Source of the DNA: Spinacia oleracea
Lineage: Eukaryota; Streptophyta; Magnoliopsida; Caryophyllales; Amaranthaceae
Assembly (NCBI RefSeq): GCF_020520425.1
Contig: NC_079491.1
Coordinates: 46,552,027-46,616,026, forward strand
Length of the DNA stretch: 64,000 nt
Direction of reading: 5' to 3'
In this document: positions 1-64,000 of the stretch, in pieces
Layout of the letters: every line of letters starts with the position of its first letter
Position numbering within the stretch: position 1 is the stretch's first letter
Program-made: the position numbers and the translations under genes
The notes under the pieces: generated by a model
Database searches by the model: none
Told to the model about the DNA's origin: nothing
Seen by the model: the letters and a program-made list of their open reading frames with translations, nothing else

Positions 1-2090
1 AGTGAACTAAAATCCTTAATCATGCAACATAATCAAGCCACAATCTCATGCATATTTAAGACATATTTAAAAGCAATAAATAACTTAAAGCATGCATAAG
101 ATAAATGTGATCTAGTATGGCCTGACTTCATCTTGAAGCTTCAACTTCAAAGTCCGTCTTGAAAATGGATTGGAAACTCCGTCTTGAATTTCACCGTGGG
201 AGGCGCCATTTTCTTCAAATAGGATAAGCTATAATTAAACTAATTACAACTATTTGATGGTACGCAGACCATATTTGAATTGAAAAACAAATTTGGTGCT
301 TTAGACCAATTACATTCAAATTAATGGTACGCAGACCATATTTTCTATCCTATTTGGGCCATACTAGTCACTTCATAACCTGCAAAACAGTACATATACA
401 ATATATACCATTCATCCATTCATTATCATGAATGGCCCACATAATTGGTTAGTTAAAACACATTGTATGCATCACATAAATATTTGCAGCAATTAATTAA
501 GGGCACCAATAATCTACCAATTATTCAGTCCTTATTAATTCTAATCAAGTTGTTTAACCTTAAAGGATTTGTAGACCTAATCAAGAGTTTATGACTAAAA
601 TTTCTCCCACTTAAACCAATAAATTCATATGCTTTACTAATTTCAAACATAAAAATGTATTTCTAGTCTAACCGGAAACATACAAATTTAATTAAAATTT
701 AAAGCTCATATAAATTTATAATTGAATCCACTTATTTAATTTATTTCAGTTGAATATAACGAATTTAAATTAATTCAAGGTTTAATTTTACTAAAATAAT
801 TAGTATAAATTAAAATTTATAATAATTATAATAATCAAAATTAAATCCCGAGAAAACAATTTAAATTATTAATTTTAAAATTAATTAAAATTACTCGAAC
901 TGAAAATCTCAAATTAAAATTTAAAACGCGACAATCGTAACACGACGAGCACTTGGGCTTGCGCCCAAGCCCCATCGAGTGTTCGTGTAGCAATACGCAA
1001 GCAGGCCACACGCAACGCAGCAGTGCAGGCCACACTGCGCGCTCCCGCTCGCTCGTCGCGCCTGCTTGCCTCGCGTCTGCTTGCTTGTTGGGCGTGGCAG
1101 CGCGCGCTGTGGCGCAGCACGCTTGCTGCCCACACGCGTCTGCCCGATGGCTTGCGCCTTGGCCCTTCGCCCTTGCCCACTCGCCCATATGCGCACAGCA
1201 CTCGACACAGGGCAGCGTGTTGCCTTGTGCTCGTGTGCCATGGCTCTTGCTCGTTGCATCGTACCGCATGGGCGACGAGCTCCCTTGCTCGTCGTCGCAT
1301 GCCCGCACTATACAACACCCCTTAAGGGTAACACGTAGCGTCCATTGCTTTGTGCGTGCAAGTTTTATGAGCGAATTGCATAAAAATTAAAACTTTTATT
1401 TCCAAAATTAATGACAAATTAATAAATCATATTAATTTCATAATTTTAGGGCGAAAAATCGAAAATTTATTAATCAATTAATTTCCGATTAACATGGATT
1501 CAAATCTAGGTCATAAAAATTAAAAATTTAACATAAATTAACAATTTTTATGGTGGATTTTAATCATTGGTACCTAATTAAATTATTAATTAATCATGAA
1601 AATCAAATCAATTCTAAATTATTCGAATTTCAACAAATTAATCATAATTACAAATTAGGTTGTATAATTAACAAGTCGAGGCATTCATAATTGTTAAACA
1701 TATACAGTAGGTCAATCAAAAACTCAAGATTTATCAACAAGAATCGCAAATACTTAATTTAACATCTTAAATTTACAAACTTTTGCGTTCGAAAAACTAA
1801 AACCTCCGAAAAGTCATAGTTAGGCTTCGAATTTGGGAATTCTGGGTTCGGCCGAAAAGTAATTTTTTTGTCAAAATTTTATAATGCCTTTTACATGAGG
1901 AATTGACACAAATATCACTCGATTTGGATGAGTAACGAAGAAACTGCCGAAAAACTACGTACATATAATTAAATAAACGCAATTTGCGATTAATTACGAA
2001 AATTAATCACCCCTTTAATTCTCTGCAAATTTAATTTAACCATGTTCATGCAATTTAGATTATGAAAATAATAAGAGGCTTGTGATACCA
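1..2090 (-). mobile_element. Untranslated leader/internal region of an LTR retrotransposon (runs off left edge)
   Basis: Read on the minus strand, this is the sequence following the 5' LTR and primer binding site. It is AT-rich and non-coding, with one GC-rich island at about 930-1330. The motif ATGGTACGCAGACCATATTT occurs at about 258-277 and again at about 324-343. No gag or pol domain is visible before the window ends, so only the leader is present. The overlapping ORFs on both strands in the GC island are low-complexity Arg/Ala/Cys/His-rich by-products of base composition, and I do not treat them as genes. Confidence 0.6.
2083..2090 (-). other. Primer binding site (initiator Met tRNA type)
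   Basis: On the minus strand this reads TGGTATCA, the usual complement of the plant initiator methionine tRNA 3' end. It begins one base after the LTR end (CTCACA, G, TGGTATCA). This fixes both the orientation of the element and the LTR boundary. Confidence 0.65.
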
Positions 2091-2091
2091 C

Positions 2092-3489
2092 TGTGAGGTT
2101 ATGATACATATGACAAAACATAAATCATGCAGAAAAACCATAAAGCCAGGAAACATATTATTTACACATAATCATTTAGCATAATTTAGATGCATACACT
2201 TTGTAGCGTGCCCTCCCTAGCTGCGCCCGAACCGAACAAGAACAAGTCTTTAGGACTCCAAGTGTCGTCCCTCCGTAGATAGTCCACAGCACGTCCGGAT
2301 CCGCCTTAAGCTTGACCAACTAGAATCGCCCTTAAGGTTACTAGGATTTTCGACTATTTGGGTTGCAAGTGTTTGGCTGATTTTTGCTTGAAAATCTTAC
2401 CTTTTGAATACTTCAAATCTCGATATAAATTGTGAAACCATGCCACATATTTATAGGGGTATGGAAAGAGAATTGGAATCCTACTAGGATACGAATTAAT
2501 TAAATTAGAATCCTAGTAGAACTCTTATTTAATTAATTTATCTTTTAGGATTAGGAATTTAATCATATATCGAATCCTGATAGCTTTAGGATTCGTTTAG
2601 CACGCACACGAGCATCGCACGAGCACCGCACACTCGCGCAGGCCTTGCGGCCCACGCTGAGCGCACAGCGCCTCGGCCCATGCTTGATGCCTGTGTCCGC
2701 GCGCGCGCCCAAGGCCTTGGCTGGGCCTGGCCTTGCGCTGGGCCTGGCGAGGCTGTGGCCTTTGTGTTGGGCGCTTGGCTTGCTGGGCGCGGGCCTGGCT
2801 TCGTGCTGGGCCTTCGTCTAGCAAGCCTCGTCCGATGCTAATTCGTACGATGCGCTTCCGATTAAATTTCCGGTTCCGGAATTCATTTCCGATACGAACA
2901 ATATTTAATATTTCCGATTCCAGAATTAATTTCCGTTTCGAACAAATATTTAATATTTTCGTTTCCGGAATTATTTTCCGATTCCGATAATATTTCCGAT
3001 TCTGACAATATTTCCGTTTCCGGCAATATTTCCGATTCCGGTAATATTTCCATTTCCGATAATATTTTCCGATACGTACCATGTTTCCATTTCCGGCAAC
3101 ATCTACGACTTGGATAATATTTATATTTCCGATACGATCCATATTTCCCTTACCGGCAATATCATCGTTTCCGGAGTATTCATTTCTTGCTTGTGACGAT
3201 CTCAGCTCCCACTGAAAGCAAGATCCGTCGATTCCGAATATCCATAGATGGAGTATTTAATTCCATTAAATACTTGATCCATTTACGTACTATTTGTGTG
3301 ACCCTACGGGTTCAGTCAAGAGTAAGCTGTGGATTAATATAATTAATTCCACTTGAACTGAAGCGGCCTCTAGCTAGGCATTCAGCTCACTTAATCTCAC
3401 TGAATTATTAACTTGTTAATTAATACTGAACCGCATTTATTAGACTTAACATTAAATGCATACTTGGACCAAGGGCATTATTTCCTTCA
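2092..3489 (-). mobile_element. 5' LTR of a Ty1/copia-like retrotransposon, about 1.4 kb
   Basis: On the minus strand the LTR begins TGAAGGAAATAATGCCC at 3489 and ends CTCACA at 2092, giving the expected TG...CA termini, and is followed directly by a primer binding site. It contains a GC-rich block (about 2600-2850) and a run of degenerate TTCCG repeats (about 2860-3175). The LTR interrupts a LINE coding sequence whose open frame resumes at exactly 3490, so the retrotransposon is younger than the LINE. The matching 3' LTR and the other target duplication would lie beyond the left edge. The copia assignment is inferred from the PBS and LTR style. Confidence 0.7.
2860..3175. repeat. Degenerate TTCCG / AATATTTCCGATTCCGG repeats inside the LTR
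   Basis: The plus strand shows many imperfect units of the form AATATTTCCGATTCCGG, about 12-24 bp apart. They lie within the LTR. A 181-codon minus-strand ORF across them is a by-product of the repeats. Confidence 0.75.
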
Positions 3490-5432
3490 GACAAGACAGA
3501 AGTAGCCTTCAGTAAATGTGTGTCTGTTGAATCAACACAAGAGATTATTGATACTTTAGGGGTGCGAGAAGTCGAAAAGCATGAAAAATATTTGGGCCTC
3601 CCTAAAATTATAGGGAGATCTAAAAAAGCTGTATTTGCGTGTTTAAAGGAGAGGATATGGAAAAAACTGAATGGATGGAAGGAGAAGTTACTTTCAAGAC
3701 CGGGAAAGGAGGTACTCATCAAGGCGGTTGCACAAGCAATACCTACGTATATGATGAGTATCTTTAAAATTCCATATGGATTAATTGATGAAATACACTC
3801 TTTGTTGAGTCGATTTTGGTGGGGGTCTAGGGAGGATGCTCGTAGACTACATTGGCAAAGTTGGGAGAAGTTATGTGTTCCAAAAGCTAAGGGAGGTCTG
3901 GGATTTAGGGACTTACGATGCTTCAATCATGCCTTATTGGCAAAGCAAATCTGGAGATTACAAAATAATACGGGTACCCTACTACATTCTATTCTTAAAG
4001 CTAGATACTTCAAGAATTCGTGTGTTATTGATGCCTATCGTGGGTATGATCCAAGCTATTCATGGAGGAGTATGTGGGGTGCAAAGTCGTTGTTACGTGA
4101 TGGTCTAGCATGGCGTGTGGGAGATGGAACAAATATAAATGTGCGGGATGATCCTTGGATTATAAAGGATGGTCAGGTGCTTTCTCTTACCCCAATACCA
4201 ACGTGTGATAAGGAAATGAGAGTGTGTGACTTAATAAATCATGCTTCTGGTGAGTGGGATTTGGAGTGTATTGAGGCTTTGTTTCCTGCAAAGGTACGTA
4301 TCATAATAACTGCTATACCTTTATCTAAAAGGCTCCCTGTTGATGAATTATTTTGGAGGCAAGCTAAAGATGGTGTTTACACCGTAAAATCTGGATATTG
4401 GCTAGCAAAGTCGGGTGATGTTGTAGGAAATGGCGTTGATGGAAGTTAGAGGAGGATGAAATGTGGCGTACTGTATGGAGTCTAGATGGTCCACCGAAAA
4501 TGCGGCATTTTTTATGGAGTGCGTGCAAAGGTAATATGGCCGTGAGAGACAGATTGGTTCATAGACATATTACGAGTATAGCATTGTGTCCTATATGCGG
4601 AGCTGCCTCGGAGACCATTATACACTCCTTATTCGAGTGTGAAGCGGCAATATCGATATGGCAGCAATGTGATATAGCATCATGTTTGGTAGGTGCTCCC
4701 TCGACGACTTTTGCGGATAGATGGTTGTGGTTGGCTAGAAAATGTAGTGCCAAGGAACTATGTTACTTAGCCTCGCTTATGTGGGATGTTTGGAGGTGTA
4801 GGAATTTGATTTTCTTCGACAACGACAAGCCTAATTTTGTGATGATTGCAGCGGGTTTTAAGAGGCTAGTCGAGGAGTATCAGGAGTACTCAAAGAAGGT
4901 CTTTGCAAGTGGGATGGCTGGTAGTACTAGAACGAGTATTGGGGTTGGTTGATCTTGGTCTTGTCCTCCAATGGGCTATGTAAAAGTTAACACCGATGCA
5001 TATGTACCTGGTATGGGTAATGTTGGTTTGGGTGTGGTAATACGCAATGCTGAGGGTGCCTTAATGGCTGCCGCAAAGAAGGAAGTAAGTGCTACAACTC
5101 CAGAGATTGCTGAAGCTTTGGCGGTACGGTATGGTTTGCAAATGGCTAGACGACTTGGTTTTGATAGTATATTGATAGAATGTGATGCTATAAATGTGGT
5201 CAATGAGACGAAGTGTTCGAGTAGGGGTCTTTCCCCAATCCATCTGATCTACGGAGACATTAGACAAGATAGCTTGCTTTTTGAATCTTTTAATATTTCT
5301 CATATTAGACGGGCATGTAATACGGTAGCTCACTTAGTGGCAAGGTGGGATACTAATAATCATACAGAACTTGTTTGTATTGGCGTTTTTCCGCAAAGTA
5401 TAACAACTTTAGCGGAAATTGACTTACATTAA
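3490..5432 (+). pseudogene. LINE (non-LTR retrotransposon) polyprotein, C-terminal half, disrupted
   Basis: This is the 3' half of a plant L1-type LINE ORF2. The frame is open from the LTR junction at 3490 (DKTEVAFSKC) to a stop at 4447. It carries the region downstream of the RT catalytic core, with YLGLP, FWWGS and KGGLGFRDL blocks typical of the family. A shift to another frame near 4440-4461 is followed by the zf-RVT zinc-knuckle region (PPKMRHFLW, then CPICG and HSLFEC). A TGA at 4950-4952 interrupts this before an RNase H domain at about 4971-5432. That domain shows NTDA, AEALA, ECDA and an NTVAH block, matching the acidic residues and C-terminal block of plant RVT_3 domains. One frameshift, one in-frame stop and a missing 5' half make it inactive. 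Confidence 0.9.
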
Positions 5433-5490
5433 TAAAATGCCCGCGCAAGCTTCCTATCAAAAAAACAAAAAAGAAGAAAAACAATAATAT
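5433..5490 (+). mobile_element. LINE 3' UTR and A-rich tail
   Basis: A short segment (ATGCCCGCGCAAGC) follows the RNase H stop and runs into A-rich sequence from about 5458. This is the usual 3' terminus of a LINE, so the element's 3' end is intact. Confidence 0.55.
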
Positions 5491-5613
5491 CCCCCTGATA
5501 ATAAAAAAGTATCACTAATAAGATCCCAGAGAACATGGCCTAGAGAAAGAAGAAAAACAATAATATCCACCTGATCATAAAACGTATCCCTAATAAGATC
5601 CCAGAGAACATGG
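5471..5613. repeat. Two-copy direct repeat of about 70-78 bp
   Basis: A block running GAAGAAAAACAATAATATCC ... AAGATCCCAGAGAACATGG occurs at about 5471-5539 and again at about 5549-5613 with few differences. It lies just after the LINE tail. I do not recognise its origin. Confidence 0.7.
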
Positions 5614-5639
5614 CCTGCTAAAGAAGAGTTTTCATGAAA

Positions 5640-5773
5640 GTATTTGAACCAAAATAATATCAATAATGGTATAGAGAAAATAGTAAAAATGAGGGTTAGA
5701 GTTTTTTTAGAATGAAAAAAATGAAAGTAAAAGGGTTGCGTCAAGTAAAACAAGACTGTGTTTAGCAACCGTG
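5640..5773 (+). repeat. Fragment of a dispersed Mutator-like element (copy of 48186-48308)
   Basis: GGGTTGCGTCAAGTAAAA followed by TTTAGCAACC, and the AATGAAAnAAATGAAAG stretch before it, match the right end of the element at 47783-48308. The end here (GCAACCGTG) is the reverse complement of that element's left terminus (CACGGTTGC). No left terminus is seen, so this copy is partial. Confidence 0.55.
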
Positions 5774-6206
5774 TATAATAATTGTTGTCTCTAAATAATC
5801 ATGCTCTGACTTTGTTCCAATCGGTTGATTGTTTTCCGTATGAAAATAGTATATGTTGCAAATTAGCATCACACTCCCCTTAAGTGGCTGACATTAGTTA
5901 TTTAATTTTTTTTGTTTGATAAAATTTGATTAATTTAATTTTGAGCGAGGGTATTATGGATTATTCTATAGCCCTATAAGACAGACACTGAAAAGTTAAA
6001 TGTCGTAATGACCTCATAAATTCTCTTATAGAATAAAGATAAGTCAAATGTTGAGGACTTTGATGTCCATATAATTAAGATGTCAAATCTGCCCTTATTT
6101 CTTTAATTTTAAATTTTTAAATAATGATACAAGATTATTTGATTACAATTTTACCATATTTGATGGGCACGTAATTTAGAAGTGTGCTTATTAATAATGC
6201 TCCACA
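5774..6206. other. Intergenic, AT-rich; nothing recognised
   Basis: There is no ORF of note, no RNA gene and no convincing transposon terminus. It lies between the LINE-associated repeats and the putative Helitron 5' end. Confidence 0.5.
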
Positions 6207-9200
6207 TCCTAACACTTTAAAAAGCACAAACTTCACATTACTATTGCAGCAATAGTGCGCTGCCCATTTTGCCCTCACCTATCTCCACTTATTACTCCTT
6301 TGCCATTACATCCAGATCGTGACACGTCGCAGCTTCATCCACCGCCCTTTTTGTCTTCTTCTCTCTGTTCCGTCTTCAGCTCCCTTCCTCATTTTTTTGT
6401 TGGTTGCTTTCTCTCTTTCGCCCTTTCGGTCCTTCCATGACTGATCTTCCTTTCATTTTTCAGTTTAGTGATTTTTTTGCTTTTGTTGTCCATTGCTTTC
6501 GAAGGAGCCGCAGTAAGGTTTCCATTAACACCTTGGATGATTCTAAATGCAAAATCCAATTGACAACAATCAGTTGGGCTTTGGAATCATCTAAGGTTTT
6601 ATTGGAGGTCTTAGAATTATTGGAATCGTTCTTGCTCAGATCTTCTTCAGATCTGTAATGATTGTTCCGGCGAATTCCGTAAGGCAGTTCGTGTGCGTTC
6701 TCTCCTGGATCTGGTCTGTTTCTTTGGGTTTTTCCTTTTTTCCGATTCGATGGTTCTTACATTTGCTTCCTCTTTTTTTCGATTGTTCTTTGGGTTTCTT
6801 TGTTTAAATCTAGATCGATTTTTGTTCATTTGTTCGTGTGCGTTCTCTCTTGGATCTGGTCTGTTTTCTTTGGGTTTTTCCTTTTTTTTCGATTTGATGG
6901 TTCTTACATTTGCTTCCTTTTTTTCCCTGGTTCGATGGTTCTTTGGGTTTCTTTGTTTAAATCTAGATTGATTTTTGTTCATTTTAATAAATACTGAGGA
7001 ACAATTATTATGAATACATTTTCATATTCATATTAATAATCGGTTCTTAATATGATCTTGGTTTAGCAAATTCAGTTCCTGCATTTTTGTGTTCTGGGTA
7101 CAACATCTTCAGTAGAAATAAATGTTCAGATGTTTCTGGTTTTTTGTGTTCTGGGTAGAACAGCTTGTCATCATTTGTTATGGTTTGGTGTTCTAGCTAA
7201 CTTATAATTTCTAAATGGTCTAGATTTAATACCCTGCAGATTCGCATCTCCAATTCAATCTACTTCGATCATTATTTGCGATTTCATTTGCATTTTAGTT
7301 GGTTTATATTTGGTGGTTTTGTTCTTATTTATGCTTTTTAGGTCAGGTTTGGGTGTTTGATTGTTACAGGTTTATTATCCATGCTAGGTTAGATTAGTAT
7401 GCAAATTAGTGTTTTTGGTTAATAGTGTGATAACTGTGCAAATTAGTATGAAAATGAACCATTAGCAGGTTAAATACAGGTTCATATTTTCGTTTTCATA
7501 ATCATTTTGTTTTATGTTCAGGCTCCCTTTGTTGACAAGTTCAGATAAGAGAAGGGATGGCATGTAGTGTGAGGCCTATGCAATGTCCCTCATTTGAAGG
7601 GAAACACTGCTGCCTAAACAGTATGTATTGTACTTTTATTACTGTGTGTGTTTAAAGAAATGCATTCAAAGTGCACAATTGTACTGCCTATTTCCTTTTT
7701 TTTTTTTCCTGTATTCTTTTAAATGGTCAGTCCCAATGTGCCTGAAATCCTGGCTTAATTTTGAAAACCTTTTTTTTTTTTACTGTTGTTGTTCTTAGGT
7801 GGCTTCTTTTGCTGTGCATCTGGTGCTATATATTGATTGTTTCCTTCTTCAACTTTAATTGGTCTTTTGTTCTTTCACTATTTTCTCTTTCTTTTTTTCA
7901 GAATAGGATCCAGGCAAGAAAGGTATAGGCTCTCTCTTGGTTTCTCTTGGCTACTGTGGTTTGCAGTATATGAATATGGACTACCTACATTTTAACCACA
8001 CCTAATAATCTACTTCCCATGGACATTTAGCAATCCCTGATATGACATAGTTCGGCCATTTAAACAAATGTACTCATGAAAGATCTCCCGTTGTTTGCTT
8101 TCCCTAATCTTAGGTCCTTGTGAGTTTGCAATATGTGATAGGTGTTTTTCCCTGTTGTTATTTTCTGTTCTCATTGTTTGGTTGTAAAATTATGTGCCTT
8201 TTTTTTTTGTCAAGAGCATCATGAGCTTTGCCTCTGGTCAGTTCCCCCGTGTCTGTTGTGAGTGCATTTTGTTTGCTCCCGTGTTTACTGTGCCTTTGAC
8301 GTGCCTGTTAATGGCATTCCTTGTGTGTGCGTTTGTTGCCTGGCCTGAAATTGTATGCAACGCTCTTGGTTTGAGGGGATCTGGTCCTTTTGTCTATGAA
8401 TGTTTAGGATGTTTACATTGCAAAGTGGCTCTGAAACTGGTTGCAATTGCCCTATGTTTGTTTGTATGGTTTACTCCCAGGACTGCCTGCTAACACATTT
8501 GGTTTTTGTGTTCAGTCTTGTTTTGAGTCGGAGTTGTTTAGTTTGTTTCAGACTATTACTTCTGGTCCCGTTTGGGGAATCGTTTTTGCTGTAGTGTCAG
8601 GGAAAAATGGTTGAACTAATGTTGGGGAGTACATGGTATTTGGTGCATGGATTTGTAACCTATCGTGCCACTTATTTGTGTGTGCGGCTTCTTTTGGGGT
8701 TATAGTTAAGGTTTGGCATGTATGCTTGTTCGAATCTGCCCGTTGTAAATGTTTAATTGTTCGCCTATATGCATGTAGTCATGTTGCTTGTCGAGCGGTT
8801 AATGTTGCTTACCTAGAGCGGTTAATGTGATTGGTCTGATATTATTCATAACAGGTTGGGTCATTCATAGTCCCATGAATACATAACACTTTTACAGAGA
8901 CAAGTAGCGTCTTAGCTAACTGATCACTATTCATTGCTTTCAGTTACCATTTGCTCGTATAATGTATAGATTGACTAAGAGGGAAGATCTTTGCACATTG
9001 GACAGACTACACTTAACTGTTTAGAATACCACAAAGTCTAAGGATCAATATAAACCATGCAATATATTTAGTATGAAGAGAAAACATCTTTGTCGTCCTC
9101 TATAAGGTCATAGATATATACCCTTTGGTTCCCTTTTGCAATCAGTCCATACATTTAAGGTAATCAATCCCTAGATTTCATTTTGAATGTTTCAGAGATT

Positions 9201-9308
9201 AGAATCAGACACCTATGTTTTCTAACTTTGGTCTTCCAGAGCTCATCAGACCATGATTATACTCATACAGTCAATTGGCAAATCATAATTATTGATTCCT
9301 TCTAACAG
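6207..9308. other. 5' part of the Helitron-like element: no recognised coding exon
   Basis: From about 6250 to 6650 the sequence is CT-rich, like a plant 5' UTR. After that come T-rich, intron-like stretches. The longest plus-strand ORF (8194-8493) is Cys/Phe/Val-rich with no recognisable domain, and I judge it spurious. If the RPA1-like gene has N-terminal exons they should be here, but I could not identify any. Confidence 0.4.
6685..6983 (+). repeat. Tandem duplication of about 150 bp
   Basis: A block from GTTCGTGTGCGTTCTCTC to AATCTAGATCGATTTTTG (about 6685-6832) is repeated next door (about 6833-6983) with small indels in T runs and a few substitutions. It lies in the UTR-like 5' part of the Helitron-like element. 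Confidence 0.85.
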
Positions 9309-10939
9309 AACACCAACACTCTCCAAGAGGAGCGCCCTTGGTTAAAAGTGTGTATCCCTGATGCAAGACTTGAGAAAGTACATGCTTATCTTGGTTGCCC
9401 TAACTGTGGTAAGTCAACAACTGCTCCCCTTGGTGAGGCTTTTAAGTGTGGCACCTGCTCCAGGATAGGCGTTATATCCACTCCTAGGTTTGTCACTTAT
9501 AAGACGCTTGCAATCGTTTACATTCTGCTGTCACAACCTCCAATGTGTTTGTTGCTTATAGATCACTTTTATTCATTTATGTTCCATCCTCAATGCAGAA
9601 TCACTTTCAACTGCGAAGTTTCAGATGACACGGGCACATATGCCTTCACAACCTTCACCGAGGATTCTGAAAGACTTTTCAGAATGACTGCTGCTGATCT
9701 TTTCAGGATGAAACACACTGTAAGTTTATTTACATCGCCCAAAATGATGCTTGGTAACCAGCCAGCAACCCCTAACCAGACTGGCATACTTGTCTCCCCA
9801 TTTCCAAAACCCCTATTACCATGTCATGCTTAATAATGCACCCACAAATAGAATACCTTATACATATCTACCTGGTACATCACCTACAACATGCAAAACA
9901 AACTACTTCCATTACACACTGTTTCCAGTTTTTTATCAACTTCACTTTACAAGTCATTTACGTGTGTTCAGTCCACACATGAAGATAACCTATCAATAAC
10001 TAACAAAGCACGTGTGTTTACCTCTTCGTTGGACATACCCAGCTGACACGTACAAGTGCACCTAATAATACCTATCTCAGACATAATAATAGTACAAATG
10101 ATACACCACATATGCATGTTCGTTCCCATGTATACCACAACCTAACACGACTAAGTGTATACTGTAAGTTTTTTGCTTTTGCTCTTTTAATCCAGTAAAA
10201 AAAAAACCATGCTCCTGTCAATGAATGCGAAAAGAAAAATGTATTAATGTTCATTGCTTGAGTGTTATGATGCCTTCATCTGATTCTCTATACGTATTCT
10301 TCTCACTAAAATGGCATACATCCCTCTTCCTTCCAGGGTGATCTACAGACTTTCATGGTTGCACGCAAATTGCTCCGCACTAAGCATTTCTTCATTCAAG
10401 TCGGGCCAACAACATCTCTGTCCACATGCAATGTGTTGCAATGGTGCTTGAAGAAAGTAGAAATTGAGGATGATGACATGGAGCATGTCCACCCAGCTGA
10501 TAACACTCAAGCAGAGAATGTTGTTGAAACAGAGATGGCCACTGAAGGAGATGCAAACACACAGAATCTCCCTTTGAATGCTGGCCATGCAGATCCAGAA
10601 GATTACACCAATGCTGATCCTTTAGATGCTGAAAATGCGGCTACAGAGGCTGCTGAGACAGAGGTTTCCACTGAACGAGATGCAAACACACAAAATCTCC
10701 CTTTGAATGCTGGCCATGCAGATCCAGAAGATTACACCAATGCTGATCCTTTAGATGCTGAAAATGCGGCTACAGAGGCTGCTGAGACAGAGGTTTCCAC
10801 TGAACGAGATGCAAACACACAAAATCTCCCTTTGAATGCTGGCCATGCAGATCCAGACGATTACACCAATGATGATCCTTTAGATGCTGAAAATGCGGCT
10901 ACAGAGGCTGATCATGATGATGACACTTCAGAGGAATGA
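9309..10939 (+). CDS. RPA1-like protein (replication protein A 70-kDa subunit, C-terminal domain), partial
   Basis: Three exons join in frame: 9309-9487, 9599-9719 and 10337-10939, with AG/GT borders. Exon 1 opens NTNTLQEERPWLK and carries a zinc ribbon (GCPNCGKS ... CGTCSRIG), as in the RPA1 C-terminal OB fold. Exon 2 gives ITFNCEVSDDTGTYAFTTF, the OB-fold strand pattern of that domain. Exon 3 completes the fold and then runs into an acidic tail of three 43-residue repeats ending DDDTSEE. RPA1 binds single-stranded DNA in replication and repair; RPA-like genes are also carried by plant Helitrons, which suits its position. N-terminal DNA-binding domains A and B and a start codon were not found, so this is either a fragment or a gene whose upstream exons I missed. 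Confidence 0.7.
10523..10909 (+). repeat. Three in-frame 129-bp tandem repeats (43 aa each)
   Basis: The copies are 10523-10651, 10652-10780 and 10781-10909. Each encodes a unit containing DANTQNLPLNAGHADP and ending DAENAATEA. Copies 2 and 3 are almost identical; copy 1 differs at its start (ETEMATEG rather than ETEVSTER). The unit keeps frame and is acidic and probably disordered, extending the C-terminal tail of the RPA1-like protein. Confidence 0.95.
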
Positions 10940-12607
10940 CTGTACCCTGCCCCCCTTTTGTCTGACATGCTAATTGCAACTGCGTATGTATAAAAAAGCA
11001 CTTGCAAGCATGTTCTCAGTGGCTACTTATAAGCCTATCTTAGCTTTAACAAACTGGTTTATGTAATATTAAGTTAACTCTAGGTCTTTTGAATGTGGTT
11101 TTTCTAGAGGAACATGTAAGAGTTTAGAAACTCATATTCCTAGAAAATACACGTAAGCCTTTTGGTATGTAGATGTGCCCAAGTCGTTAATCTTAGAACT
11201 ATCAGTGGCACAGGTATTATCAATATATGTGTGTTTTATATTATCTAAAGAGCCCAACTCATCATTGAGCATACAAGAGTGACCCTAAAAAGGATGCCCA
11301 TGGTCAGCAAAAGTTAGCCATTCATGTCACACTTTGAGGCATGAAAGCAACTTCATGAGCATGCATAAGAAGTTCACAGTTTATGTTGTCTCTCACATTT
11401 ATTCGAATATTCAGGTATGCCAAGTGACTTTATTGCCCTTTTTTATTTTAAAATAAGGGACACACAACTAGCAAAATGGGCATGTGTGTAGTTTTTCTCA
11501 TGTGGCCTTTTTTGCTTGTTATGATATTATCTTGTTGCTGATTGATTTTGTTGCCTTTTTCTTCCAGGGAAGTCCAAAAGGTGTCACACCTAAGTTCAGC
11601 TTGATAGAACTTCTCTTGTTGATTGGGTGAAAGAACTTCTCTTGTTGATTGGGTAATGTCTTAAACTTCTCCTCCATATATTTATTTGTGTTTCTGTCAC
11701 ATTTGTCTGGCCATCAGGACAGTTTTGTTGAGAAACTTGGGTTCCTTAAAGCAGTTGCCTTAGTAGAAAGATATTGAAGTAATAGAACTATCTAAAAATT
11801 AAAAAATCAGGTCACCTATTACTTCATTTGGAAGACTTAGATATATCTCCTTGGTAGCTTTACTTTAAATATGATTTCCCTTTGGCAGTAATTTGGAAAG
11901 AGTCATAATGATCAAGGCTGGGAAGGAATGGCTCTAGATGATTGCACATATGCTTATCAGTCTCACATTAATTTGGAATGACAAGAGGCTTGAGCAGGTA
12001 TAATCAGATTTGTAAAGAAGTTATAACAATGATCCATATGTACTTATATCTTAGAAGCATGTAGCTTGGATATTTGTTGTCAGATCCGTAAGCAGAAATT
12101 AGTTGTTTTTGTTCTTACCACTATATATAAGGTAGATTTTGTACGTGTTATTTAAAGCTGTTGATACCTCCCGTAGATATTCTTTTATGTGGTTATCTTA
12201 TCAGCAATAAGAAATTTAGATGATATTTGACATACACATGGTGGAAATTTCAGTGTTTTTATAATCTCCTGTGCGTTAGTTTCCTTTGTGTTAGCTTCTT
12301 ACATTCATCTATTATACTAAATTGCTCATTGATCTCTGGTGCGATTTCCTATGTCTACCACAATGTTTGTAGATACAACTTCAATGTTATAATTTCAGTG
12401 TCATAGTTCTATTCAAGACCAGGTTTATATTATAGAATTGGCTTTTAATTTGCGAATGGGTTATAGACTTATAAAATGGGTTTTACTCATATACCATGTT
12501 CCTCATATAGAACAAGTTTGTGTTGATGGTATTCTTTGTTTGGCCATTTCATTTATCCTATCTGGATTTGTAATTCTAATGGATCATGCTATCAACTTTT
12601 CTTTCAG
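10940..12607. other. Interior of the Helitron-like element; no recognised gene
   Basis: This is intron- or UTR-like sequence with no supported exon. It holds one short direct repeat, AGAACTTCTCTTGTTGATTG, at about 11606 and 11632 (period 26 bp). Confidence 0.45.
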
Positions 12608-12802
12608 ATCATCACGACATACTTGTTGGGAATTTGAGCCCTGAGGTTACAAATGCTACCTTGTTCGCATGCTTCTCTCCTTATCAAACCTGCTCGTAAT
12701 ACGCTTTTCATCCTTTGAACTTACCATTTAGGCAACTTTTTCATATCCCATTGTTGGTGGGCACTCCAGGGGTTTTGGATTCGTTTTATTGGAAGCCAAC
12801 AG
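12608..12802 (+). pseudogene. UBP1/TIA-1-like RRM exon fragments (captured)
   Basis: Two exon-like pieces are bounded by splice-like AG and GT dinucleotides. The first, 12608-12695, reads HHDILVGNLSPEVTNATLFA and on through CF, which strongly resembles the RNP2 region of the second RRM of plant oligouridylate-binding protein UBP1. The second, about 12750-12802, reads GGHSRGFGFVLLEAN, matching the RNP1 block (RGFGFV) of the same RRM. UBP1 proteins bind U-rich pre-mRNA in the nucleus. The intervening part of the RRM and the rest of the gene are absent, so this is a scrap rather than a working gene. It lies inside the Helitron-like element and in its orientation, consistent with exon capture. 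Confidence 0.65.
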
Positions 12803-13518
12803 GTATGACGGAGTAATTGTTTTATGTATTTACGTATTTAATGGTATGTTTGATAATATATCATGATTTATGTAGTTATATGCAAATCTGACCTTCTGTG
12901 ACTCATGGTAATGCCGCGTGCACTTTGTGAAAATATCGACTCGAATATCAAAGTTGTGAACTGCCTAGCTAACTGTGAGGTAATGTTTCTCATCATCCCT
13001 TCACTTTTTGTTGGATATTAAAGTTCTAATAAATCATGTCATTGTTCCTAATTTTGTGAGAGTTTCTCATTAATGATGACGTTTAACACCTTTGCATTTG
13101 TCTTATTCCATTCCATAGAAATGTTATAAATTTGCATTCCTTTTCACTGAAACCTACCAACTTTTTTGGGTGGAGTGGTTAGATAAGAAAAATTGTGATA
13201 TTTGCAAGTGATTAAGATATCTTTGGATAGTTTAGTGGTTAGTATCTATTTGATTTCCCTATTGTATAAGAGGAAAGGTGGCAAATCAAGGTGATCCAAT
13301 GACTCTACTAAGTAAGATGGACAGATGGGACTGTATTGTTTAATAGAAGACTTAAATGAATCTGATGCATATCAGAAGAGTTTATTAGTGACATTAGACG
13401 ATCAATGTATCACAACAAAATTATGTGGTGCCTATTTAAGGTAGTGTGCGATGAATGATTTATGTGCTTTTTTCAGGGTGGTGTACATAGTTGTGACATT
13501 TTCAATGTTCAATTGCAG

Positions 13519-13615
13519 TTTAAGGAGATGGGTGGGAGGATCAGGGCCCTGGATCAGTCTGCAGAGAACAAGAAAGGTTTTGCTGACTGGATGAACAAGC
13601 TAAAACCTGTCAATG
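13519..13615 (+). pseudogene. Exon-like fragment of an unidentified conserved gene
   Basis: After an acceptor-like TTGCAG the frame reads FKEMGGRIRALDQSAENKKG followed by FADWMNKLKPVNE, which has the composition of a real protein exon. It faintly recalls the region before the FYVE domain of plant FREE1-type proteins, but I cannot confirm that. No donor follows and the frame soon becomes low-complexity Phe/Leu. Just upstream, 12907-12978 is another possible exon scrap (ending NIKVVNCLANCE before GTAATG), also unidentified. Confidence 0.4.
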
Positions 13616-13730
13616 AACTGTTATTTTGGTCAAGCGGCATTCCTTATTCTGAACTATTCTTTCTTTTCCCCATTCTTGAATTCTTTTTCTTCTTCGATAA
13701 ATAGAGATATGTGATTCCTGTTGTCATTTT

Positions 13731-13835
13731 GTCAAGCCGCACATTCTTATGCATCCTGATGATCACCTAATCCTGGAGGATGAAAGTGGAAGAGTTAAGC
13801 TGGAGGATCTACACTTTTTCCTTCTGTTTATGTGA
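13731..13835 (+). pseudogene. DNA polymerase delta small subunit (POLD2)-like exon fragment
   Basis: The frame reads VKPHILMHPDDHLILEDESG then RVKLEDL before a TGA. The LEDESGRVKL block is characteristic of the OB-fold region of DNA polymerase delta subunit 2 (p50), a nuclear replication factor. Only this one exon-sized piece is present, so it is probably a captured fragment inside the Helitron-like element, on the same strand as the RPA1-like and UBP1-like pieces. Confidence 0.5.
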
Positions 13836-14370
13836 CATGATTTTTTTTTATCCTTGCGTTCCCGGGAGCAGAGAAATTTTAGCTATACAACACCACCCCC
13901 TCAATAACAAGAATCTCCTCAGGTACTTTAATTTAGGGCTTTTTATCTAATGAATTGTTTTAGCTTAATTTTTCTTCAATTTTTATTCTTGAGATGAGAT
14001 ATGTACAATATATGTAGGCTACCTGATGCTAGAATTTGTATGTTGATCATGATTTTAGGTTAGGGAAAGAAGAATTTGTTATTGTTGTGTGATGTGTCAG
14101 CTGATTTTGTTTTTGTTAAACTTCGTAAAAGATGATGATCAATGTTATGGAGATATCAATTAGTTGCGGCTGAAACTAAGCGATCATTGCAGATTCTGTT
14201 TCTTTGTAACCTGTATTATATTTGGTTTTTGTGTGTGTTGAAAATGAGCGCTTTCTTTGAAATCTGCAATTGCCTTTAAAGCTTCAAGTAATTTCTGGCC
14301 CGATTACTAGGCAGGGCACTGTAACTCATTCATAACATTGTATAATTAGAGTAATGCTTGCTCTTGAATT

Positions 14371-14568
14371 ATGCAGGTTACAAATGGTGTACTGTTCATA
14401 GCTTCAAACTGCAGCATCGGAAATGTTTATCAGTATGATCCTAACTTCGAGTCTTCAGTGTTCGATACCATACAGCTCAAAATCAACAAAGCGTGCAACA
14501 TCCGCTGCAATAACGCCTACACATCTGCAATCATCAAGATAAAGGGTCAATTACATTGCCCTATTTAA
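14371..14568 (+). other. Small ORF (65 aa), unidentified, near the Helitron 3' end
   Basis: The ORF follows an acceptor-like ATGCAG and reads VTNGVLFIASNCSIGNVYQY near its start, with five Cys in all. Its composition looks protein-like rather than random, but I recognise no family. It may be a last exon of a captured gene or part of Helitron-encoded sequence. Confidence 0.3.
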
Positions 14569-14739
14569 ATGCATGTATACAATTAAACCATATGCATTAC
14601 AAATACATCAGTTTTAACTGCATCATTATTACATTAATACATCAGTTTGGTTATTAGCTACATTTTCACATTTGACCATTCATATATAACCCGATTTTTT
14701 ACCTACGCGTTTTAGCATAAATTCTCCGTATATCTTGGG

Positions 14740-14774
14740 GGACCGTGCGCGCTAGCGCACGGTCCAACAACTAG
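14740..14774 (+). other. Helitron 3' terminus: hairpin plus CTAG
   Basis: GGACCGTGCGC (14740-14750), loop GCTA and GCGCACGGTCC (14755-14765) form a perfect 11-bp stem. After AACAA comes CTAG (14771-14774), with T as the next host base. This is the textbook transposition terminator of Helitrons. Confidence 0.9.
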
Positions 14775-15430
14775 TAAAGAAAAAGTGCAAATATATATAT
14801 CAGTAGCAAAATTTAGTTATTGTTAGGCCTTGGTTTTCACCTTAGTTTTACTGAACTCAAATTATTTTTGTTGAACTTATATAAATTACTGAACTTAAGC
14901 ACAGTCCGACACGAACACGAAGTCGTGGCTAAGCTCAAGTCGCATTTTTTTCCGAAAAAACACGACATAGCACAACTTAAATAATAAATTACGTTAAATC
15001 GAGTGAAATTAGACTCGACACGACACGAGGGCATGTGGACCAGCACGTGGACCAGGGCTGTTCATGGTAATTTTATTTTTTTAATTTTTTGATCGGTCTG
15101 GCCGATACGAAACAAATTCAAACATAAGACATGTGAGCTCCCTTTAAATACAGAGATATCTCAAGATGATTCACTATTCACGAGCATGGTAATCGAGTTT
15201 AACTCCACCTAACTCAGCTCATAAAAATCTCGATCTGAGCTCAAGCCATTTTGGGCCATTATTTATCACTTTGTCAATATATACTTCATGATATATCCCC
15301 AAGAGATTCTATTAGAATTAAACCTGAAACGGCATATGCTGTTATGGCATTAAATACTGAAAGTCAACGATGACTGCTAAGTCCTAAGAAAATCAATCCC
15401 ATTTCTTAATACTCTGTACTATTATTGGCC
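14775..15430. other. Intergenic region upstream of the acid phosphatase gene
   Basis: AT-rich sequence with no supported gene. It presumably contains the promoter of the phosphatase gene, but I see no convincing TATA box and do not assign one. Confidence 0.4.
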
Positions 15431-16312
15431 CCTTAAATTAATCAAGCGGATACTCCTTTCTCGCAGGTCAGCCTTCACTCTCTTTTCAACTCAATTTTCT
15501 TGCTTTTCTGTTCAAATTTTAAATGTTGAAATGAGCTTAATTACTTTATTGTTTAATATAGCTAGTATCCGAGTACCTTTTAATTTTCTGAATCTGGGTA
15601 TGCTAAGTTTTTGGGTGTTGCATGTGTGAATTATGATCATGAATGTGGACTAATAGTAATTCGAACAGTTTGTGAATTCCGAATAATAATTTGTCATTTA
15701 TGTATATTTGATTCAGTCAATCTTGGGTCTATAGCAGGGATTGGATATGGGGTTTATCCGTTTATTGTCATTGGTTGATTTTGTATAGCTATTATTTGTC
15801 AGGGGTTTTTGCTGTTTTTAATCTAATAGTTAGTGTCAAACTGATATCCAGGTTTGTTAGAGTGACGTTCTTGGTTGCTTATTTAGGTGCTTGTGTTGTG
15901 TGTTTACGGGTAATCATGACTTAGAGCAAGTATTATTTATAGAGAGCAGAACAAATTCGAAACTCGTACCCGGGAGTTAGCTGCTCAGTGAAATGCATAA
16001 TGGTCCAATTAAAGAAGTAGAAAATGTGAAATTAAATGCAGGATGTTGTACTTTGTGGGGGGAAAAACATGCTTTGGATTGCCATATCACAGAAGTTTCT
16101 AAATTCTAATGATCTATTGGACGGTCCTGTGTAATTTTAGTCGGCATTTGGGACGAATGATGGGAAAAGTTGCCCGAAATTGATTGTATTTGAATTCTCA
16201 AAGTTTCACTTCTTAGATGGGAGTCATTGTCTGAAATCCAATTTTGCAATTTTTCATGCTACTCAACCTAAAAGTTGTGTATTCCTTTCACTTAATTCAG
16301 GTTTAAAAAGGG
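15430..16312 (+). other. Likely 5' UTR with a leader intron of the acid phosphatase gene
   Basis: A pyrimidine-rich stretch at about 15450-15510 looks like a transcript leader. A clear acceptor (TTCACTTAATTCAG, ending 16300) lies 12 bases before the start ATG, so a 5' UTR intron is likely. Its donor is uncertain; GCAG|GTCAGC at 15467 is one candidate. Confidence 0.4.
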
Positions 16313-19300
16313 ATGAAAGGCTTGTTGCTTACTGTATTTGTAGTCGTTTTGGCTGCTTCATACCTTCAATGTGGTGTGTCCCATGGGGTTCAACCCCTGT
16401 CAAAAATTGCTATTCACAAGACAAAAGTTTCTCTCCATTCTGAGGCTTCTATTAAAGTTTCTCCTTCACTACTGGGGGTAAGCTTTAGTCAGCTCGCACA
16501 TCTGCTATCTTTTATTTTAGAAGTATATTTGTGATTTGAAGTAGAAAACTTTTGATTGATCTAAGTAGAGTTGCATACTAGAAGTTCTTATATCATAAAA
16601 TTGCCGCCTCATTTCTGTTTAGGGAACAAATAGAGAATGGGTTACTGTAGAATTCAGCTACCCCAACCCTACTGCAGATGACTGGATAGGGGTATTTTCT
16701 CCTGCCAATTTCAGGTAACAGTCCTTTTTCCCCTGAAAACAGCTTGATTTAGAATCACTTTGTCTTTACCTATTTTTTTTAAAATGAAATGTGGGACAAT
16801 GTTCCTTCTAATGACCAAAATTTGACTCTTTATCTTCAGCTCATCTACGTGCTTGGCAGATAGTCCACGAGTTTACCCTCCTCTTCTTTGCACTGCTCCT
16901 ATAAAGGTGGGTACTGGAAAGTAGGGTGGTGCTTTTACTGACTTTGATCCTTTCCTTATAAATGATCATGAGGTGTAGTTTGAGCACTGTCATTACTGTC
17001 TTTATTTTGCACTTTTGCAGTACCAATATGCAAACTTTTCGAATCCTAAGTATGTGCACACTGGGAGTGGATCTCTGAAGCTTCAATTGATCAATCAGAG
17101 AGAGGATTTTTCATTTTCCCTATTTACTGGTGGATTACTCAATGTATGCTTCCCGTTTTTCATAATATTTCTCTCTTGTTTTGATTGTGAATTCTGATTA
17201 TTCTAGGGATGCATGTTGCTCTTTTATCTTTCTTCTGTGCGATTGTATTTCCATTTCGCATTCCCATTTTATTTTTTCAATTTTGTGGATGTGATGAATT
17301 GATGATGCATCACTGTTTTAACTTTTGTAATTTATCTTATTAAGAGTTGCCTTTTCTTCCTACCAACAGCCAAAGCTGGTTGCTGTCTCAAATGTAGTTG
17401 CTTTTGCAAACCCTAAAGCACCTGTCTACCCACGCTTGGCTCAGGGAAAATATTGGGATGAGGTGAGTTTGTTTTCCTGTATTCTGTGATACCGACCTAC
17501 GTGGTGCATTTGAATTTTAGCCAATAATTTTCTTCTGATTATATTTGTTTTAAGATCATGCATCTGAATTTTAAATCTGTAGTTCTATCATCTACATGAC
17601 ACCCACTCACCCACATTTTCTCATTACTTATTCACCATCCTTAAAAAATGTGTAAAAAGGAAATGGGGCAAACAATTTGGGATATTTGAAGTACTTCGTT
17701 TATGGTTGCTTATACCATATTTCTGAAATCTTCATTTCACTTGGTATTCAGATGACAGTAACTTGGACAAGTGGCTATGGAATTGGTGAAGCAATTCCTG
17801 TAGTCGAATGGGGTTTGCAAGGAGCGAAAAGGAGTATTTCCCCAGCTGGGACATTAACCTTTGATCGTGGAAGCATGTGTGGTGAGTGTGAATTCTTTCT
17901 TCTCCTTTGCAAAGATTCATGCCTGTTGATTCATAGAAATCTCTGTGAATGACAAAACGTCCACATTCAGATTGCTTGAATTGAAAAGGAACGAGGCACA
18001 TCCATCCTGGGAACCTTACTTGATTTTGATATGATTTTCTTATTGCAAGCAGTAATAACTCACCATGCCTTGGTAACTAATTTTTATAACAGTAACATCT
18101 AGTGTAATGTAAGTTGTACAGTTACTACCTTATTCTGGATAGTTCAGTATAATATGATGCTGTCATATACTGTGTGTGGATGTTATTATACTGACCTTTT
18201 CTCCTCAACCCCGAAGCCCTGTTTAGCTGAAGATCTGGTATGGGTCCTGAAACTTCCAATTCCACACTCGACATTTGGTTCGCAATATTCATAAAACTGA
18301 TACCCAAGGTGATTCCCCCTTCAAGGTTTAACTGTTTAAGGTAATACCCTTTTGCCTAGAAGAAGGAAAAGGAGGTCCATATGCATAGATCCTCTTCTAG
18401 TCCATAACTAGCATCATCACCTCCATCCACCAATCCACCACCGTAACAACCCTCTTCCCCATCTCTGCCTCTTTCCTCTCTCTCCTCCACCTGCCCCACC
18501 TCAGCTGTCAATTCTTCTCTCTTTTAACGCCATCTCTTGCCATTCACCATTACATTTTATCTGATCATGAACACTAGTTGTGGTTGTCATTAAACTGAAC
18601 TGTAGAATGGACCTACTGAGTCCCTTGACAGTCCAATAAAGTACAACACCAAATGGATCAAACTATTTCATAATCATGAGAACATCTAAACATGATCCCA
18701 GGTTAATCGCCCTACTTTGCTGTTTGTCATCCTAGTGAAACATGTTGTCATTAACTATTTTTTCTTGCATGTGCACTTGTTTGAGCTTTAACTGCCTAGA
18801 TCCTATTTTGTTTTGCATTCTTAATTACATTTTATTTGTTTGGAACTTTTGAAATTAAGCAATCACTTTTGTCTAAACTTGAATGTTTACCCAACTGTTT
18901 TTGTCCTAGTTATTTTATAGGGGCACTGCTGATGTCATACAGTTTGGAAATTCCTATCCACTTAATTTTATGTAGTTCGGAAATTCCTATTCAATCTACA
19001 GGTGCACCAGCAAGTACCGTGGGGTGGCGTGATCCTGGTTATATTCATACTGGATTCATGAAGGAGTTGTGGCCCAACTTAGTGTATGTCATTTTATTTT
19101 TTGTTAGTTAGGCTCTATTAAGTTCTTATTTCAGGACCTTTATTACTTATTTTAGATTAGAGCAGGAAATGGGGGTAATATTGTCTTTTTAACCTTTATG
19201 AGTGTATGGAAGTGGAGGAAATGGTGGGACATATTACTATATAAGCAAATGGGACAATCTTTAAGGGACTGACTAAAATAGAATAATGGGGCAAACAAAT

Positions 19301-22300
19301 AGGGACAGAGGGAGTAGTAGTCACTGACTTAGTGGACTAAGTAGAGCCTATCTTATATTTAAAAAAATCCCAAAGCCTAAGCCCAACTCTAGTAAGGTCA
19401 AACCCTAAATCATAAAACAATAGTCGGCCACATACAAGAAAGAGGTTCTCAGAAAGAGGGTCAAACCCTAAAGAAGAGAATCTCACCCAACCGCATAAAG
19501 AAAGAAATTCATCCCTAACAAGTCCATGATTTCTGAAGCCATTGATAGATAAATCTCTCTCTCTCTCTTTCTTTTCCTCCCTCTTTATATGTCCTTATTC
19601 ATGAGGTCCTCCGAGGAAGTCAGATCTAAGATTGGGTTCGCCAAATTCACTGAACCGGGCCGCGACCGCAGCGTACCTTGGTTCGTCTCCGAGTAACACT
19701 GATCAGAACCAATATGTCTAGATTATAACCAACTAGATTAGGTCCCGTGCATGCACGGATATTCTAAAATTATTGTTTGACCATCTTTAAAATATTTATT
19801 CCTTAAAGCTAATGCGTAATTAATAAATCTTGAACGTACTCATTTTATCATCTAATGTATTTTATATGTTTAATATGATAATTTTACCAAAATATTCGAT
19901 ATGCTTAATACGTTAATTTAACCAAAATGTTGCTTAAATATAATTTCTAATATTGATATGAGTTTTTGACTAAAATATTACCAAAATCGTCTAATACTGA
20001 TACTTTTTTCCATACATAAATAATTTATACAAAAGGAAAGAAAATAAAATAAAATAGGTATGATATTTTAGGAAAAGGGTTGTTGGCGGGAAAATTTTGC
20101 ACAAGGAAGTGACATGTGTCATTCCTGGTGTCTATTTTAGTATAATGTGATAGATTTGTTTAGATCATGTCTATATGGGTACCCATATGTTAAGATCACG
20201 TCTAGATCAGAAACAATCTGTCAAGATCACGTCCAAATTAGAATGGTATGTGCTTAGAACATGCATTAAAGGATGTATGGAGTGCAATGGATGTCGTACC
20301 CTTGTTAGATTGTTCAAAAATAGGTAAGCGCATTTTTTCATTTTGTTCATTAATATTAATATTAATACAATATTTCACGTTAATACTTTCATTTTTTGAG
20401 TGTATGTATTTATAATAAAAAAAAACAATATTTAGTTGAAGAACTCAGTCTTATCTATTATAAGTAGTTAAATCATTAAAAAAGTCAAATCAATAATGTG
20501 TATTATAATATTATAAAGTTGAATGAAATTTATTTTAAAAGTAATATTGGTTATTACTTTAATCATTAAACCTATTGATAATAATTGTAAGTTTTTATTT
20601 AAATCTTAATTATGAAACATCACATCAGATCAAATCAGAAAAAAGTAACTGCAGTCAGAAAAAATAAGTTTTGATCAAACCAGACCGCATCAGATCAAAT
20701 CAGAAATAAGGTAAACTAAAAAGTGCCTTACATTTGTTCACCGTCTTCTATACTGTGATGACGTTATAGGATGTCAAAGGCATTAAAGTTGAGTTTAAAA
20801 TTAAATTTACTCTCAAGTATGTTCTTTTGAACTATTTCATTTTAAACTTCAGGCCTTGATATCCTTTTTTCTTCTCGTATACTAACTCAAATAGATTTTC
20901 AATAACTGAAGCGTGAATTGTGAAGTACTCGGTAGAAATCAGTTGCCTTGTGGGCCTAGAATCTAACAGAAACAGTCCCTTTGAATTGTAGGGGAAAGAA
21001 TAAGATTACCTCTTTGAAATAATATGGCTACGTCTTGTACGTCTGATCTCATCCCTCCCGCTCTAGAAAACAGCCTTGATTGACGCAATGATGTTATATC
21101 AGACAATGTTTTTCTCCTCTGTCTTTTAAAGTAAAGGTAGGAAAATTTATTCTAATAATCCAACCTTTGAATGATTCACTAAAAATAATCGTACCTGTCA
21201 ATGAACTTCAATACTCCAACCTTTTGGGGATACCTTCCTATATTGGTCTCTTGTGACAGTTAACCTAAATATTAGGTAACTTTTCAATTATTTTGTTTAT
21301 TTGAATTAACCCTCCAACCACCTTCAACACCCTCACACTCGTCTTCTGTCTCCTCCATCTTCATCTCCCATTCTTGCTTCTGACATTCCCAATCAATGCT
21401 CATCTGCACCTTTTGGCTACTGTGGTGGTCCCAAGTCTTGATTTGCCTCCAACTCAACCGCCTCTCTCGGAACCATCCTTCCCTTCTAGAACTTTCTACT
21501 AAACTGACTTACTCTTCTTCTCCTAGATGATAACCATTAGAGAGATAGAAATGATCATTGAAATTAACGTCATTGTTATTCTCCTGAACTTGCTCTTCTC
21601 CAGACATCTTGAAGATGATATCGAGAAATTCAAGGAAAATAAGATGAATCTTCGATTGAGGAAACCAAATTGAAATTCTTCAAGTCAAGGAGATTCGAAA
21701 ATTGAGACAACTTGATAAAAAATTCAAAGCGATTTCAAAAGAAATCATACAAAATTAATGATTAAGAACAGAAAAAAATCAAGAAGAATTTAGAAGAAAA
21801 CTGCAGATTTTGCAGCAAAATCAGCAGAAAAAATCATGCGTTCCAATTTTAAACTACACATCAGATACAATTATTGAGCATTAGAGAAGATTGAAGAGAT
21901 CATGGGATCAATTGCATATTTGGGCAAGTATTCCGGATTTTACATGTGGTGCTTTGCAATTGTGTAATTGTGGATTACTTTGGGGACATGTCACCTAAAG
22001 GTTAGATTATTAAAATTAACTGATAGGTGAGACTAATTTTTACGAACCACCCAAAGGTTGGATTTATTAGAATCCATTTTCCATAAAGTTCTGAGTTATG
22101 GCTTATACTCAATTTGGGAAACACTTTTTCTTCATGCTGGAGTTATGACTCCAGCATATGGATGATTGGATGATTGAATGAATATAATTCTCTTTTTCTG
22201 ATAAAGGAAATTTGATACTTATCCTAGATGTCTAGATGTCCATTCATCAGTTAAATAAGCGACACACATTTTCCGAATGAAGAGATTTTAGCTGTTATTG

Positions 22301-25300
22301 AAGAGACACACACAGAGTCGCCTTTGGACTGTAAACTTTTATTTTTTCTTGTAATGTGATCTTTTGTCTTCTTCGTGCCATGCAGCTACACATATAGGAT
22401 TGGACACAGACTGCACAATGGCATATATGTATGGAGTGATAGTTATCGCTTCAGAGCATCTCCTTATCCAGGTCAAGATTCTGTTCAAAAAGTTATCATC
22501 TTTGGAGATATGGGAAAGGTATGGAAATCTGATAGGATGTTTGATAGTATTTCTAGCCTTCTAGGTCCACTTTAGACGTGTATTTAGTCTTATATTGATC
22601 TGGGAAACATGTAGTTACTCTAAGTCGTGTTTGATTTGTCGAAATTAGCTTATGTCAAAGCATTCATGCCAAGGCTTAATATTGTTGTGAAGATAAACTT
22701 TGAGGACTCCTGTTCAATATGCGTATGGATTTGTCTAAATTAGCTTATATCATACAAGTAGCATTCATGCCAAGCCTTAATAATGTTGTGAAGATAAACT
22801 TTGGGGATTCTTGTGCATTTGGTGCTAAAAAGCAATTCTGAAAGAAGATTTTTGAGCTTTTAAAACTGTCAGTACCCGAATGCCTCAAAATAAAACTCCG
22901 GACTTCAGTGGAATAGGGAGGATTTGTATGTAGCCTTATCCCTATGACTACAGAGAAGTCGTTTCCCGCTGACATTTGTTTTGATACGTTGGTAATGGTA
23001 TTATTTGCTTTACAAACTTTTAGGAAAGACGGCCTAACGGTTAGACCACTTTTATGCACCGAAACCAATTAGTTATGCACTTTAACTAATTAGTTAACCA
23101 CTTAAACGAATTAGTTAAGTCTGAACTCAATTAGTTAAGCAACGAAACCAATTAATTATGCAGCCGAACCTATTAGTTAAGCACTGAACCAATTAGTTAA
23201 ACAATGAAACTGATTAGTTAAGCAATGAGATCAATTAGTTAAGATTTTATGAGTTTTAGTTAATAATAAGTTTGTTCAAAAATAATAACTATATTTAACT
23301 GTTTGTCTTTCTACCTTAACTTTTTTGTTATTCAATTAGTTATGATTTTATTACTTTAGTACCAAAAAGTGGTCTAACCGTTAGGCGGTCTTACACAAAA
23401 GTTTATGTATTTGCTTTCACAAAGAACAAAAGAAAAGACATTATGGTCAACCAATTTCTCATAGAATAGTGAATCTTTGACTCTATTGGAAATAGGAAAA
23501 TGTATTGATCTTTCAATACGAATAGTAGTTTTTTTTACGAGGTTTTTTTGCAATTTGTAGACTATGGACTAGGGTGCACATTGAGTATGGTGCACCCAAA
23601 TTACACATACGCATGCTTAAAAGAACATAGTATTGTGATAAAGAACATGAATATAATCTTTTGTTTTTTTTATGAAATTAATAATTAAAAACATAAATTG
23701 TGTTCTTTTAACATAAAATTTTGTTCTTTTATAGAAGCGATTGTGTTCTTCTGGTGCACTGCGCACCTGTGTCCACCGTCTAGATGTTGTCCTTTTGGCA
23801 TTTAATATGAGTAGTAGTTAAATTTGGCTTGGTCTTGCTGTTTCTTGTTTCCATGACTGCTCATGTGTTGTTCATGGTAATGCATTTCAACTTTCAAGCA
23901 TATATTTTCCTTTCTCTGGTTTCATTACCACTTATTCACACCTAGAGGTGTGGATACAAGTTCTTGGGGATGTGCCGGATGTCTACCTCGGACGTTCTAT
24001 GTTTATGTATAGAATGACCAGGGGTATTTCCTTTTATCTATGTCTCTGTAAGTAGCTGTAAAATCATTAGGATCCTTTAATTCCATATGTTTGTTTATAT
24101 TTGGCAGGTGTACCTTCTGAATTACTGATACCTTAATTGTTTTAGGATGAAATGGATGGTTCCAATGAATACAACAACTTCCAGCGGGGGTCTCTTAATA
24201 CTACTGGACAGCTAATCAATGATCTGAAGAACATTGATATAGTCTTCCACATAGGAGATATATGCTATGCTAATGGTTATCTGTCTCAGTGGGATCAATT
24301 CACTGCTCAAGTTGAGCCCATTGCCTCAGCTGTTCCGTATATGATTGCTAGGTTGGTTTCTTATTTTACCTCTCTTGGAAATCCTTATTTTGACACTACT
24401 GTTTGTTCAAGTCAAATAATGTTTCCTTTTTCCTTGCAGCGGAAATCATGAGAGAGACTGGCCAGGGACAGGTTCCTTCTACCAGAATACAGATTCAGGA
24501 GGAGAATGTGGTGTTTTAGCTCAGAATATGTTCTATACTCCTGCTGAAAACAGGGAAAAGTTCTGGTATGTCATAAATTGGGATGCATTAAGTTATACTA
24601 TACTGAATGATCTTCAAATCAAGGAATTAGAAAAATATATAATATATTATCTTCTTCTGCAGGTATTCTACTGATTATGGCATGTTCAGGTTTTGCATTG
24701 TTGATACAGAACATGATTGGCGAGAGGGAACAGAACAATATAAGTTCATTGAACATTGTCTAGCATCTGTAGATCGACAAAAGCAGCCATGGCTTATTTT
24801 TCTTGCACATCGTGTGGTGGGTTATTCTTCAGGCGATTCTTACGCTGTTGAAGGCTCATTTGGGGAGCCAATGGGCAGAGAGAGCCTTCAGAAGTTGTGG
24901 CAAAAGCACAAGGTTGATATTGCTGTTTATGGCCATGTACATAACTACGAGAGAACATGCCCCATCTATCAGGTTCTTCTCATTTCCTTGTTGAAGTAAA
25001 TACTTTTTTTTTCTGGATATCACAAAAATATTTAGTTTGTGGTGTTTTGATATTGCAGAACATATGCACGAACCAAGAAAAGAACAATTATAGAGGCACC
25101 TTGGGCGGAACGATACACGTAGTTGCTGGCGGTGGAGGGGCGAGTCTATCAGAATTTTCTACCCTCAAGCCAAATTGGAGTATATTTAGAGACAAGGATT
25201 ATGGATTTGTTAAACTCACAGCATTCAACCACTCGAGCTTGTTGTTCGAGTATAAGAGAAGCAGTGATGGAAGAGTTTATGACTCATTCACAATAACAAG

Positions 25301-25364
25301 GGATTACCGGGACATCTTGGCTTGCACTGTGGATAGTTGCCCTGCAACAACCTTGGCATCTTAG
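16313..25364 (+). CDS. Purple acid phosphatase (PAP27/PAP1-like), 12 exons, 610 aa
   Basis: Coding exons: 16313-16477, 16623-16714, 16840-16906, 17021-17143, 17370-17462, 17752-17881, 19002-19083, 22386-22518, 24146-24351, 24440-24565, 24663-24972, 25059-25364. All have GT-AG borders and join in frame to 1,833 bases. The protein starts with a hydrophobic signal peptide (MKGLLLTVFVVVLAASYLQC), so it should enter the secretory pathway. It then has a fibronectin-like domain and the dinuclear-metal phosphoesterase domain. All five ligand motifs are intact: GDMG (D292), GDICY (D333, Y336), GNHE (N366), FLAHR (H455) and GHVH (H497, H499). These enzymes hydrolyse phosphomonoesters at acid pH using an Fe(III)-metal centre. 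The length matches the large plant PAP group near Arabidopsis PAP27/PAP1. Introns 7 and 8 (about 3.3 and 1.6 kb) are swollen by transposons, but the exons look undamaged. Confidence 0.95.
19190..19314. mobile_element. Right-end fragment of a Stowaway-like MITE (intron 7 of the phosphatase gene)
   Basis: The sequence ends AGGGACAGAGGGAG followed by TA, a Stowaway/mariner right terminus with its TA target. No matching CTCCCTCT... left end is present nearby, so this copy is truncated; its left limit is approximate. Confidence 0.45.
19733..20154 (-). mobile_element. Short non-autonomous Helitron (422 bp) in intron 7 of the phosphatase gene
   Basis: Read on the minus strand, it starts TCTATCACATTATACTAAAA at 20154 after host A and ends CTAG at 19733 before host T. 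A 14-base perfect palindrome (CCGTGCATGCACGG, 19745-19758) sits eight bases before CTAG. Its 5' end closely matches that of the element at 60474-61000, so both belong to one family. It encodes nothing. Confidence 0.8.
21140..22082. mobile_element. Transposon with long imperfect terminal inverted repeats (intron 7)
   Basis: The left end (GGAAAATTTATTCTAATAAT, then CCAACCTTTG) and the reverse complement of the right end (GGAAAATGGATTCTAATAAA, then TCCAACCTTTG) match imperfectly over about 85 bases. Later shared blocks include AAAAAT...CCTnTCA and CTAACCTTT. The interior (about 0.75 kb) is non-coding. The flanks share only a weak TAAAG match, so the superfamily is unsure; long TIRs suggest a Mutator-type element. 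Confidence 0.6.
23012..23408. mobile_element. Mutator-like MITE with 9-bp target duplication (intron 8)
   Basis: The flanking direct repeat ATTTGCTTT occurs at 23003-23011 and 23409-23417. The inverted ends of about 40 bp share the block GCCTAACGGTTAGACCAC, followed by TTTT. The interior is about nine degenerate copies of a 20-24-bp unit containing CAATTAGTTA. The 9-bp duplication and the TIR structure indicate a Mutator-derived MITE; it encodes no protein. Confidence 0.85.
23561..23786. mobile_element. Possible small inverted-repeat element (intron 8)
   Basis: GGTGCACATTGAG...GGTGCACC on the left is roughly mirrored by GGTGCACTGCGCACCTGTGT...CACC on the right. The arms are imperfect and no clear target duplication is visible, so this is tentative. 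Confidence 0.3.
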
Positions 25365-25523
25365 TAAACCTTGTTAGGGATATGTTTGTTGTAACCAGGG
25401 TGCCAATTATTTCAAATTCATACAATAGATCTCCCTTCTCTTTAGCCCTTCTGTACAGATGCATGATTGATTTAATTCCCAACTTTCATATATCTTGCTT
25501 ATTAAGCTTCCCAACCAAGAAAC

Positions 25524-25628
25524 TTTTTTTTATTTTTGCAAATGAGCCATAATGGCGGGGATGAGAATCGATCCCAGAATCACCTGGAATGGGGAGGGAA
25601 GCTCTAACCAAGTGAGCTATCCCCCACT
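25524..25628 (-). mobile_element. tRNA-derived SINE, about 105 bp
   Basis: On the minus strand, GGGGGATAGCTCACTTGGTT (A box TAGCTCACTTGG) starts a tRNA-like head. GGGATCGATTCTC follows as a degenerate B box, then ATCCCCGCCA, and the copy ends in GCAAAAATAAAAAAAAG. The T-loop is too short and there is no proper anticodon arm, so this is a SINE rather than a working tRNA gene. It lies about 160 bp after the phosphatase stop codon, probably at or just past its 3' UTR, in antisense orientation. Target duplications are not clear. Confidence 0.7.
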
Positions 25629-26055
25629 CTCTAGAACCTTGTTGCCTTTAGTTGTTATTTGTTAATGTAAATAACTATGGGATGCACTTTTCTACCCGAC
25701 ATAAATAATATGTTCGGGATTATACTAAAACAGATATTATGAGTGATACATGTCATTTTCTGCGGGTTGTAATTTAAGTGAGGTATAAAGTTTAAGGTTG
25801 TAAATCTGAAAGTTTGAGTTTGTAATTGGCAAACACACAACTTTATTGGGTTGTTTTTTCAAATTTTCCTATTAATAATGGAAAAAATATTTACTCTATA
25901 TCTTGGTAAATCTAACATATTAGCATATCAAATATTTTGGTCAAAAATTTGCGTATCAAGCATATAAAAGTAACAACTTGTCTTACGTGTGGCGCGCCAC
26001 TCGCCACACCATCAACGAATGAATAGTGTGTGTGTTCACATGGGAGAGTAGAGCT
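25629..26055. other. Intergenic, AT-rich
   Basis: No gene is visible. There is one strong hairpin at 25987-26009 (GTGTGGCG, 7-base loop, CGCCACAC) of unknown role. Confidence 0.45.
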
Positions 26056-26894
26056 TGTTGGCATACAGAAACTAGTACTAGATTTTAATTAAACGCGGAA
26101 ATATGCTGGCCTATTTTGCTATAAATAGGGCCTCTGAAAACCGGAAAATAACACACAATTCCAACCCTAAACCCTTAAGCTTGAGTATTGACCGAAGCTT
26201 TCTAAGTCCCGATTCGTGTGTCTGTCGTATTTAACACATTGTTAAGAAGACCCTGCCCACACGACCGCCTGATCGCTGAATCTTGTCAAAGTGCTACAGA
26301 AACCTAAACACAATCCTAAGCCCCAAAATACTCAAAGCTCTGGAAGAATCTTGTCCCGTAGTTATTCAGTCGGAAAGTTCGAAAGCCAAACGGAAAGCAA
26401 GTAAAGTCAAGTGGTAGGTGTTCTTGAGAACCGCAGTAAAGCCTACGCTTTGCTGTAACGTGAATTATCTTTTTATTGCTTTCCCCGCCATATAAATCTT
26501 CTAACTTTAATCTGTTATATTGTTCACGTAAATCAGATAATGCTTGGACAAACCGGTTTATTGCTAAGCCCCTTAAATCAATCTAAATCAGCTCTTGACA
26601 TCTGTTTTAGTAAATATCTGTGCATTAAAATCAATCAAGAGTAGTAATGTAGCATAACGCATATCGCAGCATCGTCACAATTGAACTAGTAAGGACCGCG
26701 CCGCGTGGGCTAATGTTGGGCACTCCCCATATTAGTAAACGTCCCCCTAACTCTCAATCTCTGTTCCGCTCGATGTTACGTTGAGGGATCTCCACACCAA
26801 GGATCACAAGGGAATCTATGGCCGTCGTGAATCACACATGTTTGCACTCCAGGCATGTCACGATAACCGGGTTTTGTCAGTTTTTTTAAACTTA

Positions 26895-26904
26895 ATGGCG
26901 ACTC
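26895..26904 (+). other. Primer binding site of the Tat/Ogre-like element
   Basis: TGGCGACTCC just after the left LTR is the start of the primer site seen in Tat/Ogre-lineage elements. Confidence 0.55.
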
Positions 26905-27006
26905 CTAAAGACTAGTAAAAAGAGGCTAACGCCCACAGTTAGTCCCTACTTACTTAATATGCTTGCCACATCCAAAAGAGGGAAAAATCAACACCCTCAC
27001 ACTTGG

Positions 27007-27195
27007 CCGTTTTTCCCTTCGCCAAAAAGACGTGTGTTATCAAAAGGGTTCCGTGACCGTTTTTCCCTTCTCCAAAAAGACATGTGTTATCTAAAGGGTT
27101 TCGATGACCATTTTTCCCTTCGCCAAAAAGACGTGTGTTATCTTAAGGGTTCCGTGACCATTTTTCCCTTCCCCAAAAAGACGTGGGGGCTAACT
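27007..27195 (+). repeat. Tandem repeat, about 3.7 copies of 50 bp
   Basis: Units of the form CCGTTTTTCCCTTCGCCAAA followed by AAGACGTGTGTTATC start at 27007, 27057, 27108 and 27158. The last unit passes into the polypurine tract before the right LTR. Tandem arrays beside the polypurine tract are common in this lineage. Confidence 0.9.
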
Positions 27196-28985
27196 GTAGA
27201 CGCCTACATTGTTCCCCTAGGCCCGAAGCGGTGAGTTCAATGATGAATATATAACCCACTCGTAACCAAAGCACTCTGATTAGGTGAAGAACGACCCTCG
27301 ACTGACTGAAGAGACCATTGGAACAGAACCAGTTAAATATAGTAATTTCCATAAATAGAAATCTTCATGGACATGTACTTAGTCGCATTCGCATCCCGAT
27401 ACGGCTTAATATGTGGTTGCATCGATAGAAAATGGAATATAATTGTCCGCGGTGTGTTAGTGTTTGCCTTCAGGCTCTATAATAACATAGCTCAAATAAC
27501 AACACTTCTCGAACTAATACTTATTGGGCACAGTACATGTGAAAGTTAACCCAAGTTACTGAAACACGCTTCCGAGTGCCTAGAATACGCTCGTTAGCTC
27601 ATTTAGCAAATGATACGTCCTTACAAAGTCAAAGTTTGTCTTGTAAATTATGATTTGGATCATGCATATCACATGAATGTATAGACCTTGGAATAAGCAT
27701 TCCATGGACTTATCAATAGCCCAAATCCAATTTAATACGAATAATTATAAGGCTTTTACTTGGGCTTTGCCAAAACGAACCGACCTCCACTCTTTGGGAA
27801 ATAACTCTTGATTTACGATGCCCACTGATGCAAGACCAACGGTATTGGAAAGCTGGATTCCATATCTGTCCTACAAGATACTATTTGTAAGAACCCAAAT
27901 TCGTATGAAGAAGTAATGGGCTGTTAAAGATTAAAGTTTCTGGAATCTGTGAAGTAGATTTGCCTGCGACGGATATTTCTAGCGTTGGCAGACATGCGCT
28001 AGAAATTTCCAGCGCACACATGGCCAGCGCCACTTTTTTCTGGCGCTGCCATTTGATTCTCACTAAAACTCAAACTGTTCAAAATTCTATCTTACTTGCG
28101 CTAGAAATTTCTAGCGCTACGGTGACATGCGCCATTTTATTCTGGCGCATCCATTTGATTCTCACTAAAACTCGAACTCTTCAAATTTCTATCCTTTTTC
28201 GACTAGTTACACTATAAATACAACCATTCTGCACCCCAATTTCGATCATCAATTCAATTTCACTCCTTTGATATTCTGAATTCTGAATTCTCTCTCTAAT
28301 ATTCTAAAATCCCTGCTGAAGTCTCGTCCCGTATTCATAATAGTTCTTTCGTATTAACTCATTGTTAAGCAGAACTCTGTCCGTACAAGAATTCAAACCA
28401 CCTAGGGAATATTCAAAGGAAACTCTGCCGGAATTGAAGGAAAGATAAGGATATGAAAGTCAGTATAAAGGTTGTTCTAAAGCTAAAAGGAGGCTCTGCT
28501 AAGGTGAGCGGTAAGTGTTCATGAGAACCGTAGTATAGCCTACGCTATATTGTAACCTGAAATCTACTTTTTTATTGCTTTCATCACCATATAAATCTGT
28601 TCGCATAATCTGTTATATTGATCACGCCTAATAAGATATTCCCAGACAAATCGACTATTGTTAAGCACCTTGAATTAACTTAAATCAATATTTTGACGAT
28701 CGTTTAGTTAATATTTGTGCATTAAAACCAACTCAGATTAGTAATGTAGTCTAACACATGTCCCTTTCGTCGTCACGCTGAACTAGTAAGGACCGCCACG
28801 TGGGCTAATGCTGGGCACTCCCAGTATTAGTAAACGTCCCCCGAACTCCCAATATCTACTCCGTTGGATGTACGTTTAGCGATCTCCATAATAGGGATCA
28901 CAAGGGAACCTACGACCATTGTGAGTCAAATATGTTTTCCCTTCGGACATATCATCATAACAGGGTTTTGTCAGTTTTAGTTCAT
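27195..28985 (+). repeat. Right LTR of the Tat/Ogre-like element
   Basis: It starts TGTAGACGCCTACATTG and has a TATA-like box (CTATAAATACA, about 28211-28221). Two direct copies (about 27988-28087 and 28096-28195) of a roughly 100-bp unit with palindromic cores lie upstream of that box. After the LTR end, ACTTAATATGATTGCCACAT (about 28990-29010) resembles the internal sequence that follows the left LTR (about 26952-26972), although the primer site itself is missing here. Confidence 0.5.
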
Positions 28986-29039
28986 ATTTACTTAATATGA
29001 TTGCCACATTCCGAGGGAAAAGTCGTTCGAGCCACTTTC

Positions 29040-29277
29040 TTAGGAAAGGTACGCCCGTCCTATTTTTCGACCCCTCACAGAGTGTAGCACCATTCCTAGC
29101 AATATTGCTAAATGTAATAACGACAAAAGAAACATCCTCATCCATACTCTCTTCAGGGGTTTCCTTTTCCTGACTTGCATCAACAATCTTAGTGTTTCCT
29201 CTCTTGATTTTGTTGTTCGATCTTCGAATTAGGTCAGCTTCTTCTAATGAAATTCCGTTCGCAGCTATCGCACTCAT
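29040..29277 (-). pseudogene. Possible LINE ORF1 N-terminal remnant
   Basis: The minus-strand frame begins MSAIAANGISLEEADLIRRS followed by NNKIKRG. This recalls the start of plant LINE ORF1 (DUF4283-type) proteins, where a leucine-rich stretch is followed by RS-K-K. The similarity fades after about 50 residues, and the frame then runs into LTR-derived sequence. The call is weak. Confidence 0.25.
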
Positions 29278-29516
29278 CCTAAGGTTCGATTGAGTTGGTT
29301 AACGATAATCCAGTAAAATAATAACTTTAATTTACAAAGAGATCGTATATTTAATATTTAGATCGAATATTTTGATAATTTATTTACGAAAAGACCAATA
29401 TGTTTTGCTCGTCAATCATGGTTGACTGGGCGGAGTTGCACTTGATAAATTCCCTTTGTCACCGAAAAACATTAAGGTATCTCTGATCAAAGAAGCAGCA
29501 CCGCAAGCGCGCAAGA

Positions 29517-31387
29517 ATGGCATGTTCAGCCGCCCGTCGAACCGTCACAACACTTCTAACTAGAACATATCTCCGCAACTCTTCTTCGCCTCCTTCAATT
29601 CTCTCTCCCAACTCTCGATTTTCTCTCTCCTACATTTTGTCCCACTTCCAACCTTCACTCTCCCCGAATTCACCGAATTTTCAAACTCGCCCCAAAACAA
29701 CCGGGTCGGGCTACTCGCCACTCAATGATCCATCCCCAAATTGGACGAATCGCCCCCCTAAAGAAACCATCTTATTGGATGGGTGCGATTATCAGCATTG
29801 GCTTATTGTAATGGAGTTTCCTATTGACCCTAAACCTTCTAATGAAGAAATGATTGATTCTTACGTTAAAACCCTAGCTCAAATTGTTGGCAGGTTAGTT
29901 AATTTTTCCGGGTTTTTTTTTTTTGGGGTGTGGTTTAGGGATTTGATTAATGTTTTTTTTTTTCCTGGGTCTGGCAGTGAGGAGGAGGCGAAGAAGAAGA
30001 TTTACTCTGTTTCGACGACGACGTATACTGGGTTTGGTGCTTTGATTTCTGAGGAGCTGACTTACAAAGTTAAAGGTAACCGAGTTCGGTTTTTGAGGTT
30101 CAGGGTTTAGGGTTTGTGATATGTTGATTTTTGGTAGGTGTTCTTCCCTAATTTTTTGTATAATATTGGTGGAAATGATTATGAAATTTGACTAATCTTG
30201 CAAGGTGGTGTATCAAATTGAGTTGTTAATTTGTTGATTGTATGATATTGTGCTTTTCCCATGAGTAATTTAGTTACTTTTCATTACTGATTTAATTATA
30301 TTGTCTTAAATATTTGACAAAGAAATCTCTTTCGCAGCATTGCACTATTGTCATGATTTCTTTTACAGTGTAGATTTGTCAATTTAAATAACAAACTTTT
30401 TACTCTATTACCTTATAGTCTTATACTGAATGATTGTCTGATTCTTAGGTTATGAGGTGTTTGTATGAGGTTATGAGGTTACATACCTTTGGAAATATGG
30501 TCTAAAGAAATAAACCTCTTTGCATACACAATAGCGGATTAGGGCGATTTTGAATATTAAACTTCATATAGGGAGGATACTGGTTATATGGTGAGAAAGT
30601 TCATTAGTAATGTTGGTTTCTTGTTTTTAATTATGCGGGGGGATCTTAGTACTTGGATGTTTCAGAGTACTCTTGTTTCAATTGGAAGAAAATAGACTTG
30701 CTAATTGACATACATTAATGAATAAACCACATGATTCTTGTAGTTTGACTCTTTTTAGTCATTGACATACTGAATCCACCTAGTCAAATCCAAGCTTACC
30801 TGAAGGCTGAATGTGCTTTTGTTTAGTAAATTCTTTTGTTTGAGGGGATTGTGTTAGTTTGCTCGTTCTGTGAGATGTATGGGAAGTTTTCCATCAGTTC
30901 TTTGTTTGGAGTTTGATTTATCTTAGCCATGATCTGCCGTACCCAGAGCAAATATATAAGGAGTACTCCGCTTATTGTAGGCTGCGACCTCGTTTGAATG
31001 TTTTAATTGAATCAAGTAACCAGCATTTGGTTTCTTTTATTGTGACAGAGTTGCCTGGTGTTCTCTGGGTCTTGCCTGATTCCTATCTTGACGTGCCAAA
31101 TAAGGATTACGGAGGTGGGTAATTGATGCAAGAGATGTCCTCACAAAACAATTTGATCTTGTTATATTTTTGTTTTTCAATATAGTTGTTCATACATTTG
31201 AATCTTGGTTGGCTTTGATCTTTTAGGTGATCTTTTTACCAATGGGAAAGTTATGCGAAGGCCACAGTATGATTTTAGTGAGAGGCAGCAGAATAGTAGA
31301 CCAAGGACTCGCCCACGACATGACAGACGTCGTGAAAGAGTGCAGAATGTCGGAAGACCACCAATACAGACACAAGAACAGAGTTAG
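29517..31387 (+). CDS. MORF/RIP family organellar RNA editing factor, 4 exons, 233 aa
   Basis: Exons 29517-29893, 29978-30075, 31049-31114 and 31227-31387 have GT-AG borders and join in frame. The protein begins with a Ser/Arg-rich, acid-poor leader ([20 protein letters not shown]) typical of a mitochondrial or plastid transit peptide. The MORF domain follows at about residues 80-175, with [40 protein letters not shown] and [20 protein letters not shown]. It ends in a basic Arg/Gln tail. MORF proteins bind PPR editing factors and are needed for C-to-U editing of organellar transcripts. The tail of about 50 residues after NKDYGG lacks the long Gly-rich extension of MORF8-like members. The gene lies between a decayed LTR element and a Helitron and shows no coding damage. 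Confidence 0.93.
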
Positions 31388-31660
31388 ACACAGGACAATG
31401 CACAAACCAATGAAGCAGCCAATGCTAATGAATGGCCATGAACCATTAGAAGTTATATTAAAGTAATATATCGGGTTTATTTTTAAGCTGTGCGTATGCA
31501 TCTTTTCTAGTATGAACACTATTTCTTCCAACACTGTCTCCAAACACTTGATTCTTTTTACAGTTAAAGCAGGGCATGCATCCCTCCTTTGACATGTTGC
31601 CAATATCAATTCATGGGCTTCCCTACCATCACTTCTATCGTCGGTAATGGTCTATAATTA

Positions 31661-32005
31661 CTAGTCTTATATGCACGCGATGCGTGCGAATATAAGAAAC
31701 AGATTTGTGTTATTACATATAAACCTGAAATAACATGTATAAAATATAATATAAATGCGATCCATGCGAATATAAGAAACATATAAGTGAGATAAAGTCG
31801 AACGCATATAAATAGATTGATTGAAATGGTAAGAATTTATGTAAGGGGCAAGATTGATTAAAATGCTTTTTTGGAATTTTCCTATTGGATACGTTGTCAT
31901 TGTATTCTCTATCATATAAGTGTGAAGAGTATTTTAGTAATCCAAGGGGAATACCAAAAGTGGATTTACTAGCATAACCTCACATCTTCACTTATATAAT
32001 AGAGA
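31661..32005 (-). mobile_element. Short non-autonomous Helitron (345 bp) downstream of the MORF gene
   Basis: On the minus strand it starts TCTCTATTATATAAGTGAAG at 32005 after host A and ends GACTAG at 31661 before host T. The subterminal hairpin is GCACGC, loop ATC, GCGTGC. The block ATGCG...GCGAATATAAGAAACA recurs inside at about 31760-31782. It is a different family from the elements at 19733 and 60474. Confidence 0.75.
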
Positions 32006-32103
32006 TTATTGGTTTAAATATTACAGATCAAATAGTATGCTTGGCATAGGTGGAGCTATATAGGCCCGTTTTTTCCCCCCCTTATAGAAGGGTAATACAT
32101 TAC

Positions 32104-34813
32104 TGTAATACCCAAAATTTTAAACTCGGTTTATTAAAATTAAAAATATTTATTAACTTGATTTCGTTTTAAATAAATTACGAATAATCGAATTTCGTTA
32201 TTTTAATCGTTTTTACGATTTATTTTAAACGATAAATTTATAAACGAAAATTATTTATTTTTCGTTAACGATAATTTTTTTTATAAGAAATTATTTTAAT
32301 TAAACATTTCTATTTTAGCAATTTCTGAAAATTACAAACAATTTCCGAATTTTGCCTAATATTGTGAAATTATTAAAATATCCCTCAAGAACAAAAAAAA
32401 AGATCCATTCTTTTTCTTCCCTTGTTCTCCACGTATAAACTCCTTCCCTCAATTCTGTCCAAATTCAGATCCTTGGACTCCAAGCTATGCATCTTCTCCT
32501 TCACTCTTCTTGATTTTTATAATCATACAACCAATTTCCATTTTGCTCTCAACCATAAATCAATTCACAAAACTGAGATATCATCCCCTTTGTTCCTCCA
32601 ATTGCTCGAACCACCACCACCAACAACAGCCACCTCAACCACCGTCCACCACCATTATCACCACCACTCAACACCGCCCAATCACCCTCGACCACCACCG
32701 CACTTCCCTCACCCTCTCCCTCCTCCGCACGTGTCCCCTGCCCTGTTCCCCTGTCTCCCTTCCCTTCTCTGACACGCTGCACCACCCACGCCACACACCA
32801 CCGTCCACCCTCGCCACCATCACCTACCACCAGTCGCAACACCCCAGCCACCCAGACCACCGTGGCCCCTACAGCACCACCGCACACACCACCTCCTTCC
32901 TCTGCTCCCTCCTCTCTTCTCGCCTCCCCTGCCTCGTTCTCTCTTTCTCTCGTCGCACCACCTCCCACAACCACAACCACCTCCAGCCATTTTCGTCACC
33001 TTGCCAAACAGCCTCCGCCCCAAAATAACCCAGCAAGCCACCCCCCTACTCCTCCCAGAACCGCCGCAAACCACCACACAAATCTCCCCTGTTTCTTTCC
33101 CCTTTTCGCGCAAATCACCACCTCCCCTCACCGCTCCGCCGCCGTGAACCAACCAACTCACCGCCGCATTAATTGGCACCACCCAGCCCCAATCGCCTCC
33201 CTCCCTTTCTCTTTCCTCCTCTCCCTCCTCCCTGTCGTGCCTCCTTTCAAAAAAACCCAAAACCAAAAATTAGAATTTTAGACTTTGTTTTTATTTTCCC
33301 TCAAACCCATTTTGAGTTTGGGCCATTTCAAATTGGGCCTTGGTAAGTTGAAAACTGAATTGCTACTTACAGATTTCCTAATTAATAATTTTCTTATTTC
33401 AACAAAGTTTTATCATATAATTATTTACTAATGAATTGTTTATTATATTCAGGTTTAATTATCGTTTTTACTAAAATAAATTACTAGCCTGAATTATCAA
33501 ACAAACGGAATTTTTAATATTATTTAAATGAAAATCGATTTATAAAATATATATGTATTTTGATTAAAAATTCGATTAATAATAATATTTTCTTTAAATT
33601 TCGAAATTATATTTTTATTAAAATTCGTTATTTATAAATCCATTACTTATAAAATTTATGATTTACAAAATATTGATTTTTATTTATTTATCGATTTAGT
33701 ACTAATTCAATTATTCATTATTTTGAAAGAAATTGGACTCAGAGCTCAGGACGAACGAACCAACGAAAATCCTTAGCAAAATCGTGGAAGTGAGGTAACG
33801 GCTATTGCTAGTACCCGCAATTCCCTTATAAATGCGATTATGAAATTACAACGTTATGATTGATTTATGAACTAAATGTTTTAACATGTTTTATGAATTG
33901 CGGGAAATGAAATGTGATTTGATTGAATTATAATATGATTTGATGGAATTATTTCTTATAATATGATTGATTGAAATTCTTATGAAATGATATTTATAAG
34001 AAACCATGAAAGAAATGATGTTTATATGATGGCAGGAAAGAAATGATATTTTATTGATCCCAGGATCTAAATGATGTTTTATTATGATCTCATAATTTAA
34101 AGGAATTATGTTACTTCAACTGAAGTAAAAAGGCTAAAATGTAAAATTTAACGAAACATGATAAAGGAAAGTGAAAGACCTAGTCCGTTTGGCAGTATAT
34201 GTTCACAGGTTACGATTCTCGGTCATGCATGTACCCATGGGGAATCCGCCCATTGAGCCAAGGCTCTCATGTTTTCGGGCCAAGGCCCCCTGTTTTATGG
34301 ACAGCGGTCCATCGTGGAAGACGTTCCACCATGTCATACTTGCCACGGCTAGCATGTGCACCCTAAAGTTATGAATGAATTAAATAAAGGACTTTATAAA
34401 ATGTTTTACATTATTCTATTCTCCCTGTGTTATTAAATAAAATGAATTGAAATGAATTTACGTTGCTAGGATAGTCGTTACTGAGTCTTCGGCTCACCTT
34501 TTTTGTTTTCTGTTTTAGGTACTGCTGGAAACGACGGAAACGAGTAGTGGCGAGGATTTCACTTTAATATTATTCACCTAGTTTATGCTTAATGCTTTAA
34601 TAGCTTAATTAAAGACTTTTAGTAAGTTATGTACTTTTATTTTGGTATTATAAAGGATTATTATATATATTTTTGGAGTAATTAATAGCTTATGATTGAT
34701 GTTTGCCTTGTAATTTCCAAAAGGAAGTTACGGCAGATAATGTCCCGACCAAATTAGGTTAATTCCGCTGCTAATCATGCTTTAATAATTGAATTATAGG
34801 TCGGGGCGTTACA
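32104..34813 (+). mobile_element. Solo LTR (2,710 bp) with perfect 5-bp target duplication
   Basis: It begins TGTAATACCCAAAATTTT and ends GGTCGGGGCGTTACA. ATTAC flanks it on both sides (32099-32103 and 34814-34818). There is no internal region, so it is a solo LTR left by recombination of a gypsy-type element. From about 32580 to 33250 the plus strand is C-rich and G-poor, giving spurious Pro/His/Thr-rich ORFs on both strands. Confidence 0.9.
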
Positions 34814-34818
34814 ATTAC

Positions 34819-35770
34819 CCTGCACCTCTCCCCCCCCCCCCCCAAACCCCAAGGTAACTGTTATTGGGTTAAAGCTTTTAGCCAAATAGTTCTTCTCACA
34901 TGTCATTCGTCACCATCGTTAGTCTCTATTCGAGGTGTGATAAACCGCTGGCTCCCATCGGCTTTTTAAGCCCATACCTACCTCCAAAAAAATAAAGAAA
35001 AGAAATTGGAATAGGGTGGGCCAAACTTAAATGAATGGTAAAAGAGTTGTTGACGTGTTATATATTGTCAACATTTGTATAAGTACTATCAATGTTGTAT
35101 ACTGTCATTGTTGTATTAAAACCTGTCATAACCACCCAAAAAGAATGAGATGAAATGAAATAGAAAACGTAAAGAGACCACTTAAATGAATGGGTAAAAG
35201 TGTTGTCATATGTACAATCATCGTATAGCACATGCCGATCCAATGTCGTACGATACAATTATTCGTTTGGCGCGGCCATAATATACGCGATACGATCCGG
35301 AAAAATCCCGCTTCATGATTAATTTTATACATTATTCCGTATTAGTGATTTTGAAGAAATAATTTTTGTTAAAATAAAAAATTAATCACTAAAAAGTAGA
35401 AATTTTTTACATATATAAGTGTAACTTTTAAGAATTTTGAGTGAACTTTTACTCCAGTATACAATATTTACTTGTAAATTAGTATTTGGATCCGGCCGGC
35501 GGCCGATGCCCCGAATTAATACACGAATAAAAAATTTAAATGAATTCAATATTCCGTAATTATTAAATTGTCGTTTAGTATATTTTTTTATGAAAAATTA
35601 ACATATAATTTAATTTGGATTACTGATTACGGAGTAATTATTTAGTTTACAAATTAGAGGTCAAGTGCACAACGATCATTCACTAGATGCGACTGACACG
35701 AGCGAACGACACCACACGGCAAAGCTCCATCTTAATTCACTAGACAGTAGACATTCACTTGCGCGGCATT
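34819..35770. other. Intergenic region upstream of the TPR gene
   Basis: A run of 14 C lies at about 34830-34843. The rest is AT-rich. It includes a dispersed repeat copy at 35338-35485 and otherwise nothing I recognise. Confidence 0.5.
35338..35485 (+). repeat. Dispersed repeat, inverted copy at 61008-61160
   Basis: AGTGATTTTGAAGAAATAAT, ATCACTAAAAA, ACATATATAA and TTTTACTCCAGTATAC occur in the same order in the reverse complement of 61008-61160. The family is unidentified. Confidence 0.65.
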
Positions 35771-35774
35771 CGGG

Positions 35775-35783
35775 TGTATATAC
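35775..35783 (+). promoter_or_regulatory. Probable TATA box of the TPR gene
   Basis: TGTATATAC lies about 230 bases before the start codon and about 30 bases before a CT-rich leader (ATTCTCTCTCTTTC), a typical plant promoter-to-leader arrangement. Confidence 0.45.
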
Positions 35784-36011
35784 AGGCTGCTACATCTGTC
35801 ATAATTATTCTCTCTCTTTCATCCATTCCACTTTTCTTCCTCAGACCATCTCCGATTCACAACCTTATTTCGGATCTCCTGTTCGTAAGATCATATCAAC
35901 ATCAGATCTTGTTCAATAATTCGTCATCTGAGGTACATTTTCAATTTCACTTTTGAAACTTTCTTCAATTTTATTGGCAATAAGTTTTACTGATCAAAAT
36001 TATACGCAATA

Positions 36012-39000
36012 ATGAATTCCAATTACGGCAAGAATGGTACGAACAATTTCGATTTTGATTTAGGAATCCGATCAAATTTTCCTAAATCCCTAAATGATCA
36101 GAAAAACAAATCGAATTCTTACTCATACATGTCATCTGCAACCTCTTCGTTGTCGCAATCGAAACCTGCCACCACAACGCCGTCATGGCAGCCTGGGAAG
36201 CCGTCGTGGACGCACCAGCCCGCGCCGGGTAACAACGGGGTGACTCGATCCGAGTTGGGCGGTCCTGCTTCCATGGTGGGGGATATCTTTGGGAAGAGTT
36301 GGAACTCTCCTAAGCCTGCCACTTCTGGGCAGAGTGTTAACATTGGGGTTGTTAATAAGAACCCTAACTTGTTTGGGGATTTGGTGGGTTCTGCGTTGGG
36401 GCAGAACAAAAGTAGTAGTAATGTTCCCTTGAAAAGTGCTGCTCCTGTTAAGAGCTCGTTTTCGATGGGGGGTGTGGCGGATTCGCTGCCGAAAACGAAT
36501 AATAGTAATGTGGGGAAGAATGGTGCTGGTGCTGGTGCTGGATTGGGTTCTTCCCAGAGCTTTGCAAGCTTTGGAGGTGCAACAAATGGTAGTAGTCTTT
36601 ATGGGAATACTGGTGTGAACAAGAGTTCAAGTATGGGTGGTGGTTCAATGCGGAGTGTAGCTGGTGGAAGTGGTGGTGGTGGTATTGGAACTGGGATGAG
36701 CTCCAATAAAGACCCATTTGGTTCGTTGGTTGATTTTTCAGCGAAACCTATGGGTGGTGGTAGTCTTAATTCATCTTCCAAAGCTACTGCTTCTACTTCT
36801 TCGGAGGACTTGGGGTTTGGGGATTTCCAAAATGCATCAAAATCAAATACATCCACATTTCCTTCTGGAAACGGCAACTCCTGGGGATCTAGTTCGGGTG
36901 CAGTTCCACAAATGGATAGTTTTGCAGCTTTTGCCCCTCAGAAGAATCCTGCACCTGTACAACCTAGTTGTGGTGATTCATTTGACATGTTTTTCTCACC
37001 ATCAGCAGCTTCTGGTGGTAGCGGCGATGCTCCAGTATCAGATCATGCTGCTGGAGGAAACCAGTTTTCAGGCGGGGACAATTGGGGTTTTGAATCAGAA
37101 TATGGAGGACATGATGGGGGTAGTACTACTGAGATTGAAGGGCTTCCACCACCTCCAGCTGGTGTTTCAGCTTCTACTGCAAAGTCTAAAGGTCTGGATA
37201 ACTATAAACAAGGGCAGTTTGCTGATGCTATAAAGTGGCTTTCTTGGGCTGAAGTTCTTCTTGAGAAAGCTGGCGAGGCTGCTGGCACAATGGAGGTCTT
37301 GTCTTGTAGGGCCTCATGCTACAAGGAAGTTGGGGAGTACAAGAAGGCTGTTGCTGATTGTACAAAGGTATACTTTTATCCTTTTAACTTTTTCTAGTTC
37401 ATATATCATGCAGTTATTTTTCTTGATTTAACTCTCTTATACACCTGAAATACATTGACTTTTAGTTATTTTAGTTATTCACCGTGTTGTGAAATTTTTG
37501 TAAGGAATGTCCTTTTAATGAAAAAATATTTGTGGTACATAAAATCATGTTTAGGGAAACAATGGTACAATACCTCTTGACATGTTTGAGTGTTGGACTT
37601 GGGGATAACTAGTTCAAATTTCCAATTTGAGATGTTAAATAAAGCAAGGTTTTAGGCAACAGTTGATCTACCTTATTTACCGCAAGCATGATTTTGTATA
37701 TGGAAATGGATGCTGACACACTGAATCTTTTGAACGGGGTCAGCAAGTGGCCATCATGCGGAAAAGCTATACATGCAAAAGCCTGCAGCCTCTTATTTGT
37801 TGTGTCTGTTTGTGGAGCGAATGGTGTAAAGGATATTGTTAAGAATGCAAACTATCTAGAGCGTGGCATATTATCCAAAAATTTGTAAAATTAATTTATG
37901 GGGTATAGTGTTGAACTTCAAAATCATGAAAAAGGATTTTATCATGAAGTGAAACTGTAAGTGTTAGAGAGCAAGGCCGTTATAACTTAAGGTAAACAGT
38001 TAAAATAATTGTAGTTGCACTGTTGCAGTCACGGTCATTCTAATGTTTTGGGGAGTCATAGAAGTGACATCACACCAGTGTTTGCAGTCATCGCAATGTG
38101 AAGTCATCGCAAAGTGAAGTTAAAACTTGAGGAAGTTCTAGTTCAATATTACAATTCTTGTTAGGATATACTTGAAAGTTTTATAATATAATTGTCAAGA
38201 CCTTATACTATTATCTGGTGTAGAAATTATTGGTTCTATATGTTTGTAGTGATTGTAATATGGCCATGGGTTTGCAATGCATGGGGTAGAAAAGGGAAGG
38301 TTAGGATTCAGTAAGACGGAGCTTGAGCAACAAGAAGATGGGAGTTAGCTAATCTATAAAAAGAGGAGTTTAGCAAAAGAGAAAGCATGATGAATGTTGA
38401 TTAGAGTTTTATTTTGTTAGCTTTTTTAGTGAGAGTGTCCAGCTAAAACTGAAGCTGGGATTTTATGCTCTATTTGAAGATTAAATTGTATCAAATACAA
38501 TCTAATATCTATGTTTCACCAAATCTCTTCTTCCTTATTTCTTTTATCTGTTTATCCAATCTGTTACAGAGTCCATTATGTGAATATTGTGAAAAATATA
38601 TACACTGGCTTTAATAACAGAGTCTAGTCAATATTGGCTGATACAGTAATTTAATGGCAAGAATGGTTGTGTCTGTCCCTGTGATTTGATAAGTTGAAAT
38701 TTCTGCATAAAATGATTTGTACTTAATGGAATGACCTTCATTTGATTCCCTGATTACAGTATTCACTTACAAATGCAAACCTATTCTGTTGCTTAAGAGG
38801 AGAAACAGGATAACTCAACTCAGCAATGTTAGGCTTACCACAATCTTTAGCTTCACCATTCTTCGAAGCACCTTCATGAAAATATTCTCAATCCAATTAG
38901 CCCTTTAGAAATACCTTACACAACATAGATCAGCAAGAATTGTTGAAAATTCACATTGAAGGATGGGGGGGACTTTAGGAGTTTAGGCATAAAAGAGACA

Positions 39001-42000
39001 TTGAATATTCACGTGTTCCTAGTTGAGAACTGCAAAATAACTCCCAACATAAAGATACTATCTTAAAGCACCTACAGGACTAGCCGCATCACAGAACAAA
39101 GAAACAGACTCTTAGAGCTAATAGCTTTCTCCCCAGTAGGAAATACGTGGACTGAACATCATCTTTAACCAGTAACATTCCTGAAAATCAGGGCACTACA
39201 GTTCTGAATGTTTTTGTAGTGGACAACTTCGCCAGTGAAGGATGTACGATTCCTATTGTTCTTGTGTTAGAAGTTGAACTTTTGTACTGAGAAAAATCTA
39301 ATGCTGATAGGGGTTTTTGGAAAGCTCTAGAACTGAATAAATTTCATTGACGTTCATCGATGGAAGCTTCATCTTAGTTTGGTCAAATTGTCAAAGGTGG
39401 ATTAAGGGTGGTCTCTCCACATTGTGGAATTCAGTTTTGGTTTTGGGCTGATCTAGGAGGTGATTTTGGGCCTCACATGTTTCGAGGCAAGTAGATTCTC
39501 TAGTTTTCCAATGTCTCTGTTCCTTTTAATATTTGATGGATATGCAGTGTACCTAAGAGATTGTATAAGGTTATCAAAGGTTTTTTGGTGTATATTGGGA
39601 AAGCTTTCGCGGGATCACCTATTGAGATAGGAGTTTATTTGCAAACCTGATGAAGACCGAGGACTGGATTTTGGTAGTTTGACACATAGGGTTATATAAA
39701 TCTAATTAGTGTTGGGATCTTCCAAGCATGCCTAAATTTAGATACTATCCTCATAGGAATTGATGGGATTTGTTGGAAGCGGACATTTATTTAATCTGAA
39801 TGGAAAATAAAGGGGGGAAAAAGAGTAACTTTTGTTCCGGTACCCTGAAGCTGGGGATTTATTCCACTCTACATTTACCCCTCTTATGTATAAAAGACAC
39901 GAGGTTCCGTTAATTTTTAGTCCAATGTAACTCCAAAATGTTGTACGAAGACAAAAATTACCTTAATTAATACAGTATAAATTAACTTCTTTATTTTCAT
40001 ATGTAAATTTACATTGACCTAATAGTTAAAGCCTAATGTGTGTTCAGCACAGAAGTGAGAATGACAAATTTAGCGATTGTCAGGGTCTCAGGGACTTGCA
40101 CTCTTTATTTGATCTGGGATAAAAAAAAGCTCGAAGAAAAAGATGAAGAAATTTGTTGCTTAGACTATCATACCGGTTTGATGATTGTCTGTGTTATCTT
40201 ACACTTTAGAACTGGTTAATTTGATTTATTTGTTTTCTCTCCTTGATTGTTTCGGGTGTTAATAATTGAAATTAGTTATTAGCTAGTAATTATATATTAT
40301 TTGTTTGGTTTGGTTGGAATGAAATCAGTGGTGTTTGGCCAATAATTGCCATTGTTGGCATATGATCGGTCTTGTTATTCTGAACTTCTGGTGGATCATA
40401 TTTTATTGCTTGTATTATGTTGATTATAATGATAATTTGGTTCATTAGAAGGAAGTTTTGGGAAATGGAGAAGGGAAAAAGGTCAGGAAAAAATATGAAA
40501 AGAACTGGGTTAATAAGAAAATTATTACTGAAATAAGAAAATTATTACTGAAACGTGTCTGAAAAAGTAAAGCATTCGAACATATTCTGGAGACACATAA
40601 AACACCTTTAACGTGGCTTGAATGAATTGATATATACAACTAAGAAGTAAATCCTGATGTGTCGAAATCCAAGATACCTTATGTACTACAAGACTAAACT
40701 AACTATGATGGCAGACTTCACTTTCTTGAGGACAAGTCAACTCTAAGAGTCTTAATATGAGGCCCTGAAATATCTAGCCTAATATAAATTTTGGTGATTA
40801 GTATTTAGTAAGCTTGTAAGGTATCTCGCAAACAAAGGTTCCTCTTAATCTAATCGTTTGCAATAAAAGGAAAATAATTCATAAAGTTGAACAAATATTT
40901 CTTGTATTGAAAACAATCACCTAGCATGGCTTAATAAATCCAAGCAACAAACTGCTAAGCATCAGGATAAGGGGGAGGGGCACTTCAGACAATGGCATTG
41001 TGATTCATTTTTAGTGACTTGCAAATAAGTTAGCTAATTTTTAGGGGAAAAACTCCATATGTAGAGCATATTAGAGAGATGGAAAATCATATTGAATGTC
41101 TTAAAGTGTTTTGTTGAGCTTTGAAGAGTTCATTGGGAGAGAATCAAGCCTCTCGAAAGCTTGAACATCATTTGCATTTTCTGTAATTTCCGGTTTATTA
41201 ATTAAGATCCTCTTCTTCTTCTTTATAAATTTATAATATGCATATTTGATGTCTAAGCTATGTTAATTTACAGCACAAACCTTATGCCTCTTACACAATA
41301 TAGGAAACATAATAAATAACTCATAGTATTTGGACAAAAAATATAATAAGTTAACTTTCATAGCTAGCTAATGATTTTTAATAATGAAAAGGTTAAATAA
41401 GCTCTTACCTTTAATTTTCATAAAAATCCAATTTGCTGCTACTTTGAACACAGTGGACATTATGCCAATCCAAATTAGCTGCTGCTTCTTTGTTGATCAA
41501 ACTCGCGAATGGAAAACGCAACTTTACCTATTGCACCAAACGATGATGCTTGAACTCGAACTTGTGGCCAAGTTTCTGTTCCTTGGTTTGATGAGCTACG
41601 CCTAAAATGTTGCATGTCTGCTTTCTCTCTCAAACAGCTGAAGTTTCCACCAGAAATTACCTTAATTTGTAAAGCTTGCCAAACCCGATAATAAAAGAGC
41701 TTAACCAAGGGCGTGTTCGATACATTTTCAGTTTCCAGTTTTCAATTATGAAAAAACTACAAACTGGTTTCGGTTTTAGTTTTTACTTGTAAAAGCACTT
41801 ATCACAATGTTAGTTTTTTGTTCATCCAATACTACTACTCCGACTCCATTTTTCAGGATCTAGCACATACAAACTTCATTTTCACATATATTACCATTAC
41901 GAATTGAACTTTCCCTGAAGCTAAATATAATAATATCTCTAAAGACTAAAGCAATACTTTATAATTCATCCATAACTATATACTAAAATACACAATAGGA

Positions 42001-44919
42001 ATGACATGCGTCATCTCATGGCGAGTCCTTGGTTTTCTATTTTCAATTTTATTAAAATACAATTTTATTAAAATACTTCTATGTTAAGAACTTTTGAAAC
42101 TCAAGATTTTCTAAAAAAATTATTTTCTGTCATTCTACTCCGTATATTATGGGATATAATATATGGCAAGAATCTACACGTAAAACTTTATGCTTATATG
42201 GATTTGAAAAATATATGTTGAACGTGGTAAAAATCTCAAAGTACAGTTTACTGATTTCCTGATATTTTTACTTAATACAGAGTACAGTTTACTGATTACT
42301 CCCTCTGTTACTTTTAAATGCATCCTTTTGACTTCGGCACTATTCATATACTTCTTCCACTCCTTAAATAATGCACCATGTTGGCTTTTATGCTTCCCAG
42401 CACATGACTTTGACTCGTTATATCTTGAATTTGCATAAATAAAATTATAAAAAAAATTGATATTTAGAAAGTTTATATTGATACGTATCTAACAATATCC
42501 TATATGATTACATTTTTTCTTACGTATAAATTACAAAAGATAGTCAAAGGCATAGTGTGAATAGTGTAAAAGTCAAAATGGGTGCGATATTTGGGGAACG
42601 GAGGAAGTACTATGCTTGACTCGAATTTTTTACCGATATATAAGAATTAAATGTCATTGGATTAGTCACAATACATATTTTTCATAATATCAACTTTTTA
42701 TAATTTTATAAAATAGAAATTTGAGATATAAAGGTCAAATGATGCGTTGGCACGTGTGCCGGTCCAAGTAACGCGTTTAAAAAAGAAACAGAAGGAGTTA
42801 TTGGTTAACTAAATTTTCTTCTTAAATTATACAATTCGTACATAAAATAATGAAATTTATGTCAGTGAAGCTTTTTAGGGAATAATTTCAAACTATTTGT
42901 AACGATCCGGGGCGTTAAATATTGTAATCAAGCCAAATTCTATGGTAACAATAATTTAAAGCAACCTTGTGATAAACAGACTTTTCTAAATAAAAACAGT
43001 GTAAAGAAAATTCAATACTTGAGGCCTACCATGTCGATATCAAAAGATGATGGAGAATGAGGATGGGTGATAAAGAGACCAGTTTCATGTGTAAAGGAAC
43101 AAGTAGACATGACAAAGTTAAAAGATTTGGCCATTAGAAAATCACATTGATCATTTGATCGTGCGTAAATTTTCTTAAAAAGTAAATAAATTGATGTATA
43201 AATAATACTTCCTCCGTTTTATTGTATATGCAACGTTTCTGTTTTATATTATTCACATGCTATAGTTTAACTACCTTTGGTGATTTATACTTAAAGAAAA
43301 ACAAAGTCATATGGGATCTTGTTAGAATCTTCCCCATATATAGTTTCAAAATATCAACTTTTTATAATTTTTAATCATCAACAATTAAAGATACATAGTG
43401 TTAATGATTGAAATTGTTTATTGGTAAGCAAACAAGTAGAAACGTTGCATCTAATAAAGTAGGAAACAGAAAAATAGAAGCAAAACCCAATTTTTAGATT
43501 CAATTATCCAACTAATAGGATTACATGAACCCTCTATCAAGAAGATGAACAGACTCCCAAACAATTTAATGAATAAGAAAAGAGAGAAAAGGCAGAAAAT
43601 GATATATTTACCACTGTTCTTTTTTAGCACTCTTATTTCTTGTAATGAAGTTTTACTTCACGGAAATCTGTTTTAGAAGCAATATGTATGAGCATAAACT
43701 GTGGATGCTTGCTATTGGTTGACCAGACTTGAATCTCTCTCCTTGATAGCCTTCTCGAGAGAAAGAATTGGTTGGTTTGCAGACACTTCTCTTGATTTTC
43801 CTTGCTATTTTTTGTCTGTAGCCAACCTCTTAAAAGATTTCTATGTTCTGTTACTACTTTCATCTGGAAGGTCTGGCTTCTAATAGTGGCTGATTTGATT
43901 TGCGCGCGCACACAGAGTTCCTTTTGCATTAATTAAGAAAAAATGTTTTATTTAAATTTTCTCACAGTTTAAATTGTAATAGCCGCCATCACGAGTTCGT
44001 GAGGTGTTGGTTATGGGAGAGCATATGCTTTGGGGAGTAGGAATAATTTTTCTAACTGCCTAGTTTATTTGGATACCATTTTGACTCTGTGATAAAGCTT
44101 TGGCATCATATCTGTAACCAACTATGTTCAAACGTTGTCTCTTATCCATTATGTAAATTTATAAGAGCCTTAAACGGAATACATTTTCTTGGTAGTCTTT
44201 GATGTTTTGTGGATGATTTGGTTGGAGAGATATGATTGGTGTTTCTGTATTGAATATTTGAACGGCTAGTTAGGCTTCTTGGTGGAAGTGGGCTGTGTGT
44301 TTAGTGTCTCTTTAAGCTAATGAGGTCCCTCTTAAATTCAACAATGTGGTTTGGGTAATTTTGGTTGATTTCCTTTCACTTTGTTTGATGAATTCATTGT
44401 TGTTTGAAAAAGAAAGAACTTTAATTTGACTGACATAGTCTTTTGTCAGGGGCTGCTACACCTTTTAGTTTTCTATCTAATTCATGGCTCTTATGTGATT
44501 TTTCTTGAAGGTTATGGGAGAAAAAAATAGTTTAGTTGGTAGTCCAGACCCATGTAAAAGAATCCTTTTTAAGTCTCCAGTTTCTGTTCGTCACTATTGC
44601 ACTCAGTTGTAAAATACTCTCCACTATAAGGAGTTATAACTGAAGTTATTGGTCAGTAGCAAAATTTTAAATTAATACTAATGCATCAGATATGGAATAA
44701 TTTATTGAGAGGTGACCTGGTAACTTTGACTGATCTGTGATACAGGTCCTTGATCAAGATGGGGAAAATGTGTCAGTGCTGGTACAACGTGCACTCTTGT
44801 ACGAGAGCATGGAGAAATATAGGCTCGGAGCAGATGACCTTAGAACTGTGATGAAACTTGATCCATTAAACAGAGTTGCAAGGAGTACTATTCATCGTTT
44901 GAACAAAATGGCTGATTAG
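36012..44919 (+). CDS. TPR-domain protein with Gly/Ser-rich N-terminus, 2 exons, 509 aa
   Basis: Exon 1 is 36012-37367 and exon 2 is 44746-44919. The 7,378-bp intron has an AAG|GTATAC donor and a TGATACAG|GT acceptor, phase 0. Residues 1 to about 390 are low-complexity Gly/Ser/Asn with scattered DPFGSLVDF, LGFGDF, DSFAAF and SFDMFF motifs, of the kind that bind clathrin adaptors in other proteins (inference only). A helical tetratricopeptide region follows: AKSKGLDNYKQGQFADAIKW, then SCRASCYKEVGEYKKAVADC in exon 1, and LVQRALLYESMEKYRLGADD in exon 2. TPRs mediate protein-protein contacts, and the intron falls between helices of this array. Similar plant proteins are annotated only as TPR-like superfamily; I know of no specific function. 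The intron contains Helitron-like and MITE insertions but the coding sequence is intact. Confidence 0.85.
37368..41968. other. First part of the 7.4-kb TPR-gene intron; no gene seen
   Basis: AT-rich sequence with only short ORFs of no recognisable family on either strand. I saw no transposon terminus that I could pair, although insertion-derived sequence is likely given the length. Confidence 0.4.
42299..42350. mobile_element. Left-end fragment of a Stowaway-like MITE
   Basis: TA followed by CTCCCTCTGTTACTTTTAAA is a typical MITE left end. It is cut off at the start of the MITE at 42351, and no partner right end is found. Confidence 0.45.
42351..42607. mobile_element. Stowaway-like MITE (257 bp) in the TPR-gene intron
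   Basis: The ends CTTCTTCCACTCCTTAAATA and, in reverse complement, CTTCCTCCGTTCCCCAAATA form inverted repeats, followed by TGCACC and CGCACC respectively. TA flanks both sides (42349-42350 and 42608-42609). Confidence 0.65.
42770..44745. other. Distal part of the TPR-gene intron; no gene seen apart from the MITE at 43208
   Basis: AT-rich intron sequence with no supported ORF. The normal branch/acceptor region TTTGACTGATCTGTGATACAG ends at 44745. Confidence 0.4.
43208..43468. mobile_element. Stowaway-like MITE (about 260 bp) in the TPR-gene intron
   Basis: The left end CTTCCTCCGTTTTATTGTAT is followed by ATGCAACGTTTCT. It is mirrored at the right by AGAAACGTTGCATCTAATAA, then AGTAGGAA. A TA precedes the left end; the right boundary is approximate. 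Confidence 0.6.
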
Positions 44920-45571
44920 AGAAGTTGTGTTACAGAAATTTATAGCTTACTGATTTGGCTGTAAGTTCTTATACCTTAAATGTTTATAGGATTGTCACAA
45001 TAATGTGCTATCCCCTTTCACCAAGGGTGGACATATAAAAAGAAAATGTCTCCCATCAATACATAATATTCCTGTATCAGTTTAACTTGTATGATTTCCT
45101 GTATCAGTCAGTTTTGTATTTCCTCATTTTGTTCAGATGTAAACTGATGAGTGATTTTTTTTTTTTTACACTAAGAGACGATGAGTGATTTTGTGTACTA
45201 CATTGAGATTTATTTTAAGATATTGTTCTTCCTTGGCAAATGCTGATGAAAAAAAAAAGATAATTGTTTGACTTTTGTCCCCATGAGAGATATGTTGCTT
45301 ATGGTCTAATCTAGTTTGATAAAGTGCATAATCAAGTGTCAGATTTGTAGTTAGTGAAATGAAGTGTTGCCAAATTTGACAAATTTCCCCTAACCCACTT
45401 TTTGGATGTTTTAATTTTGACTGGCTTCCTTTCAAGACACAGTCAATGACATCTTAGACCAGTCATAGCCGACTAGGACTCCAAAACTTGTGCTAAGAAC
45501 TTACTTGATGTATGTGTCTTCTGACAAAGTCAAACTGGATACGGTGGTTGAAGATGTTTGACTGACTTTTA
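44920..45571. other. 3' UTR and downstream flank of the TPR gene
   Basis: No gene is visible. The T/A-rich sequence up to about 45110 probably contains the transcript end. A poly-T run lies at about 45158-45167. Confidence 0.4.
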
Positions 45572-45861
45572 GAGCATTTTCAACGGTAAGCTAATTGCTA
45601 AATTAGCTTGTCATGCCACATAATATATCAAGTTACTTTCATTTTTAGCTACTTGGTATCCCAATGATTAGCTACTAGCTTGATATTAATGTAGTCATAT
45701 TTGTCAATCAATATTTTAAATATAGTTTTATTTAATATTATTTCATTGTCTAATTTGCTTGGCCAAGCTAATTTATCATTTGAAATCCAATGGTCAAGCT
45801 AGTAGCTTGAAATTTCTAAAAATTGCAAGCTAGTCCCTAGCTACAACTATTGGAGATGCTC
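45572..45861. mobile_element. Tourist-like (PIF/Harbinger) MITE, 290 bp
   Basis: GAGCATTTTCAACGG at the left mirrors CCAATAGTTG...GAGCATCTCCAA at the right (reverse complement). TTA flanks both sides (45569-45571 and 45862-45864). The right-hand TTA is also the left target site of the next element. Confidence 0.75.
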
Positions 45862-46246
45862 TTAGGAGCCGTTTGGTTCGTAAAGGGTAAAGGGAATGAC
45901 AATAGGAAAGGGAAAGAGAGAATGGAAAACAATTCCCTTTCTTTTACCGAGTTGTTTGTTTTCTAAAAGGAAACCTATAAACTATCTTCCCTTTCAGTCT
46001 AAAATCAGGTACACCCTCCTTTCCTCCTCTTCTATCATCGTCCATCCATCTCTGTCACCAATTTGCTACCATCCCGCCGTGGACGTTGCTCCTTACTATG
46101 GCTGCCGCCTCTGCTCCTTCTTCTCTCTCTTTTCGCATCTTTTTCTCTCTCTTCCCCTTCATCTTTAACTCTTAGATCTTGGAGTTTGGTTGTAATCCCC
46201 CGTAATTTTATACTACGTACATTTTATTAATAAATTTTAAAATATA

Positions 46247-46571
46247 CTCCCTCCGTCCCATAATATAGTGCCCGTTTGACCAAAATCACGGTTATTAAGG
46301 TAAAGGATAACATTGATAATAAAAACAATAATGATTTGTACTTTCAAGATAAAGTACATGTTAGTTGGCAAAAACGGAGAGATAAATTATAGATTAAAGG
46401 TATGTACATAATAAATAGGCCTAAAAAGGACAAAAATCAAGCACATGGGTTGAATAAAAGTCAAAAAGTACAATTTTCAAAGTAAAAATTAATGGTTTAA
46501 AATAGAAATAGGCACATCATTTAGGGACACCATTTTAGGAAAACAGGCACTATATTATGGGACGGAGGGAG
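46247..46571. mobile_element. Stowaway-like MITE (325 bp) in the outer solo LTR
   Basis: The perfect terminal repeats CTCCCTCCGTCCCATAATAT and ATATTATGGGACGGAGGGAG are flanked by TA (46245-46246, 46572-46573). Confidence 0.92.
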
Positions 46572-46632
46572 TAGTTAATTATATTTAAATAGAATTTACG
46601 AATTTTAGAAATAAATATATAATTAATGTATA

Positions 46633-46903
46633 CTCCCTCCGTATTTATTTAAGAGATACACTTGGTCGAGCACGCGTATTAAGAAAAAGAATTGAATGAA
46701 ATAAATTAATAAAACAAGTGGGGTTGAGTAGATATTTTATTAAGTAAAACAAGTGGGAACCATGTCATTTTTGGGGATGGGGGTGTAGATAGATTATTTA
46801 ATTAGATGGTGGGGTTGATAAGTTACTAAAAATGGCAAGTGTATCTCTTAAATAAATACGGCCGGAAAAGGCAAGTGTATCTCTTAAATAAATACAGAGG
46901 GAG
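46633..46903. mobile_element. Stowaway-like MITE (271 bp) with duplicated right end
   Basis: The left end is CTCCCTCCGTATTTATTTAA and the right end TTAAATAAATACAGAGGGAG, with TA on both sides. The right terminal motif AAGTGTATCTCTTAAATAAA occurs twice, separated by GGCCGGAAAAGG. It is the same subfamily as the copy at 49157-49479. Confidence 0.9.
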
Positions 46904-47782
46904 TATTTATTTTATTACGTTTTAAATATTTTAACGGTTTATGAAATCAAAAATAATTTTAGAAGTTTACGTTGAAAAGAATTCTAATTACGAAATACAT
47001 TGGAATTTGGAAAACAGTCCTAACCAGTTTTGGATTCAAACAAACTAAATTCAAATTTTAGCCCAAGTTGACAAAGCCCAAATAAATAAACTCAAAACTC
47101 CCCACACTTGTGGAACTTCACGTAAAAGGAAAAAAAAAAGAGAGAGAAAAGAAACCCAACTCTCATACCCAAAAACAAAACTACGTACTTTGTTTTGCCC
47201 TTCCTCTCTTCACGTGAAACTCTCAAATCTCAAACCCTCTATTTGCAACACAGCACCGGCCACCGCAACCAGCAGCAGCGTTGCCCAATAGTTGCGCCAC
47301 CTTCCCACCTGCTGCCGCGCCGCCACTGCCGCCGGCCAGCAACTTCTCTCCCTCACTTTTGGTTATCTCCTTAAACCCTAAACTAATTAATGAACTTAAT
47401 TACGTTTTAATAATTTAATTATGTTTCTTGAATTTAAATTATAAGTTTTATGATTTGATTATGAATTTCAAGAATTATATGTTTGCATAATTAAATTATT
47501 AATTTTCAGATTATATAAATGCATTGAAATATTGATTTTTAATTATTTAAGTATGAACTTTAAGGTTTTTAATGATTTATCATGGTAGGATGTTTAGGAA
47601 TTATCAAAGTTATTGTTTTTATGATTTCAAACATGTTAATTATGTTTTGGAGTAGTTTGAAATTAGTTATATTGCTGGAAATTTAAATTATGATGCTTTG
47701 AAGAGTTTCCAACGAATGTCAATAATTAATATAATAATTATGATGCTAGGAAACCAAATATTCAAGTTTCGATATTGGGAAA

Positions 47783-48308
47783 CACGGTTGCTATACGCAA
47801 CCTTCAATTACTTTGGCGCACCCCTTTAAAAAACCAGAAATACCCTTTTTAATTCTTTGGTTTCTGTATGAAATAGTTAACTATATTTTGTTCAATCTGT
47901 ATGAAATAGTTGACTCGATTTTGTTCAATCTGTACGAAATAGTTAGTTCCACTATGTTCAATCTATACGAAATAGCTAATTCTATTTTGTTCAATCTGTA
48001 CAAAATGGAAGTGTATATTTCATATAAGTTACATGAAGTGACTCGAAAAAAACAGAAAAAAACGGATATTACCTCAATTCCAAGGTTTTCCAAGTCAAAA
48101 AAAATCGTCTATGTCAATCCAAATACGTATTCTAATTTTATCACGTACACGTTACACTAAAAAAATTCAAGTTTACGTGAACAAAAATAATAGGGGAAAA
48201 GGTTGAGAGAAAACAATAAAAGTGGGTGTTAGGTTTTTTTTCAGAATGAAACAAATGAAAGAAAAAAGGGTTGCGTCAAGTAAAATCATGCTGCATTTAG
48301 CAACCCCC
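47783..48308. mobile_element. Mutator-like element (526 bp) in the outer solo LTR
   Basis: TTGGGAAA flanks both sides (47775-47782, 48309-48316). The ends are CACGGTTGCTATACGC and, in reverse complement, GGGGGTTGCTAAATGC. The other LTR copy lacks the insert at the matching place (about 50,900 on the minus strand), which confirms the boundaries. A 115-codon plus-strand ORF inside is built on the 33-bp repeat and has no recognised domain. Confidence 0.75.
47863..47994 (+). repeat. Four 33-bp tandem repeats (11 codons each)
   Basis: Units of the form TCTGTATGAAATAGTTAACT...TTTTGTTCAA start at 47863, 47896, 47929 and 47962. Being a multiple of three, they encode LYEIVNYILFN-like repeats in one frame and a mirror ORF on the other strand. 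Confidence 0.9.
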
Positions 48309-49105
48309 TTGGGAAATGTTCTAATTATGTTTAGGAGGGGTTTGAAGCTCCCTAATGTTGCTGAAAATTCAATATGAATTGATATGAGTCTATATTGGTT
48401 GTTGTTAGGTGGAGAATTCTCCGTAGGCGACTTTTGAATTATTAAAGTGGTCTCGCATTTTGTTTACACAAGGTACGTACATACCTGTGTGCTTGGAGAT
48501 GTGTGTTGTTTGTTGAAACCATATTGAAATTGTTGATGAACTTGGTTATGTTGAAATTACATGTTTAATATTGTTGGATGGACATGTTGAACATATATTT
48601 CGTTATGAGAATTATAACATGTTAGTATGGATGATTGATGCAAATATGTTTGTTGGGAACACTAGATTATTTTTTATATATATTGATCTAGATCGATTGG
48701 TCGTTGTTCCCTTTTAGCATTTCACTACTTTATGAGGGCCGAGGACCTTGTTTAGTAAGTTGAACCTTATACCCATATAGAGGGGTTGATCTTTATTAAA
48801 GGAAAGGTTGAATTAATTGGAATGAGTCTTGATTGATACAATTGTGATCACTTACTTAATTCCAAGATAAAAACAGTTGTGATTAATGGTTGATTGTATG
48901 ACTTATGTGATTGTGGAGTCATAACAGGGTTCCAATTTGTAAATCATGTAAAGTGAAACTGAGTAGCAATAGCTTTAGACTGTGCACGTCTGAAGTGACG
49001 GACAATCAGAAGTTGGGGTCATAGGTTGCCTATGGCTTTTCCCGGGCCGGATTGATCACCGGTTCTATTTCAGTCAAACGTTCCTCGATATCGCAGGTCA
49101 TTGGG

Positions 49106-52100
49106 TGTAACACCCCGACAATTCTCCGTTTTCTAAAATAACCCTTTTTATTAATACTCCCTCCGTATTTATTTAAGAGATACACTTGGCTGGGCACGGG
49201 TTTTAAGAAGAAGAATTGAATGAAATAAAGTAATAAAACAAGTGGAGTTGGATAGATATTTTAATAAGTAAAACAAGTGGGGACCATACATTTTAGACAG
49301 TGGGAGGTGGGGTGTAGTTATGAAATTATTTGTTTAATAGAGTGGTGGGACATAAGATATATTAAATAGATTATTTAATTAGATAGTGGGTTGATAAGTT
49401 ACTAAAAATAGCAAGTGTATCTCTTAAATAAATACGGCCGGAAAAGGCAAGTGTATCTCTTAAATAAATACGGAGGGAGTATAACTATAGAGAATTATCA
49501 AGGCATTATCGCCCGTGTGAAAACGTAACGGCTTATTCAGAATTTTGCAGCGGAAAACATATAACTAACTTTAGATTTATAAATAATCAATTACAGAATT
49601 AATCCCAAAAACCAATCAACGAAATTTAGGAAATATAAATAATATGACAAGTTTAAAGTCCAAATTAACAAACCCAAGTTACTTAGCAAAACAAAACAAA
49701 TACAAGCTCTCTAATCTCGATCCCAATGATGCATCATCTTCAAACCTGTAGATGGCAACGCTTATTGATCCTTAGAGACTGCTCACCACAAATGGGTCAT
49801 CACAGGATCAATAAGGCATAGCCATGATCAACACACACAAAAAAGCACGTAATCAGCAAAGCTGAGTACTACATACTAAAACAATAAAAATCCTAACATG
49901 ATACTATTAAACGAACAATCCTAACATGACACTAATAAAACATAAGCAAGGATAACCAAAACATATTGACTTGAAGACTATATTTGACTGAACTAGACCT
50001 TTGTATCATTAAAATTATTTTAATTGAAATAGTCAATGGACTGAGTTGCTACTAGAAGCTTTCACTAAGGAAGACGAGGTACGGGCGCGACTCCGTAACC
50101 TCAATGACCTGCGATATCGAGGAACGTTTGACTGAAATAGAACTGGTGATCAATCCGGCCCCGGGAAAAGCGATAGGCAACCTATGACCCCAACTCCTGA
50201 TTGTCCGTCACTTCAGACGTGCACAGTCTAAAGCTATTGCTACTCAGTTTCACTTTACATGATTTACAGATTAAAACTCTGTTATGACTCAACGATCACA
50301 TAAGTCATACAATCAACAATTAATCACAACTGTTTTTACCTTGGAATTAAGTAAGTGATCACAAAGGTGTCAATCAAGACTTATTCCAATTAATTCAACC
50401 TTTCCTTTAATACTGATCAACCCTCTATATGGGTATAAGGTTTCAACTTACTAAACAAGGTCCTCAGCCCTCATAAAGTAGTGAAAATCTAAAAGGGAAC
50501 AATGATCAATCGATCTGAATCAATGTATATAACATAATCTAGTGTTCCCAACCAACATGTTTGCATCAATCATTTACTAACATGTTATAATTCTCTTAAC
50601 GAAATATATATTCAACATGTCCATCCAACAATATTAAACATGTAAATTTCAACATAACCAAGTTCATCAACAATTTCAACATGGTTTCAACAAAGAACAC
50701 ACATCTCCAAGCACACAGGTATGTACGTACCTTGTGTAAACAAACTAATACGTCACTTTCACACTTTTAAAGGTCGCCTAAAGAGAATTCTCCGCCTAAA
50801 ACAACCAACAAATAATCCCAATGAATCTCTAATCATTCGCAACCACAATAAAGCATTCTAAATGCATCCTAAACATATGTAGGACCTTCCCTAACATTAA
50901 AACTTGAAAATTTGATTTCCTAGCATCATAATTATTGAATTAGTGATTGAAATTCGTTGAAAACTCTTCGCAAACATTATACTTTAAATTTCCAGCAATA
51001 TAAAATAATTTTAAACGTCCACAAAACATAATCAACGTTCTTAAAATCATAAAAATAATAGCTTTAATAATATATAATCATTCTATTATGATTAAAGCCA
51101 TTAAAACCTTAAATTTCATGCTTTAAATAATTAAAACTCTTATTTCAATTCAATTATGTAATCTGAAAATTAAATTATTAATTAAGCATAATATATAATC
51201 TAAAAATCTAACTTAATCATAAAAACTTATAATTTATATTCAAGAAACATGAAATAAATTAATAAAACTTCATTAAAACCCTAACTTAATGTAAGTAACA
51301 AATCTGAAAATAATTAAATTAATTTCAACAACATATAATCTGAAATTCATAACTAAATCATAAAAATCATAAATTTAATTCAACCCAAACATAAATTAAA
51401 TTAATAACATATAATTAAAACATTTAATTTACTTAGGGTTTAAGAAATAACCAAATAAGGAGAGAAAAGTGGGCGGCCGGCGGTCAGAGGCACGGCGGCG
51501 CGACAGCGGTTGCGGTTGGGCTGGTGGTTGTTGTCGAACAAAAACCGCGATTAAGGGGAGAGCGGAAACCGAATCCAAATCAAAGAAAACGAAAGAGGAG
51601 CTTAAAGAGAAAGGGAAGAGAAGGAGGGGAGACTACCGTGTAGTCGGTGGTTAAGCACCGGAAAGGTTCTCGTGGCGGCTATGCTGGCGGCAAGCACGGT
51701 GGTCGTGATGTTGCGTGCCGGTGGTGCTTTGCAAGAAACAAAACAGAGAGCCGGTGAGTGAGGGAAACAAGACTACGAAAGAGACAAAGAAACACGAGGG
51801 GAGAGCGAGAGAGTTACCGGCAGCGGGGAGGACGACGGTGGTCCGGTGGCCGGTGGCGGCGGCTGGGCAACAAGCAAGCAATGGAGGTTGAGGGTTGAGT
51901 TTTTTTTTTTACGTGAAAGAGAGGAAGGAGGAAAAATAACGTAAATTGTATGTGGGTTTGAGAGGAGTGAAACTTTTGAGTCAATTTTGGGTTTTATCTA
52001 TTTGGGTTTTCCAAAATTGGGCTATGATTAGGATTTGGGTTTGAGTGTATGAATCAAAAACCGATTCGGGTTGTTTTCTGAATTCGAATTCTTTTCAAAG

Positions 52101-52274
52101 TAAAATTCAAAACTATTTTGATTTCATAAATCGTTAAATATTTAGAACGTAATTAAAATAAAATAAATATACGTTAATTATATATTTATTACTAAAATTC
52201 ATAAATTCTATTTAAATATAAATAATATACGTTAAAATATATTAATAAAATTTATAAATTTACGGGGGATTACA
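49106..52274 (-). mobile_element. Inner solo LTR (minus orientation), same family as the outer LTR
   Basis: On the minus strand it starts TGTAATCCCCCGTAAATTTA at 52274 and ends GAATTGTCGGGGTGTTACA at 49106. TTGGG flanks both sides (49101-49105, 52275-52279). The whole sequence is recognisable in reverse in the outer LTR, for example GTCCGTCACTTCAGACGTGC at about 50200 against its complement at about 49000. A GC-rich block at about 51470-51880 is non-coding LTR sequence. Confidence 0.9.
49157..49479. mobile_element. Stowaway-like MITE (323 bp) inside the inner solo LTR
   Basis: The ends are CTCCCTCCGTATTTATTTAA and TTAAATAAATACGGAGGGAG, with TA on both sides. The outer LTR carries the uninterrupted site (AAATATAACTATAG near 52895 on the plus strand). 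It has the same doubled right end (CGGCCGGAAAAGG between two copies) as the MITE at 46633. Confidence 0.95.
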
Positions 52275-53980
52275 TTGGGGTTACGGAGTCGCGCCCGTAC
52301 CTCGTCTTCCTTAGTGAAGGCTTCTAGTAGCAACTCGGTCCATTGACTATTTCAATTAAAATAATGTTAATGATACAAAGGTCTAGTTCAGTCAAATATA
52401 GTCTTCAAGTCAATATGTTTTGGTTATCCTTACTTATGTTTTATTAGTATCATGTTAGGGTTGTTCGTTTGATAGAATCATGTTAGGATTATTATTGTTT
52501 TAGTATGTAGTACTCAGCTTTGCTGATTACGTGCTTTGTTTGTGTGTGTTGATCATGGCTATGCCTTATTCATCTTGTGATGATCCATTTTGGTGAGCAG
52601 TCTCTAAGGATCAATAAGCGTTGTCCATCTACAGGTTTGAAGATGATGCATCATTGGGAACGGGATTAGAGAGCTTGTATTCATTTTGTTTTACTAAGTA
52701 ACTTGGGTTTGTTAATTTGGACTTTAAACTTGTCGTACTATTTACCTTTCCTTATTTTTGTTGACTGGTTTTTGGGATTAAATCTGTAATCGATTATTTA
52801 TAAACCTAAAGTTAGTTTTATGTTTTCCGCTGTAAAATTCTGAATAAGCCGTTACGTTTTCACACTGGCGATAATACTTCGATAATTCTCTATAGTTATA
52901 TTTATAAAAAGAGTTATTTTAGAAAAAGGAGAATTGTCGGGGTGTTACATTGGTGGACTTTTATTTGTAATTTGTGTTGTTTTTATGGTAGGAGTTATGA
53001 TTTTCAAGTGATTAAAGTAATTTTTGGGACGGGTGGGGTTGTTTTCGGTGGGGGGTTGGTGGTTTTGTGGTAGATAAGCTAGATTTTTGGTGATGAAAAT
53101 GGTGGTTTCGTGGTGGTTTTGAGGGAGTTGGAGTAGGTTTTCGGTGGTGGTTGGGTATCCCGGAGGTGGCTGGGTGGTTTTAAGGGAGTTGGAGTAAGTT
53201 TCCGATGGTGGTTCGGCAATTTTGAGGGAGTTGTAGTAGGTTTCCGATGGTGGTTGGGTGGTTCCGGCGGTGGCTGGGTGGTTTCGGCGGTGGCTGGGTG
53301 GTGCCGGAGGTGGTTGGGTGTTGGTTGGACACTTTAACGACATCACCGGTGGTGGTAGTGGTGTTAGCCGGTGGGTGGTGTGGTTATAGAGATAGTCAAT
53401 GGTGGTCAAAGTGGTAGTTGCGTTAGTTGGGTGATGAGGACTTTGGGGGTAAGGATGATTCCTTGGGGGGGTGTGGGGAATGAAGGTAGAGGAAAATTGG
53501 GGAATCATGAGGGTAAAGGGAATGATTGGTTTGGTCTAACAAACAACAATAAAGGGAATCAAGGTAGTTGATTGCCTTTCGCTTTGATGAATACCCCCAA
53601 CCAAACGGCCCCTTAAATAGTTCATGTCGGTCAGACCGTCATATCTCAATTTGAATCTCATCTTCTCTCGCATTAATTTTTTTTCCACTGATAAGTTGTA
53701 CTCTATCTGTTCCAAAATATTGTTCCCGTTTCTATTCCGGGCGTTTCTAAATATTTCTCCCAGTTGGAATCTATGCTATTTTTGGACATATTTTTTTTCC
53801 CAAAATACCTTTATATTCTCTTCTATTTACCAAAATACCTAAAGATTCTGCCCAAATTTTAACCTAAACTTCCCAACCTCTATTATTTAATTTATTTCCC
53901 TTCCCCATAAACACACTTCCCCACCCCCTTTAAACCCATCCCTTTCACGATCTCTCACCTCATTTCTCACCTTACCTCTC

Positions 53981-53985
<5 letters not shown>

Positions 53986-54074
<89 letters not shown>

Positions 54075-54120
54075 AAACACTTTCTCTCTCTCTTCAAACA
54101 CTTTCTCTCTCTCTTCAAAA
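53986..54120. repeat. (CT)n microsatellite followed by three TCTTCAAACACTTTCTCTC repeats
   Basis: About 88 bases of pure CT are followed by three copies of a CTTCAAACACTTTCTCTC-type unit of about 25 bp. Minus-strand frames give Arg-Glu repeats, a by-product of the microsatellite. Confidence 0.95.
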
Positions 54121-54298
54121 ACTCTATGTTTCTTCAAAAACCATAAAACTCTCCACCTCTGTTCTTCGCTGTTTCTCTTGAGATCTCTCAAATTTTAACT
54201 TATTTCGGTTAAATTTTCTCATAAAATCTAAACGGGATCACATTTCGATAAATTCGAGGGAAAAAAGGCGGAGATTTTAGGGTTTCTTGATTTTATAC

Positions 54299-55464
54299 AT
54301 GGGTTCCTCTTCTGCTAAACCTCTTGCGCAACCTTTGTTGGATACTTCTGGGCAACGCATTGCTGATCCTAATTGTGATTGGGGTTCGAATTGCAATTGT
54401 CCCAACAACGAGCACTCGTATTCTGGCTAGTATTTGTATAACTAGATGATGGCACAGAAAGATAATACGAGTACTCGAAATTATTTGAATGCTTGGTTTG
54501 AAAAGGGGGATGTGGAGGCTGGTGAAGAGGTGGAGTCAAAATATGACGATTGGTTGCCCACACCCTCAGATCTGCGTTTTTATGGAGACGACGAATAAGA
54601 TGAGGTATCAATCTTGAGATTCTTTGAATATTTTTATTTATTTTCTGGGTAAAACTCGAAAAAATGGTATTTGTGCTTGTGCATGTATTTAATTCGGCGA
54701 TTTGGTTTTTTGGGATTTTTTTTATTTTCTTGGAAAAAATCGAAAATCTGGGGGTTTTTGTCATGTGCATGTATTTAGATCGTTGATCTGATTATTTTGG
54801 ATTCTTTTGAGAATTTTTGGAATTAATCGGGATATTTTTGTGATTTGTTGGGGTCGATTCGCTGATTTGATATTTTAATGACTAAATTTGATACTTATTC
54901 ATGTGCATGTCCTTAATTCGTTGTTCTTTTTTGGATTATTTTGGGATTTCTTTGAAATAATCTGGATATTTTTTGTGATTTGTTGGGATTTATTTGCCGA
55001 TCTGCTAATATAATGAATACATCTGATAAATGTTCATGTGAAAGTGGGATTTTTTGGGATATTTTTGAATTAATCTGTATATTTATGATCAAATCGTGAT
55101 TTATATGATTAAATCTGATTTTTTGTGAATCGTTGGGATTGATCCGTTGATCTAATATTTTAATGACTAATCGAGAATTAATTGGGTTAATTCTGATTTA
55201 TTTGTACGTAAATCGTTGAAAATATTCAATTTTTTTTTTTTTCATGTCGCCTCTATAATCTGATGATACTAATCACCTTACTTGTCCCCTGTTGCATACA
55301 AGGAACCAAATCGGTCTGATTCCTTTGAACTGGAATATGTTGGTGAGTGTGAAAACGATGATGGTGTTGCAGATGGGTCTTCCGGGCAATGTTCATTGGC
55401 CTATCCTTACTCAAAGGATGTTTATTTGAAAAATAAATCGGCTACGGCATCTAATGATGCTTAG
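54299..55464 (+). other. Possible passenger gene remnant in the mariner-like element
   Basis: The CT-rich tract at about 53986-54120 resembles a plant 5' leader. A 43-codon ORF (54299-54430, starting MGSSSAKPLAQPLLDTSGQR) follows, then a 50-codon ORF (54446-54598) containing YDDWLPTPSDLRFYGDDE and ending just before GAG|GTATCA. Some 700 bp later an exon-like stretch (about 55303-55464) reads EPNRSDSFELEYVGECENDD after an acceptor-like ACAAG and ends in TAG. All are acidic and look like protein, but I recognise no family. They run opposite to the transposase. They could be a captured host gene fragment or a second element gene. Confidence 0.3.
54600..55300. other. T-rich intron-like sequence
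   Basis: No exon is seen. Repeated phrases such as GATTTGTTGGGATT suggest short internal duplications. Confidence 0.35.
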
Positions 55465-55539
55465 ATAAGTTTGTCCCCCTTTTTTTCCTGTTAAATTTAT
55501 AATTTGTTGATCCATGTGAAGTTATAAGGTGGATGCCAA

Positions 55540-55960
55540 CAACTGTGATCTGTTGTTGGCCAGAGGTGTTATTTTGATGATGATGTTGTGATATTGTAGT
55601 GTATATGAATGTCCCCTGTATTTATGATAATGTTGGCATGTTGATCATTTTAATATGTTTTTGTCTTATGATGATGTTGGTATGTTGGTTGGAAGATCAT
55701 GCTGATGTTATGATGATGTTGGTATACATTGACACGTTGAATGTCCCCTGTTTTATGATGATGTTGGTTTGTTTCATAGCTGATCATGTTGGTTTGATGA
55801 TGATGTTGGTATGTTGGCATGTAAATTGTCCTTTGTTTTATGCTTATGTTGTAAACCTAGCTTTAAGTGATCATTTGTTTGATGGCTTGATGATGATCTT
55901 GCTTTGTTGCCTAGGTACATGTCATCATGAGGGGGGTGAATGTGTATGAGGAAGGTTTAA
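55540..55960 (+). repeat. Degenerate GATGATGTTGGTATGTTG repeats
   Basis: The phrase ATGATGATGTTGGTATGTTG and variants recur several times with ATGTCCCCTGT interspersed. The 116-codon ORF here (Met/Val/Leu/Cys-rich) is a by-product of the repeat. Confidence 0.7.
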
Positions 55961-56029
55961 TGAACTAATGAATAAAAAATAACAGTAATGTCCATTCTTG
56001 TTGTGTGGTTATGTTGAATGGTTGATGTC

Positions 56030-57300
56030 CCTCTATGTCCCATTAGGATATTTGCCTTAGGGTTTATGTGTGATCTGTGATGAGTTTGTCAATGTCCTGA
56101 GAAGCTATCTATGATTCATAAACCACAGTGCGTCATTAGCATCCAGTCATTGGCTTCAATGAAGCTTTGGGACATCTCAGATCAATATTAACATGATTTG
56201 TTATGGCTTTGCGATTTTTTGCCAGTTTTAATGTGTTAGGAATCAATATTATTCATTCCTTCACATATAAACTGGCATTAGATTGCTTATGCAATTGAAG
56301 TCTTGTTTAATAAAACTCCCTTTAACTTGGTCCATTTTGGCTTTTCAATCTGTTCCCAGTTTTAATGTGTTAGGAAACAAATTGATTCCTTCACATGTAA
56401 ACTGGAATTAGATCGGGGAGACAATTCATGTCTTGTTTATTGAGTTGTTAATTGTCCCCTTATGTCCCTTTGTTGTGTGTGATCAATGATGAGTCTTTTA
56501 TATGCTGAGAAACAAGTCCAATTAACTACAACCGCTCATGCTGCCATTAGTATCAATGCTTATACTTTTCAGGCGCTAAGTGTTTGTAGTTTGGATTTTT
56601 TTAAGTGATGCTTAGGGACATTCCGAGATCAATATTGTTGTTTTGCATGAATGACTTTTAGTCTTTAGGTGGTTCTTCGAGGGGATTGAGTGATGGTTTA
56701 CTATCCAATTTGATAGTTAATAATTTCTCAATCCCTTTCGGATGAACCACCAAAAATATTACAACAATTGTTTATGTTTGATCCATGATGAGTCCTAATA
56801 TCCTCTTATGTGCTTCACATGTAATAATGTGGTGTTAGTGATAATCAATGATGTACTTGTTGATATTCTGAGATCTGTGTTTTAATAAATGTCATTTAAC
56901 TCCTTCTGTCGAACAGAGTGATTGTCATTTCACATGATCAAATGTGAATATCAATCATTCCATTCGGCCGAAGGATGTTAAAGTAATGAAAATATTGAAA
57001 CAAAATTATCAGTGATGTAAATTCAACTAATCTGAGATTGAAACCCTACATTACTTCAACTAATATGAGATTGTCTTATGTGATGAATGACTTGTTGTTT
57101 TGAATTAATGACTTGTTGTTTTGAATTAATGAGTTATTGTTTTGTTTGATCTGTGATGAGTCATCATTTGTTGAGACTCAAACCCATTTTTTCATTAACA
57201 CTCATGCACCATTAGCATCATTGATGCTTTTCAGGAGCTAAGTGTTAATGGATAGAGTATGTGTCAATGATGCTTGGGGACACTCTGAGATCCTTATGTG
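56030..57300 (+). repeat. Three diverged copies of a roughly 170-bp repeat
   Basis: Segments near 56034-56200, 56448-56640 and 57125-57290 share the order GTGATCTGTGATGAGT ... CATTAGCATC ... TTTTCAGGAGCTAAGTG ... GGGACACTCTGAGATC, in diverged form. They lie between the hairpins described separately. Confidence 0.5.
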
Positions 57301-57464
57301 ATGTTAGTAATGTGGTGTTAGTGATATTCAATGATGTAATTGTTGATAATCTGATATTTTTGTTTGTTGAAATGTCCTTTAACTCCTTTTGTCAAATGGA
57401 GTTAATGTCATTTCACATGAGCCAATGTGAATATCATTTATTCCCTTTGGTAAAAGAATTTTGA
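56221..57464. repeat. Cluster of five foldback hairpins
   Basis: H1 56221-56276 has arms GCCAGTTTTAATGTGTTAGG and CCTTCACATATAAACTGGC. H2 56356-56405 has the same arms, diverged. H3 56668-56751 has GGTGGTTCTTCGAGGGGATT mirrored by AATCCCTTTCGGATGAACCA. H4 56895-56982 runs from TTTAACTCCTTC... to ...GAAGGATGTTAAA. H5 about 57378-57464 is related to H4. Each is an imperfect inverted repeat with a short loop; H1/H2 and H4/H5 are related pairs. No coding is seen. They may be small foldback insertions or subterminal parts of the mariner-like element. Confidence 0.75.
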
Positions 57465-57539
57465 ATTTGTGATTAATATAGAAACAAAATGGTCAATGAT
57501 GTACGTCAACTAAACTGAGATTGAAACCCTATGTTCCTA

Positions 57540-57935
57540 TGTTCGCTTGTGATTATGTTGCCTTCATGATTATGCTGTCTTGCTGATTATGTTGCCTTGA
57601 TGATTGTAGCTCATTTTCAGATCAATTTTCAGGTCAACTAAATTGAGATTGAAACCATACATTGCTATTTTCACTTATGATTATGTTGCCTTGATGATTG
57701 TAATGCCTTGATGATTATGCTGCCTTGCTGATTATGTTGCCTTGATGATTGTAATGCTTTGATGATTATGCTGCCTTGATGATTGTAATGCCTTGATGAT
57801 TATGCTACATTGTTGATTATGTTTCCTTGATAATGTATGCATGTCCCCTGCCTTCATGATAATGTTTCCTTCATAATGTATGCATGTCCCCTGCGTTGAT
57901 GATAATGGTGCCTTGATGATTATGAGAGTTGTGAA
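57540..57935 (+). repeat. 17-bp minisatellite
   Basis: Units CCTTGATGATTATGCTG and variants (CCTTGCTGATTATGTTG, CCTTGATGATTGTAATG) are repeated in two blocks, broken by a diverged segment at about 57600-57665. Confidence 0.85.
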
Positions 57936-58297
57936 AGCATATGGGGAAGGGTTAATGAATTAAAGAATAAAACATGAAAGTAATGTGATTTTTGTTCTGT
58001 GATGAGTCTTTATTGATGTCATTATCAATGATGAAAACAAACTCAACTCAGATTAACAACATGAAATTCATTCATTGAAACTTCCAAAAGTTATGATGCT
58101 TATAAAATGTTTTTCCTACATGTAATGCTTCCATTCAAGCTTATAAAAGTGACATAATTTTGTACTTGTTACTTTCAAAACATGTCCCCAAAACACAAAA
58201 GTTATCTATATGTTTCTCTTTTTCTTCATTGGTTTGCTTTCCATTCATCATACAGTTGTATGCATTGATTCATTGCCCATATTGGTGCCTTGACTTG

Positions 58298-59883
58298 CTA
58301 TGGCAGATTGCCTTCACCTTCTAAGAGATTTTTCTTGTTGTGTGGAAGTTGGTAGTCATTGTTGCCCTTGTATTTTAGAATTTCATTCCCAACATATTGT
58401 AGTGTCATCTACACATTAGACAAAGTCTTTGGATGCAATTCATTAAAAGAATCCGTCACTGCTCCACTTAAGTCTTCCAATGTTTTTGGCATTTTCTTGT
58501 GCATTAATGATTGTATTGACCTGAAAAACCCCAAGTCCAATATGTTGCAATTTGGACTGTTTGCTAGCTGTCGAGTTAGTATAAAAGTAAACCCATCTTG
58601 TTGGTAGTGTTGTTTCCATTCATGATCATCTTGCAATATGTGTGCCTTTGTATTGTCTTGAATTGTGTAGATCACCTTTTCCCCTTCATGTGGTGGCCAC
58701 TTTTCTTTGATTGTTGGTATTAAAAAACTAATAAGCATGCCCATGGTTGCTATTTGATTGACTGACTTCATTGGTTTTGTCTCAATTGTCCCCTTCACTC
58801 TGTTTTTTCATGTACTCTTTGCTGCCACTGAATTTGTGAATGGAAATATACCTAGTTTGTCATCAAATTAACACTGCCCATCTTCACCCCACCTTGGCCT
58901 TGCTACTGCTGCCATGAACATGAACTTTAGTATTTTTTTTCTTGATGTGTGGAAATGGTTAATTGTTTGCAAGATAAACTCTTTGATTTTTTCTGTGTTA
59001 TATAGAACCATTTCTCATCTATGTGAATGAAATTATACATGATGTAATATGTGGATCTTGTGGTATATAGTAATCCATAAACAGTCAAAGTATCCACCTC
59101 ATCCTTGTCATCTTGCATTCTTCTGAAATGCCTGGATGCAAGGGACTTGAGTGTGGTTTAATCATCTTTCTCTTCACCAATCTCCAAACTATTGTTGTAC
59201 CCAAATTCAACATCTTTGCAAGATCGATCTCTAATGCATGTTCTGTCCCCCATGGCTATTGATGCAATAGATTCATAAGTTACTTGAATTATTTTCCTGC
59301 CACAGTTGTGATATTTGTTTTCCAATACAAGAGTCCATTGTTGTCTTCTATCTCTTTGCCTTGTTCCATATCCCACCAATGATTTTTCTAGTGTAACCAT
59401 AGTTTTTCACTACCACTTCAACTATCCCATAAATCAGAGTGTCTAACCTTGGATTCTTTCTGCAAAGCAGGAACAACAAGATTCCCAGACTCAATTCATT
59501 GTTTATTCTTGGTGTTTTTGGCTTATGATGAACTTATGCTTCAGTTTCTGATTGATGTTGTTGAGATGATGTTGTCTCTTGATGTGGTGGCATGTTCATA
59601 TCAAATAAAAATGGAACTACTTGTAGATGTGATGTACATGCTGTATTATTTTGCTGTTGTCCCACTTCCACTTCATCTGGTACTTGATGTCGTACTTCAT
59701 TAAGGTCTGGTACAGGTTGACTTTGCTCAAAATCCCCATATTCATGAGCATTTAATACCTCTTCAGCATGTTGTGCCACATGAGCAGTAGGTTGTTCATC
59801 ATTCGAGTCAGATTCCGTGTTCGTGTCGTCTCCTTCATCATCAGAAAAACCGAGGAAGTCTCCTCTTCTTGATTTGAATCCAT
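58298..59883 (-). pseudogene. Mariner-like transposase (plant DD39D), disrupted
   Basis: It reads on the minus strand from an ATG at 59883 to a TAG at 58298-58300. The acidic N-terminus contains DFEQSQPVPDLNEV. A region with YHNCGRKIIQV marks the helix-turn-helix part. The catalytic triad is HIDEKWFY (D codon 59019-59017), IQDNTKAHI (58657-58655) and NILDLGFF (58537-58535), with exactly 39 residues between the last two as in plant mariners. The C-terminus (MTLQYVGNEILKYKGNNDYQ) continues past a premature TAG. Damage: in-frame stops at 59160-59158, 58870-58868 (TAA), 58810-58808 (TGA) and 58411-58409 (TAG). Frame changes occur near 59870, between about 59530 and 59400, and between about 58990 and 58900. 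The enzyme would cut and paste elements at TA sites; this copy cannot make it. Confidence 0.88.
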
Positions 59884-60473
59884 TAATGTCCCCTGATTTT
59901 TTTTAATTCTAGTGAATTGAGGCTGGAAATCCCCTGTATTTTTGTTAAAGTAGACCTGAGTTCTTTTCTTTTTTTTAACTTTAGGTGGGAAGCATTTATG
60001 TGCGAAAATTGTGGGAAAGTGACCCTATTTATAAAGGGTTTCAACTTTATTTTTAGGGTAAAAATTTGGAGGAAAATTTGGAGGGAAAGTTTTCACCCAA
60101 AACTTTCTATTTTGCGAAAGTTTGGAGGGAAATTGATGTTTTGGTGCAATTCGTGTAAAATGAAATCCCCACTTGCATGTGACTTGTCCCCACTTGAATC
60201 AGATTTTTGTGATTTATGAATATTTAATTAAAATATCTCCCCTTTACATTATTTCTTTATTAGTTTTTCTCGCCTTCATTTATTTCAATATCTTACACCC
60301 AATCATTACTCTTACACTCAATCATTACATATACCCAAACAAACCAAGATTCCAATTTTCTTAATCCCCTCCCCGATTCCAATCGGGAAGAACTTAAAGG
60401 AACGGAGGGAGTACTTGTCGCAATTGATAAATTGCTAAACCCCACTTATTGATGCCCCATTTTTCATCACAAA

Positions 60474-61000
60474 CTAGCTTAGACCCGTGCAACGCACAAT
60501 TACTATTAAAAGAGTGACCAGAGAATTATTTTCGAAAATAGATAACCCGAAAAACACCCAAGCATAAATAATTTAGTCAAATAGCTTGAATTGAATATAA
60601 TTTGATAAATGAACTTCTAACGTTAGTCTACTTACCATGTCTTATTATTTTAATTAACATTCGTACTCACCATGTATTATTATTAACAATAGACTAACAT
60701 TAGAAGTCCATCAATATTATTTAAATTTGTTATCAAATTAAAAACTTAGAATAATACAAAAATAAAATCAAATTGTAAAGGAAAGAATAATGTTGATTCA
60801 TATTTCCTTAAATAATATATTATGTAGTTACATTTATGGTAATTGAATTATATTTTTATTTTGCTTTTATCTTAGTTTCCTTTTTTTAAAAAAAGTAATG
60901 CAATTTTTTTAAAATTTGAAAAATAGTTTTGGCTGGAAAAAATTGCCCCGGGAAGTGACAAGTGTCATTCCTGATGTCTATTTTAGTATAATGTTATTGA
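60474..61000 (-). mobile_element. Short non-autonomous Helitron (527 bp)
   Basis: On the minus strand it begins TCAATAACATTATACTAAAA at 61000 after host A and ends CTAG at 60474 before host T. The 3' hairpin is short (GTGC, loop AAC, GCAC). The 5' 60 bases match the Helitron at 19733-20154 closely (GGAATGACAC...GTCACTTCC). Confidence 0.75.
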
Positions 61001-61007
61001 TTCATAC

Positions 61008-61160
61008 TTCGTATTTACAAGTGGTGGACAATAAATATGGTATACCGGAGTAAAAATTAACTCAAAATGCTTACACATTTATATATGTAAAAGTTATCTG
61101 TTTTTTAGTGATAAATTTGTTCATTTTAATAAACATTATTTATTCAAAATCACTTAATCA
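61008..61160 (-). repeat. Dispersed repeat, inverted copy of 35338-35485
   Basis: Its reverse complement shares AGTGATTTTGAA, ATCACTAAAAA, ACATATATAA and TTTTTACTCCGGTATAC with the copy upstream of the TPR gene, in the same order. Confidence 0.65.
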
Positions 61161-61265
61161 TGTCACCCTTTAAAATGTTTAACTATCAACCTTTTTTTTA
61201 CTTCGTATAATATAAAAGTTAATCAAAAAATATTAAAGTTACAAAAAGTAAGAAAAGTTTATCGT

Positions 61266-61291
61266 GGTGTACAATAAATTTATTGTACACC
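61266..61291. repeat. Perfect 26-bp palindrome
   Basis: GGTGTACAATAAA is followed directly by its exact reverse complement. A related half-site, GGTGGACAATAAATA, lies at about 61022, roughly 245 bp upstream. It may be the end of a foldback element. Confidence 0.8.
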
Positions 61292-61761
61292 TTGTGCGTG
61301 CAATACCTTTTGATTTATTATTTACGCACTATTTATATCTTTTATAATCAGAAAAGAATAAAAATAATATATGTCTGGGCTAAACCAACAAATACCCCCT
61401 CGTGTGTGATATTATAGAATTTTCCGATTAAGATAAAAGAAATACACTTGATATCTTATTATTCCTCTATCCCTTTTTTTCCCGTATTCCTCTTTAAGGA
61501 TGTCCCTTTGAGTTTACCCCATATCTTTAATGGTAAGTTTTCCCCTTGCAAACAAAAGGACAAAATACCAACCCGTTTCATTTTTTTTTTTTGCCCAAGC
61601 CTTAATAAACTAAACTTTGGTGTATGAGGAAATAAAAAAAGGGACGGATCGAATATATGTTATGCATACATCAATGTTTTTTTTACATATCTAATCATAC
61701 TAGAGAAACAGAGGAGACTTTGCCTGTAAAAGCAACTCATTAGTTTTTGCCTCATGACAAA
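61292..61761. other. AT-rich intergenic; nothing recognised
   Basis: No ORF, RNA gene or clear repeat terminus was found. Confidence 0.45.
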
Positions 61762-62180
61762 TGTTAAGGGGGGAAATATCCTCCCCGTGACATGGAAAAG
61801 TTAACCCATCTGGAGGTACATGTGACAACCAGCAAGGTAATGACGTGGATCGGGGCGTAATTCCAAGTAATGGATGCGGGACGCGACGTTGACCCGAGTC
61901 AATGGAGGTTACGAATATTGAAGTCGTGGCCTAAGTCCAAGTTATATTTAACGACTCCTTGATGGATGATTTGTTTTTCGTTGTAAACCTAGCAAATATG
62001 TATGAATGGGACATTTGGGCTCCATTGTCAGTCATGCTATATTTTGCTCAAGCTCTTGCTTAATAACAACATCATTTTTATTGCTCTCACATTCTGATTA
62101 TTCTTGAGTTATCTTGCTTGTTCGAATCGTTAGCACCATCTCTCGACGAGTTCAACCCTAGATAGAATTTGTCCAAAACA
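61762..62180 (+). mobile_element. Possible LTR fragment
   Basis: TGTTAAGGGGGGAAATATCC at 61762 resembles a gypsy-type LTR start. The following 400 bp (GGATCGGGGCGTAATTCC, GCTATATTTTGCTCAAGC, then CTTGTTCGAATCGTTAGCAC) have LTR-like character. No terminal CA with a matching 5-bp duplication was found, so the boundaries are uncertain. Confidence 0.3.
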
Positions 62181-63127
62181 ACGACCCACGAGGTAGAACA
62201 TATGGCTCGTTGTCTTTTTTCACATTGAATAAAATGTGTTCTTTCTACTTAAGGTATTCATTACCTTATTAACTGTAAGAATAGTTGACCATGTTTGTGT
62301 TGTCATTAGCAGGATCAATTATCTTTAATGTAGAATATTCATGCTGGAGGGAAGCGAAAAACCATTAAATAAGCGAGTTAATAAGCAACAGTACATGCTC
62401 ATGTTGGTGATGCTAAACTTCAAGTCATTGTTGATAGTGTCGTGGCACTGTTGGTTCCTGTATCAACTTGAGTATCTGAAAATCACAGTCACTATATAGA
62501 TATACATATACAACTTACTGGTCAGTTGCTATAAAGTTTTGTGTATCTGAATTACCTGTGAAGATTGATTAATTATATAGTAACGACCTAAATACATGTG
62601 TAATTATTAGATATTTGAGGAGTTTCAATTATGACAACATCGATTCGTTTTCTAGGTTGATTATCCATTATTTACATCTTCAATGTGTGTAAGTTGTACT
62701 TTCAGAGTTTATCTTATGTTGTAATGTGCAGTTAACATGTCTGCTTATGCAATATTGATATGTTTTCTTTGTTATAAATTTATCAGTGGGACTATTTCGT
62801 TTTCGGAGGAATGTTTGGCACTGATGCAATCACAGTTCGTGCCCATCATAACTGGTGTTATCACTTAGAAATAGTGCTTAGCCATTCAAATGGTTTGATG
62901 TACTTAGTATCATGGCTGATTATCTCAACAAGTATGGTCTCATTTCCTGGTATAGTGAAAATGTGGTCAAGGTACTAATTCTCCTCTTCGTTTTCACAAA
63001 TATTTTCGGTATTTATATGTCGTATAAAGTGACCAAAATCATTTTTCGTTAGAGAATTATTTTTTCGTTTAATTTGACATAGGTATATGTCTAGATGTAA
63101 CTATAAACAAATATGACAGATATACAT
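62181..63127. other. Intergenic with possible exon scraps
   Basis: At about 62881-62971 the frame KPFKWFDVLSIMADYLNKYG followed by LISWYSENVVK has a protein-like composition and ends before GGTACTAA, but I do not recognise it. A further protein-like stretch at about 62787-62850 includes GDYFVFGGMFG-type residues in one frame. Nothing here is a supported gene. Confidence 0.3.
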
Positions 63128-63193
63128 GCCCAAAGGAGAGGAGTGAATGTACTTGCTGAAATTGATGTTCCCAGAGATGTTGGATCATGCTAG
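63128..63193 (+). pseudogene. Beta-hexosaminidase-like exon fragment
   Basis: The frame reads AQRRGVNVLAEIDVP, matching the block before the catalytic centre of glycosyl hydrolase family 20 beta-N-acetylhexosaminidases (usual form: AkxRGiNVmAEiDVPGHA). The usual GHAxSWG continuation is replaced by RDVGSC and a TAG, so this is a broken scrap. These enzymes trim GlcNAc from N-glycans in the vacuole or apoplast. The rest of the gene is not visible. Confidence 0.5.
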
Positions 63194-63976
63194 GTTCTCT
63201 ATATGCCTCCAATATTTAACTTTATTTCAAGAACCTGAAAACCGCGAAAGCATCTAGCATGTTGCTAATTTTGTGTCATGTTGAAGGTTGAGATTATTAG
63301 TCATTTGGGTGGCTTTTAGGATGCCTTTTATTAATCATGATATTTTTGTAATAAATAACCTACTTCGTTGACTTTTTTTTTAAAAAAATATTATATTAGC
63401 ATTTGGGTGAGATTTTCTCTGGCCTAAAACCAATCTAAATATGTGCATCAACCACTTATTTATTATCAGCTACATAGTTCACAAAACTTTACATGGCCAT
63501 TAGTGAGTAAGTCTAGTACTTGTATTGTATAGTTTTTATTTACAAATCAAAAGAATTTTCTTTTCCTTTTGTGTTTGTATTACAAAATAGTGACTTGAAG
63601 GAAAATATGAAAATTTGTGTAAAATTTTCCACCACAATCTTTCCTATTTGGTTGCAATTTTTGGGGGATGACTTGATCATGTTATAGTGTTTTTACAATG
63701 AATAATGCTCTTTTTTGGGGATGATATGATTATTATCAGAATAATGCTCTTTAACTAACATGTATTCTAATAGCTACATTATAATTACACAGTTAACAAT
63801 AGAAGTCATATTTAACACCTTGACAGCTTGTGTTGACTAATTAGGATATTAAATTTTAGAATGATTAACATTTAACAAACCTCAAAGACATCCGAGAAAT
63901 GTTGCTCTCCACTCACTTCTTTGTCATCACACAATATTATTTCCCATTTTCTGCAAAAATATTGAGCTAATAAATG
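63194..63976. other. AT-rich intergenic; nothing recognised
   Basis: No supported gene or repeat was found up to the MITE at the window edge. Confidence 0.45.
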
Positions 63977-64000
63977 CTCCCTCCGTATTTATTTAAGAGA
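63977..64000. mobile_element. Left end of a Stowaway-like MITE, cut by the window edge
   Basis: CTCCCTCCGTATTTATTTAA followed by GAGA is identical to the left ends of the MITEs at 46633 and 49157, so it is the same subfamily. Confidence 0.8.

Follow-up and report, generated by a model that had tools for sequence, protein, structure and literature searches.

Introduction

How one Helitron collects pieces of many unlinked genes is a long-standing question. Helitrons are a common kind of jumping gene, and a candidate in a 64-kb stretch of spinach DNA (64,000 nucleotides, hereafter the window) was described earlier, with segments resembling several genes between a 5′ TC end and a hairpin-CTAG 3′ end. 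The termini, relatives, RPA gene and captured array of this element were evaluated by comparison within its own genome. The sequence at 6207–14774 was, with high confidence, a non-autonomous member of a Rep/helicase and RPA-bearing Helitron family, which had lost about 8.1 kb containing the helicase and the upstream RPA exons found in a longer member; the array following its RPA gene corresponded mostly to an internal section of the array in another Helitron. This kind of element is already known, and the locus is unusually well resolved. The features are summarized in Table 1.

Table 1. Features of the element, in window positions; the last row gives genomic positions.
Position	Strand	Feature	Related loci or basis
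6207–14774	+	Whole Helitron, 8568 bp, internally deleted derivative	Ends common to many own-genome loci
6207–6227	+	5′ terminus, A followed by TCCTAACACTTTAAAAAGCAC	Search rows and left flanks at other loci
6207–8805	+	5′ part in common with longer copies	99.35% to C2 copy, 99.6% to C1 copy
8806–8837	+	Scar of ~8.1-kb internal deletion, short duplication of GCGGTTAATGT	
9309–9487	+	RPA-like exon, zinc-ribbon part of C-terminal OB fold	
9599–9719	+	RPA-like exon, C-terminal OB fold	
10337–10939	+	Last RPA-like exon, acidic tail and stop, in frame with previous exons	
10522–10908	+	Three in-frame tandem repeats of 129 nt (43 aa), acidic tail	
11500–11604	+	Captured phosphoglycerate kinase (PGK) intron end and exon	94% to C1:102096202
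11606–11920	+	Captured receptor-like kinase exon and intron	89% to C3:72507224 over 11626–11920
11955–14299	+	Block in a different Helitron and its relative	C1:95.21 Mb (99.5%); C6:16.15 Mb (98.9–99.5%)
11955–12519	+	Captured FLU gene piece	91% to C4:148508784
12516–12895	+	Captured UBP1/TIA-1-like RRM gene piece	
12905–13130	+	Captured KDM3-type JmjC demethylase exon and intron	79% to C6:1782057
13244–13410	+	Piece lying collinear with RRM sequence at five further repeat loci	L028–L031, L036/L037
13403–13617	+	Captured FYVE zinc-finger gene exon	C3:72807630, C6:72244456, C4:155325004
13612–13890	+	Captured POLD2 exon and introns	84% to C6:120729236, 82% to C3:39878268
13891–14298	+	Captured piece of unnamed gene	83% to C3:11618282–11618691
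14300–14556	+	Segment with 63-residue open stretch (14374–14562)	Only in four family copies
14740–14774	+	3′ terminus: hairpin 14740–14765, AACAA, CTAG 14771–14774, then T	
		Near-identical relatives	C1:59.92–59.94 Mb, C2:76.34–76.36 Mb, C4:182.11–182.14 Mb

Termini and Insertion Site

The element had the canonical ends of a plant-type Helitron, namely a 5′ TC after A and a 3′ GC-rich hairpin before CTRR and then T. The 3′ hairpin consisted of an 11-bp stem and a 4-nt loop, and the terminus read AACAACTAG followed by T. No other such site, with a perfect stem of at least 7, occurred on the two strands of the window, and 30 first-order Markov randomisations yielded one in total, with a stem of 8. 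When 40 of 708 candidates were scored, at least 39 further loci of the own genome matched 14600–14774. When the query was extended beyond the 3′ end, the matches to ten loci (L009–L018) ended at 14775–14798, and the right flanks of the compared loci diverged from the T onward.

The 5′ end was explored via a search with 6150–6420, in which 40 of 162 candidates were scored. Among the 40 listed non-self rows, 25 had their first base precisely at the target A (6206); 35 started within 6200–6206 and 5 elsewhere. The first 21 bases were identical behind differing left flanks in seven of nine loci (L041–L049) and variant in one; eight of these loci were read and the ninth was left out. Moreover, A and T flanked all four family copies. 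Both termini were thus shared by many own-genome loci with differing flanks, and the Helitron identity and the two ends proposed in the preliminary description were upheld. A search with the joined flanks of the predicted empty site (CTCCACA joined to TAAAGAAAA) returned no counterpart in this single genome.

Family Copies and Internal Deletion

The own genome (894 Mb) also contained three near-identical relatives, about 12.8, 16.6 and 24 kb long, with the same ends in different flanks; the hairpin of one of them was damaged. The window copy differed from the C1 copy by 19 mismatches in 6583 alignment columns over three collinear stretches. At the deletion site, the C2 copy contained a helicase and upstream RPA exons, and this helicase was of the Pif1 type (1.8e-65). 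The Rep domain (Helitron_like_N, 1.5e-56) was located in an 1116-aa open frame between both ends of the C4 copy. Rep (HUH) and a Pif1-type helicase are encoded by the family, though not by the window copy, in which no Rep or helicase frame occurred among the ORFs of at least 120 aa; among the matches listed, no Rep match fell within the window. Hence, the mobility of the window copy would depend on its relatives. A 5′ end at 8838 was briefly considered, as the longer copies as first fetched matched the window only from 8838 rightwards. It was ruled out by the common left flank of the longer copies and the search at the 6207 end, which indicated an internal deletion.

The older relatives L012, L013 and L014 showed no match to 11470–14556 or more, and about 610 bp stood in place of this interval in L012. 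The C1 copy, which lacked 12315–14278, was rejected as a pre-capture state; it retained 11955–12314 and 14279–14299, so the absence reflected a later deletion.

RPA Gene of the Element

The preliminary description took the RPA1-like segment for one of the captured genes. The domain itself was confirmed, as the RPA C-terminal domain PF08646 was matched at 7.6e-7 unjoined and at 5.2e-11 with the three exons joined, and the splice-like borders held for all three exons. The frame ended at its own stop (10937–10939), ahead of the captured array. The upstream, OB-fold exons of the RPA gene in the longer copy matched DUF223 (PF02721) at 0.0077, which was below the cut-off. Compared with the older copy L013, the RPA exons were in frame and conserved (dN 0.085, dS 0.236), and the introns were 70–72% identical without gaps. 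Compared with L012, dN/dS was 0.80 on 19 changes, and constraint was not evident.

An exon-bearing segment related to RPA1 could be read as a host-gene capture like the other pieces. This reading was highly unlikely, since the same RPA gene occurred with upstream exons and the helicase gene in the longer copy and was also present in older relatives without the captured array. Furthermore, plant Helitrons carry RPA genes of their own, according to the parts of two reports that deal with them (PMC4683698; PMC3288121). The RPA-like part is therefore best read from its sequence context as the 3′ half of an RPA gene that belongs to the Helitron itself, and the claim of capture was not supported for this segment. 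An element-borne RPA-like gene beside Rep/helicase would place the family among the RPA-bearing plant Helitrons (PHRPA type). Annotators should be cautious, as an element-borne RPA gene may be misread as a captured host gene.

Similar elements are known. As described in part of PMC4683698, rice Mothra and the RPA-bearing "mother element" likewise had TC and hairpin-CTAG ends and an RPA homologue and lacked RepHel; RepHel-bearing sister elements, tandem repeats and a gene fragment likewise occurred in that family. Unlike in that account, the window RPA gene was cut to its C-terminal half by deletion, and pieces of about eight genes were carried. In the maize helB elements ZmhelB1 and ZmhelB2, Rep, helicase and RPA domains were likewise found in a putative autonomous form, as given in excerpts of PMC3288121. 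There the RPA domains followed in the same ORF, whereas the spinach RPA-like part was spliced, and the helicase frame in the C2 copy was well separated from it.

Captured Gene Array

The captured array spanned about 11500–14299, after the RPA gene and before the 3′ end. Host gene pieces with donor-like loci in the same genome, as in a gene-capturing Helitron, were identified at 79–94% identity, a range at which these loci are possibly paralogues of the true donors. The exon capture proposed earlier was thereby supported. The UBP1-like RRM piece matched PF00076 at 2.4e-4 on the plus strand with two pieces joined, and the POLD2-like exon matched PF18018 on the plus strand at 9.4e-4, which was below its cut-off; donor-like loci for the latter were found on C6 and C3. 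The additional exon noted earlier proved to come from a FYVE zinc-finger gene. Five further gene pieces, the ~8.1-kb deletion junction at 8806–8837 and the RPA gene as the element's own went beyond the preliminary description. A kinase-type locus (L063) with 83% identity to 12197–12351 was set aside because the 91% match covers that interval.

The 63-residue stretch matched only itself and the three relatives when searched in the genome, and neither it nor the FYVE-exon query matched a solved structure. The own-genome source of 13131–13243, 13244–13410 and 14300–14556 was not found.

All eight donor-assigned pieces lay in the sense orientation of the element, and splice sites were kept in several of them. 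Such an arrangement might suggest a functional chimeric host gene built by the Helitron. On the evidence of the reading frames, this would be very improbable: the RPA-like frame stops before the array, the PGK and kinase exons were joined out of frame, the POLD2 exon was frameshifted after VKLE, the FYVE exon was shortened, and the RRM piece had lost about 69 bp, including the start of its second exon, at 12758–12765 relative to L031. The stop near the RRM pieces sat behind a splice donor, and a 26-bp duplication (11602–11653) marked the PGK/kinase join. With several captured exons cut, shortened or frameshifted, the splice-like borders claimed earlier held only in part within the array.

Block Common to a Second Helitron

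Most of the array recurred in a different Helitron at C1:95.21 Mb, for which longer outer donor pieces were read. The FLU locus was represented by at least 2065 bp in that element versus 565 in the window, and the unnamed gene by at least 912 bp versus 408. Moreover, 751 bp extra stood between 12903 and 12904. The window block is thus a subset of a sequence that is longer at both outer edges and inside. The 5′ ends of the two Helitron lineages were only about 74% alike; two candidate 5′ ends were listed for the C1:95.21 Mb element. The occurrence of the block at 99.5% identity in a second Helitron, with more of the donor sequence at either edge, argues for second-hand acquisition, and 11955–14299 was probably obtained from another Helitron. 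Hence, exon capture as such was supported, and direct capture from host genes was not supported for most of the array, which was seemingly second-hand.

The identity of the block is silent on direction, so the family of the window copy might have taken 11955–14299 straight from host genes and passed pieces to the C1:95.21 Mb Helitron. This direction was improbable, given that in the C1:95.21 Mb element the donor genes extend further on either side of the block and 751 bp of extra sequence lie within it; among the copies read of the window family (L009–L014), none had longer outer donor pieces. The five repeat loci that contain the RRM piece without the demethylase, FYVE and POLD2 pieces resembled pre-capture ancestors. 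They may or may not precede the block in the order of events, since the RRM sequence at C1:95.21 Mb exceeds theirs in length.

Proposed Mechanism of Array Assembly

The element would move by a rolling-circle (peel-and-paste) process via its 5′ TC end and 3′ hairpin, with Rep/helicase provided by relatives. Repair of breaks inside the element may copy in short stretches of sequence from other places (filler DNA), and gene pieces would be joined at short shared sequences. Another Helitron may serve as one copying source and hand over a ready-made array. Five joins, read by eye, shared 4, 4, 4, 0–1 and about 2 bp. The count was confined to joins for which both neighbouring pieces had a donor-like locus; the demethylase joins, the outer block edges and the 12903/12904 deletion were left out. 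Under a simple random-join model, the probability of at least 4 bp in three of five joins was 8.8e-5. Stepwise internal acquisition at short shared sequences was likewise described for insect Hel1 in the filler DNA model, in the relevant part of PMC6544945 (2–13 bp there, 0–4 bp here); the insect family had short acquired regions, whereas the spinach element had an exon array from many genes.

For the block 11955–14299 itself, repair copying was favoured as the route by a modest degree. The 12903/12904 deletion and the outer block edges had no clear shared bases, so end joining fits these sites as well as copying. The lack of clear microhomology at the edges would also suit movement of the block by nesting (insertion and later trimming) or by ectopic recombination, and nested Helitrons were described in maize (sections of PMC3288121). 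This route was considered the less likely one, although with some weight; no second perfect-stem 3′ end was present inside the element, though trimming or mutation would erase one. Apart from nesting, maize helB and the gene-capturing maize Helitrons likewise underwent internal losses and stepwise collection of gene fragments, within what those sections of PMC3288121 cover. Unlike for those elements, the multi-gene array in spinach was traced to one section of the array in another Helitron.

Implications

One genome provided a series consisting of RPA-Helitrons that lack the array, a different Helitron whose array is longer, and four copies that carry a shortened version of it, one of them with a further deletion there. 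Most of the array was seemingly taken from another transposon and not from host genes singly. It is about as likely as not that multi-gene arrays act as transferable cassettes, in which one lineage builds the array and another takes a sub-block by repair copying; sense-biased exon combinations would then spread between Helitron families faster than by host-gene capture.

Termini of the Helitron and other repeats in the window

The genome of the window (894,210,420 bases in 242 contigs, with the window at C5:46552027-46616026) was searched with both ends of the element. When both window strands were scanned for hairpin-CTRR-T sites whose stem was perfect over at least 7 pairs, only the 3′ end was recovered; 30 randomised windows gave one such site in total, with a stem of 8. 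The query 14600-14774 matched at least 39 other places when 40 of 708 candidates were scored, the query itself ending at 14774. With a longer query that ran past this position, the matches to ten loci (L009-L018) ended at 14775-14798, and the displayed right flanks diverged after CTAG/T. At the other side (query 6150-6420, 40 of 162 candidates scored), the match started at 6206, the A of the target, in 25 of 40 non-self rows; 35 started within 6200-6206 and 5 elsewhere. The terminus TCCTAACACTTTAAAAAGCAC followed differing left flanks at seven of nine loci, a variant was present at one, and the ninth, displayed on the opposite strand, was not counted. Both the TC start and the hairpin-CTAG end of the preliminary description were thus upheld.

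Other repeats were also observed. Pieces of a probable LINE-type element occupied 3430-5432, with an RNase H-like domain at 4953-5432 (PF13456, 3e-23); the upstream open frame 3430-4449 had no Pfam match and was LINE-like by eye only. Nested long inverted repeats at 48431-52949 (arms of 264-276 nt, 92-96%), the outer arms of which start TGTAACACCCCGACAATTCTCCG at 49106 and 52899, look like foldback-type or long-TIR DNA elements. A 17-bp repeat array lay at 57532-57851.

Near-identical copies and internal deletion

Among the matches listed, three other places matched both ends at 100%, the 3′ match of the C4 copy covering 134 of 175 bases. The window element was 99.35% (6206-8805) and 99.24% (8838-14776) identical to the C2 copy, and had 6, 13 and 0 mismatches to the C1 copy over three collinear stretches (6583 columns). 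Because these copies were near-identical, their spread must be recent, and a plant substitution rate of about 7e-9 per site and year, taken from other plants, would place it roughly 0.2 million years ago.

The C2 copy contained about 8.1 kb extra between window positions 8805 and 8838, where the window had a short GCGGTTAATGT duplication and then GATTGGTCTG joined to ATATTATTC. Hence, the window copy is a derivative that arose by internal deletion, and a separate internal deletion (12315-14278) affected the C1 copy. A stretch of the C1 copy absent from the C2 copy (817-2034 of its locus, L010) held a 406-residue open frame, which was double-stranded-RNA-binding-like by eye and had no significant match in a Pfam search.

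Rep, helicase and RPA genes

The part of the C2 copy absent from the window encoded a Pif1-like helicase (PF05970, 1.8e-65) in a frame of 625 residues, and included two upstream exons that, when joined, weakly matched RPA-like DUF223 (0.0077, below the cut-off). Between both ends of the 24-kb C4 copy, a Helitron_like_N (Rep) match (1.5e-56) was found, and its open frame spanned 1116 residues; although this copy has the long Rep frame, one hairpin arm of its 3′ end is gone. We infer that the match lies approximately at the helicase-gene start expected from C2 collinearity. An older copy at C2:31.56 Mb had a Rep match inside with one stop, and the window contained none of the Rep matches listed.

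The joined exons of the RPA remnant matched the RPA C-terminal domain (5.2e-11), and the tail was acidic with three 43-residue repeats. The exons were common to the older relatives L012 and L013. Compared with L013, dN was 0.085 and dS 0.236, and the introns were approximately 70-72% identical, gaps excluded; compared with L012, dN/dS was 0.80 on 19 changes, with no constraint signal. Plant Helitrons with an RPA of their own have been described (PMC4683698; PMC3288121). Since RPA exons occurred in the C2 copy, L012 and L013 and plant Helitrons bear RPA, the RPA1-like part most likely represents half of a gene that belongs to the element itself, instead of the host capture initially proposed.

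Captured gene pieces

The pieces that follow the RPA gene and precede the 3′ end were assigned by own-genome searches and by alignment to donor-like loci.

Features of the window Helitron and its near-identical copies
Feature	Position	Identity to donor-like locus	Evidence or size
RPA remnant, three in-frame exons	9309-9487, 9599-9719, 10337-10939		
Phosphoglycerate kinase (PGK)	11500-11604	94%	
Receptor-like kinase	11606-11920	89%	PF00069, 2.1e-36
FLU	11955-12519	91%	nearby exon matches solved FLU structure, 3.4e-23
UBP1/TIA-1-like RRM gene	12516-12895		RRM, 2.4e-4; TIA-1 among best structures
KDM3-type demethylase	12905-13130	79%	nearby exon, 7.3e-22
FYVE gene	13403-13617		PF01363, 1.2e-10, nearby exon
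POLD2	13612-13890	84%	PF18018, 3e-10 for donor
Unnamed gene	13891-14298	83% (C3:11618282-11618691)	
3′ end, GGACCGTGCGC-GCTA-GCGCACGGTCC-AACAA-CTAG/T	14740-14774		hairpin scan
C1 copy	C1:59.92-59.94 Mb		~12.8 kb
C2 copy	C2:76.34-76.36 Mb		~16.6 kb
C4 copy	C4:182.11-182.14 Mb (C4:182113575-182137613)		~24 kb

All eight donor-assigned pieces were sense to the element, seven by the frame of the named gene and the unnamed gene by its open frame alone. Adjoining exons of the PGK donor-like locus matched PF00162 (6.5e-22 and 1.8e-37), the kinase piece started with a 26-base duplication, and the RRM gene, termed UBP1/TIA-1-like here, had loci free of stops at C2:17.02 and 17.85 Mb. The UBP1-like and POLD2-like exons noticed earlier were recovered, the further exon then left unnamed corresponded to the FYVE gene, and the same genome held donor-like loci, 79-94% identical where identity is given. 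The pieces contained intron-like sequence, so the captured material was genomic DNA. Own-genome searches found no source for 13131-13243, 13244-13410 and 14300-14556, and placed a 63-residue open stretch (14374-14562) in four family copies only; it matched no solved structure.

Nothing seen in the sequence suggests a working host gene. The RPA-like frame stops before the captured array, and the reading frame is not kept across the join of the PGK and kinase exons. Relative to donor-like loci, the RRM part lacks the beginning of exon 2, the POLD2 exon carries a frameshift and the FYVE exon is truncated.

Five other loci (L028-L031, L036/L037) shared a repeat of 2.1-3.2 kb in the fetched stretches, approximately 96-99% alike, with the RRM-gene piece as in the window and without the demethylase, FYVE and POLD2 pieces. 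The RRM fragment may have a third mobile carrier in this repeat.

Origin of the captured block

The older relatives L012, L013 and L014 had no match to 11470-14556 or more. The block 11955-14299 was also present at C1:95.21 Mb (99.5%) and C6:16.15 Mb (98.9-99.5%). The C1:95.21 Mb block was flanked on the same strand by a 3′ end that resembles the last 46 bases at 98% and by a 5′ end approximately 74% like that of the window; another candidate 5′ end lay 9 kb farther out. The C1:95.21 Mb array had at least 2065 bases of FLU locus sequence (gap at a TA repeat) versus 565 in the window, at least 912 bases of the unnamed gene versus 408, and 751 extra bases between 12903 and 12904 with more RRM-gene and demethylase sequence. 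Hence, the window block is a subset of this array, and the transfer was likely from the C1:95.21 Mb lineage to the window's family.

For five joins, donor-like loci were found for both adjoining pieces, and the shared bases numbered 4, 4, 4, 0-1 and about 2; under a simple random model, the chance of three of five sharing at least 4 was 8.8e-5. These short overlaps, the 26-base duplication and the subset pattern fit repair by copying (filler DNA), through which gene pieces would enter the element. The filler DNA model is supported for insect Helitrons (PMC6544945). Alternatively, the block may have arrived by nesting and trimming. In maize, Helitrons have been described that are nested or that captured gene pieces stepwise (PMC3288121). 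The window Helitron belongs to the gene-capturing, RPA-bearing plant Helitrons.
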